NCBI GenBank assembly: GCA_947646415.1
Contig: CANSGN010000003.1
Coordinates: forward strand, 1 to 64,000
Length of the DNA stretch: 64,000 bases
Origin: an uncultured Clostridia bacterium
GTDB lineage: Bacteria; Bacillota; Clostridia; Christensenellales; UBA3700
Direction of reading: 5' to 3'
Shown here: in pieces, positions 1 to 64,000 of the stretch
Layout: every line of letters begins with the position of its first letter
How positions within the stretch are numbered: position 1 is the stretch's first letter
Made by a program: the position numbers and the translations under genes
Notes under the pieces: model-generated
Seen by the model: the letters and a program-made list of their open reading frames with translations, nothing else
What the model was told of the DNA's origin: nothing
Database searches by the model: none

Positions 1-335
1 ATCTCTTTCTCTTTTGTATACCTATCTTTCTCCCTCTATTTTAACATATTACTACCTGTTTTTCAACCCTTATGCTATCTTTACTTTAACTTTTTTTGTT
101 GTATTAAGTGTATTGCTAGCTTTTTAATGTTTATTGTGTTGCTGTTTATTGTTTATATTCTGTTGTTTACTTTTTATTTTTTGCTTTTTTAGTTTATATT
201 TTCCTATTTCTAATTATATTTTATTTTTTATTTTATATTTTTCACTTATTTTCTATTGTGTTGATATTTATAACATTTTTCTACTACTTAATACTTTTTA
301 TTGCTCTTTAAGTGCTTTTTGGATTTGGGTTAAAG
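1..335. other. AT-rich non-coding stretch at window start
   Basis: This stretch is T-rich on the plus strand. I see no convincing gene, promoter or terminator in it. A 78-codon plus-strand reading frame begins at 134, but it is low-complexity Phe/Leu/Cys/Tyr translated from poly-pyrimidine DNA, has no Shine-Dalgarno site and runs into the end of the MBL gene, so it is not called. Confidence 0.6.
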
Positions 336-1034
336 TCAAAGTTCAAAATCTTTTACAATCTCGGCATTAGGATGAAAGGTTTTTGCTTCTAGCAAAATTT
401 CATTTTCCTGTCCGTATGTTAAATGGGCAAGGTAAAGTTTGCAATCTTCAGGAACATTTTCGGCAAGTTCTTTTACACTTATATGTGGTGCACCGATTTT
501 ATGATTTTCCTGCAAAATACAACTGTCGCCAATAACTATATCCGCACCCGCCGTGTTTGCTTTAATTATGCCGGCCATCGAGCAATCGCTTGTATAAACG
601 AGTTTTTTATTATTTTCCGTCATTATTACCGAATACGTCTCTACAGGATGTGGAGATTTCGCAAAATTAAAATCAATATTATCCACATTAAAACGCAATT
701 TATCATTTATATAAGCAATATCAAATTGATTAGTTGCAAAGCACTCTTTTAAAATTTCGGGGGTCTCAGGCATATAAACTTTTAATTTATTTAAACCCAA
801 ATAGCCTAAACTATATGCAAGTACACCCAAGTCACTTGCATGGTCAAAATGCAAATGAGTAATTATAACAATGTCAATATCTTTTATATCAATATATTTT
901 TGTAAACCGCTCAAACCGCCACTGCCTAAATCAAGAACAATGTTTTTACCGCTATCGCTTTGTATAAGATAACAATTTGTCGCAGCATTAAATGGTGCAT
1001 ATCTTCCGTATTTTCCTATTACTTTAATTTTCAT
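336..1034 (-). CDS. MBL-fold metallo-hydrolase (RNase Z-like family)
   Basis: The 232-residue protein carries the metallo-beta-lactamase signature HLHFDH at residues 60-65. Further likely metal ligands are H129, D150 (in YTSDC) and H204, the set expected for a two-zinc site. The fold is that of RNase Z and related phosphodiesterases or hydrolases; the substrate cannot be read from the sequence. No signal peptide is seen, so it is probably cytoplasmic. The ATG lies inside the last codons of the upstream radical SAM gene (11-bp overlap), so the two are translationally coupled in one transcript. An exact reaction is not claimed. Confidence 0.85.
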   Translation of the reverse strand: MKIKVIGKYGRYAPFNAATNCYLIQSDSGKNIVLDLGSGGLSGLQKYIDIKDIDIVIITHLHFDHASDLGVLAYSLGYLGLNKLKVYMPETPEILKECFATNQFDIAYINDKLRFNVDNIDFNFAKSPHPVETYSVIMTENNKKLVYTSDCSMAGIIKANTAGADIVIGDSCILQENHKIGAPHISVKELAENVPEDCKLYLAHLTYGQENEILLEAKTFHPNAEIVKDFEL

Positions 1035-2622
1035 TAACGCTCCTATTATTTAAACTCATAAATTTTATATCATATCCTTTGCCATAGTCCACATAAAGTA
1101 GATAATCTTCAAATTTATAATCCATTGGATTTACTTTTATTTTTACAGCAAAATATTTCTTTTTATCTATATTCAGCTCTTTTAAAAGTTTTGCAAAATT
1201 TTTATCGTAATCAAATTTTAAACAAGGTGGCAAAACCCGTGAATTATTATGTTTCAAATAATCTATAGTCATAATGCCTTTTACCAAATGCTTATTATTA
1301 TCCTTACATAAAAAATCATAAAGTATTTGAACTCTATCAAATAAACTCAAATTTTTACCATAAATAAGACTACCTATTTGCAAGTAAAATTCAAACGGAT
1401 TGTTTTTTACAAAATATTCCATCGTTTTTGTAAATATTCCGCTGTTATAGTATTTATCACAGCCTTCTTCGGCATATTTCAATTTAAGCAACTCATCTGC
1501 ATTTATAAACGGAGTGCTTATTATCTCGTAAGGCGGCGTGTCGCTATATTTATATCCGTCATCCAACAGTGATTTTAATTTACTGCCTTTTAGTACTTTT
1601 AAAAATCCAAGTTGTAACATTTGACTTTTTAAATTGTATAACCTGTTAAAGCCGTCTACAAAGCTATTGTAATCTTCATAAGGCAAGCCTGCAATCAAAT
1701 CGGTATGTATATGCGATTTGCCTGTTGTGATAAGCTTAGTTAAGTTATCGACAACTTTATCTATATTTGTTTTTCTTACTACTTCTTTTAAAGTTTTTTC
1801 ATTAAAGCTTTGCACACCGACTTCAAATTGAAACAACCCTTTAGGAGATTTTGCAACAATTTCTATAAATTCATCATCCAATATATCTGCCGCGATTTCA
1901 AAGTGAAAGGAAAAGGAAAAACAATCTTTATTGGAAATTATATATTTTAAAATTTCCTTGGCAAAAGTTTTTTTCGCATTAAATGTCCTATCCACAAATT
2001 TTAGCACACGAATATCTTTACCTTTAAATTTATCTAATTCGCTAAACACTCTATCCAAATCAAAGCATCTCAATCCATCGTTGCCACTCATGCAATAAGC
2101 ACAGGAATACGGACAACCTCTCGACGCCTCAAAATAGGCGATTTTGCCAGCAACATCACAAAAATAATCCTCGCTATATGGAGATTTTAATTTTGAAAAG
2201 CTAATAGGCAATCCTACATATACTTTTTTATCCGAAAATTCATAATTCGATTTTACCAAATCGCAAATCAAATCGTTAAACGCAATTTCGCCCTCGCCCG
2301 TAATCAAAAAATCACATTTAGGTAAAATATCTTCGTACTCATAACTAACTTCCGGACCGCCGAAAATTATTTTTATATTAGGATTTCTAGCTTTTATTAA
2401 TTGTGCCAATTTTAATACGCAATCTATATTGAATATATAGCAAGGAAAAGCTATTGCATCGGGACTATCTGAAACCGCAATATCGTACAACAAGTTTATA
2501 TCTTGATTTACATTGCTTTGAATAATTTGTATGGCATCCTTATATGTGCAATTTTCCTTTAAATAATACGGAGATAGCAATGTGTGTACATATTTGCTGT
2601 TTAATGCTAATATTTTAATCAT
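1024..2622 (-). CDS. B12-binding-domain radical SAM protein (DUF4080-type)
   Basis: The protein has 532 residues. Residues 1 to about 140 form a Rossmann-like cobalamin-binding-type domain with a GGPE turn near 88-91. A radical SAM core follows with C170, C174 and C177 (CPYSCAYC) for the 4Fe-4S cluster. The C-terminal region is about 180 residues and resembles the DUF4080 extension found in many Clostridia. Such proteins use S-adenosylmethionine to make a 5'-deoxyadenosyl radical; this subgroup's substrate is not known to me. It is first in a two-gene operon with the MBL hydrolase. A promoter with TTGAAA and TACAAT lies about 35-60 bp upstream. Confidence 0.88.
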   Translation of the reverse strand: MIKILALNSKYVHTLLSPYYLKENCTYKDAIQIIQSNVNQDINLLYDIAVSDSPDAIAFPCYIFNIDCVLKLAQLIKARNPNIKIIFGGPEVSYEYEDILPKCDFLITGEGEIAFNDLICDLVKSNYEFSDKKVYVGLPISFSKLKSPYSEDYFCDVAGKIAYFEASRGCPYSCAYCMSGNDGLRCFDLDRVFSELDKFKGKDIRVLKFVDRTFNAKKTFAKEILKYIISNKDCFSFSFHFEIAADILDDEFIEIVAKSPKGLFQFEVGVQSFNEKTLKEVVRKTNIDKVVDNLTKLITTGKSHIHTDLIAGLPYEDYNSFVDGFNRLYNLKSQMLQLGFLKVLKGSKLKSLLDDGYKYSDTPPYEIISTPFINADELLKLKYAEEGCDKYYNSGIFTKTMEYFVKNNPFEFYLQIGSLIYGKNLSLFDRVQILYDFLCKDNNKHLVKGIMTIDYLKHNNSRVLPPCLKFDYDKNFAKLLKELNIDKKKYFAVKIKVNPMDYKFEDYLLYVDYGKGYDIKFMSLNNRSVNEN

Positions 2623-2654
2623 TTTTACCTCTAATTTATTGTTTTATCACACTT

Positions 2655-2683
2655 ATTGTAGCATATTTTATTGCAATTTTCAA
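2655..2683 (-). promoter_or_regulatory. Sigma-A-type promoter for radical SAM-MBL operon
   Basis: On the minus strand, TTGAAA (2683-2678) is followed after 17 bp by TACAAT (2660-2655). Spacing and sequence fit a housekeeping promoter for the radical SAM gene starting at 2622. Confidence 0.6.
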
Positions 2684-2741
2684 TCAAAATTCAAAAGGTA
2701 AAAAATATATAAAAATTTTTTAAAATTATATCATAAAATGC

Positions 2742-2770
2742 TTGACAACGGGAAAAATTAGTAGTATATT
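2742..2770 (+). promoter_or_regulatory. Near-consensus promoter for the small-ORF transcript
   Basis: A perfect TTGACA (2742-2747) is separated by 17 bp from TATATT (2765-2770). It points toward the 27-codon ORF at 2843. Transcription would begin near 2777, giving a leader of about 65 nt that can fold (GATAAAA near 2777 with TTTTATC near 2808). Confidence 0.72.
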
Positions 2771-2842
2771 ATGGCTGATAAAAGAGATAAAGATAAGGGT
2801 ATCGATTTTATCACAGGACAATTAAATAGGAGGTGTTTGTAT

Positions 2843-2926
2843 ATGCTAAGGAAAATATACCATGCGTATGTTGAATCAGTTAAAATGCAAATGAGGTACA
2901 GAAAAGACTTCAATTTTTTTAACTAA
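2843..2926 (+). CDS. 27-residue basic small protein or leader peptide
   Basis: ATG at 2843 follows a perfect AGGAGG (2828-2833) with 9-nt spacing. The 27 codons end at TAA 2924-2926. The product begins MLRKIYHAYVES and ends RYRKDFNFFN. It is rich in basic and aromatic residues and could form an amphipathic helix, with no cysteine and no signal peptide. The unit has its own strong promoter (2742-2770) and a terminator-like hairpin starting 20 nt after the stop, so it looks like a complete monocistronic small gene. It could instead be a translated regulatory RNA, or a leader for nothing now present, since no long plus-strand gene follows. I recognise no family. Confidence 0.5.
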   Translation: MLRKIYHAYVESVKMQMRYRKDFNFFN

Positions 2927-2946
2927 TTCAGGGGAATTTATGAGAC

Positions 2947-2970
2947 CTACCGAAAGGTAGTATTTTTTTG
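2947..2970 (+). terminator. Intrinsic terminator of the small-ORF unit
   Basis: A short stem, CTACC/GGTAG, closes a GAAA tetraloop (2947-2960) and is followed by TATTTTTTTG. The stem is short, but the GNRA loop and T-run fit an intrinsic terminator. Confidence 0.6.
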
Positions 2971-3125
2971 TCCTTTTTTCAAAAATAGCCGTATTTTTTC
3001 TTACTTTACAAAACCGTTTTGTTATAAAATTAAAAAGTATATTTTTTAATTAATAAATACATTTCAAAGCAATCTTAAAATTTATAGTGTTGATTATATA
3101 TAAACTCAAGATTTATAAGTCAAGA

Positions 3126-3247
3126 CCACCAGCTTAGCTGATGGCTTGCACTTAGCCTATAAGGCTTTATTACAGGCAGGGCTAACCGCCCTCTTAAAAT
3201 TAGCCAACTGCATATCGTTACCAATCGCCACTGAAGTGGCGGTTTTT
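3126..3247 (+). ncRNA. Structured RNA-like stretch, possible IS200/IS605 (omega-RNA) remnant
   Basis: Four hairpins lie in a row on the plus strand: CCACCAGC/GCTGATGG (3126-3144), AGCCT/AGGCT (3154-3166), AGGGC/GCCCT (3178-3192) and CGCCAC/GTGGCG (3226-3241). The last has a T-run after it. No reading frame fits. The first hairpin and the following TTGCACTTAGCCTATAAGG remind me of the non-coding ends of IS200/IS605 elements that encode the TnpB guide RNA. No tnpA or tnpB lies nearby, so this would be a non-autonomous remnant or a stand-alone RNA. The identification is from memory and unproven. Confidence 0.4.
3226..3247 (+). terminator. Intrinsic terminator closing the structured stretch
   Basis: The stem CGCCAC/GTGGCG with a TGAA loop (3226-3241) is followed by GGTTTTTATT. 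It would end a plus-strand transcript across 3126-3241. Confidence 0.6.
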
Positions 3248-3264
3248 ATTGGTTTGTGAAAACC

Positions 3265-3300
3265 AATAAAAAACTCCCTACCATTTGATAGGGAGTTTTT
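3265..3300 (-). terminator. Terminator downstream of ispH-rpsA
   Basis: A 10-bp stem (AAACTCCCTA 3271-3280 with TAGGGAGTTT 3289-3298) is followed on the minus strand by TTTTTTATT. It lies 12 bp after the ispH-rpsA stop. The A and T flanks make it usable in both directions. Confidence 0.85.
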
Positions 3301-3311
3301 AAATTTTTTAA

Positions 3312-5501
3312 TTATTCAGCGTCTTTATTATCAAAGTTCAAGTTTAAACCTTTAAACAAATCTGCCATTGTAGCCCCTGTAGACTCCGATGTCCAAGACT
3401 TAGCTTCCTCTTGAACAGGAGCAGCTGTAGCCTTTTTAGCCTTTGGCTTTTTAGCTTGAGCAGCAACGTTCTCAAATTTCTTTGCGTTTGCTTTAGCTCT
3501 CTTTTCGTTATTCTCTTTAATATCTTCGCTTGTGATTTCTACTTCCTTAGGAGCAGGTGGGTCAAGCAAAGCTTTTATAGACAAGGTAATTTTGTTACCC
3601 TCGAACTTGATAACTTTCGCCTCGATTTCTTGTCCTTCCTTAAATGCCTCGTTAGCATCTTTAACAAAGTTATAGCTAATTTCGGATACAGGAATCAAAC
3701 CATCAATACCTTTATCGATTGATACAAATGCACCGTAAGAGAAAATTCTTTCCACAATACCTTTTACAACACAACCTACAGGGTATTTTTCTTGTGCTTC
3801 TTCATAAGGTTTCTTTTGAAGTTGCTTATATCCAAGGCTTACTTTACCTGTCTCGCGGTTTGCATCCAAAATCAAAAATTCATAAGTTTTGTTAAGCTCC
3901 AAAACTTCTGCAGGGTCTTGAACTTTTGTCCAGCTCAAGTCACTGATATGTGCCAAGCAATCGTTTTTATTAACGCTTACAAAAGCACCGAATTTTGCAA
4001 ATCTTTTTACAACACCTTTTACAATGGTGTTAGGAATCATTTGATTCCAAAAAGCATCTTCTTTTGCTTGTTTTTCTTCCTCAGCGATTATTTTATGAGA
4101 AGCAATAATCTTCTTTTTAGATGTGTTATCGCCGTTTTTAGCTTCAATTTTACGAACGCGTAAATCTTTGCCTACATAATTTTCAGGTTTCTTTTCAAAG
4201 CCGATACGGATTTCAGATTGAGGCACAAAAATTGTATAACTACCCAATTTAGCGATTAATCCGCCTTTTACAGCTTTATCTATTTTTATAGTGAATTCGT
4301 TGCCGTTGATAACCTCTTGGAATTTTTTATCATCCAACTCTTTTTGTTGAATAATTTTTTTGCTCATAGCAATCATATCTTCTTTGCCTTTTTTAGCAAT
4401 AAAGACAGCATCAAATTCTTGACCTTCAACATAATTTGATGGGTCATAGTCTTTCTCATCAATTTCAACCTCAGTTCTATCAATAAAAGCATCGGTCTTA
4501 CCATGGAAATTAACCACAATACCCTCTTCGGTTGCACTTACGACTATAACTCTTGCTCTCTTGCCTTCCTTAGGCTTTACCTCAGTGCTTTCTGCTTTCA
4601 TAGCACTGATAAACACATTGCTTGCTTCATTTTTTGCATCAACTGCAACTTCCTCATTAAGCATTTCATTGCTTTTTACTTGAGTATCACTCATTATATT
4701 AATTACCTCCATAATCAACTCTTTCGGAGTTGACGCACCAGCAGTTACTCCTATTGTGGTGCTATTTTTTACTACTTTTGATAAATCTTGGATACCAGAA
4801 ATCAAATAACTCTTATTGCAGTGTTGCTTTGCAAGTTCGTAAAGTTTAAGCGTGTTGCTACTATGTCTTCCACCAATTACAAGCATTGTATCTACTTTTT
4901 TTGCTATTTCGACCACTTCTCGCTGTCTATCCCTTGTAGTATAACAAATAGTATCAAAAATTTCAACTATTTTACACTTGTTTTTTATTATTTTTTCAAT
5001 ATTTTTGAATTTTTCGGCAGAAAAGGTAGTTTGCGATACCAAAACGCACTCTTTGGGTATAAAGTCAAGCTCTTGAGCCTGTTTTTCGTCACTTATAACA
5101 ATAGCGCTATTACCGCACCAACCGTTTATACCTACTACTTCCGCATGTGCAGCCTCGCCTGTAATAATGACTTGTTTGCCTTGATTATACGCACTATTGA
5201 CAAGCTTATGAATTTTTTCCACAAACGGGCAAGTTGCATCTATATATTCAATATTCCTCTCTTGCATTTGTTTGTAAACTTGCTCGCCCACTCCGTGAGA
5301 ACGAATAACAACCCGACCATCCTCATATTCATCCAAATTGTTAATCGGATAAATGCCTTTATCCATTAGATTATTTACAACAAGTTCATTGTGAATAATT
5401 TCCCCCAATGTAACTATTTTTCCTTTAGCGGATAAGGCTTTATTTATTGCATTTTGCACCCCGAAACAAAAGCCGGCTGTTTTTGCAATTATAATTTCCA
5501 T
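3312..5501 (-). CDS. ispH: IspH-ribosomal protein S1 fusion (HMB-PP reductase / S1 domains)
   Basis: The N-terminal half is 4-hydroxy-3-methylbut-2-enyl diphosphate reductase, last step of the MEP isoprenoid pathway. Its iron-sulfur ligands are C12 (GFCFGV), C91 (DATCPF) and C186 (TICYTTRDRQ). After a linker near 290-330 come four S1 RNA-binding domains to about residue 690, the last two the best conserved (KRFAKFGAFVS, ERIFSYGAFVS). It ends with an Ala/Lys-rich tail. The start is set at 5501 because GGGAG lies just upstream and IspH proteins begin this way; a longer frame from 5561 would overlap plsC by 4 bp. The 729-residue fusion is a known clostridial arrangement following cmk and plsC. 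Confidence 0.93.
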   Translation of the reverse strand: MEIIIAKTAGFCFGVQNAINKALSAKGKIVTLGEIIHNELVVNNLMDKGIYPINNLDEYEDGRVVIRSHGVGEQVYKQMQERNIEYIDATCPFVEKIHKLVNSAYNQGKQVIITGEAAHAEVVGINGWCGNSAIVISDEKQAQELDFIPKECVLVSQTTFSAEKFKNIEKIIKNKCKIVEIFDTICYTTRDRQREVVEIAKKVDTMLVIGGRHSSNTLKLYELAKQHCNKSYLISGIQDLSKVVKNSTTIGVTAGASTPKELIMEVINIMSDTQVKSNEMLNEEVAVDAKNEASNVFISAMKAESTEVKPKEGKRARVIVVSATEEGIVVNFHGKTDAFIDRTEVEIDEKDYDPSNYVEGQEFDAVFIAKKGKEDMIAMSKKIIQQKELDDKKFQEVINGNEFTIKIDKAVKGGLIAKLGSYTIFVPQSEIRIGFEKKPENYVGKDLRVRKIEAKNGDNTSKKKIIASHKIIAEEEKQAKEDAFWNQMIPNTIVKGVVKRFAKFGAFVSVNKNDCLAHISDLSWTKVQDPAEVLELNKTYEFLILDANRETGKVSLGYKQLQKKPYEEAQEKYPVGCVVKGIVERIFSYGAFVSIDKGIDGLIPVSEISYNFVKDANEAFKEGQEIEAKVIKFEGNKITLSIKALLDPPAPKEVEITSEDIKENNEKRAKANAKKFENVAAQAKKPKAKKATAAPVQEEAKSWTSESTGATMADLFKGLNLNFDNKDAE

Positions 5502-5557
5502 AGCACTCCCATAGATATTGAGTATTTTCGCATAGCAGTAAATCAATAAACTTATTA

Positions 5558-6304
5558 TCAATCTTCTTTTTTATCGTCTGAATTAGGCTCTTGCAACAAC
5601 ATTTTTTGTTTATACTCAAGTTTATTTTGACGTTTTATTTGTTTTAGTTCAATCTTTTGAGATTTAAGTAATTTTTTTAATCCCTTTTTATCACAAAGCA
5701 AGCTATCCATCTCAACAAACATATTTTGCATTGTAAGCTTTAATTTGTCAGTCACAACACCTCTTGATTCTTTTATATTTTCACCAAAATACTCGTCTAA
5801 ATAAATTGGCTCGCCTATATACAAATATGTCTTTCTGAATGTTTTTATCGGTCTGGAGTAAACCATTGGTATAATAGAAGACTTTGTCTTTAGCGCAAAC
5901 ATTGCAACGCCGTCCTTAAACTCCAACAATTCACGATTTCCCGACTTGTTACGCGTACCCTCGGGGAACACTATAAGCGGCCCGTCATTCTTTAATACCT
6001 GTAGGCAGCTTTTTATGGCACGTAAATCCGTCTCTTCTCTCTTTATAGGTATTACACCGATTTTAGGCAAAATTTTTCCTAATACAGGAATACTCATAGA
6101 TTCCTCTTTCATAAGTGCGTTAAAGTCATTTTCAAAAAGTTCAGTCACAAAAGGTACAGGGTCTAACATACTGTAATGGTTACAAACATAAATACCTTTA
6201 CCCTCTTTAAATTTATTTTGATTTATTATTTTAACAGGCCATAACAAATTGGTAATAGGTCTTATAGCCTTTCTTATGAACTTATAAAACTTGTTGTTTT
6301 CCAT
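5558..6304 (-). CDS. plsC: 1-acyl-sn-glycerol-3-phosphate acyltransferase
   Basis: The 248-residue protein makes phosphatidic acid by acylating lysophosphatidic acid at the membrane. It has the acyltransferase motifs NHYSMLD (HX4D, near residue 42) and FPEGTRNKSG (near 114). The C-terminus is a Lys/Gln-rich charged tail beyond the usual family core. It lies between cmk and ispH-rpsA on the same strand (51 bp and 56 bp gaps), the standard clostridial order. Confidence 0.92.
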   Translation of the reverse strand: MENNKFYKFIRKAIRPITNLLWPVKIINQNKFKEGKGIYVCNHYSMLDPVPFVTELFENDFNALMKEESMSIPVLGKILPKIGVIPIKREETDLRAIKSCLQVLKNDGPLIVFPEGTRNKSGNRELLEFKDGVAMFALKTKSSIIPMVYSRPIKTFRKTYLYIGEPIYLDEYFGENIKESRGVVTDKLKLTMQNMFVEMDSLLCDKKGLKKLLKSQKIELKQIKRQNKLEYKQKMLLQEPNSDDKKED

Positions 6305-6355
6305 AAAACTTTCCTTTATAAAAACTGAAATTATCCTTTGAAAATCGTACTTAAA

Positions 6356-7012
6356 TTACATTTTGATATAAGACAATATCTTTTCAATCGCTTGTTCGAT
6401 AGTAAGTTCGGTCGAGTCGATGAACACGCTGTCCTCCGTACGTGTAAGCGGAGCAAAATCCCTGTGAGTGTCGTTGTAATCACGGTCATTTATATCGGCT
6501 AGGATTGTTTCATAATCAACATTTTGTCCTTTTTCAACCAATTCCTTATAACGTCTTTTTGCACGTTCTTCAGGTGTTGCAGTCAAATAAAACTTGTTAT
6601 TTGCATCCTTTAGCACATAACTTGTAATATCTCTGCCATCCAAAACAACATTATTTTTAGCGGCAATTTCCCTTTGCATTGCAACCAATTTTAATCTTAC
6701 GGCAGGTATTTTGCTTACATTGGATGCTGCCTTTGAAATATGGTGTTCACGTATAGCAGTGCTTACGTCCTCGCCGTCCAAATATATGATTTGTACGCCA
6801 TCTTCATATTTGATTTCTATTTGTGTGCTGTCCAATATACCTGTTACACCTTGAACATCTTCCGTATCTATACCAAGCCTAACCGCTTTCAAACCGATTG
6901 CCCTGTACATTGCACCTGTATCTAAATAAATAATATTCAATCTTTTTGCAATTTCTTTTGCAATAGTACTTTTGCCTGCACCGGAAGGTCCGTCAATAGC
7001 AATATTTAACAT
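6356..7012 (-). CDS. cmk: Cytidylate kinase
   Basis: The 218-residue protein transfers phosphate from ATP to CMP or dCMP. The P-loop is GPSGAGKST (residues 8-16). The expected DTGAMYRA (near 31-38) and GRDI motif (near 126) are present. Length and order match bacterial Cmk. It heads a likely cmk-plsC-ispH/rpsA transcript, linking nucleotide supply, lipid synthesis and translation genes as in other Clostridia. Confidence 0.95.
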   Translation of the reverse strand: MLNIAIDGPSGAGKSTIAKEIAKRLNIIYLDTGAMYRAIGLKAVRLGIDTEDVQGVTGILDSTQIEIKYEDGVQIIYLDGEDVSTAIREHHISKAASNVSKIPAVRLKLVAMQREIAAKNNVVLDGRDITSYVLKDANNKFYLTATPEERAKRRYKELVEKGQNVDYETILADINDRDYNDTHRDFAPLTRTEDSVFIDSTELTIEQAIEKILSYIKM

Positions 7013-7056
7013 ATTCCACCTCTTACTTTTGTTTATTTTCGTTTATTTATTCTTTT

Positions 7057-8271
7057 TTATATATCACTGTTTCCCGCTACATATCCTGTAGACATTGCAA
7101 TTTGAATATTAAAACCACCTGTCAAACCGTCAATATCCAAAACTTCGCCGGCAAAAAACAAACCTTTAACCAGCTTAGACTGCATATCTTTAGGGTTTAT
7201 TTGTTTTACATCCACACCGCCGCAAGTAACAATAGCACCTGATAAACCGCATAATCCTTTTATTTCGTATGTTATCCCTTTAACAGTTTTAACCAAATTT
7301 AATCTTTCAGCTTTTGTAATTTGGTTTACCTTTTTATCTGCATTGATTTTGCTGTTTTTTATGATAACAGGTATCAAAGCTTTTACGGTCAAATCACTTA
7401 TAACATTTTTAAATTCCTTATTAATATTATTCTCAAAATCACGCAATAATCTGCTATCCAAAGTGCTTTCGTCAAGTGCGGGTTTTAAATCTATAACCAA
7501 ATTAAGTTTACCTTGCAATTTGTTTATTTTACTAGATAAAGTGAGCACTATTGGTCCCGAAACGCCTGCATGAGTAAAAAGCATTTCTCCTACTTCTTCC
7601 GCTACAACTTTACCCTCTCTGACTATTTTGCAGGCTACATTTTTCAAGGTAACGCCTGCTAGGCTGGATACATCTTCGCAAAGATTAATGCCTACCAAAG
7701 CGGGCAATAATGGAGTGACACTATGACCTGCGATTTTTGCAAATTTATATCCGTCTCCTGTAGAGCCTGTGCCCGGATAAGACATACCGCCTGTTGCTAC
7801 AATTACTTTGTCACATTGCAACAAATCATTTTGCACCCTTACTCCGCAAACCTTATCCTCTTGTATCTCTATTCCGCTAACTTCAGTATTAAGCCTAATA
7901 TCTACATTATTTTTATCCAAAGCCTTTTGAAAAACTTTTATAACATCCGATGCTTTGTCAGACTCAGGAAAAACTCTTTTTCCTCTTTCCACTTTAATTT
8001 TCAAGCCATTGTCAGTGCAAAACTTTTGAGTAGCTTGGGTATCAAATTTGTTTATCGCACCTAGCATAAATTTGGGGTTATTTACTAAATTTGCAATAAA
8101 AGTTTTGTTATCGCAGTCATTGGTAATGTTGCATCTACCTTTACCCGTTATGTATAATTTTTTGCCAAGCTTTTCGTTTTTTTCAAGCAAAATAACTTCA
8201 TCGCCCTTTTGTGCGGCAGTTATCGCCGCCATCATACCGCTTGGCCCGCCACCAATTACAATTACTTTCAT
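7057..8271 (-). CDS. NAD(P)/FAD-dependent oxidoreductase (HI0933/BaiN family)
   Basis: The 404-residue flavoprotein starts with a dinucleotide-binding motif, VIVIGGGPSGMMAA. It has an internal VATGGMSYPGTGSTGDG region and ends with the family's FAD-binding LFFAGEVLDIDGLTGGFN block and an ASTGYVAG-like close. These are diagnostic for the HI0933 family of YhiN/BaiN-type proteins, whose physiological substrate is unsettled. The start is placed at 8271 (MKVIVIGGG) behind AAGGGG; the longer frame from 8355 has an unrelated N-terminal extension. It is 45 bp upstream of cmk and may share its transcript. Confidence 0.88.
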   Translation of the reverse strand: MKVIVIGGGPSGMMAAITAAQKGDEVILLEKNEKLGKKLYITGKGRCNITNDCDNKTFIANLVNNPKFMLGAINKFDTQATQKFCTDNGLKIKVERGKRVFPESDKASDVIKVFQKALDKNNVDIRLNTEVSGIEIQEDKVCGVRVQNDLLQCDKVIVATGGMSYPGTGSTGDGYKFAKIAGHSVTPLLPALVGINLCEDVSSLAGVTLKNVACKIVREGKVVAEEVGEMLFTHAGVSGPIVLTLSSKINKLQGKLNLVIDLKPALDESTLDSRLLRDFENNINKEFKNVISDLTVKALIPVIIKNSKINADKKVNQITKAERLNLVKTVKGITYEIKGLCGLSGAIVTCGGVDVKQINPKDMQSKLVKGLFFAGEVLDIDGLTGGFNIQIAMSTGYVAGNSDI

Positions 8272-8455
8272 ATACCCCTTTATTGCCAATTTGTTTTTAC
8301 AATTTTTTGTTAATTTGTTTAAAAAACTATTTGTATTTACAAATAATTGTACCATAAAAAAACAATAATTAAAAGCATTTAATATAAAATATTAAAATAA
8401 ATTATCAATTAAAACATTTATCGCACAAAAACCTAACGAAAATCGGGGGTAAAAC

Positions 8456-8487
8456 AAAAACTGCCTATTTTACAATAGACAGTTTTT
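8456..8487 (-). terminator. Terminator of the purine operon
   Basis: An imperfect stem, AAAACTGCCTATT paired with AATAGACAGTTTT (one C-A mismatch), encloses TTAC. On the minus strand it ends in GTTTTTG, 19 bp after the purL stop. Confidence 0.8.
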
Positions 8488-8505
8488 AATTTGTGTACTA
8501 ATAAA

Positions 8506-11500
8506 TTATTTAAAATATTTTACACCGCTTTCGAATATTTTCATATCGTAATTGCCTTCCACATTTTTGTAAAGGTTATCGTCGATACGCTCGCTGTGTC
8601 CCATTTTACCCAATACTCTGCCATCAGGGCTTATAATACCCTCAATACCGTACATAGAGCCGTTTGGATTATATGGAGATTGCATTGTAGCGTTCATAGT
8701 ATTGTTAACATATTGAGTTGCAATTTGTCCGTTTTTGATAATCTTTTGCAACTCTGCATCGCTTGATACAAATCTTCCCTCGCCGTGTGACAATGCAACA
8801 TTATAAACTTCGGAAAGTTTGCAAGCATTTAACCAAGGCGATTTGTTTGTAGCAACTCTTATTTGTGCAATAGTACTAATATGTCTGTTTATATTATTGA
8901 AAGTCAATGTAGGAGCATCTGCTACCTGTTCGCGAATATCGCCATAAGGTACAAGTCCAAGTTTTATCAACGCTTGGAAACCATTACAAATACCCAATGC
9001 CAAACCGTCGCGCTTATAAAGCAATTCCATAACCGCATCAGCGATTTTAGGATTTTTAAAGGTAGTTGCAATAAACTTACCTGAGCCGTCCGGCTCGTCT
9101 CCGCCCGAAAAACCACCAGGGAATGCGATAATTTGGCTGTTATTCAATCTCTTGACAATTTCATTAACTGCTTGCTCAATATCTTTTGCAGATTGGTTTT
9201 TAATTACAAAAATATCCGCTTTAGCACCTGCACGTTCAAAAGCTCTTGCAGTGTCATATTCGCAGTTAGTGCCCGGGAATACAGGGATAAACACTTTAGG
9301 AGTAACAATTTGAGGTTGTTGTCTTGTCTTTTTAATAGCCGCACAAATTACGTCTTTTGCCTCTCCTGTAGCCTCGGCAACAGTCGGATAAACGCTTTCA
9401 AAAGTATTTGTAAATGCGGAAATTATAGCATCCATTTTAACTTTTTCGCCGTTTATGTTTGCAGTACAAGTCTGATTTATTGCCCCCAAATAAATATTGT
9501 CCAATCCGTCAAGTTGCAATTTATCGTTTGCAACTATTACAAATGAGCCGAAATAAGGTTTAAAAATATCATCGCTTGTATTTTCGATATCAAAGCCAAC
9601 CTTATTACCTACACAAGATTTAGCAACTGCACAAATAGCGCCGCCCTCATCTACAACTGTTGCATAACGGATATTGCCGTTTTCGATTTCACGATTGATT
9701 GTATCGTAAAGAAGATTCAATTTGTCAAATTGCGGAATAAAATCTTTATCCATCGGCAATTTAACCAAATACATTTTATTGCCGTCAAAATAATCAAAAG
9801 TATTGTGAATAAGCTTGCTTGCTTTTGTAATACCTACAGCAAAGCTTATCAAAGTAGGCGGAACATCTATATTTTCAAAAGTACCGCTCATGCTGTCTTT
9901 ACCGCCGATTGCACCGCAGCCTGTACCGATTTGTGCATACAATGCGCCTAACAAAGCAGAAGTAGGCTCGCCCCAACGCTCACTATCCTTACCTAACTTT
10001 TTAAAAAACTCTTGCAAAGTCAAACGAATAGTTGATTTGTTTACGCCGCTTGCTATCAATTTAGAAATACTTGCAACAATGCTGTAAATAGCACCTGTGA
10101 AAGGCGAATTTTCCATCAAATAAGGAGAGCATGCAAAGCTTGAAACAGTCGCACAGTCAGTCCTGCCGTTTACAGGAGGTTTTGCAGCCATAACAATGCT
10201 TGGAGTAAGTTGATTTTTACCGCCGAAAGGCATAAGCACGCTACTTGCGCCGATTGTAGAGTCAAACATTTCGCCAAGGCCTTTTGTAGAGCAAACATTT
10301 GGTCTTGCAAGTTCCTTAATCAATCCGTCGGCAAACTTGCCAGCTTTTACCAAATCTTTTACATTACAGTTAACGCTATCCATATAAGTAGCAACATTGT
10401 CATTTATCACAACGTCTTGCATTTGTTTAACACCGTTTGTATCAAGGAAAGCACGCTTTAAATCTACTATAGTCTTGCCGCCGAACATCATTCTCATTCT
10501 GCCGTTATCTGTTACTTTAGCAACGATTGTAGCGTTCAAATTTTCCTCTTTTGCATAAGCAATAAACTGCTCGACAGTCTCCTTTGCAAGTACGACAGCC
10601 ATTCTCTCTTGTGACTCGGAAATCGCAAGTTCGGTACCTGTCAAACCATCATATTTTTTAGGTACGCTATCCAAAGAAATATCCAAACTATCTGCAAGCT
10701 CGCCGATTGCAACGGACACACCGCCCGCACCAAAGTCGTTACATTTTACTATCAAATTGGCAACTTCCTTTTTGCGGAAAAGTCTTTGAATTTTACGTTC
10801 TGTAGGAGGGTTACCTTTTTGAACTTCTGCACCGCAAACTTCTACCGATTTTTCGGTATGTGCCTTACTTGAGCCTGTAGCACCGCCGCAACCGTCACGT
10901 CCGGTATCTCCACCGACAAGTACAATTATATCTCCTTCAATAGGTTTTCTACGAACGATATTCTCCCTAGGAGCACCTGCAATAACAAAACCTGTTTCCA
11001 ACCTTTTTGCCTTGTAATTGTCATGGTACATTTCGTGTACTAAACCTGTAGCCAAACCAATTTGGTTACCATAACTGCTGTATCCGCTTGCAGCTGTTTT
11101 GCTTATTACCCTTTGAGGAAGTTTACCTTTTAAAGTATCCTTAAAATCTGCTTTTATATCGCCTGCACCTGTAACACGCATTGCTTGATAAACATAAGTT
11201 CTGCCGGAAAGCGGGTCACGAATAGCACCGCCCAAACAAGTTGCAGCACCACCAAATGGCTCGATTTCTGTAGGGTGGTTATGTGTTTCGTTTTTAAACA
11301 TAATAAGCCACTCTTCGTCCTTACCGTCCACATCCACATTTACTACTATGGAGCAAGCATTTATTTCATCCGAAGTATCCAAATTGTTAAGCAAACCTAT
11401 TTGTTTTAATTTTTTAACGCCTATTACGGCTATATCCATCAAACATTTATACTTATCTGCTCTTTTGCCGTTAAACTCTGCAAACAAATCATTATACATA

Positions 11501-12243
11501 TCCAATGCTTTTTGAATATGAGGATTGTTGCTGTTGATTTTAACGCTTGTAATTTCTGTACTAAAAGTAGTGTGACGGCAATGGTCAGACCAATATGTAT
11601 CGATAACTTTAAGCTCGGTTTCACTTGGGTCACGTTTTTCGCCAATAAAATAATCGCGAACAAATTTCAAATCTTCCACACTCATGGCATAACCTATTTT
11701 AGCGTGGTAATTTTGAATATCGCTATCGCTCATTTTTATAAACCCGTCGATAGTCGGAACTTCCTTAACTTCTGCTGAGACATCTTCCAAAGACTCAGGA
11801 ATATCCATACTTCCTTCCCTTGATTCCACAGGATTGATAATGTAATTTTTTATAATCTCAAAGTCCTTATCCGAGCAATCTTTAAATGCGTAAACAGTCG
11901 CACATTTGATAATAGGTCTTGCACCCATTGTCAAAAGTTGTACACATTGCATTGCACTATCTGCCCTTTGGTCATATTGTCCCGGTAAATACTCAACTGC
12001 AAGCAATTTGCTGCCTGCTAATTCAGGCAAATTGTTATCATAAACGGTATCTACAGGGTTTTCGCCGAAAATCGTATTTTTTGCAGATTGCATATCGTCA
12101 TCGCTCAAACCTTGAATGTCATAGCGAATAAATATTTTTACATTAGCAACTTTTGCACCAAGCACATTTGTTATATCGTTAAAAAGCTTTTTTTCAGCTA
12201 CATTGTAACCGTCTTTTTTATTCACAAATAATCTTTTAATCAT
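8506..12243 (-). CDS. purL: Phosphoribosylformylglycinamidine synthase, single chain
   Basis: At 1245 residues this is the large form of FGAM synthase, catalysing ATP- and glutamine-dependent conversion of FGAR to FGAM. The order is a PurS-like N-terminus, a linker with DTYWSDHCRHTTF (near 220), two AIRS-type ATP-binding halves (NETHNHPTEIEPFGGAATC near 325) and a C-terminal class I glutamine amidotransferase. The latter shows VFPGTNCEYD, the nucleophile block LGICNGFQ and SHGEGRF. It is last in the operon; its start overlaps the purD stop by 1 bp. Glutamine is thus hydrolysed in the same chain, and no purQ or purS is needed. Confidence 0.96.
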   Translation of the reverse strand: MIKRLFVNKKDGYNVAEKKLFNDITNVLGAKVANVKIFIRYDIQGLSDDDMQSAKNTIFGENPVDTVYDNNLPELAGSKLLAVEYLPGQYDQRADSAMQCVQLLTMGARPIIKCATVYAFKDCSDKDFEIIKNYIINPVESREGSMDIPESLEDVSAEVKEVPTIDGFIKMSDSDIQNYHAKIGYAMSVEDLKFVRDYFIGEKRDPSETELKVIDTYWSDHCRHTTFSTEITSVKINSNNPHIQKALDMYNDLFAEFNGKRADKYKCLMDIAVIGVKKLKQIGLLNNLDTSDEINACSIVVNVDVDGKDEEWLIMFKNETHNHPTEIEPFGGAATCLGGAIRDPLSGRTYVYQAMRVTGAGDIKADFKDTLKGKLPQRVISKTAASGYSSYGNQIGLATGLVHEMYHDNYKAKRLETGFVIAGAPRENIVRRKPIEGDIIVLVGGDTGRDGCGGATGSSKAHTEKSVEVCGAEVQKGNPPTERKIQRLFRKKEVANLIVKCNDFGAGGVSVAIGELADSLDISLDSVPKKYDGLTGTELAISESQERMAVVLAKETVEQFIAYAKEENLNATIVAKVTDNGRMRMMFGGKTIVDLKRAFLDTNGVKQMQDVVINDNVATYMDSVNCNVKDLVKAGKFADGLIKELARPNVCSTKGLGEMFDSTIGASSVLMPFGGKNQLTPSIVMAAKPPVNGRTDCATVSSFACSPYLMENSPFTGAIYSIVASISKLIASGVNKSTIRLTLQEFFKKLGKDSERWGEPTSALLGALYAQIGTGCGAIGGKDSMSGTFENIDVPPTLISFAVGITKASKLIHNTFDYFDGNKMYLVKLPMDKDFIPQFDKLNLLYDTINREIENGNIRYATVVDEGGAICAVAKSCVGNKVGFDIENTSDDIFKPYFGSFVIVANDKLQLDGLDNIYLGAINQTCTANINGEKVKMDAIISAFTNTFESVYPTVAEATGEAKDVICAAIKKTRQQPQIVTPKVFIPVFPGTNCEYDTARAFERAGAKADIFVIKNQSAKDIEQAVNEIVKRLNNSQIIAFPGGFSGGDEPDGSGKFIATTFKNPKIADAVMELLYKRDGLALGICNGFQALIKLGLVPYGDIREQVADAPTLTFNNINRHISTIAQIRVATNKSPWLNACKLSEVYNVALSHGEGRFVSSDAELQKIIKNGQIATQYVNNTMNATMQSPYNPNGSMYGIEGIISPDGRVLGKMGHSERIDDNLYKNVEGNYDMKIFESGVKYFK

Positions 12244-13499
12244 TATAATTTTATACCTATATCCTTTCTGTAATGTACTTTGTCAAATTTAACTTTAGGC
12301 ACATTGCTATAAGCTTTTTCACGTGCCTCTTCTATGTCTTTACCCAAAGCGGTTACGCCGATTACTCTACCGCCGTTAGTTACAAGCTTTCCATCTTTAA
12401 AACTTGTGCCTGCGTGGAACAAAATAATATCTTTATCCAAATCGCCGATAGTAATAGGCAATCCTTTTTCGTAAGCCTCAGGGTATCCTCCGCTTGCCAA
12501 AATTACGCAAACAGCGGCTTCTTCTTTCCATTCGATTTTAACTTCGCTAAGTCTTTCATCGATAATGGCATCGAATATCTCGTACAAGTCGGTTTTTAGT
12601 CTAGGCAAAACTACTTGAGTTTCAGGGTCGCCAAACCTTGCATTGTACTCCAAAACTTTTACGCCTTTGTCAGTAAGCATTAGCCCAAAGTACAAAACGC
12701 CTTTAAACTTTCTGTTTTCGCTGTTCATGGCATTCATTGTAGGGATAATGATATCGGTATAAACGCTGTCCGCAATATCTTTGGTATATATTTTAGACGG
12801 ACTAAATGTACCCATACCGCCTGTATTTAAGCCTAAGTCATTGTCAAACGCTCTTTTGTGGTCTTGGCTTGAAACCATAGGAACGATAGTTTTTCCGTCA
12901 GTAAAGCAAAGTACACTTACCTCACGTCCAATCAAAAACTCTTCTACGATAATCTTGCTGCCTGCGGCTTTAAATTTGCCGTCTATCATCATTTCCTTAA
13001 CCGCTTGCTCGCCTTCCTCAACGCTATTGCAAATGATAACGCCTTTGCCAAGTGCTAGCCCGTCTGCTTTTACAACAAGCGGATAATCTTGTTTTTGCAC
13101 ATAACTCAAAGCTTGCTCATAATCGGTAAACTCCTCATAATTTGCAGTAGGAATATTGTAATTTTTCATAAGCCATTTACTGAATGCCTTGCTTGCCTCG
13201 ATAAGTGCAGCATCCTTAGTTGGACCAAAAGCTCTGTGTCCTGCCGCTGTAAGCATATCTACAAGTCCCATAGCAAGAGGGTCATCTGGTGCAACTACTG
13301 TCATACCGATGTTTTTATGCTCGTCCAAAAAGGCGATAATGCCTTTTGCATCCATAACGCTTATATTTACGCACTCCGCAATTTCACTTATGCCTGCATT
13401 GCCGGGTGCACAGTAAATTTTGCCAACCTTGTCACTTTTTGCCAAGCTGTAGCAAATAGCATGCTCTCTTCCGCCACTGCCTATTACCAAAATATCCAT
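12243..13499 (-). CDS. purD: Phosphoribosylamine-glycine ligase
   Basis: The 418-residue ATP-grasp enzyme joins phosphoribosylamine and glycine, second step of purine synthesis. It starts MDILVIGSGGREHAIC and has PLVVKADGLALGKGV and NTGGMGTFSPS, all characteristic of GAR synthetase. Length matches the family. It lies 11 bp downstream of purH and overlaps purL by 1 bp. Confidence 0.96.
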   Translation of the reverse strand: MDILVIGSGGREHAICYSLAKSDKVGKIYCAPGNAGISEIAECVNISVMDAKGIIAFLDEHKNIGMTVVAPDDPLAMGLVDMLTAAGHRAFGPTKDAALIEASKAFSKWLMKNYNIPTANYEEFTDYEQALSYVQKQDYPLVVKADGLALGKGVIICNSVEEGEQAVKEMMIDGKFKAAGSKIIVEEFLIGREVSVLCFTDGKTIVPMVSSQDHKRAFDNDLGLNTGGMGTFSPSKIYTKDIADSVYTDIIIPTMNAMNSENRKFKGVLYFGLMLTDKGVKVLEYNARFGDPETQVVLPRLKTDLYEIFDAIIDERLSEVKIEWKEEAAVCVILASGGYPEAYEKGLPITIGDLDKDIILFHAGTSFKDGKLVTNGGRVIGVTALGKDIEEAREKAYSNVPKVKFDKVHYRKDIGIKL

Positions 13500-13510
13500 T
13501 AAACTCCCCC

Positions 13511-15049
13511 TTAGTGTTTAAAATGTCTGTCGCCTGTAAATATCATTGCAATACCATATTTATTGCAAAGGTCTATACTTTCTTGGTCTCTTATACTACC
13601 GCCCGGTTGTACGATAGCTTTGATACCTGCTTTATGTGCCTCTTCCACAACATCTCCGAATGGGAAGAAAGCATCACTTGCAAGCACTGCACCGTTTGTA
13701 TCTTTCAAACTGTGCTCGATTGCTTGTTTAGCAGCCCAAATTCTGTTAACTTGTCCTGCACCTATACCATAAGTAGTGTTATCCTTACCTATAACGATAG
13801 CGTTTGATTTAGTGTGTTTGCAAACTCTCATCAAAAATTGCATATCGCTGATTTGCTCTTTAGTCGGTTTTGTTTCGGTTACTACTTGGCATTTTTCATC
13901 CTCGATAACAATAGTATCGTAATCTTGTACCAAAAGACCGCCCAAAACCTTTTTCATATCGTAGCTTGTGCTTTTTACAGGTGCATTAATGCTATCCAAC
14001 GCAAGTAGGCGAATGTTTTTCTTTTGTTCCAAAATTTCAAGTGCTTCCTTTGAGAAAGACGGAGCAATAACTATCTCGATAAAAATCTTATTGATTTGTT
14101 CTGCTGTAGCTTTGTCAATCTCTCTATTTGCGGCAATAATTCCACCGAAAATAGAAACAGGGTCGGAATTATATGCAAGCTCAAATGCTTTTGAAATTGT
14201 ATTGCTGGTTGCAACACCGCAAGGATTTGCGTGTTTTACAGCAACGATTGTAGGCTCGGTAAACTCTCTTAACAAATCCAATGCACCGTTTGTATCATTG
14301 ATATTATTATAAGATAATTCCTTACCATGTAATTGTTTTGCCTCTGCAATACTGCCTGCAACAGGCAAACATTCCTTATAAAATACAGCCGATTGATTAG
14401 GGTTTTCGCCATATCTCATATCTTGAACTTTTTCATAAGCATAGCTTACGATTTCAGGGAATTTGATATTCAATTTTTCTCTTAAGAAAGTTGAAATCAT
14501 AGTATCGTAAACTGCAGTGTGTTGATAAACTTTGTACATTAAGTAGAATTTTGTATCAATACTTACTCCACCGTTTTTCATCTCGTCAATAACTTTTGCA
14601 TAGTCGCTTGGGTCAACCAAAACTGTAACGTCTTGATAGTTTTTAGCAGCACTTCTAAGCATAGTAGGACCGCCGATATCGATATTTTCGATACAAGTTT
14701 GCAAATCTACACCAGGTTTCATAATAGTTTGTTTAAACGGATATAAGTTTACTACAACCATATCTATAGTATTGATATTCAATTTTTCAAGTTGTTCCAT
14801 GTGCTCTTTATTTGCTCTCATAGCCAAAAGACCTGCATGAACATTTGGATGCAAAGTTTTTACCCTGCCATCAAGGCACTCCGGAAAACCTGTGATATCA
14901 CTTATACCGATAACATCTATACCAGCATTTTTCAAAGTTACGGCAGTACCTCCTGTACTAATAATTTCATATCCGCAACTTACTATTTCTTTTGCTAGTT
15001 CTACAATACCTGTTTTGTCTGAAACACTTATTAACGCTCTTTTTTTCAT
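13511..15049 (-). CDS. purH: Bifunctional AICAR transformylase / IMP cyclohydrolase
   Basis: The 512-residue protein performs the last two steps to IMP. The N-terminal MGS-like cyclohydrolase domain has VSDKTG, STGGTA and RVKTLHP; the transformylase domain has KHANPCGVA and ends HAGIKAIVQPGGS with a GDRHFKH terminus. The start at 15049 has AGAGGAG upstream and overlaps the purN stop as TAATG; a longer frame from 15070 is less likely. Confidence 0.96.
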   Translation of the reverse strand: MKKRALISVSDKTGIVELAKEIVSCGYEIISTGGTAVTLKNAGIDVIGISDITGFPECLDGRVKTLHPNVHAGLLAMRANKEHMEQLEKLNINTIDMVVVNLYPFKQTIMKPGVDLQTCIENIDIGGPTMLRSAAKNYQDVTVLVDPSDYAKVIDEMKNGGVSIDTKFYLMYKVYQHTAVYDTMISTFLREKLNIKFPEIVSYAYEKVQDMRYGENPNQSAVFYKECLPVAGSIAEAKQLHGKELSYNNINDTNGALDLLREFTEPTIVAVKHANPCGVATSNTISKAFELAYNSDPVSIFGGIIAANREIDKATAEQINKIFIEIVIAPSFSKEALEILEQKKNIRLLALDSINAPVKSTSYDMKKVLGGLLVQDYDTIVIEDEKCQVVTETKPTKEQISDMQFLMRVCKHTKSNAIVIGKDNTTYGIGAGQVNRIWAAKQAIEHSLKDTNGAVLASDAFFPFGDVVEEAHKAGIKAIVQPGGSIRDQESIDLCNKYGIAMIFTGDRHFKH

Positions 15050-15639
15050 TATTTTATCTCCTCTCTGCATAATTTTGCCACAACGCTCGGCAACAATATA
15101 TGTTCTTTCTCAAGCACCCTCTTTTGCAAACTTTCGGGTGTATCGTCACTTAAAACTTCAACCTTTACCTGTTCTATTATTTCGCCCGTATCCGCACCGC
15201 TATCCACAAAGTGTACAGTCGCACCGCTTACTTTATCTCCGCTTGCTATAACAGACTCATGTACTTTTATACCATAATATCCAACCCCGCAATGCCTAGG
15301 TATCAATGACGGATGAATATTGATTATTCTTCTTTCATACTCATTTACAATAACGGGAGTAACAATACTCAAATAACCTGCAAGCACTACCAAATCTATA
15401 CAATTATCTTTAAGCTCTTTTAAGATTGCCATATCGCGTACTTCATGACTGCCGTATTGCTTAAGAGTAAAAGTTTTGCAAGGTATATTTTCAAGCTTTG
15501 CACGCTCTATCGCATAAATACCGTTTTTGTTAGTTATGATAAGTTTAACTTTACCATCTATTCTTCCATCCTTCACGCCGTCTATAACAGACTGCATATC
15601 CGACCCCGAGCCACTTGCGAAAATCGCTATATTTTTCAT
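15049..15639 (-). CDS. purN: Phosphoribosylglycinamide formyltransferase
   Basis: The 196-residue enzyme formylates GAR using 10-formyltetrahydrofolate. It starts [16 protein letters not shown]. The catalytic region INIHPSLIP and the following [14 protein letters not shown] block are intact; the usual asparagine, histidine and aspartate are visible. It overlaps purM by 4 bp (ATGA) and purH by 1 bp. Confidence 0.95.
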
Positions 15640-16652
15640 AGTATTACACCATTACCTTTAACAACTTCGCCCAAAACATAAGCTTCTTCGCCCAAAGTTT
15701 TAAGCATTTTTATAACATCGTTTGCAATATTGCTATCAACTGCAAGCACCATACCTGTACCCATATTAAATGTATTGTACATTTTCTCGTCGGAAATTTC
15801 CGCAATTTCTTGAAGAGCTTTGAACAACTTAGGTACCTCATAGTTAGCCCTGTCGATTTTTGCAGCCAAGCCTTTAGGTAAAATTCTTGGAATATTTTCG
15901 ATAAATCCGCCGCCTGTGATATGTGCGATACCTTTTATTTCAAACTTTTCAATCAAAGCAAGGATAGGCTTTACATAAAGTTTGGTAGGGGTAAGCACTA
16001 CCTCTGCAGGGGTGCAGCCCAAAGTAGCATTGTACTCATTTAGTTTAGCTTTGTCCTCGCCAAACAACTTTCTTACCAAAGAATATCCATTGCTGTGTAC
16101 ACCGCTTGAGCGAATACCGATAAGTGTATCTCCTTCTTTGATAGTTTTGCCGTTGATTATTTTGTTACGTTTAACAATGCCTACTGCAAAACCTGCGATA
16201 TCATACTCGTCTTCAGGATAAAATCCGGGCATTTCCGCAGTTTCTCCGCCAATCAAAGCACATCCGCTTTCAACGCAGCCCTTTGAAACACCTTTTACTA
16301 TTTCCGCAACTCTTTGAGGTATCAATTTACCTTGGGCGATATAATCAAGGAAAAGTAAAGGCTTTGCACCTTGGCATACGATATCGTTAACACACATTGC
16401 AACCGCATCTATACCGATTGTATCATGTTTATCCAAAATAAAAGCATATTTCAATTTAGTACCTACACCATCAGTACCTGCAACCAAGCAGTCTCCGTCT
16501 TCCTTGTCATCCAAGGCATAAAAGCCGCCAAAACTACCCAAATCACCCAATACACTGCTGTTATAAGTAGTTTTTACATACTCTTTCATCAATTTTACCG
16601 CTTCATAACCGGCTTCCACATCAACGCCTGCCGATTTGTAATCAATAGCCAT
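15636..16652 (-). CDS. purM: Phosphoribosylformylglycinamidine cyclo-ligase
   Basis: The 338-residue AIR synthetase closes the imidazole ring using ATP. It has DYKSAGVD at the N-terminus, GTDGVGTKL (near 79), [17 protein letters not shown] (near 108) and [11 protein letters not shown] (near 155). The C-terminal AIRS domain includes [13 protein letters not shown]. It starts 1 bp after the purF stop and overlaps purN by 4 bp. Confidence 0.96.
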
Positions 16653-16653
16653 C

Positions 16654-18072
16654 TCAAATCTCCTTTCTGTTCCTTAATTTATTTTCTATATCATCGGGAT
16701 ATTTTCCGTCAAAGCAAGCTGCACAAAATGTATTGTACTCTCCCGCAGAGCAACTTGCTATCAAATCTTCCACATCCATAAAGTGCAAACTGTCCGCACC
16801 TATTATCTTGCCAATCTCTTCCGCATTTCTTGTTGCGCCGATTAACTCTTCATAAGTCTCGATATCTATACCTGTATAGCAAGGATGTTTAACGATAGGC
16901 GATGCAATAACCATGTGTACTGCTTTTGCACCATTCTTTTTTAACAAATCGACTATCTTTTTAGAAGTTGTACCCCTTACTATCGAGTCGTCTATCAAAA
17001 TAATTTCCTTGTTTTGTATATTGTGTTTATGAGGATTTAATTTTATTTTAACGCTGTTCTCCCTCATAAATTGGTTAGGTTGAATAAAAGTTCTTCCTAC
17101 ATATCTGTTTTTTTCCAAAACGTCAATATAAGGAATACCGCTTTCTGCTGCATATCCGCGAGCGGCAACGTTTGCACTATCGGGAACACCCGCAACTATA
17201 TCCGCTTTTAAGTTAAGCTTTCTTGCAAGTCTTCTTCCGCACTCGTACCTTGCCTCATAAACACTCCTGTTATCGATAAAGCTGTCCGCTCTTGCAGTAT
17301 AAACATACTCAAAAATACAAGGTCTTCTTTCCGCCTTTGCGAAAAACTCACTCTCCAATCCTTTGGAAGATATGCTTAAAATTTCGCCAGGCAAAACGTC
17401 TCTTATCAAATCTACACCGATTGCATCAAGTCCGCAAGACTCGCTTGAAATGTAATATCCGTCCGTGCCTTGTCCTACGACCATTGGTCTTAAACCATAT
17501 CTGTCCCTTATTGCATAAAGTTTAGTAGCCGTCATAATACCAAGTGCAAAGCTGCCCTCAAGCTCATTTACCGCTTTTGCAATGTCGCACTCGCCGTTAA
17601 CGGTATTTACATTAAGCAAATTTGCAATTATCTCACAATCGATATTTGTTTGAAAAGTAACGCCTTGCTCAATAAGCTTTTCACGCAACATTTTAGCATT
17701 TGTAATTTTGCCGTTCATAGCTATTGCAAACATTCCGAATCTGCCTGTATACACAACAGGTTGTGCATTTACAGCATTTTTTAAACCTTTGCTAGAATAT
17801 CTTACATGACCCAAAGCGATATCGCCTTGTGGCAAACCTTGCATAATGTCCTCGTTAAACACCTCGTTTACAAGTCCTAAATTTTTGTAGTATGAAATTT
17901 CCATACCGTGGGTTACGGCAATACCGCAACTTTCTTGTCCTCTGTGTTGCAAAGCATACAAGCCGTAATACATAACCCTTGCCAAATCGCTGCTGTCATT
18001 AGAATAAATACCAAATACTCCACACTCATCCTGTGGTTTATCCAAGCCACATTCACAATTTTTCATACACAT
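16654..18072 (-). CDS. purF: Amidophosphoribosyltransferase
   Basis: The 472-residue enzyme commits PRPP to purine synthesis. A propeptide of about 16 residues precedes the nucleophile Cys in DECGVFGIY. The glutaminase domain includes [10 protein letters not shown]; the PRTase domain has the PRPP loop [16 protein letters not shown]. The C-terminal cysteines in [20 protein letters not shown] fit the 4Fe-4S-containing Bacillus-type enzyme. The start is put at 18072, 8 nt after AAGGGA; upstream frames add only a short tail. A gap of about 140 bp separates it from purE. Confidence 0.95.
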
Positions 18073-18212
18073 AGTTAAAATCCCTTTTTGGCAAAATGCC
18101 AACAATTTTAAAAATGAAGTTTACACTTCCACTGTAGTTGCTACAACCAAAATTTTATAAAAATGTATATAAAATTTGCAACCATAATTGCTGTTATGAT
18201 AAAACAAATTTA

Positions 18213-18707
18213 TTACTTATTTAACTCTTCCTGCAACTTTTTATCTGCTTCATTTACTTTTTTAGCCATATCAAGCTTATATGTTGCAAGTTTTGCTGCA
18301 AGCTCAGGATATTTGATTGCAAGAATTTGAATTGCAAGCAATCCTGCATTTTGTCCGCCGTTTATGGCAACTGTCGCAACAGGAACGCCTGCAGGCATTT
18401 GCACTGTCGAAAGCAGGCTGTCCAACCCGTCCATAGTACTGCTTTTAATAGGAAGTCCTATAACAGGCAAAGTTGTAAAACTTGCCAAAACTCCGCCAAG
18501 ATGAGCAGCTTTTCCTGCTGCGGAAATCAAAACCTCCATACCGTTTGCGATTGCGTTTTGTGCAAAATCGTGTGCCTCGTTAGGTGTACGATGTGCACTC
18601 ATTACGCGAACTTCAACTTCAACACCAAACTCCTTTAAAATATCTACTGCAGGTGTAACAACACTTAAGTCGCTTATACTACCCATAACAATACCAACTT
18701 TCGCCAT
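18213..18707 (-). CDS. purE: N5-carboxyaminoimidazole ribonucleotide mutase
   Basis: The 164-residue protein starts MAKVGIVMGSISDL with GGAGGG in the Shine-Dalgarno position; the upstream frame to 18740 reads through the leader hairpin and is rejected. Motifs SAHRTPNEAHDFA and AAGKAAHLGGVLAS are typical of class I PurE. It is first in the purE-F-M-N-H-D-L operon. purK is not in the window, so whether it acts on N5-CAIR or directly on AIR and CO2 cannot be decided from context. Confidence 0.95.
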   Translation of the reverse strand: MAKVGIVMGSISDLSVVTPAVDILKEFGVEVEVRVMSAHRTPNEAHDFAQNAIANGMEVLISAAGKAAHLGGVLASFTTLPVIGLPIKSSTMDGLDSLLSTVQMPAGVPVATVAINGGQNAGLLAIQILAIKYPELAAKLATYKLDMAKKVNEADKKLQEELNK

Positions 18708-18718
18708 AAACCCTCCTG

Positions 18719-18755
18719 AAAAATAATTGCCACAGCACAAAAATTGCGCTATGGC
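18719..18755 (-). terminator. Hairpin before purE, possible attenuator
   Basis: An 11-bp stem with two G-T pairs, GCCATAGCGCA with TGTGCTGTGGC (18755-18729), is followed by AATTATTTTTC and then directly by the purE Shine-Dalgarno sequence. The position between leader and first gene suggests conditional termination or control of ribosome access. The T-run is interrupted, so an unconditional terminator is unlikely. Confidence 0.45.
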
Positions 18756-18766
18756 GTAATAATACT

Positions 18767-18847
18767 TTATGATTTTATACTAATGGTAGATTGCCCAAAA
18801 CAGCTTGAGTTTAATAGGATAAAGCAATTTTTAAAGCATTTTACCAT
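18767..18847 (-). CDS. 26-residue upstream ORF in the purine leader
   Basis: ATG at 18847 follows ACGGAGGACAGT, a strong Shine-Dalgarno site. The 26-codon product begins MVKCFKNCFILL and ends with TAA at 18769-18767, 11 bp before the pre-purE hairpin. It has three cysteines. It may be a leader peptide controlling purE or simply a chance frame over structured leader RNA; AUGGUA at its start can pair with UACCAU near 18784. Confidence 0.35.
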   Translation of the reverse strand: MVKCFKNCFILLNSSCFGQSTISIKS

Positions 18848-18991
18848 ACTGTCCTCCGTTAATGTACCTCAAAAAAAATCATTATGTTTTTGGCACTGCT
18901 TATTGATTTTAACAATAAAAACCAATTTAGATATAAGGTTGTAATATAACCAAAAACCATATAATTTATAAATTAAACAAATTACATATTT

Positions 18992-19020
18992 ATTCTAACA
19001 TATTTTTTAATATATATCAA
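18992..19020 (-). promoter_or_regulatory. Promoter of the purine operon
   Basis: TTGATA (19020-19015) and TAGAAT (18997-18992) are 17 bp apart on the minus strand. This would give a leader of about 280 nt before purE. I looked for the guanine/adenine aptamer core and the ykkC/PRPP motifs in it and did not find them. Confidence 0.55.
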
Positions 19021-19163
19021 ATTAAAATGCGAGCAAATTAAATTTTTATCCTAACTTTTCGTGACCCCCCGTATAATTTTTTTTAATACCAAAAAATTTA
19101 CTATTTTTTACCTATATAATATAACGCTTTAATTATAAAATGCTAAAGTCTTTATCGATTAAA

Positions 19164-19199
19164 AAGCAGCTGAAATTTTATTTTAAATTTCAGCTGCTT
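19164..19199 (-). terminator. Terminator after the fused ABC transporter
   Basis: A perfect 15-bp stem, AAGCAGCTGAAATTT with AAATTTCAGCTGCTT, surrounds ATTTTA. On the minus strand it runs into TTTAATCG, 17 bp past the stop. Confidence 0.85.
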
Positions 19200-19216
19200 A
19201 ATGTTGTTAATTAAGT

Positions 19217-22024
19217 TTATTCACTTCGCAATGCGTTTACAGGGTCTTTCCTTGCTGCCATACTTGCCGGAATTATTCCCGCAAGCATTGTAAGACCTAT
19301 GCTCAACGCTAGCATAATAAATGCACTTAAAATCGGCAAAGATGCAATAGTAAATACTCCAAACAAATGTCCTACAATTTGATTTATAATCAAAGATAGC
19401 AAATAAGTTATTCCTATGCCTATCAATCCCGATGTACTACCGATTATAAATGTTTCGGCATTAAACAAAGCGGATACATCTTTCTTTCTGCCACCAAGCG
19501 AACGTATGACACCGATTTCCTTAATTCTTTCAATAACAGATACATAGGTAATTATAGCAATCATAACTGTAGATACCACAAGTGACAAAGCAGTAAAGGC
19601 AATCAATGCAGCAGTTACTATGTCTATCATTTCATTGACCATATTTATTACCAAAGCCAAGTTATCGGTATAAGTGATTTTTTCCCTATTGCTTGCAAGT
19701 ATTACTCTGTCGCCTATATCAAGGTTTTTGTCGCTGTTCCACTCTTTAAGATAGGCAGTTACATCATCCTTACAATCAAAGTTTGTCGGATATATCTTTA
19801 TGGAGCTTGGCAGATTTACGCCGCCCAATTCCCTTTTAGTTAAAGTATAAACTTTTGGAACATTTTGACCTGTCATATTGCCTATGATAGAACTTAAACT
19901 TTGCTCCGAGCCGATTATACCTGTATTACCTTTAAATTCCTGACCTTTTATCCAATAGGAAAAGTTATATGTAATAGCCATACCTTGATAGCCTGTCTCT
20001 GTTTTCATGCTAGTAATGGTATCCATTCCCATAGCATTTAAACCTGTTACGATTTGAGATTTCATACCATCGGCAATAATTTCCTCCGCCAAAGCTTGAG
20101 TATAGTAAAATCCGCTTTTTAACGAGCCGTAAGAAGTACCCTCCTTAGGTCTTAATATCGCAGTGATTTTAAGTTCCTTACCGTTTTTCCAACTTTCATC
20201 TGCATAAGGATTATAAGTACACTTGGTTTCAAGCGGTTTTTGCGGGTTAAATGCAATGTTATAAACAGTGTCATTAGGGTACCAAACAAATTTTTTACCC
20301 AAAAGCTCGTCATAGCTAAATTTATCTTTCCACAATGAACTATCGTACCCGTCATCTTCAATAGCTTTAAAAATTATATTGAAAAACTCGTTTTGCGAAA
20401 AATATCCGTATTGTGCAAGTATTAAGTCTGAAAGTTCGCTATCGTCATCTACTACAATCATAATCTCGTTGGCTTCCGTTGCAACCTTACTTGTAGACGG
20501 ATTGGAAATTATGTCATATTGAGATAAAATAAAATCTTTATCGTTAGGTGCTTGTTTAAAACTTTCCGTTACCAACGAAAAATAATCGGAAAAATTTTCA
20601 AACTTAGAGTTTTCCTCATCTTGAACGGCATTTTCAAACAATGCACGGTATGTTTGGTTTGCAACTGCCAAAGAAGTATTTTTTGTCTCGCCGTCAAACT
20701 TAAAATCGGTAAACAGGTTGTTAGATAAGTTCAAACCGAATTGTGTTGAGATTGCGGCATAATATTCCTTAGGCATAGCTTTAACAAAAGCTACATAGTC
20801 CTCTGTTATATTGTTTGTTACTTGAAAAGCAGATATACTACCACTGCGTTCAACCAACATATCAATTACGTTATCCACATTAATGTATCCATTTTCGATG
20901 GATTTTTGGATAATATCCGCCTGTTGACCGCCTGTCATTCCCTCAAGAACTGCATTCAAATCAAAGGCTTGCTCGCTTATAGTAATAGGGTTACCCGACA
21001 GCATATCGTTTTGCATATCGCTTATAAAGCCTTGAACACCGCTGGAAACCGCAAGCACAAGCGAAACACCTATAATACCAATCGAACCTGCAATACTAAC
21101 CATAATAGTACGGCTACGTTTTGATAGCAAATTTTTAAACGAAAGTTTAAAAGCCGTCCAAAATGATAGCTTAGATTTGTTTGATTTAGTCTTTTTCTTT
21201 TTTCCTTTTGTATTATCGCTTTCCTCTTCCGCTACATTTTGTGCATTGCTATCCGATATTACATTTGTATCTTCCGATTTTTCTTCCGCAGTCTCTTCCG
21301 TAATATTATCATTTTCGATAATTTCGACAGAAGATTCTGCTGTGATATCATAAGGTGAGGAGTCCGAAACCAATTCGCCGTCAAGAAGTTTTACAATTCT
21401 TGTAGAGTATCTTTCCGCCAAATCAGGATTATGAGTTACCATAATTACCAAACATTCTTTTGCAATTTCCTCTATCAAATCCATAATTTGAACGGAGGTA
21501 ACTGTATCCAACGCACCTGTCGGCTCGTCTGCTAGCAATATTTCGGGATTGTTTACCAAAGCACGTGCAATAGCAACCCTTTGGCACTGTCCGCCCGATA
21601 ATTGATTAGGCTTTTTATGATATTGTCCTTGCAAACCTACTTTATCCAAAGCCTCGTGGGCTCTTCTTACCCTTTCTGCTTTATCAATACCAGATATAGC
21701 AAGTGCAAGTTCGACGTTTTCGGAAATGCTTTGATGAGGTATCAAATTATACGACTGAAAGACAAAACCTATCTTTTGATTACGGTATGTATCCCAATCT
21801 CTGTCGGAATAGTTTTTAGTACTTATTCCGTCTATAAAAAGCTCGCCGTCTGTATACTTATCTAGTCCGCCGACAATATTAAGTAGCGTAGTTTTACCGC
21901 AACCGCTTGGTCCTAATATAGACACAAACTCACTTTTACGAAAAGTTATGTCAATACCTTTAAGCGCTTGCACTTTGTTATCGCCTACCAAATAATCTTT
22001 TGTAATTCCTTTTAACTCTAACAT
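19217..22024 (-). CDS. ABC transporter, fused ATPase and FtsX-type permease
   Basis: The 935-residue protein combines an N-terminal MacB/LolD-type ATPase (residues 1 to about 225) with a permease. The ATPase has Walker A GPSGCGKTT, signature LSGGQCQRVA and Walker B ILLADEPTGALD. An acidic linker rich in Glu/Asn and a Lys cluster lead to one membrane segment near 305. A large extracytoplasmic region of about 480 residues follows, then three FtsX-domain membrane segments at 795-930. This resembles MacB-type mechanotransmission pumps for peptides, lipoproteins or antimicrobials. A MarR-type gene lies 47 bp upstream in the same direction, suggesting drug- or stress-induced control. The substrate is unknown. 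Confidence 0.88.
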   Translation of the reverse strand: MLELKGITKDYLVGDNKVQALKGIDITFRKSEFVSILGPSGCGKTTLLNIVGGLDKYTDGELFIDGISTKNYSDRDWDTYRNQKIGFVFQSYNLIPHQSISENVELALAISGIDKAERVRRAHEALDKVGLQGQYHKKPNQLSGGQCQRVAIARALVNNPEILLADEPTGALDTVTSVQIMDLIEEIAKECLVIMVTHNPDLAERYSTRIVKLLDGELVSDSSPYDITAESSVEIIENDNITEETAEEKSEDTNVISDSNAQNVAEEESDNTKGKKKKTKSNKSKLSFWTAFKLSFKNLLSKRSRTIMVSIAGSIGIIGVSLVLAVSSGVQGFISDMQNDMLSGNPITISEQAFDLNAVLEGMTGGQQADIIQKSIENGYINVDNVIDMLVERSGSISAFQVTNNITEDYVAFVKAMPKEYYAAISTQFGLNLSNNLFTDFKFDGETKNTSLAVANQTYRALFENAVQDEENSKFENFSDYFSLVTESFKQAPNDKDFILSQYDIISNPSTSKVATEANEIMIVVDDDSELSDLILAQYGYFSQNEFFNIIFKAIEDDGYDSSLWKDKFSYDELLGKKFVWYPNDTVYNIAFNPQKPLETKCTYNPYADESWKNGKELKITAILRPKEGTSYGSLKSGFYYTQALAEEIIADGMKSQIVTGLNAMGMDTITSMKTETGYQGMAITYNFSYWIKGQEFKGNTGIIGSEQSLSSIIGNMTGQNVPKVYTLTKRELGGVNLPSSIKIYPTNFDCKDDVTAYLKEWNSDKNLDIGDRVILASNREKITYTDNLALVINMVNEMIDIVTAALIAFTALSLVVSTVMIAIITYVSVIERIKEIGVIRSLGGRKKDVSALFNAETFIIGSTSGLIGIGITYLLSLIINQIVGHLFGVFTIASLPILSAFIMLALSIGLTMLAGIIPASMAARKDPVNALRSE

Positions 22025-22071
22025 AGTTGCTCCTTAAGTAATTTCAAATTAAATCTATCAAGTTATAAACT

Positions 22072-22488
22072 TTACGTTTGTCCAAATAATTTTTTGCAAA
22101 GTAAGATAAATGTTTTCAATTCTTCATCCGTCAATCTGCCAAACAAATCTTGCATTGTTACATTTACTGCACTGCTGTACTTTTGCAAAGCTTGTACCCC
22201 CGTATCGGTTATTGCAATAATAACCTTTCTTCCGTCATGTGCGGGACGATTTCTTACCACATAACCTTTGCTCTCCAAACTGTTTATGGCAGTTGCAATC
22301 CTTGCAGTGGAAACATTTAAAACTTTTGCCAAATCTCCGGCAGTGTACTCCTTGTTATCGCAAGCCAAAACTTTTAAAATCATTAGCTTGCCTTTGTATG
22401 CAGTTTCCATAAGTTTCAAAATTTCTTGACTGCATTTTGTCGAAAAAATATTTACAAACTCTTTTACCTTTTCATTTAAATTTTCCAT
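22072..22488 (-). CDS. MarR-family transcriptional regulator
   Basis: The 138-residue winged-helix protein has the MarR layout: helix dimerisation ends and a central DNA-binding part (TAGDLAKVLNVSTARIATAI, then wing NRPAHDGRKVIIAITDTG). It is immediately upstream of the fused ABC transporter, with which it probably forms an operon, and is likely its local repressor with possible autoregulation. CTAACCCTGTTAGAC in the upstream region (near 22504) contains an inverted repeat, CTAAC/GTTAG, that could be its operator. Confidence 0.88.
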   Translation of the reverse strand: MENLNEKVKEFVNIFSTKCSQEILKLMETAYKGKLMILKVLACDNKEYTAGDLAKVLNVSTARIATAINSLESKGYVVRNRPAHDGRKVIIAITDTGVQALQKYSSAVNVTMQDLFGRLTDEELKTFILLCKKLFGQT

Positions 22489-22663
22489 ATTCCACCATTT
22501 ATCTAACCCTGTTAGACAAATTATAATACAAAGAGTTTAAATAGTCAAGCTAATTGAAATATTAGTAATAATTTTTCTAATTTAAACTGCACAAATATTC
22601 TATACAATTTGATATATACGTTGTTCATAATAAATAATTACCAAAATAGGTAAACTATGTAAA

Positions 22664-22697
22664 AAAAGCATATCCAAAATATGTAGATATGCTTTTT
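22664..22697 (-). terminator. Bidirectional terminator after the feo operon, with shared repeat
   Basis: AAAAAAGCATATC pairs with GATATGCTTTTTT around a CAAAATATGTA-like loop. It serves the minus-strand feo operon 55 bp away. The 21-bp core at 22670-22690 recurs near 37.3 and 37.6 kb. Confidence 0.8.
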
Positions 22698-22752
22698 TTA
22701 ATTAATTATTTTTAGTCAAAAAACTACTGACTATCAAATTGAATAGTTAAAT

Positions 22753-22950
22753 TTATATTGACTTTTCGTTATCTTTTTTTATTTGTTCTCTTGCCTGTTT
22801 TAGTGCTTGCTTGCATTTTTCGCAATTACCGTTACATTCTCCGCAACCGCAAGTACTTTTACCTTGTTTTTTGCGTATAAAAGCCCATACGGCTACGCCT
22901 ATTACAAACAAAATGCTACAAATTATTACAACTATTTCTATTGCTTGCAT
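22753..22950 (-). CDS. FeoB-associated Cys-rich membrane protein
   Basis: The 65-residue protein has one N-terminal membrane segment (about residues 4-26), then a cysteine cluster CGCGECNGNCEKC at about 34-46 and a charged tail. This is the pattern of the small FeoB-associated Cys-rich proteins that follow feoB in many Firmicutes. It lies 25 bp after feoB on the same strand. It may bind iron or help FeoB at the membrane; the role is inferred from family and position. Confidence 0.85.
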   Translation of the reverse strand: MQAIEIVVIICSILFVIGVAVWAFIRKKQGKSTCGCGECNGNCEKCKQALKQAREQIKKDNEKSI

Positions 22951-22975
22951 TATTTATTTCCTTATCGATAAAATT

Positions 22976-25279
22976 TTACTTTTTATCCTTTTTATTTTTG
23001 AATTTGAATATTTTAGCCTTGGTATTATATATGATTATTCCTGCTACAACCAACGCCATAACGGCTAGTACGATAAATATTGTCCACCACCAGCTACCCA
23101 CCAAATAAATGATTGTGCCTACTATGTACGACGTGCAAATCCAAAATACCAAAGTCCATTTAAATTTCTTTTTATTAGGCATTTCCGCTTTTGCTGTTGC
23201 AACCGCCGCCATACAAGGTATTGTGATCATATTAAACGCGATAAAAGCTATTAACGCAGGGATTGTAATACCGGATGCCTGTATCATAAGTGCGGTTTCC
23301 GCAATACCATCTGCTCCGCCTACTACATTTGCACCAATGCACGCCGCAAGTGTACCGAATGTTGCTACTACATTTTCCTTTGCGATAAGTCCTGTAATTG
23401 CGGATACGATAAATACCCACCCCCATTCATTAAGTTGTGAGCCAAAGCCAAGCGGTGTAAATAATGGTTGAATTAATTTACCAAAGCCTGCCAAAATGCT
23501 ATTGTTCATTTGACTGTCTTCCAAAAATTTCCAATCAAAGCTAAAGTGAGAGACAAACCATATAATTATGGTTGATGCCAAAATTATAGTAAATGCTTTT
23601 TGGATAAAGTGCTTTGCCTTATCCCACATTAAAAGCATCAAGCTTTTAAATTGTGGCAATCTGTAGTTTGGCAATTCCATTATAAACGGAGCTGCATCCC
23701 CTTTCATTGTAGTAGTTTTCATTAACACAACAGCCAATATAGCTGTTACTATGCCCACAACATACATTGAATATGTGATAATATCCGCATTGCCTATACC
23801 AAAACTCATAACTATTCCGCCTGAAATAGCTGTAAGAATAGGCAGTTTTGCTCCACAACTGAAAAACGGTATAACCCTTACGGTAGCAACTCGTTCATTT
23901 TCATCTGCAAGCGTCCTTGTATTAATCATTGCGGGTACGGAGCATCCAAAGCCCATAATCATAGGCATAAAAGCTCTGCCCGATAAACCGAATCTTCTTA
24001 AAATTCTGTCAAGTATAAACGCTACTCTTGCCATATATCCGGTATCTTCCAAAATCGAGAATAGCATTAACAGCAACAATATTTGAGGTATAAATGACAA
24101 TACTGCCGAAAGTCCGCCCAAAATACCGTCACACAAAAGTCCCGTTACCCACGCAGGACTGTTGACTAGCAGGCTTGCAACACCATCCGTTATCCAAGTC
24201 ATCAAAACTTCCATAAGCCCTTGCAGTATCGCACCTGGGGAATTAATGCCTCCCGCTCCAAAAACACCCTCGAAAGCAGTACCCGGCAGACTTACCCAAT
24301 CCTTACCTAATGCCGCACCTATAAACAAAAAATTTTCGCTAAATACCAAATGGAAAATTGCAAACAAAATAAGCAAAAACATTGGTATACCCCAAATTCT
24401 ATGTGTTAAAACTCTGTCTATTTTATCCGATTTGGTAAGTTTAGATTTATCCGTTTTGCTGTTTCTTGTTAGTGCAGTGGAATAGTTTTTGGATATGTAT
24501 TTATATCTTCCGTCCGCAATAAGTGCCTCAAAGTCTACACCGAAAATATCATCTTGAAAGGTGGATTTAAAATTGTCAATCATGCCAAGCAATGGTTTAT
24601 GTGCCGCAACTTCAAGCTCATCACTCTCCACAAGTTTTACGGCGTGGAAAAGTGGATTTTCGATATCCTGTCCTTTTAAAGCAATCGCCACATCATTAAT
24701 CAAATGGCTTAATTTAGACTGTTCAAGTACTGTAAATCCGTCTCGTTTTTGTCCTGCAATCTCATAAGCTCGGTCCATAAGCTCGGTTGTGCCTTCCCCT
24801 TTCAAAGCGGAAATCGCAACCACAGGAACGCCGATTTTTTTCTCAAGCACTGCAGCATCTATTGTGTCGCCGCTCTTTTTTACTTCGTCAATCATATTAA
24901 GCGCGATTATAACAGGCACATCGATTTCCATAATCTGCGTTGTCAAATACAAATTTCTCTCTAAATTGGTAGCATCGATAATATTAATTATACAATCGGG
25001 CTTTTCATCCAAAATGAAATTTCTTGAAACAACTTCCTCAGGTGTGTAAGGCGATAAGGAATATATGCCCGGCAAATCCACTATAGTAACGGTTTCGGGG
25101 CATTTTTTATACTCTCCCTCTCTCCTGTCAACAGTAACACCCGGCCAATTCCCCGTATGTGCAGTACTGCCTGTCAAATTATTGAACAAAGTTGTCTTAC
25201 CACAGTTAGGGTTACCAACCAATGCAAATTTTTTAGGTTTTGCTATAATCATTAGCTCATTTTTATCAAAGCTTTTCAT
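22976..25279 (-). CDS. feoB: Ferrous iron transporter B
   Basis: The 767-residue membrane GTPase takes up Fe2+. The G domain shows G1 GNPNCGKTT, G3 DLPGIYSLSPYTPEE and G4 NMIDE; two Gate regions with conserved Cys (GFGCSVPA, FFSCGAKLPI) and the C-terminal membrane segments follow. GGAGG lies 8 nt upstream of ATG 25279. The start overlaps the feoA stop by 14 bp, so translation is coupled. Confidence 0.95.
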   Translation of the reverse strand: MKSFDKNELMIIAKPKKFALVGNPNCGKTTLFNNLTGSTAHTGNWPGVTVDRREGEYKKCPETVTIVDLPGIYSLSPYTPEEVVSRNFILDEKPDCIINIIDATNLERNLYLTTQIMEIDVPVIIALNMIDEVKKSGDTIDAAVLEKKIGVPVVAISALKGEGTTELMDRAYEIAGQKRDGFTVLEQSKLSHLINDVAIALKGQDIENPLFHAVKLVESDELEVAAHKPLLGMIDNFKSTFQDDIFGVDFEALIADGRYKYISKNYSTALTRNSKTDKSKLTKSDKIDRVLTHRIWGIPMFLLILFAIFHLVFSENFLFIGAALGKDWVSLPGTAFEGVFGAGGINSPGAILQGLMEVLMTWITDGVASLLVNSPAWVTGLLCDGILGGLSAVLSFIPQILLLLMLFSILEDTGYMARVAFILDRILRRFGLSGRAFMPMIMGFGCSVPAMINTRTLADENERVATVRVIPFFSCGAKLPILTAISGGIVMSFGIGNADIITYSMYVVGIVTAILAVVLMKTTTMKGDAAPFIMELPNYRLPQFKSLMLLMWDKAKHFIQKAFTIILASTIIIWFVSHFSFDWKFLEDSQMNNSILAGFGKLIQPLFTPLGFGSQLNEWGWVFIVSAITGLIAKENVVATFGTLAACIGANVVGGADGIAETALMIQASGITIPALIAFIAFNMITIPCMAAVATAKAEMPNKKKFKWTLVFWICTSYIVGTIIYLVGSWWWTIFIVLAVMALVVAGIIIYNTKAKIFKFKNKKDKK

Positions 25280-25508
25280 CGATAACCTCCAAAGTGATGC
25301 AAGATGCTTCGTCTTTTCTTAATGTAAGCTCGTAACTGCGAATATTTATTTCCAAAGGGTCGCCAAGAGGTGCTTTTTTTCGCATTAGCACTTCTGCCCC
25401 GGGAGTTACCCCCATATCAAAAAGTCTGCGTCTAACCTTGCCCTCGCCGACAACTTTTACGATAGTTCCCCTTTCTCCTATTTTAAATTCACTCAATTTC
25501 TTTTGCAT
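25266..25508 (-). CDS. feoA: FeoA-domain protein, second copy
   Basis: The protein has 80 residues and an SH3-like FeoA fold. It has GERGTIVKVVGEGKVRRRLFDMG and VTPGAEVLMRKKAPLGDP, the standard FeoA blocks. The start at 25508 has GGAG 7 nt upstream; the longer frame to 25583 overlaps the preceding feoA and lacks family similarity in its first 25 residues. It probably modulates FeoB. Confidence 0.92.
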   Translation of the reverse strand: MQKKLSEFKIGERGTIVKVVGEGKVRRRLFDMGVTPGAEVLMRKKAPLGDPLEINIRSYELTLRKDEASCITLEVIDEKL

Positions 25509-25518
25509 ACCATACTCC

Positions 25519-25731
25519 TTATGCCACAAAAATCTTTCTCGCTGTCTCAGTATCCAAAGCGATTCTGCCTTCCTTAATCTCACAAATCACATTACCACCA
25601 CTGTTGCTGATAAGCTTGATTTTTGAGCCAACAATAATTCCCAAATCTTCAAGATGCCTTTTTATATCTTGATTTGCTACAATTTTTAATACCATAAGTT
25701 CAGTATCTACAGGTGCTAAAACTATCGGCAT
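25519..25731 (-). CDS. FeoA-domain protein, first copy
   Basis: The 70-residue protein has a shorter FeoA-like SH3 fold (IKRHLEDLGIIVGSKIKLISNSGG). It begins behind a perfect AGGAGG and is the first gene in feoA-feoA-feoB-Cys-rich. Double feoA genes are common in Clostridia. The promoter lies at 25846-25874 and the dyad at 25786-25805 sits in the leader. Confidence 0.9.
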   Translation of the reverse strand: MPIVLAPVDTELMVLKIVANQDIKRHLEDLGIIVGSKIKLISNSGGNVICEIKEGRIALDTETARKIFVA

Positions 25732-25785
25732 AAATATCCTCCTAAATTTTCCTCTTTTTCAATTACTTTGCATATTTATCTTTAC

Positions 25786-25805
25786 TAGTTCGCCAAGGCG
25801 AACTA
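25786..25805. promoter_or_regulatory. GTTCGCC dyad in the feo leader
   Basis: TAGTTCGCCAAGGCGAACTA is a 9-2-9 inverted repeat. It lies about 34-53 nt downstream of the predicted feo transcription start and 55 bp upstream of the first feoA start. Three related sites occur upstream of the ygbA-ABC-ECF operon. It is most simply an operator for an iron-responsive repressor. As RNA the same bases could form an 8-bp stem with a CUUG loop. Confidence 0.7.
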
Positions 25806-25845
25806 AAGGCCGTTAAAAAAGAGTTTTCTTATTAACTCTGCCTAT

Positions 25846-25874
25846 ATTATACTTATACAATACATATTTGTCAA
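25846..25874 (-). promoter_or_regulatory. Consensus promoter of the feo operon
   Basis: Perfect TTGACA (25874-25869), 17 bp, perfect TATAAT (25851-25846) on the minus strand. Such a strong promoter implies repression is needed, in line with the dyad just downstream. Confidence 0.85.
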
Positions 25875-26003
25875 GCAATTTAAATGAAATATTTTATTTT
25901 TTACAATAAAAAAACTATAATAAAAAAAATTCTTTATTTATATTATAATACCACTTAAACATTATATGTAATCAATATGGCAAAGTTGCAAAAACATACA
26001 AAA

Positions 26004-26030
26004 ATCGGTATCAAACTAATGATACCGATA
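26004..26030 (-). terminator. Terminator after the C_GCAxxG_C_C gene
   Basis: ATCGGTATCA pairs with TGATACCGAT (26004-26029). The minus strand continues TTTTTGTATG. It lies 11 bp past the gene's stop codon. Confidence 0.85.
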
Positions 26031-26039
26031 AAATATTAA

Positions 26040-26504
26040 TTACTCTTTGATAATACCTTGTTCTATCAAATAATCTTCCGTAAGCTTAGTTGCATCCAAA
26101 ATAAATTTAACGCAAGGGCGAGCGGCATAATATTCCGCTGTACGTTCGGATGGTACATAATCTTTTGTAATGTTTTTCATATTTTTCAAAAGTTCCCCGC
26201 AAAGCAAACTGCTATTCATTTCTTCAAATTTATCAGTCAAGCTACGAACTTTTTCATAAATATCTTTTTTATCCTCTGCAACATTACCCAATGAATCTTT
26301 AAGTACACCAAGTACCATACCTATGCCTGCAACCGCTCCGCACAAATTTCTTGTCCTCGCAAAGCCGCCGCCAAATGCACTGCTTATTTTTAAAAGCAAC
26401 TGCTCGTCAATAGGCAAAACATCAGAAAATGCCATAATCACTGCTTGAGCGCAATTATATCCTTCCTTAAAGCACTCATAAGCCTTTTGCTGTCTGTCCA
26501 TCAA
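26040..26504 (-). CDS. C_GCAxxG_C_C family protein
   Basis: The 154-residue protein has the spaced cysteines that name the family: NCAQAV near residue 17, LCGAVAGIG near 54, a Cys in LLCGELL near 100 and a C-terminal Cys in RPCVKF near 130. Members are presumed redox or metal-binding proteins common in anaerobes. The start overlaps nothing; the cytidylate kinase-like gene ends 1 bp upstream, so both form an operon. No reaction is claimed. Confidence 0.87.
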   Translation of the reverse strand: MMDRQQKAYECFKEGYNCAQAVIMAFSDVLPIDEQLLLKISSAFGGGFARTRNLCGAVAGIGMVLGVLKDSLGNVAEDKKDIYEKVRSLTDKFEEMNSSLLCGELLKNMKNITKDYVPSERTAEYYAARPCVKFILDATKLTEDYLIEQGIIKE

Positions 26505-26505
26505 T

Positions 26506-27129
26506 TTAATCCTCCAAATGTTCCAAATAATTTATTATTATATCTGCCACTTTTTCAAGTGAAAGTTTTGACGTATTTATTGTAATATCGTAGTTTTTGA
26601 TATCGCCCCATTCCTTATCCGTATAGCTGTTGTAATATTGAGCCCTATGTTTATCCGCTTTCATAATGTACTTGTCGATATTTTTAATATCTTTAATGCC
26701 GTATTTATTGACTATCCTGTCACGTCTTGCATCCATATCCGCATGTAAGAAAATTTTTACTAAATTGTCCTTACCCTCCAAAACATGGTCTGCGCACCTA
26801 CCTACAATAACACAAGGTTTTTCGGCAACTTCCTTAATAATTTCGCTTTGAGCGAAATAAACTTTGTCATTAATGACCATATCGGTATATGTTGCACTGT
26901 AAAAACTACCCACGCCTGTGGAATAACCGAACATACTTGCAAATTTACTTGTAGCTTTTTCATCAAATTCCTTGTAAAATTCGGGATTAACTCCGTTTTT
27001 TTCCGCAGCTAATTTGATTAAATCTGTATCGTAATAGGCAATACCCAATTTTTCAGCAACCAATTTTCCGACAGTTCTACCTCCGCAACCATATTGTCTT
27101 GCCAAAGTAATAACAAAATTATTTTTCAT
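26506..27129 (-). CDS. Cytidylate kinase-like family protein
   Basis: This 207-residue P-loop protein has ITLARQYGCGGRTVGKLVAEK, in which the Walker A glycines and lysine are altered from GxxGxGKS/T, as in the Cytidylate_kin_2 family (PF13189). It keeps a DTDLIKLAAE lid and VIVGRCADHVL. Its nucleotide substrate is unknown; true CMP kinase is present at 6356-7012. The start is set at ATG 27129 rather than the TTG at 27141. It is cotranscribed with the C_GCAxxG_C_C gene. Confidence 0.85.
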   Translation of the reverse strand: MKNNFVITLARQYGCGGRTVGKLVAEKLGIAYYDTDLIKLAAEKNGVNPEFYKEFDEKATSKFASMFGYSTGVGSFYSATYTDMVINDKVYFAQSEIIKEVAEKPCVIVGRCADHVLEGKDNLVKIFLHADMDARRDRIVNKYGIKDIKNIDKYIMKADKHRAQYYNSYTDKEWGDIKNYDITINTSKLSLEKVADIIINYLEHLED

Positions 27130-27228
27130 AAAAGCCCCCAAAAATTATTTTAAATACAAAATTATTTATTAGCACTGATTTTCAGGGCTATTTTAAAAAA
27201 TTTTTGTATTATTATTAAACCTATATAT

Positions 27229-27257
27229 ATTATATATTTTATAATATTATTTGTCAA
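27229..27257 (-). promoter_or_regulatory. Promoter for the cytidylate kinase-like operon
   Basis: TTGACA (27257-27252) and TATAAT (27234-27229) with 17-bp spacing lie on the minus strand, about 100 bp upstream of the start. A weaker plus-strand pair (TTGTAA and TAGAAT, near 27355-27383) may drive mscS. Confidence 0.75.
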
Positions 27258-27414
27258 TATCAATTTTGCAAAAACAAGCATAATTTTTTATTATTTTACA
27301 ACAAAATAGTACATAAATTTTTTATAAAATGTTTAAAAGTATTTTAAAATTCTATTGTAAAATATAGTTTTTTGTGATAGAATAATTATAGTAAATCAAA
27401 AAAGGCGGTATATT

Positions 27415-28293
27415 ATGTTATCTATTCTGGCTGCTGAAGGTTGGAATAATTTTGTTGCAGGTTTCAATAGTTTTATGGAAACTATGACAAAGTTCTTTAC
27501 CTCAGGTTTAGGCAAAATCGTATTGTTTATTATTGTAGCGATTATCGGTGCAATTCTAATCAAAGTTTTTATCAAAATGCTAAAAAAATTGGGTACAAAA
27601 ACCAAAATCGACCAAACAGTATATAAATTTATGATTACTGTAGTAAAATTTGTACTTTGGATGCTTTACATTTTGACGTTACTTGCAATTATAGGAGTTC
27701 CTATTACAAGTCTTGTTGCAATTATCACTGCACTTACTTTGGGAGTTACACTTGCCGTTCAATCGAGCGTATCAAACTTGGCAAACGGTATTATACTTCT
27801 TGCAAACAAGCCATTTAAAATCGATGACTTTGTGGAAATTAACGGAGTTTCCGGTACTGTTGTGGACATTAGCATTTTTAATACAAAATTACGTACAAGT
27901 AACAACGAAATTATTACAATGCCTCACAATGTGACTATCAACAACCCTATTATCGATTATACAAGTTTGGAAATGCGTCGTATTGCTTTGGATGTTTCGG
28001 TAAGCTATGACAGCGATATGAACAAAGTAAAACAAGTATTGCTTGATACTATAAAAGAGCAAGATTTGGTATTACAAGACCAAGCAAATAGCGTAAACCT
28101 TGCAAAAATGAACTCTAGTTCTATAGATTTCTCCGTAAAAGTATGGACTGCTACCGAAAACTATTGGGATTGCTTTTTTGCTTTGACTGAAAGTGTATTT
28201 AATAAGTTAAAGGAAAACAATATTGAAATACCTTACAACAAACTTGATGTTTTTATCAAACAAAATGAGCAAAATCAAAAAGAAATAAAATAA
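27415..28293 (+). CDS. Small-conductance mechanosensitive channel (MscS family)
   Basis: The 292-residue inner-membrane protein has an N-terminal amphipathic part, membrane segments at about 38-57, 78-97 and 102-122, and the pore-lining helix with Gly/Ala packing (GVTLAVQSSVSNLANGIILL). It then has the beta domain (KPFKIDDFVEINGVSGTVVDISIFNT) and a mixed C-terminal domain. It releases solutes during osmotic downshock. It starts behind AAAGGCGG and is monocistronic, ending at a terminator. Confidence 0.92.
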   Translation: MLSILAAEGWNNFVAGFNSFMETMTKFFTSGLGKIVLFIIVAIIGAILIKVFIKMLKKLGTKTKIDQTVYKFMITVVKFVLWMLYILTLLAIIGVPITSLVAIITALTLGVTLAVQSSVSNLANGIILLANKPFKIDDFVEINGVSGTVVDISIFNTKLRTSNNEIITMPHNVTINNPIIDYTSLEMRRIALDVSVSYDSDMNKVKQVLLDTIKEQDLVLQDQANSVNLAKMNSSSIDFSVKVWTATENYWDCFFALTESVFNKLKENNIEIPYNKLDVFIKQNEQNQKEIK

Positions 28294-28357
28294 TTTTAAT
28301 CTTAAATAACAAGCCAAAATTAAGATTAGTTTAAATATAATCTTAAATGCAACCAAA

Positions 28358-28394
28358 AAAGTGTCAAAAGATTGCCTCTTTTGACACTTTTGTA
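28358..28394 (+). terminator. Terminator after mscS
   Basis: A 14-bp stem, AAAGTGTCAAAAGA with TCTTTTGACACTTT (28358-28390), and a TTGCC loop, followed by TGTATTTG. The T-run is mostly within the stem's 3' arm. Confidence 0.8.
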
Positions 28395-28471
28395 TTTGCG
28401 AAAAATCAATAATAAAACTACGATTAAAATACAAAATGGTTAATTATTTAGCTATTTTAAATTTAATTATA

Positions 28472-28512
28472 ATACATTTTGTATTGACAAAAACCAAAAT
28501 GTAGGATATACT
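28472..28512 (+). promoter_or_regulatory. Promoter of the DUF2752 gene with overlapping operator
   Basis: TTGACA (28484-28489), 17 bp, TATACT (28507-28512). The palindrome ATACATTTTGTAT (28472-28484) abuts and overlaps the -35 by one base; partial copies (ATACAAAATGG at 28429 and CCAAAATGTA in the spacer) flank it. The same TACA-N3-TGTA core occurs upstream of xre. Confidence 0.68.
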
Positions 28513-28542
28513 ATTGTCATAATTTTTAATAGAAGGTTACAA

Positions 28543-28911
28543 ATGAAAAAAAGAATTTTAAAAAATATCCTATTGCATTTAATATTTATATCTACAATAA
28601 TGTTATTTGTAGTTTTTATTCCGTGTCCGTTATTTAAAATTTTTCAAATTCCTTGTCCACTTTGCGGAATGACAAGAGCAACTATAGCTTTTTTTCAAGG
28701 AAACTTTGAATTAGCATTTGCCTTGCATCCTTTGTTTATAATTTTCCCTTTTGTTTTTTTATTTTTATGCCATTATCGTATAATATCAAAAAAAATCAAC
28801 AAGAAATATTTGTTTATTGTAATTATTTATATATTTCTTGCTTTTGCAATAACCTATTTTGTGCGTGACAAAAGTATTTTATTTGTTTATCAGCAACCAT
28901 TTTTTAGATAA
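28543..28911 (+). CDS. DUF2752 membrane protein
   Basis: The 122-residue protein has three or four membrane segments. Between the first two lies the diagnostic DUF2752 block PCPLCGMTRATIAFFQGNFELA followed by HPL. Cys pairs (PCPLF, PCPLCG) and the TRA motif are intact. The function is unknown. It ends back-to-back with the convergent xre gene (1-bp junction) and shares the TACA-N3-TGTA operator with it, suggesting one small regulon with the TM2 gene. Confidence 0.85.
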   Translation: MKKRILKNILLHLIFISTIMLFVVFIPCPLFKIFQIPCPLCGMTRATIAFFQGNFELAFALHPLFIIFPFVFLFLCHYRIISKKINKKYLFIVIIYIFLAFAITYFVRDKSILFVYQQPFFR

Positions 28912-29241
28912 TCAATTGTTTTTATTTTTCCACAATCCTATATATTCAATTACTCTATCTCTGCCTTTACTATCAAGCTCTCTATAATTTGCAATAATTT
29001 TTCTTTCATTGCTACTTAGTGGACCGCTTAACAAAGGTGAAACTTCAATATAGGGCTCTCTTCCCAAAAGGTAATCGATAGAAACATCAAAATAATTAGC
29101 AAACAAAATTAAATATTCATAAGGTGCTTGTCTAATTTCATTTTCATAATTAGCTATAGTGCCTGCATTAATATTTAAATCTCTAGCTAATTCGCTACGT
29201 TTTAAGCCGTTTTCCTCTCGCAATTCCTTCAATCTAAACAT
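28912..29241 (-). CDS. XRE-family transcriptional regulator
   Basis: The 109-residue protein has an N-terminal HTH_3 domain (LKELREENGLKRSELARDLN, then GTIANYENEIRQ and FDVSIDYLLGRE). The C-terminus of about 40 residues is helical and charged, probably for dimerisation. It is divergent from the TM2 gene and convergent with DUF2752. Inverted repeats in both promoter regions make it the likely local repressor and autoregulator. Confidence 0.88.
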   Translation of the reverse strand: MFRLKELREENGLKRSELARDLNINAGTIANYENEIRQAPYEYLILFANYFDVSIDYLLGREPYIEVSPLLSGPLSSNERKIIANYRELDSKGRDRVIEYIGLWKNKNN

Positions 29242-29278
29242 TTATATATTCCCCTAAATTAGTCTTATATTAATAATG

Positions 29279-29349
29279 ATACAAAATGTACTAAAAAATA
29301 CATTATTTACTCATAATGTATTGACTTTTAAATAATTGTATTGTATAAT
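29279..29349 (+). promoter_or_regulatory. xre-TM2 intergenic operators and TM2 promoter
   Basis: TM2 promoter: TTGACT (29321-29326), 17 bp, TATAAT (29344-29349). TACAAAATGTA (29280-29290) is an 11-bp palindrome. A longer inverted repeat with arms TACATTAT and ATAATGTA (29299-29320) overlaps the -35 region. Both carry TACA...TGTA ends as at the DUF2752 promoter. Confidence 0.65.
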
Positions 29350-29397
29350 AATACATATCGTATGATATAATACAAAACAGATTATTAGGAGGTCTAT

Positions 29398-29736
29398 ATG
29401 ACAAAAGAAAATGTAAATCAATTAATGATGAGCTTGAGTGGCAAAATTCCTGAGGAAAAAGCAATTTTATTAAAGCAAAAACTTGAGAATGCAAGTGATA
29501 ACGCAGTTGCAAATATTGCAAGTATGAATTTACATAATCCAACTCACATTTTATTATTTTCTATCTTTTTAGGTGTTTTTGGCGTTGACAGATTTATGAT
29601 AGGTGACACTGGTGTAGGCATTGCAAAATTACTTTTAGGTTGGTTAACTTGTGGAATTTGGCCTATAATTGATATTTTTATTACTTATAAACGTGCAAAA
29701 GAAAAGAATTGTTCAAAAATATTCTTAGCACTATAA
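29398..29736 (+). CDS. TM2-domain membrane protein
   Basis: This 112-residue protein has a cytoplasmic helical N-terminus (about 45 residues) and then a TM2 domain: two hydrophobic segments separated by a short turn with FGVDRFMIGDTGVGIAKLL and the Asp in PIIDIF. TM2 proteins are small membrane proteins of poorly known role. It starts behind a perfect AGGAGG and has its own terminator. Confidence 0.87.
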   Translation: MTKENVNQLMMSLSGKIPEEKAILLKQKLENASDNAVANIASMNLHNPTHILLFSIFLGVFGVDRFMIGDTGVGIAKLLLGWLTCGIWPIIDIFITYKRAKEKNCSKIFLAL

Positions 29737-29765
29737 TTTTGTTAAACTAAATTTGCTAAAGTATA

Positions 29766-29802
29766 AAACACACTATTTTGTATGAACAGTGTGTTTGTTT
29801 TT
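29766..29802 (+). terminator. Terminator after the TM2 gene
   Basis: AAACACACT pairs with AGTGTGTTT around a 12-nt loop, followed by GTTTTT. Further downstream, CGAAC-ATAAA-GTTCG (near 29914-29930) with CCTTTTCTTT is a second weak candidate. Confidence 0.8.
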
Positions 29803-29957
29803 ATACGATAAAAAGGCTTTTTATTATAATTAGCACATCATTTGTTTATTTTTTTAATAAATATCATAACATTTATTTAAAATATATCATTACATCATTT
29901 GCTAATAAATAAAGACGAACATAAAGTTCGCCTTTTCTTTCACTACAGCAGTAATAC

Positions 29958-29991
29958 AAAAAACACTTGCTTATTTTACAAGTGTTTTTTG
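29958..29991 (-). terminator. Terminator after pflA
   Basis: AAAAAACACTTG pairs with CAAGTGTTTTTT. It is bidirectional, placed 28 bp beyond the pflA stop. Confidence 0.85.
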
Positions 29992-30018
29992 CTTAATATC
30001 ATATTAATTATTTTAAAA

Positions 30019-30744
30019 CTATATCTTCAATTTGCTATTTGCATAACTCTGCAATTCTTTTAGTTTTGTAACAGATAGTGGCTCAACGCCGTCCAATCGG
30101 TATTTTAGACCAAGTTCGTTGTATTTAAAAACACCCATTGTATGATATCCTAAAAGCTCGTATTTAATTACGTTAGGATATTTGTTGACAATTTCCACAT
30201 ATTTATCGATATCTTCAAAAGTGTCATTTATATCGGGAACAACAACTGTCCTGACTAAAACTTTTACCCCCGATTGCAATGTCTTGTTAAGCATTGCGAT
30301 AGTATTATCCAAACTGCCGTCGGCATAATGCTTGTAATCTTGGTTATTATGAAACTTTAAATCCACAATAACTAAATCGGTATAATGTAAAATCTCATTG
30401 ATATTATCCGGCATAACCGCACAGGAAGTATCAATGGTATTGGTAAGTCCAAGCTCGGAATGTACCCTTTTAAAAAGTTCCAAAACACCCTCTGCTTGCA
30501 TAAGCGGCTCGCCGCCTGTTACCGTAAGCCCACCGCCGTTTTTATAAAATGATTTGTAATGTTGCATTTGCTCGATAATGCTGTCAACCGTCTTTGGTTT
30601 GCCTATACCGCATTTCCAAGTATCCGGATTATGGCAGTAAACGCATCTATACGGACAACCTTGCAAAAACAACGCGTACCTTATCCCCGCCCCTTCAAGA
30701 GTAGCAAAGCTCTCAATAGAGTGTACATTTAATGTAATTCCCAT
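30019..30744 (-). CDS. pflA: Pyruvate formate-lyase activating enzyme
   Basis: The 241-residue radical SAM enzyme generates the glycyl radical on PflB. The 4Fe-4S cysteines are C30, C34 and C37 (GCPYRCVYCHNPDTW). GGEPLMQ, the SAM-binding Gly motif, and the DLK block follow. Full family length. It is 129 bp downstream of pflB with a strong hairpin between them. Confidence 0.95.
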   Translation of the reverse strand: MGITLNVHSIESFATLEGAGIRYALFLQGCPYRCVYCHNPDTWKCGIGKPKTVDSIIEQMQHYKSFYKNGGGLTVTGGEPLMQAEGVLELFKRVHSELGLTNTIDTSCAVMPDNINEILHYTDLVIVDLKFHNNQDYKHYADGSLDNTIAMLNKTLQSGVKVLVRTVVVPDINDTFEDIDKYVEIVNKYPNVIKYELLGYHTMGVFKYNELGLKYRLDGVEPLSVTKLKELQSYANSKLKI

Positions 30745-30829
30745 AAAATTAACCTATTAAATCGATTATATTTTTAATGGTCAAAACTCGTTTAATTTAT
30801 TTGAGTTCAACCCCTTATTATACCCATAT

Positions 30830-30855
30830 CCCCACGGAACATATATTCCGCGGGG
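30830..30855 (-). other. Hairpin in the pflB-pflA spacer
   Basis: CCCC-A-CGGAA pairs with TTCCG-C-GGGG around CATATA: nine pairs with one mismatch. It has no T-run in the minus direction. It could stabilise the abundant pflB mRNA end or set the pflB/pflA ratio rather than terminate fully. Confidence 0.5.
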
Positions 30856-30873
30856 TAATCAATGGTATAAATT

Positions 30874-33102
30874 TTATAATTTTTGGTGGAATGTTCTTGC
30901 GATAACTTCTTCCTGTTTATCACGGGTTAGTTTGTTAAAGTTAACTGCATAACCACTTACACGAACAGTAAGAGTTGGGTATTTGCCAGGGTTATTCATT
31001 GCATCAATCAATAACTCTCTGTTTAATACGTTAACATTCAAGTGATGAGCATCTCTACCAAAGTAACCGTCAAGCATTGTTGTCAAGTTAGTAATTTGAG
31101 TAGGCTTATCTTTACCTAATGCCTCAGGAGTAACCGAGAATGTATTAGAAATACCGTCACGGCAGCTATCATAATTCAATTTAGAAACGCTTGCCAAGCT
31201 TGCAACAGCACCGCTAGCATCACGTCCGTGCATTGGATTAGCACCTGGTGCAAATGGCTCTTTAGCACGACGTCCGTCAGGAGTGTTACCTGTCTTTCTA
31301 CCATAAACTACGTTAGATGTAATTGTTAGTACGCTCAATGTATGAGTAGCACCGCGGTAGCAAGGAGTTTTCTTAAGTTTTGCATAGAAATCATCAGTGA
31401 TATCTTTTGCAATTTGGTCAACTCTGTCATCGTCGTTACCATATTTAGGGAACTCGCCCTCAGTCTTAAAGTCAACAATAACGCCACGCTCATCCTTGAT
31501 AGGAGTAACTTTTGCATATTTAATTGCACTTAAGCTGTCAGTCAAAACTGAAAGTCCGCTTATACCGAAAGCCATCCATCTGTGAGGGTCTGTGTCATGG
31601 AATGCCATTGTCAAACGCTCGTAAGCATATTTATCATGCATATAGTGAATTATATTCAAAGTGTTAACGTAAAGTTTTGCAATCCAATCACTGTATTTGT
31701 CATAAGCTTCCATAACCTCTTCATAAACAAGTGGTTTGCCATCCTCAAATACTTTGCCTTTTGGAGCGACTTGTACGCCGTGAACTTCGTCAACACCACC
31801 GTTCAATGCCATTAACAATACTTTTGCCATATTGCATCTTGCACCGAAGAATTGCATTTGTTTACCTGTATCCATAGCGGAAACGCAACATGCGATAGAA
31901 TAGTCGTTACCATATCTGCAACGCATTACATCGTCATTCTCATATTGAATACTGTCAGTATCGATAGAAACTTGCGCGCAGAAGTTTTTGTAAGCTTGAG
32001 GAAGTTTTTGGCTCCACAAAATTGTGATGTTTGGCTCACAACTGCTACCCAAATTGTACAAAGTTTGAAGTACACGGTAAGAGTTCTTTGTAACCATAGG
32101 GTTACCCTCGCCGTCAACACCTGCCTCACTCATAGTTACCCAAGTAGGGTCGCCTGCAAATAGGTCATTGTATTCTTCTGTTCTCAAGTGACGAACAAGA
32201 CGTAATTTAATGATTAGGTCATCCATAATCTCTTGAGCTTGTTCCTCAGTCAAAACGCCGTTTTTCAAATCTCTTTCAAAGTAAATATCAAGGAAAGTAG
32301 AAATACGTCCGATAGAGTTTGCAGCACCGTTTTGTTCTTTAATTGAACCTAGGTATGCAAAATATGTGAATTGAACTGCCTCTTGTGCATTTTTAGCAGG
32401 GTTTGAAATATCAAAACCATAGTTGTTTGCAAGCACTTTTAATTGTTTCATAAAGTCAATTTGCTTTGCAAGTTCTTCAACAATACGGATATTTGACTCT
32501 GTCATATCTTTATTGCCATAAGCAGTCTTGTCAGCCATTTTTTGCTCGATTAGGAAATCCATACCGTAAAGAGCCAATCTTCTGTAATCGCCAATCAAAC
32601 GACCACGACCATAAGCATCAGGAAGACCTGTGATAATACCAACGTGTCTTGCCTTTCTCATAGTGTCGTTGTATGCTCTAAATACACCGTCGTTATGAGT
32701 TGTTCTGTATTTAAACTCGTCAAGGACTTTATCCGAAATTTTGTATCCGTAGTTTTCGCAAGCAGAAATTGCCATTCTCTTACCGCCAAACAAGTTAACA
32801 CCACGAACAAGCGGAGCTTCAGTTTGCAAACCAACGATAATTTCTTTATCTTTATCGATATAGCCTGGGCCATAGCTTAAAATAGATGTTTCTCTTTCAG
32901 TGTCAATACCAACGACACCCTTTTCAGTTTCCTCTTTAAGCAAAGCATTAACTTTCTCCATTATAGAAGAAGTTCTTTTTGTAGGTCCGCATAGAAAACT
33001 TGCATCGCCATCATAAAAAGTGTAATTGCGTTTGATAAAGTCAGCAACATTAATGCTTTCAGTCCAAGCTCCTTCGTTAAAACCTTTCCATTCCTCTCTC
33101 AT
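30874..33102 (-). CDS. pflB: Formate C-acetyltransferase (pyruvate formate-lyase)
   Basis: The 742-residue glycyl radical enzyme cleaves pyruvate and CoA to formate and acetyl-CoA in anaerobic fermentation. The catalytic Cys-Cys pair is in [11 protein letters not shown] and the radical glycine in [10 protein letters not shown] near the C-terminus. The start is 33102, 8 nt after GGAGG; a longer frame to 33132 lacks similarity. The codon choice favours strong expression. pflA follows. Confidence 0.96.
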
Positions 33103-33180
33103 TTTAATACCTCCAAGATTATTAAAGCCCAAAACATATACGGAATAGTTATATGTGCGGCTGTTAAAAGTTATTTAAAA

Positions 33181-33208
33181 AATATATTAGAAAAACAGTA
33201 TTTTACAA
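33181..33208 (-). promoter_or_regulatory. Candidate pflB promoter
   Basis: TTGTAA (33208-33203) and TATATT (33186-33181) with 16-bp spacing lie about 80-105 bp upstream of pflB. Upstream, TTTACTGT occurs twice (near 33226 and 33241) and ACAGTATTTTA once, plus the palindrome at 33272-33285. Confidence 0.4.
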
Positions 33209-33271
33209 TATAAAAAACGCTAAATTTTACTGTCTTGAAATTTACTGTTTTCTACTTGCTTTAATTTATCT

Positions 33272-33285
33272 AAAATCGCGATTTT
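33272..33285. promoter_or_regulatory. Perfect 14-bp palindrome upstream of pflB
   Basis: AAAATCGCGATTTT is a perfect palindrome in an otherwise AT-only stretch, about 65 bp upstream of the candidate pflB -35. It does not match the Rex site (TTGTGA-N6-TCACAA). It may bind an anaerobic or pyruvate-sensing regulator. Confidence 0.4.
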
Positions 33286-33481
33286 TATGATAAATTTTTG
33301 CTGTAAATCCCTTATTTATATTATATATTTTTCTTGTATAATTATAATAACATATTTATAAAAAAAAGTCTAGTCTTTTATGCAAAAATTTTCACATATT
33401 TTTTTAAAATTTCATATTCTCATAGTGTAAGACGAAAATCAAATTTTCAGTCTTAAAATGCTATATATTCGAGGTAATAAC

Positions 33482-33835
33482 ATGTGTAATTTTAATTGCA
33501 ATAACTTTAATAGAAATTGCGGCTGTAGCGATGGTTGCAATAGCTGGCAAAATAATTTTGCAAACCAATTAAATGGTTGCGGTTGTAATCGTCAAAATAG
33601 CTGCGGCTGTAATTCTTGCGGTTGCAACAGAAATAATTGGGGCTGGAACTCCTGTGGTTGTAACAATAATAGGAGTGGCTGTGGTTGCAACTCTTGTGGC
33701 TGCAACAATAACAGAAATGGTTGTGGTTGCGGTTACGGCTCTTGCAGCAATTTTGCAAATTCCAACAATATAAACGGTATGCCTGTTTATTTGATTTGGA
33801 GCAACAGAAACAACGGCTGTGGCTGTAATAACTAA
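33482..33835 (+). CDS. Cys/Asn/Gly-rich low-complexity small protein
   Basis: The protein has 117 residues, starting MCNFNCNNFNRNCGCSDGC behind GAGGT. The middle is built of repeats such as GCGCN, SCGCNSCGCN and NNNRNGCGC, so Cys, Asn and Gly make up most of it. The tail turns to a non-repetitive NGMPVYLIWSNRNNGCGCN. No signal peptide or membrane segment is seen. It could be a metal-binding, cross-linked surface or coat-like protein; none can be assigned. An antisense frame exists but is a repeat artefact. Confidence 0.72.
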   Translation: MCNFNCNNFNRNCGCSDGCNSWQNNFANQLNGCGCNRQNSCGCNSCGCNRNNWGWNSCGCNNNRSGCGCNSCGCNNNRNGCGCGYGSCSNFANSNNINGMPVYLIWSNRNNGCGCNN

Positions 33836-34065
33836 TAAATAAGAATTTTACAAGTATATACTTGCTTTATATTTATATAAATATATAAATTATCCTTAAT
33901 GTCTTATTATTACTTGTAAAAATTAGTAATGATTATTATTTTATTGATTTTAAAATTGATATTCATTATTATTTTCTTCAACATAAAAGTAGTAATGGTT
34001 ACTAATTTTATATTATTAACACTAATACAATTATGTTACTAAAACTGCTTTTATTTTATATAAAT
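33836..34065. other. AT-rich spacer with Asn/Cys-protein 3' region
   Basis: This spacer has a short inverted repeat (ACAAGTATATACTTG) soon after the stop codon, and AATGATTATTATTT-type near-repeats. No gene or promoter is convincing. Confidence 0.5.
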
Positions 34066-34090
34066 AACCCACGGCGTAATACCGTGGGTT
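34066..34090 (-). terminator. Terminator after the MATE gene
   Basis: A 9-bp GC-containing stem, AACCCACGG with CCGTGGGTT, and a CGTAATA loop, 9 bp beyond the MATE stop. The following minus-strand bases are TATTTATAT, so the T-run is imperfect. It may also serve the plus strand, which continues AGCTTTTAATT. Confidence 0.65.
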
Positions 34091-34099
34091 AGCTTTTAA

Positions 34100-35671
34100 T
34101 TATTCTTTACATATTTTATCATCTTCTGTATCACTATCCATTGTACTTGCAACGACTGCACTTTCCAAATTGTTTTCGCACATAACCACACATTCTTCCG
34201 TAGCATTATTTTCTGCAATAACATTATCCGTAATTTGACTGTTTGAAACGATGCTTTCTTCTTTTGCAATTTCTCCTGCAACTTTCAACCTTTTTGCAAA
34301 TGCTTTTTTATACGCATAAATATAATAAGGGGTAAATGCTACCATAACCAAAATATCGGAAATCGGATAACTCCACCACAGTACATCAAGCCCCCATATT
34401 TTTCCGAATAAAATCGCAATAGGCAAAATAAATATTACCTGTCTTAGCAATGACATTATCAAAGATGTCAAACCATAACCGATAGATTGATATCCCGTTG
34501 TAACTATTATATTAACCGCCGCAAATAAAAAGCTCCAACTTATTACTTTAAGCGTTACCGTTCCAACTTTCAGCAATTCGGCATAGCCTGCAATTTCCGC
34601 ATCACTGCTACTGTTTTCAAACAATGAAATCAACCACTCCGGACATAATTGGAATACTATCAAGCCTATAGCCATTATTACTAAACTTACCAAAATAGAA
34701 AGCAAGAAAGTTTGTTTATATCTTTTTTCTTTATTAGCGCCGAAATTGAATGACATAATAGGCAAAGCACCTTGATTCAAACCAAAAACAGGCATAAAAA
34801 CAAACGATTGCAACTTAAAATAAATACCCAAAGCCGACGGAGCTTTTGCACTGTACTGAATGATAATAGAATTCATTATGATTACTATTATACCTGCTAC
34901 GGCATTCATTATCATTACAGGAAGTCCTACTCTTACAATTTCCTTTATTTTTTTTAAGCCAAGCTTTATGTCTTTGAAAAATAAGTTTATCACATGTCTT
35001 CTTTTTGATGCCAAAACAACAACAAAAATCATGCTGATAATTTGCCCCATAACTGTTGCTAGCCCCGCACCTACAATACCCAAATTGCACACGAAAATAA
35101 AAATAGGGTCAAAAATTATGTTTATAATAGCACCCAATAATTGCGACAACATAGGGATAATCATATTTCCCGTTGCTTGCAACACTTTGGAAAATAAAAT
35201 TTCTATCATTTGACCAAAGCAGCAAACCATACATATTGTCAAGTACTGCATACCCATATTTACTATATTTGTATCTTTAGTAAATATCATCATAAAAAGT
35301 CTTGGCAAAAAACTACCCATTACCATAAAAATAGCAGTAGTAATTATAGCCAATTTAAACCCTGTTTGCGCAAGTTTATCTGCATCGGCTTTGTTTTTCT
35401 CGCCAAGTCTTCGAGCAACTATAGTACTTGTACCTACACCTATACCAAGCGCGAAAGCAAGCATAATTTGCTGCATAGGAAAAGCAAAAGAAACCGCATC
35501 TAAAGCAAGACCGCTCACTTTAGCAATAAACAAACTGTCTACAATGTTGTAAAGCGATTGTACCAACATGGAAAACATCGCCGGCAAAGACATTGTAAGC
35601 AGCAATTTAGGCACAGGCATTGTACCCAATTTATTTTCTTTTAACTTTTTTTCCGCTACCATTTCACTCAT
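34100..35671 (-). CDS. MATE-family multidrug or toxin efflux protein
   Basis: The protein has 523 residues with 12 membrane segments in two MatE halves (PKLLLTMSLPAMFSMLVQSLYN near the start, the inverted counterpart after about 240). It exports cationic compounds using a Na+ or H+ gradient. The last 70 residues after the final membrane segment are a polar, acidic cytoplasmic tail (rich in Val, Glu, Asp and Asn), longer than usual. It is monocistronic and divergent from the ogg gene. Confidence 0.9.
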   Translation of the reverse strand: MSEMVAEKKLKENKLGTMPVPKLLLTMSLPAMFSMLVQSLYNIVDSLFIAKVSGLALDAVSFAFPMQQIMLAFALGIGVGTSTIVARRLGEKNKADADKLAQTGFKLAIITTAIFMVMGSFLPRLFMMIFTKDTNIVNMGMQYLTICMVCCFGQMIEILFSKVLQATGNMIIPMLSQLLGAIINIIFDPIFIFVCNLGIVGAGLATVMGQIISMIFVVVLASKRRHVINLFFKDIKLGLKKIKEIVRVGLPVMIMNAVAGIIVIIMNSIIIQYSAKAPSALGIYFKLQSFVFMPVFGLNQGALPIMSFNFGANKEKRYKQTFLLSILVSLVIMAIGLIVFQLCPEWLISLFENSSSDAEIAGYAELLKVGTVTLKVISWSFLFAAVNIIVTTGYQSIGYGLTSLIMSLLRQVIFILPIAILFGKIWGLDVLWWSYPISDILVMVAFTPYYIYAYKKAFAKRLKVAGEIAKEESIVSNSQITDNVIAENNATEECVVMCENNLESAVVASTMDSDTEDDKICKE

Positions 35672-35836
35672 TTTACATTAACCTCTTGTTAAACTTAGCA
35701 TTTTATTTACTAATTGTCAATCAAATGTTGCAAAAAAATTGTAAATATTATACAATATAAAAAGTAGATATTTAAGTAAAATGTTGCAATAACCGACACG
35801 ATATATCAATTATTCGACACAAAAGGTAAAAAGATT

Positions 35837-36637
35837 ATGCAAAATAATACTATAATAACAGAAGCAAAGGATTTTAATATCAAACAAACGCTTGAGTGCG
35901 GACAATTATTCAGGTATTCTATAAAAGATAACCATGCAGTTTGCTACACGTTGGACAAAAAAGCCGTGCTTTATCAAGATGGGGACAAAATTGTAATCGA
36001 AAACGAAGACAAAGAATATTTTGAAAACTATTTTGATTTAAAATGCGATTATTCCCAAATAAAAGAACAACTTAAAAACCTGCCTATGATGCGTACTGCT
36101 GTGCGTTACGGCTACGGTATACGAATTTTAAGGCAAGATATTGTGGAAACAATAATAAGTTTTATTATTTCGGCAAACAACAATATTCCTAGGATACAAG
36201 GCATTTTAAACAGAATAGCGCCAAACGGAAAATTCCCTACATTATCCGAACTTAGCAAAATAACCGAGGAAGAGTTTAAACAAATGGGCTCCGGCTACAG
36301 AGCGCCTTACCTTGTAAAAAGTATTAAAACCTTAGCGGAAAATAAAATAAATTTATCCGTACCGCAAACTTTAAACGGATATGACGCAAACAAATTTTTG
36401 TGCGAAAATCTAGTAGGAGTAGGTCCAAAAGTCGCCGACTGTATACTTTTGTTCGGCTACCACAAAATGGACGTATTCCCCGTTGATACATGGGTTAAAA
36501 AAATTTATCAAGACTTATTCGGTGATATGCCATCTCCTAAAATCATAAGACAAAAACTTATTGATTTGTATGGTGAAAATGCAGGATACGCACAACAATA
36601 TTTATTTTACAACAAGCGGGACGGTAGTAAGGAGTAA
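35837..36637 (+). CDS. 8-oxoguanine DNA glycosylase (OGG-type, HhH-GPD)
   Basis: The 266-residue bifunctional base-excision enzyme has an OGG-type N-terminal domain (DFNIKQTLECGQLFRY) and the helix-hairpin-helix catalytic region LVGVGPKVADCILLF. Its Lys aligns with the OGG1 nucleophile, with Asp in FPVDTW as the activating acid. Residues NNNIPRIQG match the 8-oxoG-contact segment. It removes oxidised guanine and nicks the abasic site. It lies 6 bp before the next gene and is probably cotranscribed. Confidence 0.88.
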   Translation: MQNNTIITEAKDFNIKQTLECGQLFRYSIKDNHAVCYTLDKKAVLYQDGDKIVIENEDKEYFENYFDLKCDYSQIKEQLKNLPMMRTAVRYGYGIRILRQDIVETIISFIISANNNIPRIQGILNRIAPNGKFPTLSELSKITEEEFKQMGSGYRAPYLVKSIKTLAENKINLSVPQTLNGYDANKFLCENLVGVGPKVADCILLFGYHKMDVFPVDTWVKKIYQDLFGDMPSPKIIRQKLIDLYGENAGYAQQYLFYNKRDGSKE

Positions 36638-36643
36638 TTTTTA

Positions 36644-37297
36644 ATGAGCTGCCTTTTATCAATCGATTTAAACACTACAAGGCTAAACAATCAAAGCTAC
36701 CAAAATTTAATAAACAGCACAAATTATAATAATTTGGAAATACATTTATACAATTATATAGAGCAAAAACACAACAAATTATCCTTTACAAACGGCGAAG
36801 TTATACACAAATATTGCGGCAGCAGAAAAAAAGTCGCTTTGGATATACCTCAAGCCTTGGATATCATTGAACAATGCTCCAAAAATAATTATGACAAAGT
36901 GTTTATTTTGTGCGGAGAATTTGAAAGTGAATTTTTATTAAAAAAACTTGACAGCATGAGTGTAGCTTATGTAAAATTGCAGCCAACCGCAATAAGGCAG
37001 TCAGACATTTTATCGGAAAATAATAATGACAGCACTTTGGATATCGAGCCAATTAAAATACCATCGTCACAAAATTTTAATGCTATCAAAAATGAAAATA
37101 TTCCTCAAGAAACACATTTAAAATTATCCGAGGAAAAATTAAGCAGTTTAAACGGCATGATAAAAAGCGGAGATATTTCAACTTATACTCCTAAAGAAAA
37201 ATACATAAACGGCACAAAATTAACTGCAGAGCAAATAAAAAAGATTTACACTTACATAAAGCTAAAACAATTACAAAGAGAGCGTAACACAGTTTAA
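36644..37297 (+). CDS. Hypothetical protein with degenerate NYN/PIN-like domain
   Basis: The 217-residue protein starts MSCLLSIDLN. The middle (about 70-125: KKVALDIPQALDIIEQ, then YDKVFILCGEFESEFLLKKL, then SVAYVKLQP) has the strand-helix-strand order of NYN/DUF88 nucleases, where VALAVDAL and VSGDSDF carry the catalytic acids. Here the second site reads CGEFESEF and the first Asp is in LSIDLN. The C-terminal half is polar and low in complexity, ending in an all-helical piece. It follows ogg by 6 bp. The domain call is weak and catalysis is doubtful. Confidence 0.5.
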   Translation: MSCLLSIDLNTTRLNNQSYQNLINSTNYNNLEIHLYNYIEQKHNKLSFTNGEVIHKYCGSRKKVALDIPQALDIIEQCSKNNYDKVFILCGEFESEFLLKKLDSMSVAYVKLQPTAIRQSDILSENNNDSTLDIEPIKIPSSQNFNAIKNENIPQETHLKLSEEKLSSLNGMIKSGDISTYTPKEKYINGTKLTAEQIKKIYTYIKLKQLQRERNTV

Positions 37298-37326
37298 TGA
37301 ACATATCACAATATGTAAATATGCAG

Positions 37327-37347
37327 ATATCTACATATTGTGGATAT
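37327..37347 (-). repeat. 21-bp terminator-associated repeat, copy 2
   Basis: On the minus strand this reads ATATCCACAATATGTAGATA plus T. It differs by one base from the copy at 37576-37596 and by one from 22670-22690. It forms one side of the hairpin downstream of the hypothetical gene. Confidence 0.65.
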
Positions 37348-37570
37348 TAATAAAAAATGTCAATATAAATATATATTATAATTACAAAACAATACAAAAG
37401 CATATGTTTTTTATATTATTTTGCATTTATACGACTAAATATATGTTTAAATTGGCATATTTAACTACTTTTTGCGAGATTTAACAACATATTACAAATT
37501 GCTTTTTCAAGCACTTTTACTTGTTTTCTTGCAATAACAAGCACATATAAAACTAAGATTAATAACAAAA

Positions 37571-37608
37571 ACGCTATATCCACATTATGTAGATATAGCG
37601 TTTTTTTA
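37571..37608 (+). terminator. Terminator containing 21-bp repeat, copy 3
   Basis: ACGCTATATC pairs with GATATAGCGT around CACATTATGTA, followed by TTTTTTATTTG. It lies about 270 bp after the nearest plus-strand gene, so it may end a longer 3' region or a separate RNA. Confidence 0.78.
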
Positions 37609-37878
37609 TTTGTATTTATTAATAATAGAACAATTTATAAAAGAAAAAAATCTTATCTGTCAAAAAATGAAATTTGATTTAAAAGATTAAAGATAAAGCA
37701 TTTTAGATTTAATATATTAGCTTGACATTTTCATTAAATTATAATTTTGATCAACAGTTATTTTTTACTTAGGCATTAATCGCAAACCGAGTATTGCGGT
37801 TATTAAAAATGGAATTTTTTCTTATCTTTTCATTTACTAAAAGTTGTTACAAAAAAAACAACTATAGAAATTACAAAA

Positions 37879-37908
37879 GAACACACCTCGAAAAGTCGAG
37901 GTGTGTTC
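37879..37908 (-). terminator. Terminator of ppx
   Basis: GAACACACCTCGA pairs with TCGAGGTGTGTTC, a 13-bp GC-rich stem with an AAAG loop. The minus strand continues TTTTGTAAT, 65 bp after the ppx stop. Confidence 0.85.
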
Positions 37909-37973
37909 AGGAGAAAAAAATATGAAATAAACAAAATTAAATATTAGCTATATTTAAATTTATGTTTTTTGCA

Positions 37974-39488
37974 TTAAAGTATTTGCAGATTCTTATTAAA
38001 GTGCTTTTTAAACTCTGCAGTTGCAGACAAAGCATTTTTAATCTCTAGCGAGCAATCGCCTACTGCCTCTGTCTTCATAATAACGCTATCGCCCAAAACG
38101 TCACAGTTAATTTCCTTGATAACGCTGTCCATAGACCTATCCAAAGACTCTGCGATTCGCACAATAACCCCCAATTTAAGTACTGCATACAAATCTTCTT
38201 CCGTAATCATATCTCTGTATTTCATAAATGTACTCGCATCAAGCTCGCCTTTCCTGTGCATGCTTGCAACCATAGCACTCATTACTAAATCTTTATGAGA
38301 TATTCCGTACAAATTGCTATGCAAAATTATGTAAGCGCTGTGCTTGTGGTGGTCATAGTATTTTATTTTATTGCCCGTATCGTGCAACATTGCTGCTACC
38401 CTCAATACTTTTACATAAGCACGTGGCAATTTGTGCAACACGCGTAATTGTTTGAATAGTTGAACAGACAAGTTATAAACTTGTTCCGCATGACCGATAT
38501 TTTCCTGATAGAAATTTAAGGTGGTGTACAAGCTGTGTCCCAACACATCGCTAATTGGCTTGTCGTTTGTGGATGGAACGGCAATTTTAAACATTGCCCC
38601 CTCACGAAGTCCGCAGCCCGAAATGGTAACGTCACTGAAATTCATTTTTTCAAATACGGCACTTACCGCAGCCAAAGCTGACGGGAATATATCCGCACGT
38701 ACGCTTGACAAACCTTTTATCTTCATGGTCTTATCCAAATCAAGCGATTTGATATTGTTGTATATGCTTGTAAATTCCCCTGCCGGTACTACATAATTGT
38801 GCAGCATATTCAAAGGATATTTCCTTAACATGCGGCTGATTTTGCCGACATTTCTAAATGAGCCACCTACACCGATAAATCTTACATCCGGCTCAATTTC
38901 TTTTAAAAATTCTACTTTTTCAAGCTCTTCCAAAAAGAACGCTCTTATCTTTTCGGCACGCTCTTGCGGTCTATATGTAACAGTCCTGAACTTTTCGGTC
39001 AAAGTAACCGCACCATAAGGTATTGTCGCGTGACCCAAAATATTTTTACGATTATAGTAAATTAATTGTGTGCTACCGCCACCGATATCCATAATCAATC
39101 CTCTAGGGATATCCATACTGTTGATAACACCTTGGTATACCATTTGAGCCTCTTGCTCGTCATCCAAAATTTCAAGCTTGAAACCGCATTTAAGCTGAAC
39201 TTCCGCCAAAAAACTATGTTGATTTTTTGCGTTTCTTACCGCTGCGGTTGCATAAGCATAAATTCTGCTTACTTTGTTTGAATCGCACAAACGTCTGAAC
39301 ATTTGCAATGTTTTAATAGTTTGCTCAACACGGGCAGGGCTTAAAACACCGTCCTCATCCATACCTTGTGCAAGCCTTACCGACTCCTTAAGCTCGTCAA
39401 ACACAGCAAAATAACCGCCCTCATGGACATTTACCAAAACCAACCGTGCCGAATTTGAACCAAGGTCAATAATTCCTATTCTCTCCAT
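37974..39488 (-). CDS. Exopolyphosphatase / pppGpp phosphatase family (Ppx/GppA)
   Basis: The 504-residue protein has an ASKHA-fold N-terminal phosphatase (IGIIDLGSNSARLVL, then LIMDIGGGSTQLIYY, and GVGGSFRNVGK) and a C-terminal HD-type domain (LHDTGNKIKYYDHHKHSAYII). Members hydrolyse polyphosphate or pppGpp; the sequence does not separate them. The start is 39488 behind AAGGAG; the frame to 39503 is an extension. It is monocistronic. Confidence 0.92.
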   Translation of the reverse strand: MERIGIIDLGSNSARLVLVNVHEGGYFAVFDELKESVRLAQGMDEDGVLSPARVEQTIKTLQMFRRLCDSNKVSRIYAYATAAVRNAKNQHSFLAEVQLKCGFKLEILDDEQEAQMVYQGVINSMDIPRGLIMDIGGGSTQLIYYNRKNILGHATIPYGAVTLTEKFRTVTYRPQERAEKIRAFFLEELEKVEFLKEIEPDVRFIGVGGSFRNVGKISRMLRKYPLNMLHNYVVPAGEFTSIYNNIKSLDLDKTMKIKGLSSVRADIFPSALAAVSAVFEKMNFSDVTISGCGLREGAMFKIAVPSTNDKPISDVLGHSLYTTLNFYQENIGHAEQVYNLSVQLFKQLRVLHKLPRAYVKVLRVAAMLHDTGNKIKYYDHHKHSAYIILHSNLYGISHKDLVMSAMVASMHRKGELDASTFMKYRDMITEEDLYAVLKLGVIVRIAESLDRSMDSVIKEINCDVLGDSVIMKTEAVGDCSLEIKNALSATAEFKKHFNKNLQIL

Positions 39489-39710
39489 AAAACTCCTTCG
39501 CATTAAAATGCAGGATACAAACCAATAAAAAACAATATTGTTTGTACACTTAAACTTTAGTATATTTTGATTAAAACGTTATTTGTTTTAATCGCAACAA
39601 TACTCAGTCAAACACCTTAAAACAAATAATTAAAAACTTTTCTATATGAGTACATTATAACACAATATTAATTAAAAATCTATACTAATTATAAAAAATT
39701 TACATTAATT

Positions 39711-40148
39711 TTATTTTAATCTAACTAAAAGTTTAAATTTCGATAAGGTATTAGTGTATTTATGGCTAGAAATATATTTAAAAAAGTAATTTTTAAGCGA
39801 TTTGAGCATAAAAAAGCTACCGATTAACAGCATAAACACTCCGAAAATCGTCCTTAAAATGTTACTATTAATCTTTAAGGCAAATATCGAGCCTATTATG
39901 CTGAACGTCAAAGCAAAAGGCAAAACTTTTAGCAACGCCCCAAAATCGACAAGTTTATTTTTAATGTGAATAACAAGCGATACGATTGCCATAGGTATGA
40001 AAGAAATCAAATTTATCGTTTGCGCTTGCAGTTGAGGAATGTTTAAAAACAAAGTAAGCAAAGGTATTAATATTGTACCTCCGCCCATGCCCATACCACC
40101 GATTAAGCCGCCCAACAATCCAAATAAAACATACAAAAAGTATTGCAT
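39711..40148 (-). CDS. TauE/SafE half-permease, second gene
   Basis: The 145-residue protein is hydrophobic with four or five membrane segments, opening with GLLGGLIGGMGMGGGTILIPLL, the glycine-rich repeat that starts each half of TauE/SafE sulfite or anion exporters. A short basic tail ends it. The family is normally about 250 residues with two such halves in one chain. The other half is encoded by the gene 29 bp upstream. Confidence 0.82.
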   Translation of the reverse strand: MQYFLYVLFGLLGGLIGGMGMGGGTILIPLLTLFLNIPQLQAQTINLISFIPMAIVSLVIHIKNKLVDFGALLKVLPFALTFSIIGSIFALKINSNILRTIFGVFMLLIGSFFMLKSLKNYFFKYISSHKYTNTLSKFKLLVRLK

Positions 40149-40177
40149 TTAAACCACCTTATTAACTTTAACTGACT

Positions 40178-40570
40178 TTACCTAGGCAGTAAAAGTTTAA
40201 CTCCTGCATAAATCATGATAAAGTAAAAAATCAATGACAAAAAATCGTTTTTTATAAACTTTAGAATAATCGATCCGATTATTCCGCCCAATATAACGCC
40301 TGCCGTCACTATACCACCGCTTACGTAATCAAAGTTACCATTTAGCAAATAAATAATCCCGCTAATAATACAGCTTGGCAACATAGTAGCTATTGCAGTC
40401 GCATGAGATTTTTTTGCCTCCAAGTTCATACCCGACTCATATAGAGGCACGACCAAAGAGCCTCCGCCTGCCCCTAACAATCCGTTTACTAATCCTACGC
40501 TGCTACTTGCAATAGTCACAAACAGCGATTTTAATTTGTTTTGTTTTTTTATCTTTTTTTCTATTCTCAT
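40178..40570 (-). CDS. TauE/SafE half-permease, first gene
   Basis: This 130-residue protein has a Lys-rich N-terminus, then SVGLVNGLLGAGGGSLVVPLYE and about three further membrane segments, another TauE/SafE half. With the next gene it makes a split permease likely to dimerise in the membrane. Split pairs of this kind exist in Clostridia. Possible anions are sulfite, sulfonate or related. Confidence 0.82.
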   Translation of the reverse strand: MRIEKKIKKQNKLKSLFVTIASSSVGLVNGLLGAGGGSLVVPLYESGMNLEAKKSHATAIATMLPSCIISGIIYLLNGNFDYVSGGIVTAGVILGGIIGSIILKFIKNDFLSLIFYFIMIYAGVKLLLPR

Positions 40571-40797
40571 AATGTTAATATGTGAAATTTACGGCAAATT
40601 ATGAGTTTTGCAAGGAATATTAATCTGTCATTACAAAAATTATGTTTTACAAAAAATACTCCCAAAAACCCTAAAAAAATCGATACTAAACACAATTTTA
40701 AGAAAATTTTTTTGAGTATACAATGTTAAACAGCCATAATTTGTCTTATAAAATATTTAAAATAAAATAATTTATTCCAAAATTTGCTTATAATCTA
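40571..40797. other. Non-coding AT-rich divergent region
   Basis: No gene is visible between the split TauE pair and the lipoprotein gene. Apart from the promoter at 40798-40826 the bases are AT-rich with no clear dyad. Confidence 0.5.
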
Positions 40798-40826
40798 TTG
40801 CTTTATTTTTAATAATAGTATATAAT
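40798..40826 (+). promoter_or_regulatory. Promoter of the modular lipoprotein gene
   Basis: TTGCTT (40798-40803), 17 bp, TATAAT (40821-40826), about 55 bp before the start codon. Confidence 0.6.
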
Positions 40827-40881
40827 AATAAACGATTAATTTATCAAATATTAATAATTAATACTAGACAAAGGTGGTAAA

Positions 40882-43800
40882 ATGAACAAAAAACACAAAT
40901 TTTTAACAATTCTGTTGATAGTCATTTTGTGTGTATGTATGGTAACTACGCTTATCGCATGCGACAAAGAGGACGAAACAACAGGGGAAGTAAAAGACAC
41001 AAGTGAATTTATCGCTAATGGTAATTTTGAAGTTACTACATCGGACACCTTCCCTAAAATCCCAGGTAGTTGGACAGGCTCTGCAGGCAGTACAACATCT
41101 GGTAACTCTACCGATTTGGATGAGGACTCTTTAGTGGCAGGTGTAATTGACACTGAAAAAAGTGCGTATGATAAAAACAAGAAACTTTGGAATAGGTTAC
41201 CTAATCCGGGTGCTGTTGCAACGACTGATTCAAATATCCTTATGATTTACAACAAAAAGGATAACTCATACAAATATACATCAAGCAACTTCAGTTTAAG
41301 TGCCAACAAAATTTTCCAAATAAGCGTTTCGGTAAAAACCGATAAGCTTACAGATAACAGCTATGGTGCTTACATTAAAATTGCCGGGGATGCTTTTACG
41401 GAGTTTGAAAGCATCAAAACAGGCGGAAGTTGGCAAACTTATACAACTATGATTAAAACATCTAACCTTTCAAGCAACTCTATCAGCGTTGTATTGTCAA
41501 ATGGTAAAGATGGTAAAAAGGACGGCAAGCTTTCAAATGGTTATGCTTTCTTTGATAATGTTGTAGTGACCGAAGTTAAAGACGACAACGGCGGAAAAAC
41601 CGCGGAAGAAAAATACAATGACTTTGCAACTGCTGCAGAAAACAACGAACAACAAGCCGTAAACGATTTGACAAACGGCGACACTTCGTTTATAAATATC
41701 AGCGGTAGCGAAAACCCATTTACCGCACGTAAATGGACAGGCGTTTCAAGCAGCGGCGATGACGGTGAAACTGCTCCAACAGGCTCTGATTATTTGGAAA
41801 GAGGTGTAATCGACACTAGTACAAGCGGTATTCCTACTGTTGCAGAAGGTATTTCTCCAAAAGGTAAAGACAGCAAATTTTTGATGCTAAACAACAAACA
41901 AGCAACTGCTTATGGTTACAGGTCTGACAATAGATTTAAGATTGATGCAAATAAGTATTACAAACTATCCGTTTGGGTACTTACAAAAGATATTGAAAGC
42001 AACGGTGCTTATTTGATGCTAAAAACTTCGACAGATAAAAACGAGCAAGTTAAATCTATCGACAATATAACCACTAACGGTGAATGGAGCCAAATCAGTT
42101 TTTATATTAAAGGCGACCAAAAGAGAAATAAGGAAATTTATCTTCAAATCGGTTTAGGTAAAGGCGGCAAAAACGATAGTCTTAACAATGTAAAAGGTAT
42201 TGCTTTCTTTGACGAAATCACATTAGAGACAATCGAGGAAGCCGATTATAATAACGCAAGTGCCGACAACAAGGCAGACTTAGAGTCTAAATTGGGCACA
42301 GGCGAAAATATAATAAACGACAGCGATATTTACGCGGGCGATAACTACAAGCAAGGTACTTACGATAAAAACGATGGTATTTTGGATGCTAACCGTGGTA
42401 AATTGACTATCAATAACAAAGTTATCAAAATTGAAAACACCAACCCTAGTATTACTAAATATAATTATAAACAAACATTGGAAATCGCAGCAAACAATCA
42501 CTACAGATTATCTTTTAAAGTAAAAACGGAAGATATCGACAGTGACAAAGGTATTGAAATCATTATTTACAAAAAGAATAACGAAGGCAAAGATACCGAG
42601 CTTACTAAAATAAGCGATTTTAACTCTAAAGACATTGAGGAAGATTTGCTTGACAAAGACGGATATATCGAACTTGCTTTCCTTATCCAAGGCGATTTGA
42701 AAAAGCTAAGCGAAATTTATTTTGAAGTTGTTATGGGTACAGGTAGCAACCTTACTCCTAACTCCCTTGTAAAAGGTGCTGTATATTTGACAGAGTTTGA
42801 AATGTACAAAGTTAACTACTCTGACTACAACTCCGAATCCTCTAGCGATTATGTTAAAAAGCACTCTTTAAAAAGCGAATCTTTATCAATAACCAATGCA
42901 GAATTTAACCAAATTGATATTTCAGCAACCAAAACTCAATACGAAGACGAATTTGACGAGGAAAAATTCCTTGACGGAAACACTGAGAAAACTGTTTTCG
43001 GTTTGCCAGCAAATTGGACAACTTCTTCAAAAGATATGTTAAAAGATATCTACGCAGGTGTTTATGACGTAACAAACAGCGTTCAAAAACAACTACTTGC
43101 CTTGGATAGAGATTTAATTGCAGAATGGGGTGACGAGCCTGTAGCAAAAGACAACACTAACCTACTTGTTATAAGCTCTAACAAAAAAACAGGTCAACAA
43201 ATTGATACTCCTTGGGGATTCACTTCTCCGTCAGTAAGCCTATCAAAAGGTAAATACTATGAGCTTTCAGTTTGGGCTTACCTATACAAAGGTGCAGATG
43301 CAACAATCAATTTGCAATCTTCTAACAAAACAAATATCGAAAGCTTTGAAATTAAAGCAACCGATACAGGATGGCACGAATATACTTTCTATATAAATGC
43401 AGGTTTTGACAACTCTACTATTTATTTAGAATTAAAGCTTGGCGGAAATGCAGAAGTTACAACTGAGGGTACAGTTTTCTTTGATAGACCTACATTTACC
43501 GAAATCGACAACGACCGTTACGATTTTTATGTAAAAGAAATTAACGAGACTTCTCCTAAATATAAAAAAGCCGTGACATTTAGCACAACAACATTCGATA
43601 ACTCAACATCTAACTCAGATAACGAGACATTGGATACACCGGACGGATGGACAGGTTCTCACGCAGATACCGATGCTCCAAACGGCAAAGGCAAATCAAT
43701 CGCAGGTGTTTACAACCGTGACCATGGTAACCGTGAATGGTTTGGCGGCGAATATGAGGACGGAAAAGAAAAAGCTGCAATTTCTTCCGAAGACTTAATA

Positions 43801-44628
43801 AACATTATGGACACTGCTCCACAATTAAATATTGCGACTTACGAAGAAACAATCGAGGGTGCAAGCAACAACAACGTTCTTGTAATTAATAATAACGCAG
43901 CTTCTGAGTACACTTATACAACTACTCTTGCAGACAACAGCTTGACAGCTAACAAATATTACGAAATCAGCGTATTTGTTTTGACTTACGATGTGGATAG
44001 CAGCAAGACAGCAAAAATCTCTTTGAAACTTCACAACTCTACTTTTGAGTTTTCAAACAACGAGTCAAGAGGTATCAATGTAAACACTGCAGGCAAATGG
44101 AGAAGATATTCTTTCTTCATCTCTACCGAGGATAATGCAGATATCGATAGCGTTCAATTAAGCGTTTCACTTGGTGCTAGCGGCGAAGAAAATTATGTTT
44201 CCGGTTACCTATTTATAGATAACGTTTCTATCAGCGAAATTACAGAAGATAGATTTAACGAGCAAGTACCTGCAGATAAGTTCCCTGAAACAAATGAGGC
44301 AGAAAGCGGTTTTGAATTTGACAAAGCTTTCTCAAGTCAAAAACACAGAATCGTATTTACTGCAGACGATTTGAACAAAGAGCCTGAAGAAGAAAAAGAG
44401 AAAGAAGTTGACCCACTATTATGGTTATACATTACTTCCGGTATCATCGGCGGTTTGATTGTTATAGTAGTTATAATCTTCTTGCTAAAGAAATTCAATG
44501 TATTTGCAAGATTCTCTAAGAAAGACAACTTTAACGAAAAGGGTTCTGAAACTTATAACAGAAACAGAGTTGAGGCAAACAAAGCAAATGCACAAAAACG
44601 TGATATTAATCAAAAACACCAAGACTAA
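40882..44628 (+). CDS. Large modular surface lipoprotein with five jelly-roll-like modules
   Basis: The 1248-residue protein starts with a lipoprotein signal peptide (LLIVILCVCMVTTLIAC, lipobox Cys near 29). Five similar modules follow at about 45-235, 255-450, 470-650, 680-890 and 905-1135. Each has an N-terminal NGNFE- or PxxWTG-type segment, a ...Y-(K/E)(L/I)SVxVKT core, (W)xxYTFYI and a closing FFDxxxxTEI. This is the pattern of CBM4/9- and CBM22-like beta-sandwiches. Near 1180-1205 is a second membrane anchor (LYITSGIIGGLIVIVVIIFLL) and a basic cytoplasmic tail. It probably sits on the cell surface and binds glycans; the ligand is not known. It starts behind AAAGGTGG. Confidence 0.75.
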   Translation: MNKKHKFLTILLIVILCVCMVTTLIACDKEDETTGEVKDTSEFIANGNFEVTTSDTFPKIPGSWTGSAGSTTSGNSTDLDEDSLVAGVIDTEKSAYDKNKKLWNRLPNPGAVATTDSNILMIYNKKDNSYKYTSSNFSLSANKIFQISVSVKTDKLTDNSYGAYIKIAGDAFTEFESIKTGGSWQTYTTMIKTSNLSSNSISVVLSNGKDGKKDGKLSNGYAFFDNVVVTEVKDDNGGKTAEEKYNDFATAAENNEQQAVNDLTNGDTSFINISGSENPFTARKWTGVSSSGDDGETAPTGSDYLERGVIDTSTSGIPTVAEGISPKGKDSKFLMLNNKQATAYGYRSDNRFKIDANKYYKLSVWVLTKDIESNGAYLMLKTSTDKNEQVKSIDNITTNGEWSQISFYIKGDQKRNKEIYLQIGLGKGGKNDSLNNVKGIAFFDEITLETIEEADYNNASADNKADLESKLGTGENIINDSDIYAGDNYKQGTYDKNDGILDANRGKLTINNKVIKIENTNPSITKYNYKQTLEIAANNHYRLSFKVKTEDIDSDKGIEIIIYKKNNEGKDTELTKISDFNSKDIEEDLLDKDGYIELAFLIQGDLKKLSEIYFEVVMGTGSNLTPNSLVKGAVYLTEFEMYKVNYSDYNSESSSDYVKKHSLKSESLSITNAEFNQIDISATKTQYEDEFDEEKFLDGNTEKTVFGLPANWTTSSKDMLKDIYAGVYDVTNSVQKQLLALDRDLIAEWGDEPVAKDNTNLLVISSNKKTGQQIDTPWGFTSPSVSLSKGKYYELSVWAYLYKGADATINLQSSNKTNIESFEIKATDTGWHEYTFYINAGFDNSTIYLELKLGGNAEVTTEGTVFFDRPTFTEIDNDRYDFYVKEINETSPKYKKAVTFSTTTFDNSTSNSDNETLDTPDGWTGSHADTDAPNGKGKSIAGVYNRDHGNREWFGGEYEDGKEKAAISSEDLINIMDTAPQLNIATYEETIEGASNNNVLVINNNAASEYTYTTTLADNSLTANKYYEISVFVLTYDVDSSKTAKISLKLHNSTFEFSNNESRGINVNTAGKWRRYSFFISTEDNADIDSVQLSVSLGASGEENYVSGYLFIDNVSISEITEDRFNEQVPADKFPETNEAESGFEFDKAFSSQKHRIVFTADDLNKEPEEEKEKEVDPLLWLYITSGIIGGLIVIVVIIFLLKKFNVFARFSKKDNFNEKGSETYNRNRVEANKANAQKRDINQKHQD

Positions 44629-44650
44629 TTAAAATCACTGAAAAATAAAA

Positions 44651-44681
44651 ATCAACCAAAGCAATTTGGTTGATTTTTTTA
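44651..44681. terminator. Bidirectional terminator between lipoprotein gene and ygiQ
   Basis: ATCAACCAAA pairs with TTTGGTTGAT around GCAA, with A- and T-runs on both sides. It serves the plus-strand lipoprotein gene and the minus-strand ygiQ. Confidence 0.9.
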
Positions 44682-44706
44682 TTTATTAAATTATGTATTA
44701 ATAAAA

Positions 44707-46641
44707 TTATTTCTTTTTGCCTTTCCTACTGCTGTTTTTATTGTTTTTTGAAAAAGCATTTTTGCCATTGCTATTATTGTTGCGAGCTTTTACGGAATTT
44801 TTATCATTAACACTTTTGGACAAACTGTTTTTTATCGCCTCTTCCTTTGTAGGTTTTATAAGGCAATTTGCACCAAAACCAATCAAATCTTTCCTCCCTG
44901 CAAGCTCAAGTGCCTTGTGAACGATATCGTAGTTTTCTTTTTTACGATATTGCAACAACGCCCTTTGCATACGTTTTTCTTCCTTGCTTTTTGGGACAAA
45001 AATTTCCTCCAATGTGTCGGGATTAAGACCTGTATAATACATACAAGTAGATTTTGTGGAAGGTGTTGGATAAAAATCTTGCACTTGTTCAGGCATATAG
45101 TTAATGCTCTTCAAATATTCCGCAAGCCTTACTGCATCAGCTATAGTACACCCCGGGTGGGAAGATATTAAGTAAGGTACTAAATATTGCTTTTTGCCAA
45201 GCCTTTGATTGATGGAGTCATACTTTGCTTTAAACTCTTTATAAACGCGGAAAGGCGGTTTATTCATAAGTTTAAGCACGCTGTCTTCCGTATGTTCAGG
45301 TGCAACTTTTAACTGCCCGCTAACATGGTGTTTTATCAATTCAATCAAAAATTCGTCGTTGTCGTCCATCATTAAATAGTCGTACCTTATGCCACTGCGG
45401 ATAAATACTTTTTTTACTCCCTCAAGCTCTCTAAGCTCACGCAACAAGTCCAAATATTCAGTATGAGAAACCTCTAAATTGGCACAAGGCTTGTAACCTA
45501 TACAATTTTTCTTTAAACAAACACCACTTTTTTTTTGATATTTACAAGCGGTGTTCCTAAAGTTTGCTGTAGGCCCGCCTACATCGTGCACATAGCCTTT
45601 AAAATCTTTATCTTGGGTAAAAATTTTAACTTCACGAATTATAGATTGCTTACTGCGCTTTTGTATTATCCTGCCTTGGTGATAGGTAATTGCACAATAG
45701 CTGCAACCGCCAAAACATCCTCTTTGCGATGTTACCGAAAATTTAACTTCCTCGATAGCAGGCACACCGCGTATGTACATAGGATGATATGTCCGTTCGT
45801 AAGGCAAACTGTAAACCATATCCATTTCCTCAACGCTACAAGGTCTTTGGGGGATATTTTGCACTAAATACTTGCCATCCATCTGTTTTTGCAACAAAAC
45901 TTTTCCTGTCAAGTGGTCATTGTTTTGCGATTGCATATTGAAAGCTTTTACATAAGACCTTTTACTTTCTACAACTTCCTCAAAACTTGGACAAAACAAA
46001 GCGGAATGTTCCTCTATTTGACTTCTTAACTTTTTGGACAATTTTTCAAAGCTTTCCAAATAACAAATACCCTCTATGTCACGCATTTTATCAAGAGGAA
46101 TCCCTTTTTTTATCCTGCTTGCAATATCCAAAATCGGTGTTTCGCCCATACCGTAAATAAGCAAATCCGCACCGCTGTCTACTAAAATACTAGGCAAAAC
46201 TTTATCCGCCCAATAATCATAGTGAGCAAATCGTCTAAGCGATGCTTCTATACCGCCGATAACAACAGGCACATTGGGAAAAAGTCTTTTTAATGCCTTG
46301 GTATACACCGTAACCGCTCTGTCAGGTCTTTTCCCGACATCTCCGCCCTCGCTGTAAACATCACGGGTTCGCGGAATTTTTGCAACAGTATAGTTGTTTA
46401 CCATACTGTCAACAACCCCGCTTGATACAAAAAATCCGTATTTAGGGCATCCAAACTCTGTATAATCACTATCCTTTTGCGGTTGTGGAATAACGGCAAC
46501 GAAAAACCCCTCATGTTCTAACATTCTTGTAATTATAGCAGTGCCAAAAGATGGGTGGTCGCAATACGCCTCCCCCGTCACATATATAAAATCGGGTTGT
46601 ACCCCGTTTAATTCTTCTTTTTTTACTGCCAAAAAACTCAT
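44707..46641 (-). CDS. YgiQ-family radical SAM protein
   Basis: The 644-residue protein has the YgiQ N-terminal domain (DFIYVTGEAYCDHPSFG), then the radical SAM core with Cys in RGCFGGCSYCAITYHQGR and the family's C-terminal block with GFGANCLIKP. The last 50 residues are Lys/Asn/Ser-rich and low in complexity. YgiQ proteins are conserved but without an established reaction. It is monocistronic. Confidence 0.92.
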   Translation of the reverse strand: MSFLAVKKEELNGVQPDFIYVTGEAYCDHPSFGTAIITRMLEHEGFFVAVIPQPQKDSDYTEFGCPKYGFFVSSGVVDSMVNNYTVAKIPRTRDVYSEGGDVGKRPDRAVTVYTKALKRLFPNVPVVIGGIEASLRRFAHYDYWADKVLPSILVDSGADLLIYGMGETPILDIASRIKKGIPLDKMRDIEGICYLESFEKLSKKLRSQIEEHSALFCPSFEEVVESKRSYVKAFNMQSQNNDHLTGKVLLQKQMDGKYLVQNIPQRPCSVEEMDMVYSLPYERTYHPMYIRGVPAIEEVKFSVTSQRGCFGGCSYCAITYHQGRIIQKRSKQSIIREVKIFTQDKDFKGYVHDVGGPTANFRNTACKYQKKSGVCLKKNCIGYKPCANLEVSHTEYLDLLRELRELEGVKKVFIRSGIRYDYLMMDDNDEFLIELIKHHVSGQLKVAPEHTEDSVLKLMNKPPFRVYKEFKAKYDSINQRLGKKQYLVPYLISSHPGCTIADAVRLAEYLKSINYMPEQVQDFYPTPSTKSTCMYYTGLNPDTLEEIFVPKSKEEKRMQRALLQYRKKENYDIVHKALELAGRKDLIGFGANCLIKPTKEEAIKNSLSKSVNDKNSVKARNNNSNGKNAFSKNNKNSSRKGKKK

Positions 46642-46814
46642 ATATTACCTCTTTAAAAATTTTAACATTAATTTACTGTAAAGTCAAGGGATAACTTTTA
46701 TTATCTTTTTTAAAACTAGCACTATACTTATCCATACACCAATACTTTACCCTATCTAAACAAAGTATAATATAATCGCAGTTAGGTACGGTTTTCGACA
46801 GGTTTTTGCAAAAA

Positions 46815-46842
46815 AAATATGCCTTGCATTAAGGCATATTTT
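46815..46842 (-). terminator. Terminator after the response regulator
   Basis: AAAATATGCCTT pairs with AAGGCATATTTT around GCAT. The minus strand continues TTTTTGC. It is 14 bp after the stop. Confidence 0.85.
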
Positions 46843-46855
46843 AAAATGCGTTTTG

Positions 46856-47539
46856 TTATTGATTTATAAACTTATACCCGACACCGCGAATTGTTTGAAT
46901 GTAATCTTTATTGCTAAACTCCGAAAGTTTACTTCTTAAAGATTTTACATGCATATCCAAAGTGCGAGTTTTACCATAGTACTCAAAGCCCCAAACATCA
47001 TTAAGTATTGACTCTCTTGGAACAACATTGCCCGCTTTTGACATTAAAAGCTTTAACAAATTAAATTCTTTCAAAGTCATTCTTACCACATTACCGTTTA
47101 CGGTAACAATATGCTCATCATTGTTCAAAAGCAAATCTCCTGCCTCAAATACAGTTGACTCTTCTTTTGCAAAATTTTGTTTGCGAATGCTAACTTTAAC
47201 CCTTGCAACCAACTCAAGCACACCAAATGGTTTTGCTATGTAGTCATCAGCACCGGAATCCAAACCGCGAACTTTACTGATTTCATCACTTTTGCTACTT
47301 ACAATGATAATAGATAGAGTTTGATATTGTTCGCGAAGAATTTTAACCGCCGAAATGCCATCCATACCTGGCAACATAACATCCATTAATAAAACATTAG
47401 GCAAATTCTTTTCCAATGCGACAAACAACTCTTCTGCTGAATGAAATGTTCTGCACTCGTAGCCTAAAGGCTCAAACGTGTACTTATATAAGTCTCTAAT
47501 GCTTTCATCGTCATCTACAGCGTAAATTGAATATTTCAT
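46856..47539 (-). CDS. OmpR/PhoB-family response regulator
   Basis: The 227-residue protein has an N-terminal receiver with acidic pocket D9-D11, phosphoacceptor D53 (LLMDVMLPGMD), a conserved Ser in IVSSKS and Lys in DDYIAKPF. The C-terminal winged helix ends with RTLDMHVKSLRSKL and IRGVGYKF. No histidine kinase gene is adjacent, so its partner is elsewhere or it is an orphan. It follows the YhcN-like gene by 75 bp. Confidence 0.92.
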   Translation of the reverse strand: MKYSIYAVDDDESIRDLYKYTFEPLGYECRTFHSAEELFVALEKNLPNVLLMDVMLPGMDGISAVKILREQYQTLSIIIVSSKSDEISKVRGLDSGADDYIAKPFGVLELVARVKVSIRKQNFAKEESTVFEAGDLLLNNDEHIVTVNGNVVRMTLKEFNLLKLLMSKAGNVVPRESILNDVWGFEYYGKTRTLDMHVKSLRSKLSEFSNKDYIQTIRGVGYKFINQ

Positions 47540-47614
47540 TTTAAACCTTCTCCTAATTGAATTTACATAATTATAGCATAAAACTTTACAAAAGGCAAGA
47601 CTTTTTTAGAAATT

Positions 47615-48043
47615 TTACATTCTAGCACTGTTTCGTCTAATAATAAACTCTTTAATTTGACTTGCTTTTGCATCTTCTTTACATTTGCTTATTGCCACAA
47701 AAAGGTCAGTATCCAAGGTAACATACACATTATTTTGAGTATATTCCTTAACTGTTTTCTCCACACCTTGCAATAAAGTTAAGCGTTCGGTCAAACTGAA
47801 CAACGGCTCCGAAAGCACTCCTACAAGTACCTCCCCGTTTCCCATTTGATAGCATACGACTTGTCTTACTTTTTCCACTCCCGCTACAATTTGTACTAAA
47901 TCGTAATTAGCATTATCATTTGCCACCTGATACAAATCAAAACTTCCGCCGTTAATATAAGGTATTGGTGCATATTGCACATTTTCATACATAATAAAGT
48001 TACTCATACTTTTATTATTAGCAAACTTTACCAAAATATGCAA
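47615..48043 (-). CDS. Hypothetical protein resembling YhcN/YlaJ-type domain
   Basis: The 142-residue protein uses TTG at 48043, 8 nt after AGGGGA; the first ATG (48007) has no ribosome-binding site. It has a mixed alpha/beta core with VVCYQMGNGEVLVGVLSEPL and then VKEYTQNNVYVTLDTDLFVAISKCK. The latter is like the C-terminal strand and helix of YhcN/YlaJ sporulation lipoproteins, but no signal peptide or lipobox is present. I do not assign a function. It is 18 bp after rsfS. Confidence 0.6.
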   Translation of the reverse strand: MHILVKFANNKSMSNFIMYENVQYAPIPYINGGSFDLYQVANDNANYDLVQIVAGVEKVRQVVCYQMGNGEVLVGVLSEPLFSLTERLTLLQGVEKTVKEYTQNNVYVTLDTDLFVAISKCKEDAKASQIKEFIIRRNSARM

Positions 48044-48061
48044 ATCTAAATTTCCCCTAGC

Positions 48062-48421
48062 TTACTTAACATCCTCGACAAAAGTCACATTACTTCCGTC
48101 ACTCCAAAGTTGGTCAAGTAGGTAAAGTTTTCTGCTTTCTTCGTTAAATACGTGTGCTAGTACCACGCCGTAATCTACAACCGCCCATCTACCCTCTGGG
48201 ATACCCTCTCGACCGATTGGCTCTACACCCGCTTTTGACAAAAAATCATCGATATTGTTTGCAATAGCTTTTACTTGCGATGTAGATTTTCCGCTTGCAA
48301 CCACCAAATAATCTGCAATAACCGTCAAGTGGTCAACTTTTATTACTGCAATATCCTTTGCTTTTTTGTCAAGACAAGCCTCTACCACCATATCTTTTAT
48401 TTGCTCTGCTGTAAATTCCAT
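48062..48421 (-). CDS. rsfS: Ribosome silencing factor RsfS
   Basis: The 119-residue protein binds ribosomal protein L14 and stops subunit joining in starvation. It has the block DYLVVASGKSTSQVKAIANNI, the EGRWAVVDYGVVLAHVFNEESR core and the final LDQLW. The start at 48421 has AAGGAGAG upstream. It is 41 bp after nadD-yqeK, the usual synteny (nadD-yqeK-rsfS). Confidence 0.94.
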   Translation of the reverse strand: MEFTAEQIKDMVVEACLDKKAKDIAVIKVDHLTVIADYLVVASGKSTSQVKAIANNIDDFLSKAGVEPIGREGIPEGRWAVVDYGVVLAHVFNEESRKLYLLDQLWSDGSNVTFVEDVK

Positions 48422-48462
48422 ATTCTCTCCTTTGTAAAACAAATTTCACTGTATATTTAATA

Positions 48463-49593
48463 TTATTTTTTGCTTTTGTAATAGTTGTATGCATCCAATG
48501 TCAACGGGTAAATTTCACATCCACTTGTCATCAAATACTTTACGGTATGCTCCAAGCAAGCGAAAAAGCCTTTCTCAAAATCATTGTCAAAAATCTTCCT
48601 AAGTTCTTCCACTCCGTCAAAATGCCTTCCGTCTTCCAACATATCCGCACAATAAACCAACTTTGCAAGCTTGCTCATTTGTGGCTTTGCCGTAGTGTGG
48701 CAGTATATTGCATCCAAAATATCCGCATCTTGTATACCATACTCATTTTTTGCAACTATGCTACCGCAAAAAGCGTGTGCTATGGGTGTGTTTTTGCAAT
48801 CAAGCGGAAGCAAATTTTGCTCAAACATATAACTGTAATCGCCGTTGTTTTTGGCACAATCGTGCAAAAGGCTTGCGATAAAAACTTTGTTATAATCCAA
48901 TTTCAGCCTATCAGCGTACTTTAAGGCGAACAAAACTACCCCTTTAGTATGCAAAAGTCTTTCTTCGCTTATGTTATTTTTTAACTTAGTTAAAATACCA
49001 TTATATTCGTTATATAAATTATTGTTTGCAATATATTCTGCAATCGCATCGTCAAGCATTTCGTCCACCCTCAAATGTAAACGCAACCTGTTTCGAATTT
49101 CGCTAGATGACATACTATCAGGCATAAAATTTGCAATCGTGATACCTTTTTTACAAACTTTGTCATACTCCTTAAGTTTGTCAAACAATTTTTCTTTTTC
49201 GCCGTCCCTTGCAACCACTAAAATAGGTACAAGTTTTAAAATTTCAAGTGGTTTATGCCATTTATCAAAATTCAAAAAGCTATCCCCGCCAATTATATAC
49301 TCTATATTATCCCCGTAAATTTTCATAATTTCAGGTAAATAATCGATAGTATAACCTATGCCGCATCTTTTAATTTCCAAATCGGATACAATCATTTTAT
49401 CATCTGCCACAATCTCCAACATTTTAATTCGGTCACTATCCGATGCAGACAAGTTTTTATGCGGCGGATTGTGACTTGGCAATAATATTAAATTGTCATA
49501 ATTTCGCTCGCGTATCAATGCCTTTGCCGACTTAATATGCGAAATATGCGGCGGGTCAAAAGCACCGCCATAAACTCCGATAAATTTACTCAT
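48463..49593 (-). CDS. nadD: NadD-YqeK fusion: nicotinate-nucleotide adenylyltransferase and HD hydrolase
   Basis: The protein has 376 residues. The N-terminal part (1 to about 190) is NadD: GVYGGAFDPPHISH, then PSHNPPHK and SSSEIRNRL, making NaAD from NaMN and ATP. From about 200 an HD-domain YqeK follows (LLHTKGVVLFALKYA, SLLHDCAKN, HAFCGSIVA), a Ap4A hydrolase type. Usually two neighbouring genes in Firmicutes, here one chain. Start 49593 is 15 bp inside the longest frame; neither ATG has a good Shine-Dalgarno site. Confidence 0.9.
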   Translation of the reverse strand: MSKFIGVYGGAFDPPHISHIKSAKALIRERNYDNLILLPSHNPPHKNLSASDSDRIKMLEIVADDKMIVSDLEIKRCGIGYTIDYLPEIMKIYGDNIEYIIGGDSFLNFDKWHKPLEILKLVPILVVARDGEKEKLFDKLKEYDKVCKKGITIANFMPDSMSSSEIRNRLRLHLRVDEMLDDAIAEYIANNNLYNEYNGILTKLKNNISEERLLHTKGVVLFALKYADRLKLDYNKVFIASLLHDCAKNNGDYSYMFEQNLLPLDCKNTPIAHAFCGSIVAKNEYGIQDADILDAIYCHTTAKPQMSKLAKLVYCADMLEDGRHFDGVEELRKIFDNDFEKGFFACLEHTVKYLMTSGCEIYPLTLDAYNYYKSKK

Positions 49594-49701
49594 AGAAATA
49601 TTATACATTATTTTATTGCATTTAGCAACGGCTTTTTTAATTTATTTACAATTTAACTTGCAATCGGTTATTATATTTTAATTTGCGGCAATACTTTAGG
49701 T

Positions 49702-50484
49702 ATGAAAATAAGAAGTATAATTGACAAGTTGCTTACCGTAATATGCTTGTTTATTCCATTTTATTTGGTTTGCCACTTTTTTACCGAAAATGTTACGATA
49801 AAAATTATCCTAGCAAGTCTGTTTGCGCTGCTTGGATTACTTGTTATTTCCGCAATTCAAAAAATCACACGTTCCAAAGTCAACTACAAGAATTTCGAGC
49901 TATATGTAAGCGTGCAAGGTGCAAACTACATATATGATAAACTTATAAAAATATTCGATGGTATGAATTTTGAAAAACGCGAAAATTTTTTAATTTCCCC
50001 TCAAAATATTATGATAATGGCAAGTATTAAATTCGGAAGTATTTCGCCTGATGAAATTTTAAAATGCAGTAAAACCGCGCACGACAACAATGCGGAAAAA
50101 TGCTATTTGATTGCAAAGGAATTACCTAAAAATGCTGCGATAACTTTATTTAATTTTGCAGATAATTTAAAGTTTATCCCCTTGAAAATCGTATTTAAAT
50201 TGCTTAAATCACATAAAATGCTATCCGATAAATTGGATATAAAAATAGGCAAACTAAATTATTCTTCCAACATTTTCGATATAATTTTTGATATGTCAAA
50301 TATAAAAAGATTCCTTTTTGTTGCAGTCATTTTATTTGCATTCAGCTTTATAATTCCTTTTAAAACTTACTATATCATTTTAGGGTCAATCAATATAGTT
50401 TTTGCAATCATTTGCGTGATAAGGGGACGTTCGCAAAAATACAACGGTAAATACGAAATTTTTGAAAGGAAAAAGAATGATTGA
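49702..50484 (+). CDS. Hypothetical membrane protein, two pairs of membrane segments
   Basis: The 260-residue protein has two N-terminal membrane segments (about 10-28 and 33-53), a soluble middle of about 140 residues and two C-terminal membrane segments (about 202-220 and 225-240). The middle contains ISPQNIMIMASIKFGSISPDE and KTAHDNNAEKCYLIAKELP, which recall the core of Mrr-like or PD-(D/E)xK domains only loosely. I do not recognise the family. It stands alone on the plus strand with its own terminator. Confidence 0.6.
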   Translation: MKIRSIIDKLLTVICLFIPFYLVCHFFTENVTIKIILASLFALLGLLVISAIQKITRSKVNYKNFELYVSVQGANYIYDKLIKIFDGMNFEKRENFLISPQNIMIMASIKFGSISPDEILKCSKTAHDNNAEKCYLIAKELPKNAAITLFNFADNLKFIPLKIVFKLLKSHKMLSDKLDIKIGKLNYSSNIFDIIFDMSNIKRFLFVAVILFAFSFIIPFKTYYIILGSINIVFAIICVIRGRSQKYNGKYEIFERKKND

Positions 50485-50490
50485 AAAAGC

Positions 50491-50523
50491 AACCCCGCAA
50501 ATTAATTGCGGGGTTATATTTTA
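50491..50523 (+). terminator. Terminator after the membrane hypothetical
   Basis: AACCCCGCAA pairs perfectly with TTGCGGGGTT around ATTAA, then ATATTTTA. It lies 7 bp after the stop. Confidence 0.85.
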
Positions 50524-50607
50524 CGCTTAATCTATCATTTATATTAAAAAATAGACATTACACTTAGCAAAAAAGAAAAACAATATAAAATTGATATTTT
50601 TTAATGT

Positions 50608-51741
50608 TTATGCAACACCTACTATCCTAAGCATTTTAAGATAACTATACTGAGGATTAAACGAAACACTTTTTAGTACACATTCGCAAAGTTCTTTCAT
50701 TGTTATACTTGCCGCTATCTCAAGCCCTGCATCATAGTAAATTCTTCTAAAATTTTTCATTGCGTTACAGCAAGCGGCATATATGCTATCTATATATTTT
50801 TTAATCTCGGCAGCATACTCTTGACTTATAAACGCCAATCTTATATACTCATTTGCCACAATTTTATCCGTAAGTTTTAACAATTCCAATCTCGGTACAT
50901 TTCCTTTTTCGGAAACAAAATCAATATCCGACATAATGTCACAAGGCAAAAACAAATCCTTATTTTCCCTTTTTATCAAACTTTTAATGGTATTGACTGC
51001 AAACCAACCTACAAGCATAGCAAACTCGTTTACAGAGTGATTACTTTTTGCTACATTTTTTACAAGCTTACTGCAAATATCGTAGCCGTTTAAAATGCTG
51101 CTGTCCTCAAGCATACCCTCAAGCAATCCTACATTAATAATAGTCGCAGTTAAATCTCTTACAAAAGAACTATCATAGTTGAATAAATAGTTTTTATTAA
51201 ACAAATCGCAAATCAATCCTTGAATTTCTTCCACTATGTCCAAATCAAGATTATTGCTATAACTTATGCAATATATCCTGTAGTCAAAACATGCAGCTAA
51301 TTTGTTCATTAGCCCGCCATATCCCGCGGCTATTTGATTGCAGTTAAAGGTTAATATCTCATTGATATCCACAATAACGGAATAATATTCTTTATGCAAA
51401 ACATTATATAAATCGAGATTGTCAGCAAGCAAAATACATTTTTTGCCGTTATAGCATTGTGCGGGACCACTACCTAACAAAAGTAATCCCTCGCAATTAC
51501 ACTCTAGTTCTTCCCAAAGCATATCGCCTGTAAATGGCATAATTTGAACATTATATCCCGCACGAGATACCATGCTTTCCAAGCTTTTAGCAAGCTCGAA
51601 TTTATTTTTTGCATAAACAATATAAATTACACCAGCCTTAGTCAATTTTTTAATATCCGAAAGCAGTTCTTCTTTTATATTATTTTCAATTCTTACATTT
51701 TTGCATTTAGCTATTCTGTTTTCAAACTGTGAATATATCAT
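50608..51741 (-). CDS. Degenerate glycerol-1-phosphate dehydrogenase/DHQ synthase-like protein
   Basis: The 377-residue protein has the layout of the EgsA/AraM and 3-dehydroquinate synthase superfamily: a Rossmann part (GVIYIVYAKNKFELAKSLES, LLLLGSGPAQ) and an all-helical C-terminal domain. IAAGYGGLMNKLAACFDYRI closely follows the family's AAG(F/L)GDxLxKxxALxDW block, but the metal-binding Asp is Gly here. The usual (G)SEHxxxH metal block is replaced by KSNHSVNEFA. So a metal-dependent dehydrogenase is unlikely. It lies 83 bp downstream of the QueG-like gene. Confidence 0.6.
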   Translation of the reverse strand: MIYSQFENRIAKCKNVRIENNIKEELLSDIKKLTKAGVIYIVYAKNKFELAKSLESMVSRAGYNVQIMPFTGDMLWEELECNCEGLLLLGSGPAQCYNGKKCILLADNLDLYNVLHKEYYSVIVDINEILTFNCNQIAAGYGGLMNKLAACFDYRIYCISYSNNLDLDIVEEIQGLICDLFNKNYLFNYDSSFVRDLTATIINVGLLEGMLEDSSILNGYDICSKLVKNVAKSNHSVNEFAMLVGWFAVNTIKSLIKRENKDLFLPCDIMSDIDFVSEKGNVPRLELLKLTDKIVANEYIRLAFISQEYAAEIKKYIDSIYAACCNAMKNFRRIYYDAGLEIAASITMKELCECVLKSVSFNPQYSYLKMLRIVGVA

Positions 51742-51824
51742 GACAATACCCCTAAACCTAATTATACCATTTAGCTTATGGGTATTTTTACTACTTTTGT
51801 ATTATTTTGTCAAATTTGATTTAG

Positions 51825-52655
51825 TTAAATTTTTTCCAGATAAAATTTTGCTTTTGCGCTTATATCTTTGTTGTCGCTTGACATAAATGTACTAATAATA
51901 TCAGTGTACTTAAAATTATGAGATGCAAGCAGACAATTTACCGTAAGATTAAATATAAAAGTCGGGCGAGCCATATTACTTCCAATCAAATTTGCAAGCG
52001 GAGCAAGTCCTTTTCTTCCATTTTTTATCATATAAAAAATATTTTTGTAATCAAAAATTTGTTGCACGGCTTTAGGCATAACCTCACTACCAATATGACT
52101 GTTATACGGACATACTTTTTGACACTCGGAACAACCAAGCACACGGTTGCCTATAATTGCAAAATAATCTTTAGAAAAGTCTTGCTTATGACGTATACAA
52201 TTTTCGCGGGTAAATACACCTTGGCATAAAGCATTGTTTGGGCAAGCCTTGTCGCATGCCCTGCAACTAGGACAAATTTTATCCACCTTTTCATTTACGA
52301 TATATTCGAACTTACCTTGTACCGAAAGTCCTTGCAATGTCACTTTCGAGCCATACTTTTTATTGACCAAAAGCATATTGTCCAAAACCGTACCAAGCCC
52401 GCCTTGCTCTGCTATTTTTTTTAAATGCAAAGGTCTTTTAACTACTGTAAATCCGCTATCACAAACTACTTTTCCAATCTCCGCAACCTTTTTGTATAAA
52501 GTATTTGATGCGATATAAAAACTATCTATAACCGCACAGTTTTTAGGATAAATATCAAAAGGTTTATACGGCAACATAAAAACTATATTTGTAATGTTTC
52601 CGTCATTTACCGCACAAAAATCGATATTAAATTGTTTTAAAAGTGTGATTATCAT
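51825..52655 (-). CDS. Epoxyqueuosine reductase-like ferredoxin-type protein (short QueG)
   Basis: The protein has 276 residues. Two 4Fe-4S motifs lie at about 135-195 (CPSCRACDKACPNNAL and GCSECQKVCPYN). The N-terminal 120 residues are a shortened QueG-type corrinoid-binding part (AEQGGLGTVLDNMLLVNKKYGS). QueG is usually 310-390 residues with C-terminal HEAT repeats, which are reduced here to about 80 residues. It may reduce epoxyqueuosine in tRNA or be a related reductase. ATG overlaps the yqeY stop by 4 bp. Confidence 0.78.
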   Translation of the reverse strand: MIITLLKQFNIDFCAVNDGNITNIVFMLPYKPFDIYPKNCAVIDSFYIASNTLYKKVAEIGKVVCDSGFTVVKRPLHLKKIAEQGGLGTVLDNMLLVNKKYGSKVTLQGLSVQGKFEYIVNEKVDKICPSCRACDKACPNNALCQGVFTRENCIRHKQDFSKDYFAIIGNRVLGCSECQKVCPYNSHIGSEVMPKAVQQIFDYKNIFYMIKNGRKGLAPLANLIGSNMARPTFIFNLTVNCLLASHNFKYTDIISTFMSSDNKDISAKAKFYLEKI

Positions 52656-53092
52656 TTTGTTTTAAGATATTCTTCCACCAAACCGTTAACTTTGCTTTTA
52701 TCAAATTTTCCTACAAGTAGCGGCATAATACTTTTTATTATCATGCCTTTTGTTTTTGGCGAACAATCTTCGTAAATATCTTTTTCCTTTATCAATGCAA
52801 GCACTTCCTCCTCGGTAAGTTGTACAGGCAAAAATTCCTTTAGTACGGCAATTTTACCGCTTGCTATATTGGAAGTGTTTATGTCCTTTTCCTTGTAAAG
52901 CTCGGCAATTTCCGTTTGAACTTTTATCTCTTTACTAACGCACTCCACAACGTCGCTGTCAGTAACTTCGCCTTTGCCGCTTTTTTGTTTTAAAAGCACG
53001 CTTGCGATAACTGCCTCCAATGCGGATTTTGTGATGTCGTCCTTTGTCTTTCTTGCTTCGTTGAATTTGCTTCTTATTTCATCCAATAACAT
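52652..53092 (-). CDS. GatB/YqeY-domain protein
   Basis: The 146-residue protein has the YqeY helical domain related to the tail of GatB: EARKTKDDITKSALEAVIASVL, then EIAELYKEKDI and LPVQLTEEE. It is presumed to aid tRNA-dependent amidation, but the role is not established. It shares a 4-bp overlap with the QueG-like gene. Confidence 0.9.
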   Translation of the reverse strand: MLLDEIRSKFNEARKTKDDITKSALEAVIASVLLKQKSGKGEVTDSDVVECVSKEIKVQTEIAELYKEKDINTSNIASGKIAVLKEFLPVQLTEEEVLALIKEKDIYEDCSPKTKGMIIKSIMPLLVGKFDKSKVNGLVEEYLKTK

Positions 53093-53151
53093 AAAATCTC
53101 TCCATAGTTATTTATTTTATTATTTTTATTATACCATATTCATTTACTAAA

Positions 53152-55818
53152 TCAAGTATTTTGATTAATTTGTTTTGACTTAATCGATTTGTAAACTTCC
53201 ACCGACATTTTTGCAAGCTGAATAACAACAGTAGGCAAAATCGCAAATAAAACAATGTATCCAATCATTTTAGGATTTGTGGTTAGTTCCTCGGAAATTT
53301 CAAACAAAACATTCAATCCCGGTACAAATGTAACAAAGCACATTAACAAAACACCTACACCCAAAGCACCTACAACATACCAATTTGTATGTATGCCCAA
53401 TTTTGCAACGCTCAATCTTCCCCTGCAGTTAAAGCCGTGGAAAAGTCTTGCAAGCGTAATTGTCAAAAATGACATTGTAGTAGCCAAACTATCGCTCATA
53501 CCTACAAACTTACCCAAACCGAATGCACCCATTGTAGCACCGAATATCAATAAACCTTGAGTCAATATCAACAAAAGTACATTTCTTGACAAAAGCGGTT
53601 CTTTAGGATTTCGCGGTTTTTGCAACAACAAATCGCTACCTGCGGGCTCCATACCTATTGCTATTGCCGGCAAACTGTCTGTTAACAAATTGATAAACAA
53701 CAAGTGTATAGTTGTAAAAGGTATATTCCAGCCCATAACGGAAGTCAGCAAAATACAAAAAATTCCCGCAAGATTGCCCGAAAGCAAAAATGTTACCGCA
53801 TTTCTAATGTTGTTATAAACACATCTACCATTTGCCACACTGTTTACTATAGTAGCAAAATTATCGTCGGTTAAAATCATTGATGCTGCATCCTTACTAA
53901 CCTCAGTACCTGTAATACCCATAGCTACGCCGATATCTGCTTTTTTAAGTGCCGGGGAATCGTTTACTCCGTCGCCTGTCATAGAAACAATATTACCGCG
54001 TCTTTGCCAAGCTTCCACTATCCTTATTTTATTTTCAGGCGAAACTCTTGCATAAACAGTAACTTTATCAAGTATGTTGTTTAACTGCTCGTCGGACATT
54101 TTGTCAAGTTCAACGCCGTTCAAAGCAATATCCTCATCATCCATTATGCCTATTTGCTTTGCGATTGCTCCAGCAGTTATCTTGTGGTCGCCTGTTATCA
54201 TAATTGTTTTAATTCCAGCAATTTTTGCACGGCGAACGGCTTCGATACTTTCTTCTCTAGGAGGGTCAATCATACTTACCAATCCTACAAATGTATAATT
54301 AAACTCGTCTTCGGCAGAAATGGTGTTTTTGTCAAATTCTTTAAATGCAAAGGTCAAAACCCTTAGTCCTTTTTGCGAAAGCTCCAAATTTGCATTTTCA
54401 ATCATTTTTTTATCATTAGGGGTAAATTTACGGATTTTACCGCAATCGATTATGCTATCCACCCTATCCAAAATCACATCCAAAGCACCTTTTGTAAACA
54501 TATACTTTTTACCGTTGTACTCGCTTGCTATACTCATAAGCTTTCGGTCGGAGTCAAATGCAAGCTCTGCAATTCTTGGATATTGTTTTCGGTATTCAAG
54601 TTCATCAATACCATGTTTTTCGCCAAGTACGGTCAGTGCGATTTCCGTCGGGTCTCCTATTCCGTCCCCACTCCTATGAGTACTGTCATTGACAAGCACC
54701 ATTTCGTGTAGCAGCATATTTTCTCCAAACTCCGCCTTATCAATATCCTCGCCACGCTTAAATTTACCATTTACAAAAACATCTTGAGTTGTCATTTTAT
54801 TTTGAGTAAGTGTGCCCGTTTTGTCTGAGCAAATTACACTTACTGCACCCAAAGTTTCTACCGCAGATAAGTCTTTTATAATAGCATTTTGCTTTGCCAT
54901 TTTGCTTGTACCTACTGCCTGCACAATGGTTACAATGCTGCCAAGTGCCTCAGGTATTGCCGCAACTGCCAAGGCTATTGCAAATGTAAACGAGTTAAGC
55001 ACCGACTTTAGCACATTGCCCGCATCAAAATTACGCCATAATGTAAGCCCGAATACAATAACACTTATAACCATAATGATTACAGCAAGCATTTGGCTGA
55101 ATTTGTTTAAACTTTTTTGAAGAGGAGTCAACTTTTCTCCTGTTTCGTTCATTAAAGTTGCGATTTTGCCGATTTCCGTTTGCATACCCACACTTGTGAC
55201 TACCATAATAGCCCTACCGTATGTAACAAGCGAGCCGCTAAACACCATATTGATTTGGTCCCCCAAAGCGATGTTTTCGCCCTCTAAAGCCATATCCGTC
55301 TTTTCAACAGCGGTGGACTCTCCCGTAAGCGAACTTTCGTTCACTTGCAAACTGTAATTTTCGATTATTCTTCCGTCAGCTACAATCAAATCGCCTGCTT
55401 CCAAAACGATAATATCCCCGACAGTCACTTGCTCGGACGGGATAGTTACAACTTCGCCGTCGCGCAAAACCTTAGCACTCGGTGCGGATAGTTTTTTTAG
55501 TGCATCAAGTGATTTTTCCGCCTTTAAATACTGCACAGTACCCAAAATGGCGTTCATTATGATTACCGCAAAAATTACGCCCATACCTGCCCATTCGCCG
55601 GTTGCGCCACTTATTATTGCTGCAATTAGCAAAATAATTACAAGCAAATCTTTAAACTGCTCCAAAAAAACAATAATTGCACTTTTTTTCTTTTTCTCGG
55701 TCAGCTTATTTTCTCCGTACTTTTCCAACCTTGATTTGCTTTCGGCACTGCTCAAACCGTTTAAAGAAGACTGCATTTCCATCAAAACAAAATCTTTCTC
55801 TTTGTTAAACAAACTCAT
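53152..55818 (-). CDS. P2-type cation-transporting ATPase (probable Mn2+ or Ca2+ exporter)
   Basis: The 888-residue protein has all P-type blocks: actuator LTGES, phosphorylation site SDKTGTLTQNK, KGALDVIL, MITGDHK and GDGVNDSPALKKADIG, with ten membrane segments. The ion-binding helix has AAIPEAL (near 290), and M6 has NLLTDSLPA; the two acidic/polar groups fit P2A Ca2+ and the related YoaB-type Mn2+ ATPases. The upstream yybP-ykoY riboswitch argues for Mn2+ export. Start 55818 is chosen because AGGAG is 8 nt upstream. Confidence 0.9.
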   Translation of the reverse strand: MSLFNKEKDFVLMEMQSSLNGLSSAESKSRLEKYGENKLTEKKKKSAIIVFLEQFKDLLVIILLIAAIISGATGEWAGMGVIFAVIIMNAILGTVQYLKAEKSLDALKKLSAPSAKVLRDGEVVTIPSEQVTVGDIIVLEAGDLIVADGRIIENYSLQVNESSLTGESTAVEKTDMALEGENIALGDQINMVFSGSLVTYGRAIMVVTSVGMQTEIGKIATLMNETGEKLTPLQKSLNKFSQMLAVIIMVISVIVFGLTLWRNFDAGNVLKSVLNSFTFAIALAVAAIPEALGSIVTIVQAVGTSKMAKQNAIIKDLSAVETLGAVSVICSDKTGTLTQNKMTTQDVFVNGKFKRGEDIDKAEFGENMLLHEMVLVNDSTHRSGDGIGDPTEIALTVLGEKHGIDELEYRKQYPRIAELAFDSDRKLMSIASEYNGKKYMFTKGALDVILDRVDSIIDCGKIRKFTPNDKKMIENANLELSQKGLRVLTFAFKEFDKNTISAEDEFNYTFVGLVSMIDPPREESIEAVRRAKIAGIKTIMITGDHKITAGAIAKQIGIMDDEDIALNGVELDKMSDEQLNNILDKVTVYARVSPENKIRIVEAWQRRGNIVSMTGDGVNDSPALKKADIGVAMGITGTEVSKDAASMILTDDNFATIVNSVANGRCVYNNIRNAVTFLLSGNLAGIFCILLTSVMGWNIPFTTIHLLFINLLTDSLPAIAIGMEPAGSDLLLQKPRNPKEPLLSRNVLLLILTQGLLIFGATMGAFGLGKFVGMSDSLATTMSFLTITLARLFHGFNCRGRLSVAKLGIHTNWYVVGALGVGVLLMCFVTFVPGLNVLFEISEELTTNPKMIGYIVLFAILPTVVIQLAKMSVEVYKSIKSKQINQNT

Positions 55819-55845
55819 CGTCATACTCCTAAAGAATTTTTAAAC

Positions 55846-55976
55846 AAAAAAGACCTTTTATACCTTAAGCCATTTGCCATAGTATAAAAAGTCTTGTAAC
55901 CAAAAATTTGGCGTATACTACCAGCCTTTTACAGCGGGTTTGTTGATAGTATACCTAAACTACTCCCTTTAATATT
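55846..55976 (-). promoter_or_regulatory. yybP-ykoY (Mn2+) riboswitch with terminator
   Basis: On the minus strand the leader has AAAGGGAGTAG (near 55973), a long paired region (GGTATACTATCAACA with TGGTAGTATAC) and a second helix ending at GCCAAAT. A terminator follows: AAGACTTTTTATAC with GTATAAAAGGTCTT then TTTTG (55895-55846). This is the yybP-ykoY layout, which senses Mn2+ and opens transcription when it is high. The target gene 28 bp downstream is a P-type ATPase, a standard target of this class. Confidence 0.78.
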
Positions 55977-56135
55977 CAGTTGTAATAATATATTAATATT
56001 AAAGTTGCAATATAATTTATTTACCGATATTATATTACTTTTCAATTATAACATTATAATAAAGCAGATGTCAACCCTAAACTTTTACTTTTTTATTAAA
56101 ATTTGTAGTTTTTTATGTTTATAATCTTTTTTGAT
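55977..56135. other. AT-rich spacer upstream of the riboswitch
   Basis: Holds the promoter region for the riboswitch-controlled ATPase and the far 3' flank of the ECF operon. On the minus strand, candidate TTGACA lies near 56068-56073 (GTTGACATC on minus) with AT-rich sequence after it (TTATAA at 56050-56055). No gene. Confidence 0.5.
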
Positions 56136-56145
56136 AAAATAAAAA

Positions 56146-56163
56146 CGATGTTTCCTAATCGTA
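56146..56163 (-). terminator. Terminator of the ygbA-ABC-ECF operon
   Basis: ACGAT pairs with ATCGT around an 8-nt loop on the minus strand, followed by TTTTATTTTATC. The stem is short, so confidence is moderate. It is 14 bp after the last stop. Confidence 0.6.
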
Positions 56164-56176
56164 AGTAAAAAAAATA

Positions 56177-57598
56177 CTATATTATTTTATCCGAAAAATA
56201 TTTTTTTACAAATGATTTATCTCCTTGATTTTTAATAACGCCATTTTCAATTAGTATTGCCCTATCACACAATGCTTCAGCACATCTCATATCATGAGTA
56301 ATTGTAATCATTGTATTTCCGCTCTTGTTATGTAATTCATTTAAAATGCTTACCAATTCACACAAACCATTATAATCCTGTCCAACTGTCGGCTCATCTA
56401 AAAAAAGTACTTTCGGAGTTCCTGCAACAACTGCTGCTATAGACACTCTACGTTTTTGACCTTCCGAAAGCGATTGTGGATGTCTGTTTTTTATATGTTC
56501 TAAGCCAAACATTTTAATAATCTCATTAGCATATTCCATGCTTATTGCATTAAAAGCTACTTCTTTTTCCACTGTTGGCATAAATAGTTGATAGTTTGGA
56601 TTTTGATACACGATGCCAATATCATTAAACCATTTTTTTCCGTGATAGTTATTTTTAAACCTAGGGTTAATCATTTGCTCAATATTTCCACCTGTTGGTT
56701 TATTTAATCTTGAAAGCAATCTTAGCATTGTTGTCTTACCTGAGCCATTTTCTCCAAGCAGCAATAAACGTTCTCCTTTGTAAATATCAAAATTTATATC
56801 AGTTAATAATTCTTTGTTTTTTATTGAAAATGCAAGATGATTAACTTGAAATAATTTTTTATTTTGCTTACAATTTATTGATGTATCGTTTATTTTTATT
56901 GCCTGAGATTGCAAATATTCTTGCTTATTATCTACTTTTTCTACTTTACCTGAACAAATATTCCAAACATTATCCACAAATGGCAGTACCATATCTAAAC
57001 GATGTTCCACCACTAAAACAGCATATCCTGCTTTTGCTAATGCCTGCATAGTACCCATTAAAAGATTTGCACTTATTACATCCAAATTAGCAAGTGGCTC
57101 ATCAAGTACAAGTATTTTTTGACCTGTCGCAAGCGCCGATGCAGTGATTAGCCTTTGTTTTTCGCCCCCAGAAAGCGAATGTGTTTGCGCCTTTTTATCA
57201 AGCTCCACTATAGTACAAACTCTATCAATCTGTTTACTTATTTTATCTGCAGGTATAGCAAAATTCTCACAACCAAATGCAATTTCATCTTCGACTATTT
57301 TATGTATTATTTGATTATCAGCGTTTTGTAAAACTATACCAACCTTGTGGCAAACTTGTGCCATTTTTTCTCCTTTAATTGATTTGCCATCAATCAAAAC
57401 TTCTCCACTAATTACTCCCGGAATTATATTGGGTATGATTCCGGAAATTATTGAGATAAGAGTGCTTTTGCCTTCTCCTGAAAAACCTGAAAGTAACGCA
57501 ATTTCGCCATAATCCACATGAAAATCGATATTATTTAATACTTTTGTATTAAAACCACTATATGTAAAACATACATTTTTTAATTCTATAGCTTTCAT
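56177..57598 (-). CDS. Duplicated ECF/ABC ATPase (EcfA-type, two domains)
   Basis: The 473-residue protein carries two nucleotide-binding domains in one chain. The first (1-235) has Walker A SGFSGEGKST, signature LSGGEKQRL and DEPLANLD; the second (247-473) has GENGSGKTT, LSEGQKRRV and DEPTVGQD. It energises an energy-coupling-factor importer with the T and S proteins encoded just upstream, as in SiaFGH-type or other Trep_Strep systems. It is last in the operon and overlaps ecfT by 4 bp. Confidence 0.9.
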   Translation of the reverse strand: MKAIELKNVCFTYSGFNTKVLNNIDFHVDYGEIALLSGFSGEGKSTLISIISGIIPNIIPGVISGEVLIDGKSIKGEKMAQVCHKVGIVLQNADNQIIHKIVEDEIAFGCENFAIPADKISKQIDRVCTIVELDKKAQTHSLSGGEKQRLITASALATGQKILVLDEPLANLDVISANLLMGTMQALAKAGYAVLVVEHRLDMVLPFVDNVWNICSGKVEKVDNKQEYLQSQAIKINDTSINCKQNKKLFQVNHLAFSIKNKELLTDINFDIYKGERLLLLGENGSGKTTMLRLLSRLNKPTGGNIEQMINPRFKNNYHGKKWFNDIGIVYQNPNYQLFMPTVEKEVAFNAISMEYANEIIKMFGLEHIKNRHPQSLSEGQKRRVSIAAVVAGTPKVLFLDEPTVGQDYNGLCELVSILNELHNKSGNTMITITHDMRCAEALCDRAILIENGVIKNQGDKSFVKKYFSDKII

Positions 57599-58272
57599 AA
57601 AACCACCATTAAAACAATACTTACAACAAATCCTAATAAATACATAACATCTAAAATATTAATTGTTTCCTTTTTATAAATTGTATATTTGCTTTTTCCA
57701 CTTGTAAAACCACGTGTTTCAACCGAAAGAGAAAGAGTATCCGAAATATCAACTATTCTTGTCACTAATGGAATCAAAAATGCACGATAAAATATTTTAA
57801 GATTTAATAAACTCCCCGCACCACGAGTTTTCATAGCTTCACGGACACGCTTGATTTCTACTTTTAATACAGGTATAAAAGACATTGTAATAAGCATTCC
57901 TAAAGTTATGTAACGCGGCACTTTTATCTGTGACAAATTTCTAGTCATTGCTACAGCTTGTATACTTGTGCTAGGTACTATTGCAAGAAAAACAGTTCCA
58001 AAGCGATTTAACATTGAGATTGCTGCTGACAAATTTCTACCCATAGTAAAGTATGCAATAATTGCAAAAAATCCACCAAATAAAATAAAAACTATTAAAA
58101 GTTTATAAAGCTGCTTATAGCAACCAAAAAGTATTAACCATAAAGTAGCTCCTATTAAAAAATAAGAACATTGTATTTTTGTTGACATGACTAGTCCAAA
58201 TACCATAATAATCAATGTAGAAATCAACGCAACAATAGGATTTAAATTTTTCTTATATTGTAAAAAACTCAT
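57595..58272 (-). CDS. ECF transporter T component
   Basis: The 225-residue membrane protein has about five or six membrane segments and the two coupling motifs typical of EcfT: AMKTRGAGS (near 143) and SVETRGFTS (near 192), which contact the ATPase pair. It overlaps the S component by 1 bp and the ATPase by 4 bp. No N-terminal signal is needed. Confidence 0.88.
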   Translation of the reverse strand: MSFLQYKKNLNPIVALISTLIIMVFGLVMSTKIQCSYFLIGATLWLILFGCYKQLYKLLIVFILFGGFFAIIAYFTMGRNLSAAISMLNRFGTVFLAIVPSTSIQAVAMTRNLSQIKVPRYITLGMLITMSFIPVLKVEIKRVREAMKTRGAGSLLNLKIFYRAFLIPLVTRIVDISDTLSLSVETRGFTSGKSKYTIYKKETINILDVMYLLGFVVSIVLMVVL

Positions 58273-58943
58273 TATTTCAACTTACCTGCCTTTTTTAATT
58301 CTTTGGCTACAACCATACCTATTACCGAGCCAATAAAACACACGACCATTACAGCTAATGTCATTCCTATAATCACGCCAACATTATTGGCTCCTATAAA
58401 CATTGATACTGCAGATTTTTCGTTACCACTTACCGTATAAAACACATTGTAGTACATATATAAAAGCGGTATAGTCATTGGCATATATAATGTACCGGCA
58501 AACACACATGCCCAATCGTTTTTATAACCTCTAAAAACCAATAAAACCGATATTTCTATTACCAAAGCACAAGCAATTAATAACATCATAGGCGGGAACA
58601 TAAAAACTAAAAATATAGATATAAATATTGATTGCAAGACCAATGCAAACGGTTTTCTGACTTTCATCATTCCAATAACAGGGAACAAAGAAAATTGAAT
58701 ACCTAGTCCTAACTGAATAATTCCAAACAATGGCACACTCGTAAGAAGTGGCATTATAGCGCCCGTTACAAGAGTGCACGCTGTAATTATAGCAAGAAAA
58801 ACTATATCTTTAATTTTATATTTTTGAAAAATCTTATTTGAACTTTTTTTCTCATCGGAAACACTTGTTGCAAGTAACTCAACATTGTTTTCTTCTTTAA
58901 AAAAATTGACAAGTTCTGCTATTGCCTTTTCTCTTGGGGTCAT
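58272..58943 (-). CDS. ECF transporter S component (Trep_Strep/MptD-like)
   Basis: This 223-residue protein starts MTPREKAIAELVNFF with a soluble helix, then has six membrane segments (LVTGAIMPLLTSVPLFG, GIQFSLFPVIGMM, and so on). The pattern fits the Trep_Strep family of substrate-capture S components. In Streptococcus pyogenes a related ECF system (SiaFGH) takes up heme. Substrate here is inferred from the operon, not from residues. It overlaps the CydC-like gene by 4 bp. Confidence 0.82.
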   Translation of the reverse strand: MTPREKAIAELVNFFKEENNVELLATSVSDEKKSSNKIFQKYKIKDIVFLAIITACTLVTGAIMPLLTSVPLFGIIQLGLGIQFSLFPVIGMMKVRKPFALVLQSIFISIFLVFMFPPMMLLIACALVIEISVLLVFRGYKNDWACVFAGTLYMPMTIPLLYMYYNVFYTVSGNEKSAVSMFIGANNVGVIIGMTLAVMVVCFIGSVIGMVVAKELKKAGKLK

Positions 58944-60703
58944 GCTTTTATCTCCTTCACCAAACCATTTTCTACTTTATATATTCTATCTGCTATCGCC
59001 ATAGTAGATTCACGATGTGACACCAATATTATACTTTTTTTATTTTTCTGTTCTTTCAAAGCTTTTAAAATTATTCCTTCGTTTATGCTATCCACATTAC
59101 TAGTTGGCTCATCCAAAAGGATAAGTTCTGCACCTTTTAAAAACGCTCTGGCTAGTCCAATACGTTGTTTTTCGCCTGCAGATAAATTGTCTCCAAAAGA
59201 GCCGACCTTTGTTTGATAGCCTTCAGGCAATGTCATTATAAAATCATGAATAGATGCCATTTCACAAGCATTTTTTATTTGCTCATAAGTAGCAGTAGGT
59301 TTTGCAATCCGTAAATTATATTCAATGCTTTCGTTAAATAAATAAGTATTTTGGCTAACCATTGTAACAAAGTCGAGCAGATTTTCAGAATTTATTTTGT
59401 CAATATCAATCCCATTGTATGCAATAATACCTTTCTCTTTTTGCCAAAATCTTAGTAATAATTTTAAAAAAGTTGATTTTCCGGAGCCACTTTCTCCAAT
59501 AATTCCAACAATCTCCCCTTTTTCTGCACTCATTTTTATATCCTTAAGTACTTCTAATTTATTATCATAAGAAAATGATAGTCCATTTACATTCAATTTT
59601 TCATATTCAAGACTTTTACCATATTTTATTTCTTCTACAACAGGCTTTTCTTCTAATAAATTTATAATTCTATCGCCACTTGCAAACGTTTGAGTTAAAT
59701 TGCCGGGTAATGCAGATAATGCAATAACAGGGCCAAAAGAGCTAAATACAGTAACCATGCCTATTATCATTTTACCAATAGAAAGTATATTAAAATAAAC
59801 CAACACAATTCCAACAACTAGTGTAATAATGATAAATAAAGATACAAAAAATTCAGTTATTGCAGTTGCATTTGTAATACTGTGTTTCATTTTCCTTGTT
59901 TCACTAAGCAATAATTCACTGCGTCGATTTACCTCTGTTTCTCTTTCTGCACCTGCATTATTAAAAACAATATCTTTAATTCCTTTTATGCTATCTAGGA
60001 AATATCCATTGAATGAAGCAAATTCTCCACGATATTTACCCCCGCTTTCTTTTATTTTTCGTGATAAAACCAAAGGCAAAGCAATACCAATAACTATGTA
60101 TCCTAATACGGCTACTAACGCAATATACCAACTTGAGATAATTCCAACAGATATTGTTACAGATATTGAAACTAATACGGCAATACAAATAGGAGATATT
60201 GTATGTGCATAAAAAACTTCCAAAGTTTCAATATCGGATGTAATCATTGCTATAATATTTCCTTTTTGCTTACTTTCAAGTTTTGCTGGACATAATACCC
60301 TAAGTGCTCCAAATATTTTATCTCTCAAAACTGCCAAAAGCTTAAACGCGATATAGTGGTTGCTGTACTGTTCAAAGTAACGCAATATACCACGCAATAC
60401 ACCACAGCCTATAACTATCCCAATTATAAGTCCATAAGACATTGTAATTGTTTCCCCTATTATCTTTGCAATGCCTATTGCACCAAAAACTGTTACTCCC
60501 ATAGCACAAATAAATCCGAAGCTACCATTTATTACCGCCAAAATCATTATATATCCCAAAGAGCCAAGTAATAGTATTAGGTTTGCCATTATTTTTGCAC
60601 CACTTCTACGCTTTACATTGTTTATTGTAGGGATACTTTTATCATTATTAATATTGTACTGCTTACTACTATGACTATTTTCTTTTAAACTCTTGCTAAT
60701 CAT
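58940..60703 (-). CDS. ABC exporter subunit, CydC-like
   Basis: The 587-residue half-transporter has six membrane segments (residues 35-320) and a nucleotide-binding domain: Walker A GESGSGKST, Q-loop VSQNTYLFN, signature LSAGEKQRIGLARAF and Walker B ELILLDEPTS. The segment LESKQKGNIIAMITSDIETLEVFYA resembles the CydC N-terminal domain. It probably pairs with the CydD-like protein encoded just upstream. The substrate could be a heme, tetrapyrrole, thiol or siderophore. It overlaps both neighbours by 4 bp. Confidence 0.87.
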   Translation of the reverse strand: MISKSLKENSHSSKQYNINNDKSIPTINNVKRRSGAKIMANLILLLGSLGYIMILAVINGSFGFICAMGVTVFGAIGIAKIIGETITMSYGLIIGIVIGCGVLRGILRYFEQYSNHYIAFKLLAVLRDKIFGALRVLCPAKLESKQKGNIIAMITSDIETLEVFYAHTISPICIAVLVSISVTISVGIISSWYIALVAVLGYIVIGIALPLVLSRKIKESGGKYRGEFASFNGYFLDSIKGIKDIVFNNAGAERETEVNRRSELLLSETRKMKHSITNATAITEFFVSLFIIITLVVGIVLVYFNILSIGKMIIGMVTVFSSFGPVIALSALPGNLTQTFASGDRIINLLEEKPVVEEIKYGKSLEYEKLNVNGLSFSYDNKLEVLKDIKMSAEKGEIVGIIGESGSGKSTFLKLLLRFWQKEKGIIAYNGIDIDKINSENLLDFVTMVSQNTYLFNESIEYNLRIAKPTATYEQIKNACEMASIHDFIMTLPEGYQTKVGSFGDNLSAGEKQRIGLARAFLKGAELILLDEPTSNVDSINEGIILKALKEQKNKKSIILVSHRESTMAIADRIYKVENGLVKEIKA

Positions 60704-62415
60704 ACATACCCCTCCTCTAACTCTTTTTGTGTTGAATATAATTTTTCATAACCATTTTTATTTGACATCAAGGCAGCATGCGTTCCATATTCTTTTATTT
60801 GTCCATTTTCCATAAAATAAATATTATCTGCACTAACTACGTTTGCTAACCTATGTGATATTACAATAACGCTTTTATCTTTGGATAATGCTTTTATATT
60901 TTGCATTATAATCGCTTCACTTTCGATATCTATATTACTAGTTGCTTCATCAAAAATATAAATATCTTTGTTAGCTACCAAATTAACTGCAAGTGCAAGC
61001 CGCTGCTTTTGTCCACCGGAAATATTCCCTCCGTCTTCGGATATTATTTTATCTAATCCACCATTATTTTTTATAAATTCATCAAGATTTACAAGCTTTA
61101 ATGCATCAAAAATCTGCTCATCTGTTGCACTGCTATTTGCAATTAAAAAATTGTCCCTTACAGTTTGGTTAAAAATATATGTATTATAACTTACAACCGA
61201 TAAATGCGAATAATAATTGTCGCGGGAAAGATTTTCTAATGGCACATTTCCGATGGTTATGCTACCACTTTTTGGACGTAGTGCTCCAACAATAATATTG
61301 ACTATTGTGCTCTTCCCAGAGCCACTTTCTCCAACTATAGCTGTCATACCTTTTTTAGGAAAATTCATATCAATACCTTTCAATATATCACGTTTGCCAT
61401 CATAAGAAAAAGTAACATTATTTAATGTGATAGTTGTTTCGCTAACTTCTTGAATTCCCCATATAGGGTCAGTAGTGTTTAGAAGTGCAATTATTTTTTT
61501 GCCTGCGCTTGCTCCGTTCATAGCAATATGAAATGCAGAGCCAAACGCACGAAGCGGCAAGAAAAATTCTACTGCAACTAATATCAAAAATAGCGAATAT
61601 ATAGGATTTAATCCCCAATATAATACACCGCAAATACTAAGTGCAATTCCTGCTCCGGCACCACCAAAAGCAACCAAATCCATAATAGTAGTACTTGCAA
61701 GTTGCATGACTAATACTTTCATAGTTATTTTACGAAATTCTTCAGAACTTTCATTCATTTTGTCATGTCCGGCTTTGTCAGCTTTAAAAATCTTTAATTC
61801 TTTTAGCCCTTGTACATTATCCAAAAATTTGTCTCCCATCGAAGTATATTTATCCCAATATTTTGCAAATATTTTTTTTGCATATTTAGATACAATGATA
61901 ATTGAAACAGGTATCAATGGTACGCAAGCAATTAATACCAAAGATGTACGCCAATCTATCCAAACACACATAATAAAAAGCGCAATCGGAGCTAAAAGTG
62001 CAAAAAAGAATTGTGGTAAATAACTTGAATAGTATAAATCTAGCTGTTCTACACCCTCTAAACTTATTTGAGTTAAGCCCGCCATACTCATGCCATCAGT
62101 TGAATTTACACCCAATTTCACGATTTTATTATATGTACGCTCACGCAAATCTTTTTTAACTTTCCTACCAATAGTATCCTTAACATCTCCAATTAATTTT
62201 GTAGTACAAAAACGTATGATAATTCCAATAACTATAAATGCAAGCGGATACAAAAATAAAAACCATTGTGCTTTTATAGTTACTAAATAAATTGCATAGC
62301 AAATGCTTGCAGTTATACCAATATTTGCAACAAGTCCGAGTAATTGAAATGCAACAACACTAAATATATATTTTTTGTTCTTGCCTAAAAGTTGAAATAA
62401 ATCTTTATCTATCAT
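60700..62415 (-). CDS. ABC exporter subunit, CydD-like
   Basis: The 571-residue half-transporter has membrane segments at about 17-290 and an ATPase with GESGSGKST, signature ISGGQKQRLALAV and DIYIFDEATSN. GVEQLDLYYSSYLPQFFFAL and WRTSLVLIACVPLIPVSI closely follow the CydD block that reads GVEALExYxxRYLPQ...LTAPLIP. Together with the next gene it makes a CydDC-like heterodimer. Heme transport by CydDC has been described; that link is from literature memory. It overlaps ygbA by 4 bp. Confidence 0.87.
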   Translation of the reverse strand: MIDKDLFQLLGKNKKYIFSVVAFQLLGLVANIGITASICYAIYLVTIKAQWFLFLYPLAFIVIGIIIRFCTTKLIGDVKDTIGRKVKKDLRERTYNKIVKLGVNSTDGMSMAGLTQISLEGVEQLDLYYSSYLPQFFFALLAPIALFIMCVWIDWRTSLVLIACVPLIPVSIIIVSKYAKKIFAKYWDKYTSMGDKFLDNVQGLKELKIFKADKAGHDKMNESSEEFRKITMKVLVMQLASTTIMDLVAFGGAGAGIALSICGVLYWGLNPIYSLFLILVAVEFFLPLRAFGSAFHIAMNGASAGKKIIALLNTTDPIWGIQEVSETTITLNNVTFSYDGKRDILKGIDMNFPKKGMTAIVGESGSGKSTIVNIIVGALRPKSGSITIGNVPLENLSRDNYYSHLSVVSYNTYIFNQTVRDNFLIANSSATDEQIFDALKLVNLDEFIKNNGGLDKIISEDGGNISGGQKQRLALAVNLVANKDIYIFDEATSNIDIESEAIIMQNIKALSKDKSVIVISHRLANVVSADNIYFMENGQIKEYGTHAALMSNKNGYEKLYSTQKELEEGYV

Positions 62416-62780
62416 TTTATTTTATCTCCTTTTGATTTTTTATGCTTTATCATTTGTATTACATGAGAAAGTGAGAATAACGGATGCGAAAACAACATCC
62501 GTATACCGGCGTAATTCATAACTGCTTTAACTTTATTTCTCATTTCGGGTTTATAACAGTGCACATTACAAAATGAACAAATTTTTTTATTTTTTTTAAA
62601 AGGACATTTTTCTAGTCGAAATAATGCATATTCAATGAGTTCCTTACATTCTGTACACGTATCATTTCCCTTTACTCCTTGTCGTTTTCTCTCAATCTTA
62701 TGATTACCTTTACAATACATTATTATCATTATAGGGATTAATTTTTTTTCTTTTTCCCATGACCTTAATTCATTTTTCAT
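62412..62780 (-). CDS. YgbA-type Cys-rich protein (PF11756, NO-responsive family)
   Basis: The 122-residue protein has seven cysteines in family positions: C23, C42-x2-C45, C59, C68-x2-C71 and C75 (CSFCNVHCY), followed by MRNKVKAVMNYAGIRMLFSHP. This fits YgbA, the NsrR-regulated protein of nitrosative-stress regulons in Enterobacteria. It may bind a metal or iron-sulfur cluster. It heads the six-gene operon and lies just after the operators, consistent with an iron or NO input. Confidence 0.82.
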   Translation of the reverse strand: MKNELRSWEKEKKLIPIMIIMYCKGNHKIERKRQGVKGNDTCTECKELIEYALFRLEKCPFKKNKKICSFCNVHCYKPEMRNKVKAVMNYAGIRMLFSHPLFSLSHVIQMIKHKKSKGDKIK

Positions 62781-62831
62781 ATCAATCCTTCATTGCAAAT
62801 TTACAATTATTTATAAACTTAAATCTATATT
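62781..62831. other. Leader next to ygbA
   Basis: AT-rich leader with no gene; the first dyad starts at 62834. Confidence 0.5.
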
Positions 62832-62833
62832 TA

Positions 62834-62849
62834 GTTCGCTATAGCGAAC
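62834..62849. promoter_or_regulatory. GTTCGC dyad, copy b (leader of ygbA operon)
   Basis: GTTCGCTATAGCGAAC is a perfect 16-bp palindrome. It lies about 123 nt downstream of the predicted start of transcription and 54 bp upstream of the ygbA start codon. Confidence 0.7.
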
Positions 62850-62921
62850 ATAGTTCCAAAAAAATAAGCTTGTTTTTATTAAATACTATATAATTATTGA
62901 ATTATATATGTTTATCTTTTG

Positions 62922-62937
62922 GTTAGCCACGGCGAAC
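62922..62937. promoter_or_regulatory. GTTAGCC dyad, copy c (degenerate)
   Basis: GTTAGCC-AC-GGCGAAC has one mismatch (A for C) from the perfect form. It lies about 35-50 nt downstream of the predicted start site, the same relation as the site in the feo leader. Confidence 0.6.
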
Positions 62938-62978
62938 TTATGTCGAAAAAAAATGGCAAGATTTCTCCCGTTATTATT

Positions 62979-63007
62979 ATATTATAGTAAATTGTAAATT
63001 TTGTCAA
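62979..63007 (-). promoter_or_regulatory. Promoter of the ygbA-ABC-ECF operon
   Basis: TTGACA (63007-63002), 17 bp, TAATAT (62984-62979) on the minus strand. It is flanked by dyad copy d upstream of the -35 and dyad c downstream of the start. Confidence 0.8.
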
Positions 63008-63013
63008 CTATTT

Positions 63014-63029
63014 GTTCGCCATTGCGAAC
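63014..63029. promoter_or_regulatory. GTTCGCC dyad, copy d
   Basis: GTTCGCC-AT-TGCGAAC has one mismatch in the second arm. Its edge is 7 bp upstream of the ygbA -35, so an RNA-only role is excluded for this copy; DNA binding is the natural reading. It is also about 155 bp upstream of the gdhA promoter. Confidence 0.65.
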
Positions 63030-63142
63030 TTATTTTTTTATTATTTAATTTAGTATGTTTTATCGTGTATTTTTACGATTAATTTATTTTTTAGTCACAT
63101 ACAACCCTTTCTTTCCATAACCATATACTATATCAACATTAA

Positions 63143-64000
<858 letters not shown>

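Follow-up and report, generated by a model that had tools for sequence, protein, structure and literature searches.

The substrate of E. coli CydDC is debated, with haem and thiols as the two candidates. CydDC is a heterodimer encoded in the order D then C, with an axial haem histidine in each subunit, and serves cytochrome bd (PMC10374445, PMC13337084). With LhaSTA of S. lugdunensis, haem import by an ECF transporter is a known function (PMC7299338), and an ECF haem transporter is also reported for GAS (Chatterjee 2020); for neither is a CydDC-like pair or YgbA described. YgbA belongs to the NsrR regulon (PMC5320621). In the papers found, it is an NO-responsive gene to which no biochemical function is given, and the literature search returned no text linking it to haem transport. 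The iron-regulated haem operon of C. perfringens, chtD-chtE-srt-chtA-chtB-chtC1-chtC2-chtC3, ends in the permease/ATPase fusions chtC2 and chtC3 (PMC5026354). In the equibactin cluster, the ECF-like importer EqbHIJ is required for equibactin-dependent iron uptake and adjoins two exporter-fold genes, EqbKL, in an iron-linked setting with a DtxR-like regulator (PMC3672683).

Here, we describe a six-gene operon of an uncultured gut Clostridia bacterium (GCA_947646415.1, genome size 1.73 Mb). The window, which is the whole stretch of DNA analysed, comprises positions 1 to 64,000 of contig CANSGN010000003.1. Consistent with a preliminary description of this DNA, six ORFs occupy positions 56177-62780, all on the minus strand, with successive overlaps of 4, 4, 4, 1, and 4 bases at the junctions ATGA, ATGA, ATGA, TAATG, and ATGA. 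They encode, in this order, YgbA (PF11756), a CydD-like and a CydC-like half-transporter (ABC1 and ABC2), an ECF S component, an ECF T component, and a double ATPase (Table 1). No Rfam match was found within the window. The co-occurrence of the six genes, proposed earlier as a check, was confirmed in a set of 42 related loci: YgbA is retained in 31 of the 33 in which the sequence upstream of ABC1 can be read, and the gene order is kept down to ca. 40% identity, so that the arrangement is not due to chance.

Table 1. Features of the six-gene operon, its upstream region, and the feo operon in the window.
Feature	Position	Strand	Remarks
ECF ATPase, two ABC domains in one chain	56177..57598	-	473 aa; PF00005 twice; slightly below the cut-offs of TIGR04521 and TIGR04520
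ECF T component (CbiQ family)	57595..58272	-	225 aa; PF02361 44.8 bits
ECF S component, weakly Trep_Strep-like	58272..58943	-	223 aa; PF09605 22.7 bits, under cut-off 28.7
ABC2, CydC-like half-transporter	58940..60703	-	587 aa; TIGR02868 292 bits, cut-off 329
ABC1, CydD-like half-transporter	60700..62415	-	571 aa; TIGR02857 384 bits, cut-off 435
ygbA	62412..62780	-	122 aa, 7 Cys, first operon gene; PF11756 127 bits, gathering score 25
Dyad GTTCGCTATAGCGAAC	62834..62849		perfect; 54 bp before ygbA
Dyad GTTAGCCACGGCGAAC	62922..62937		one mismatch
Promoter-like TTGACA-17-TAATAT for ygbA	62979..63007	-	10/12 consensus matches; by consensus only
Dyad GTTCGCCATTGCGAAC	63014..63029		perfect; just upstream of -35
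feoA-feoA-feoB, ferrous iron uptake operon	22976..25731	-	FeoA and FeoB identified by inspecting the sequence
Dyad GTTCGCCAAGGCGAAC	25788..25803		perfect; 57 bp before feoA

Both half-transporters have ABC exporter folds according to Pfam. In the exporter tree, whose branches are long and in which the six-gene clade is represented by the window pair only, ABC1 is sister to CydD (support 99/92) and ABC2 to CydC (99/95). Together with the missed NCBIfam cut-offs, this placement defines a sister family and not CydDC itself; the CydD-like and CydC-like labels given in the preliminary description hold as closest kinship, without family membership. As in E. coli CydDC, the gene order is D then C and both axial haem histidines are present: His296 of ABC1 aligns with ligand H312 of CydD and is invariant (45/45), and His116 of ABC2 aligns with ligand H85 of CydC and is equally invariant (48/48). 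Equivalents of these residues are absent from MsbA, MdlA, and MdlB. Several other pocket residues differ from those of E. coli, namely R81 to Q, and H132 to V with R136 to H, relative to CydC, and F247 to L relative to CydD. A phmmer search of the PDB ranked P-glycoproteins first owing to their two halves, which is not a classification, and the tree was therefore used for this purpose. In contrast to E. coli, cytochrome bd (PF01654) had no match in the genome of the window, with matches in 10 of 14 control genomes; the pair thus does not serve this oxidase. Haem-uptake loci thus contain a sister family of CydDC in organisms that may lack cytochrome bd (as found for one), which sets haem handling apart from the assembly of the oxidase and bears on the debate over the CydDC substrate.

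Comparison with related loci lends strong support to a haem-related function. A NEAT/Shp-like haem-binding domain is carried by a lipoprotein or membrane protein in 12 of them, ten with a NEAT-like lipoprotein between YgbA and ABC1 and two with a NEAT-like protein upstream. The predicted model of one such protein resembles Shp in a Foldseek comparison (E 3e-6), and the first 45 VIA rows of its structure matches are all NEAT or haem-surface proteins (Z 11.4-6.0), the first other fold scoring Z 5.6. Elsewhere in the class, NEAT-Shp-SBP-FecCD haem operons include this exporter pair, in many cases along with YgbA. One of these, in genome G298 (L075 and L177), encodes NEAT, Shp (1e-53), SBP, FecCD, ATPase, DtxR, ABC1, ABC2, YgbA, and DUF454; it shares the exporter family, YgbA, and a DtxR gene within a haem operon, but has a FecBCD-type importer instead of ECF S-T-A, and surface haem proteins are present. 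Another (L096) comprises SBP, NEAT (6e-21), sortase, ABC1, ABC2, and YgbA, and the pair also occurs together with Shp in L156 and L170. Consistent with this linkage, a CydD-profile score of at least 350 bits was reached in 18 of 20 NEAT genomes (co-occurrence, Fisher p 2e-20). The terminal fusions of the cht operon are of the same kind and occupy the same place as ABC1 and ABC2, a likeness drawn from their description; cht differs in its importer, made of SBP, permease, and ATPase and not of the ECF type, in its NEAT proteins and sortase, and in having a Fur box in place of the dyad of the present operon. The genome of the window does not display the NEAT or Shp surface protein typical of Isd/Cht systems: no NEAT protein was matched there with Pfam, nor in any of the 14 control genomes, and the relatives' NEAT alignment gave low-score matches only, mostly to its signal-peptide end.

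The importer genes encode a CbiQ-type T component and two ABC_tran domains, which are the T component and paired ATPases of an ECF transporter, both ATPase domains lying in a single chain as noted earlier. The Trep_Strep assignment of the S component is tentative: PF09605 matches 14 of the 16 members of the S-family alignment at E<0.01, whereas the window protein scores below the gathering threshold. This protein matched no NCBIfam model, so that TIGR02185 was not reached, and of the profiles initially put forward only PF11756 gave a match above cut-off, the CydD and CydC models falling short. A search with the S-family alignment found no solved relative, no invariant His was found in the S protein, and it is not demonstrably related to LhaS. 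Haem would be its substrate. The six-gene locus is probably a clostridial haem locus with an ECF importer in place of the FecBCD-type importer; it would illustrate that an ECF module can replace a FecBCD-type haem importer within one conserved gene set of uncultured gut Clostridia.

A link to iron had been proposed from a shared dyad, and this link is supported. The dyad GTTCGCnnnnGCGAAC precedes ygbA three times and feoAB once, these being the only sites in the genome at no more than one mismatch, and feoA-feoA-feoB is the only other operon headed by it at this threshold. The genome-wide number of sites does not exceed that expected by chance, since a reversed control pattern has 5, and only their location is informative. 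In the relatives, dyad density ahead of ygbA is raised about tenfold. Based on these sequences, ygbA and feoA appear to belong to a shared regulon. A DtxR-family repressor would act at the candidate sites; the host has a DtxR orthologue that is 54-60% identical to repressors encoded, in seven relatives, on the stretch that carries the operon.

The gene set, its order and co-conservation, the NEAT fold in relatives, the linkage to haem loci, the histidines, and the shared dyad are all read from sequence. Because of the NEAT-fold lipoproteins, the haem operons with the same exporter pair, the conservation of both axial ligands, and the occurrence of the dyad before feo as well, we consider the operon to be an iron-repressed haem-acquisition system, with a probability of roughly 0.7. 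Among the three cargoes initially envisaged (haem, another tetrapyrrole, or a metallophore), haem is thus favored. Counting against it are the missing NEAT match in the genome itself, the S protein with no invariant His and no demonstrable kinship to LhaS, the altered haem-pocket residues of the exporters, and the YgbA loci devoid of haem genes. Upon iron shortage, the DtxR-family repressor would leave the dyads and the six genes would be made together with feoAB. The ECF S-T-A complex would bind haem at the cell surface and import it, a NEAT lipoprotein presumably handing it over in some relatives. The CydDC-like pair would bind haem via its two conserved histidines and most likely export haem, iron-free porphyrin, or a thiol reductant, and so work as a valve for safety or redox balance. 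The helical, Cys- and His-rich YgbA may handle cytosolic iron or haem.

The exporter pair and YgbA also occur without ECF genes in other loci and therefore form a separable module. The preliminary description regarded exporters and ECF genes in separate, unrelated loci as evidence against a common system; such separation exists, but several of these are haem or iron loci in their own right. The same separability would fit a transcript with two functions, in which ECF haem import is joined to a YgbA-CydDC-like module exporting thiols under nitrosative or redox stress. In L083 and L085, the neighbor of YgbA is Hcp or a flavodiiron-type protein, and the NsrR regulon membership of YgbA also speaks for this reading. 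However, exporter pairs both with and without YgbA were found in haem loci, and the pair retains both axial haem histidines, which makes a double function unlikely.

Still less probable is metallophore import, with the exporter pair taking part in import or in siderophore efflux. An ECF importer next to two exporters is less unusual than first thought, since EqbHIJ-KL already combines them, and similar five-gene sets occur in the class (L148, L149, and L151), one of them with DtxR. However, the tree, based on the exporters of these Eqb-like sets rather than on S. equi sequences, places them in a clade of their own (100/99), whereas the window pair groups as sister to CydDC and outside this EqbKL-like clade. 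The relatives bear NEAT/Shp haem proteins instead, and the equibactin locus also differs in being a siderophore biosynthesis cluster, with no YgbA described there. Least probable is the uptake of another tetrapyrrole or haem precursor (protoporphyrin, coproporphyrin, or a cobalamin-like compound) and not of haem iron: NEAT and CydDC pockets can accommodate related porphyrins, gallium-, zinc-, and cobalt-porphyrin NEAT structures are among the structural matches, and the T protein belongs to a cobalt-transport family, but the dyad shared with feo and the neighboring DtxR repressors indicate that uptake serves the supply of iron.

Within the favored haem-acquisition system, YgbA has the seven cysteines counted earlier, all of them invariant among 29 aligned members (C23, C42, C45, C59, C68, C71, and C75), together with H27, H74, and H106. 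Its predicted model (pLDDT 80, helical) had no PDB match, and no fold is therefore claimed. The earlier suggestion that YgbA senses the metal was corrected, the DtxR-family repressor being the likely sensor. In a speculative scenario for anaerobic haem acquisition, YgbA might be a cytosolic acceptor of haem or iron from the ECF importer that aids iron release, with the CydDC-like pair expelling residual porphyrin or excess haem; the enterobacterial, NO-linked YgbA would then be a related protein that shares this chemistry. Its conserved position within haem operons points to suitable assays and offers a testable lead on the function of YgbA. YgbA also lies beside NO-detoxification genes in loci devoid of haem genes.

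The six genes are best read as an operon for haem uptake under iron control. They lie on the minus strand as set out in the preliminary description, with the junctions ATGA, ATGA, ATGA, TAATG and ATGA. The first product is a YgbA protein, as proposed (PF11756, 127 bits), the T component belongs to CbiQ, and two ABC ATPase domains are indeed joined in a single chain in the product of the last gene. The naming of the exporter-fold proteins ABC1 and ABC2 as CydD-like and CydC-like holds in that these were their nearest models, although both scores were under the cut-off (384 bits against 435 for ABC1 with CydD; 292 against 329 for ABC2 with CydC). Likewise, the Trep_Strep assignment of the S component is limited to a weak match (22.7 bits, below the cut-off of 28.7); the same model was matched at E<0.01 by 14 of the 16 members of the S-protein family alignment.

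In CydDC structures, the axial haem ligands are CydC H85 and CydD H312 (PMC10374445). The equivalent histidines are conserved in every member of both families, 48/48 for ABC2 and 45/45 for ABC1, but are absent from MsbA, MdlA and MdlB. The predicted haem pocket is altered, with the second histidine shifted one helix turn: compared with CydDC, R77 is kept nearly always, and R81, H132 and R136 are replaced throughout by Q, V and H, respectively. The tree places ABC1 as the sister group of CydD and ABC2 as that of CydC, with a separate clade for the exporters of equibactin-like ECF sets; because the references are long branches, the exact sister relations are less sure than the split from this clade. 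No cytochrome bd match was found in the host genome, so the pair would not serve this oxidase. Older work on E. coli CydDC favoured thiols. Recent work favours haem export (PMC13337084). Given its kinship to CydDC, the pair would most simply move haem, a porphyrin or a thiol, probably outward.

The ECF module would import haem, doing the job of FecBCD-type proteins in related loci, and its S protein would have haem as ligand, as read from neighbouring genes rather than from its own sequence. ECF transporters are known to import haem (PMC7299338), among them LhaSTA of S. lugdunensis, to which the module is likened by description. The haem function proposed earlier is supported by a NEAT/Shp-like lipoprotein in relatives, the exporter pairs of haem loci and the axial histidines. 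The lipoprotein gene lies between ygbA and ABC1 in ten relatives, and in L043 and L044 its domain was found upstream in a membrane-anchored protein. Pfam matched NEAT and Shp below cut-off only. For the AlphaFold model from one relative, L021 (domain pLDDT ~93), the best Foldseek match was Shp (2q7a, E 3e-6), and in a second structure comparison the 45 top chains were NEAT/haem surface proteins (Z 11.4-6.0), the first different fold having Z 5.6. Invariant residues of the family include two methionines, M74 and M146 (L021 numbering). In Shp, two methionines ligate haem, and the lipoproteins may do likewise. A search of the window's own genome found no NEAT protein.

The palindrome GTTCGCnnnnGCGAAC occurs in three copies upstream of ygbA, one carrying a mismatch, and in one perfect copy heading the feoA-feoA-feoB operon, which bears out the proposed link to iron. 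The distance is 54 bp between the nearest dyad and the ygbA start codon, and 57 bp between the feo dyad and feoA; a promoter-like TTGACA-17-TAATAT abuts the distal ygbA dyad. At ≤1 mismatch, the 1.73 Mb host genome held no dyads beyond the ygbA and feo sites; since a reversed control pattern yielded five sites, the location of the dyads is unusual, not their count. Among relatives, the 700 bp upstream of ygbA had roughly tenfold the density of dyads at ≤2 mismatches found elsewhere (17 per 19.3 kb versus 34 per 404 kb). Several relatives carry DtxR-family genes close to the operon, and the host's DtxR-family protein (L110) shares 54-60% identity with such proteins of seven relatives. The putative repressor would thus be of the iron-dependent DtxR type, a form of iron-linked control that is already known. 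The dyad cluster could also act on a divergent neighbour that begins 470 bp from ygbA, a glutamate dehydrogenase gene identified by inspecting its sequence. Two MAG contigs labelled Spirochaetes (L039, L046) each carry five perfect dyads in tandem, spaced 62-101 bp, 3' of the ECF ATPase gene and 5' of an unrelated TPR-type gene.

A scan with the S protein collected 42 loci from metagenome bins labelled Clostridia, Bacilli, Mollicutes and Spirochaetes, labels that may be wrong in places. YgbA was inside the operon in 31 of the 33 loci with readable DNA upstream of ABC1 (upstream in 30, downstream in L029, missing from L027 and L043), at S-protein identities down to 42%. The combination, described as unusual, is so in part. 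The equibactin locus likewise has an ECF-like importer adjoining two exporter-fold genes, and equibactin iron uptake needs the importer, not the exporters (PMC3672683); exporters of equibactin-like sets form a clade apart from ABC1/ABC2, S. equi EqbKL being likened to them by description. Two things seem to be new, neither having an earlier description found in open-access full text: a conserved operon that unites an ECF importer with YgbA and the sister family of CydDC, and the wider tie of YgbA and this exporter family to haem loci.

The invariant residues of YgbA include cysteines and histidines. Four of its cysteines are common to E. coli YgbA, and its ligand is likely a metal or haem. It adjoins Hcp (hybrid cluster protein) in L083, where a hemerythrin-like gene also occurs, and a flavodiiron-type protein in L085, an NO-stress context outside enterobacteria. 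Among 391 genomes of the class, YgbA was present in 26. The grouping of exporters with the ECF module is not exclusive: in 11 of these 26, the window not counted, YgbA adjoins the same exporter family without it, but several such loci are haem loci, as are others with the pair and no YgbA. One genome (G298; L075/L177) has the order NEAT, Shp, SBP, FecCD, ATPase, DtxR, ABC1, ABC2, YgbA, DUF454; L096 combines SBP, NEAT, sortase, ABC1, ABC2 and YgbA; and Shp proteins adjoin the pair in L156 and L170. CydD-profile scores of at least 350 bits co-occurred with NEAT in 18 of 20 NEAT genomes (Fisher p 1.7e-20) and with YgbA in 13/26 (p 3e-9), p values that overstate independence because the genomes are related. 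A NEAT match lay ≤10 kb from a CydD-like match in nine of these genomes (G207, G211, G226, G245, G295, G298, G315, G333 and G390). In C. perfringens, the last two genes of the cht haem operon are chtC2 and chtC3 (PMC5026354), the same kind of gene pair by description only.

Coordinates of features in the window and in related loci
Feature	Locus	Positions	Strand
Glutamate dehydrogenase gene	window	63251-64000	+
Dyad array	L039	10783-11098	
Dyad array	L046	10852-11167	
Winged-helix/NEAT-like protein	L177	10729-11574	-
Winged-helix/NEAT-like protein	L178	16878-17717	-
Winged-helix/NEAT-like protein	L156	540-1373	+
Related winged-helix/NEAT-like protein	L157	4480-5316	
Related winged-helix/NEAT-like protein	L170	11536-12369	
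Related winged-helix/NEAT-like protein	L180	8656-9513	
Large surface-type protein with FMN_bind domains	L156	1610-4321	+
Large surface-type protein with FMN_bind domains	L157	2433-4217	-

A membrane protein gene of the DUF454 (YbaN, PF04304) family repeatedly adjoins YgbA or the CydDC-like pair (L075, L076, L082, L084, L086, L088, L089, L156, L160, L163-L165 and L170; Pfam-confirmed in L086, the remainder assigned by likeness), and looks like a further member of the haem/iron module. Close to haem loci are also proteins of ~280 aa with a winged-helix, DNA-binding N-terminus and a NEAT-like C-terminus, three of the six matching Pfam NEAT below cut-off (E ~2e-4 to 4e-4) and none with an obvious signal peptide; this architecture would make them regulators fused to a NEAT haem sensor that acts inside the cell. 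The FMN_bind proteins of haem loci, of which that in L157 also carries NEAT, are possible surface haem reductases.
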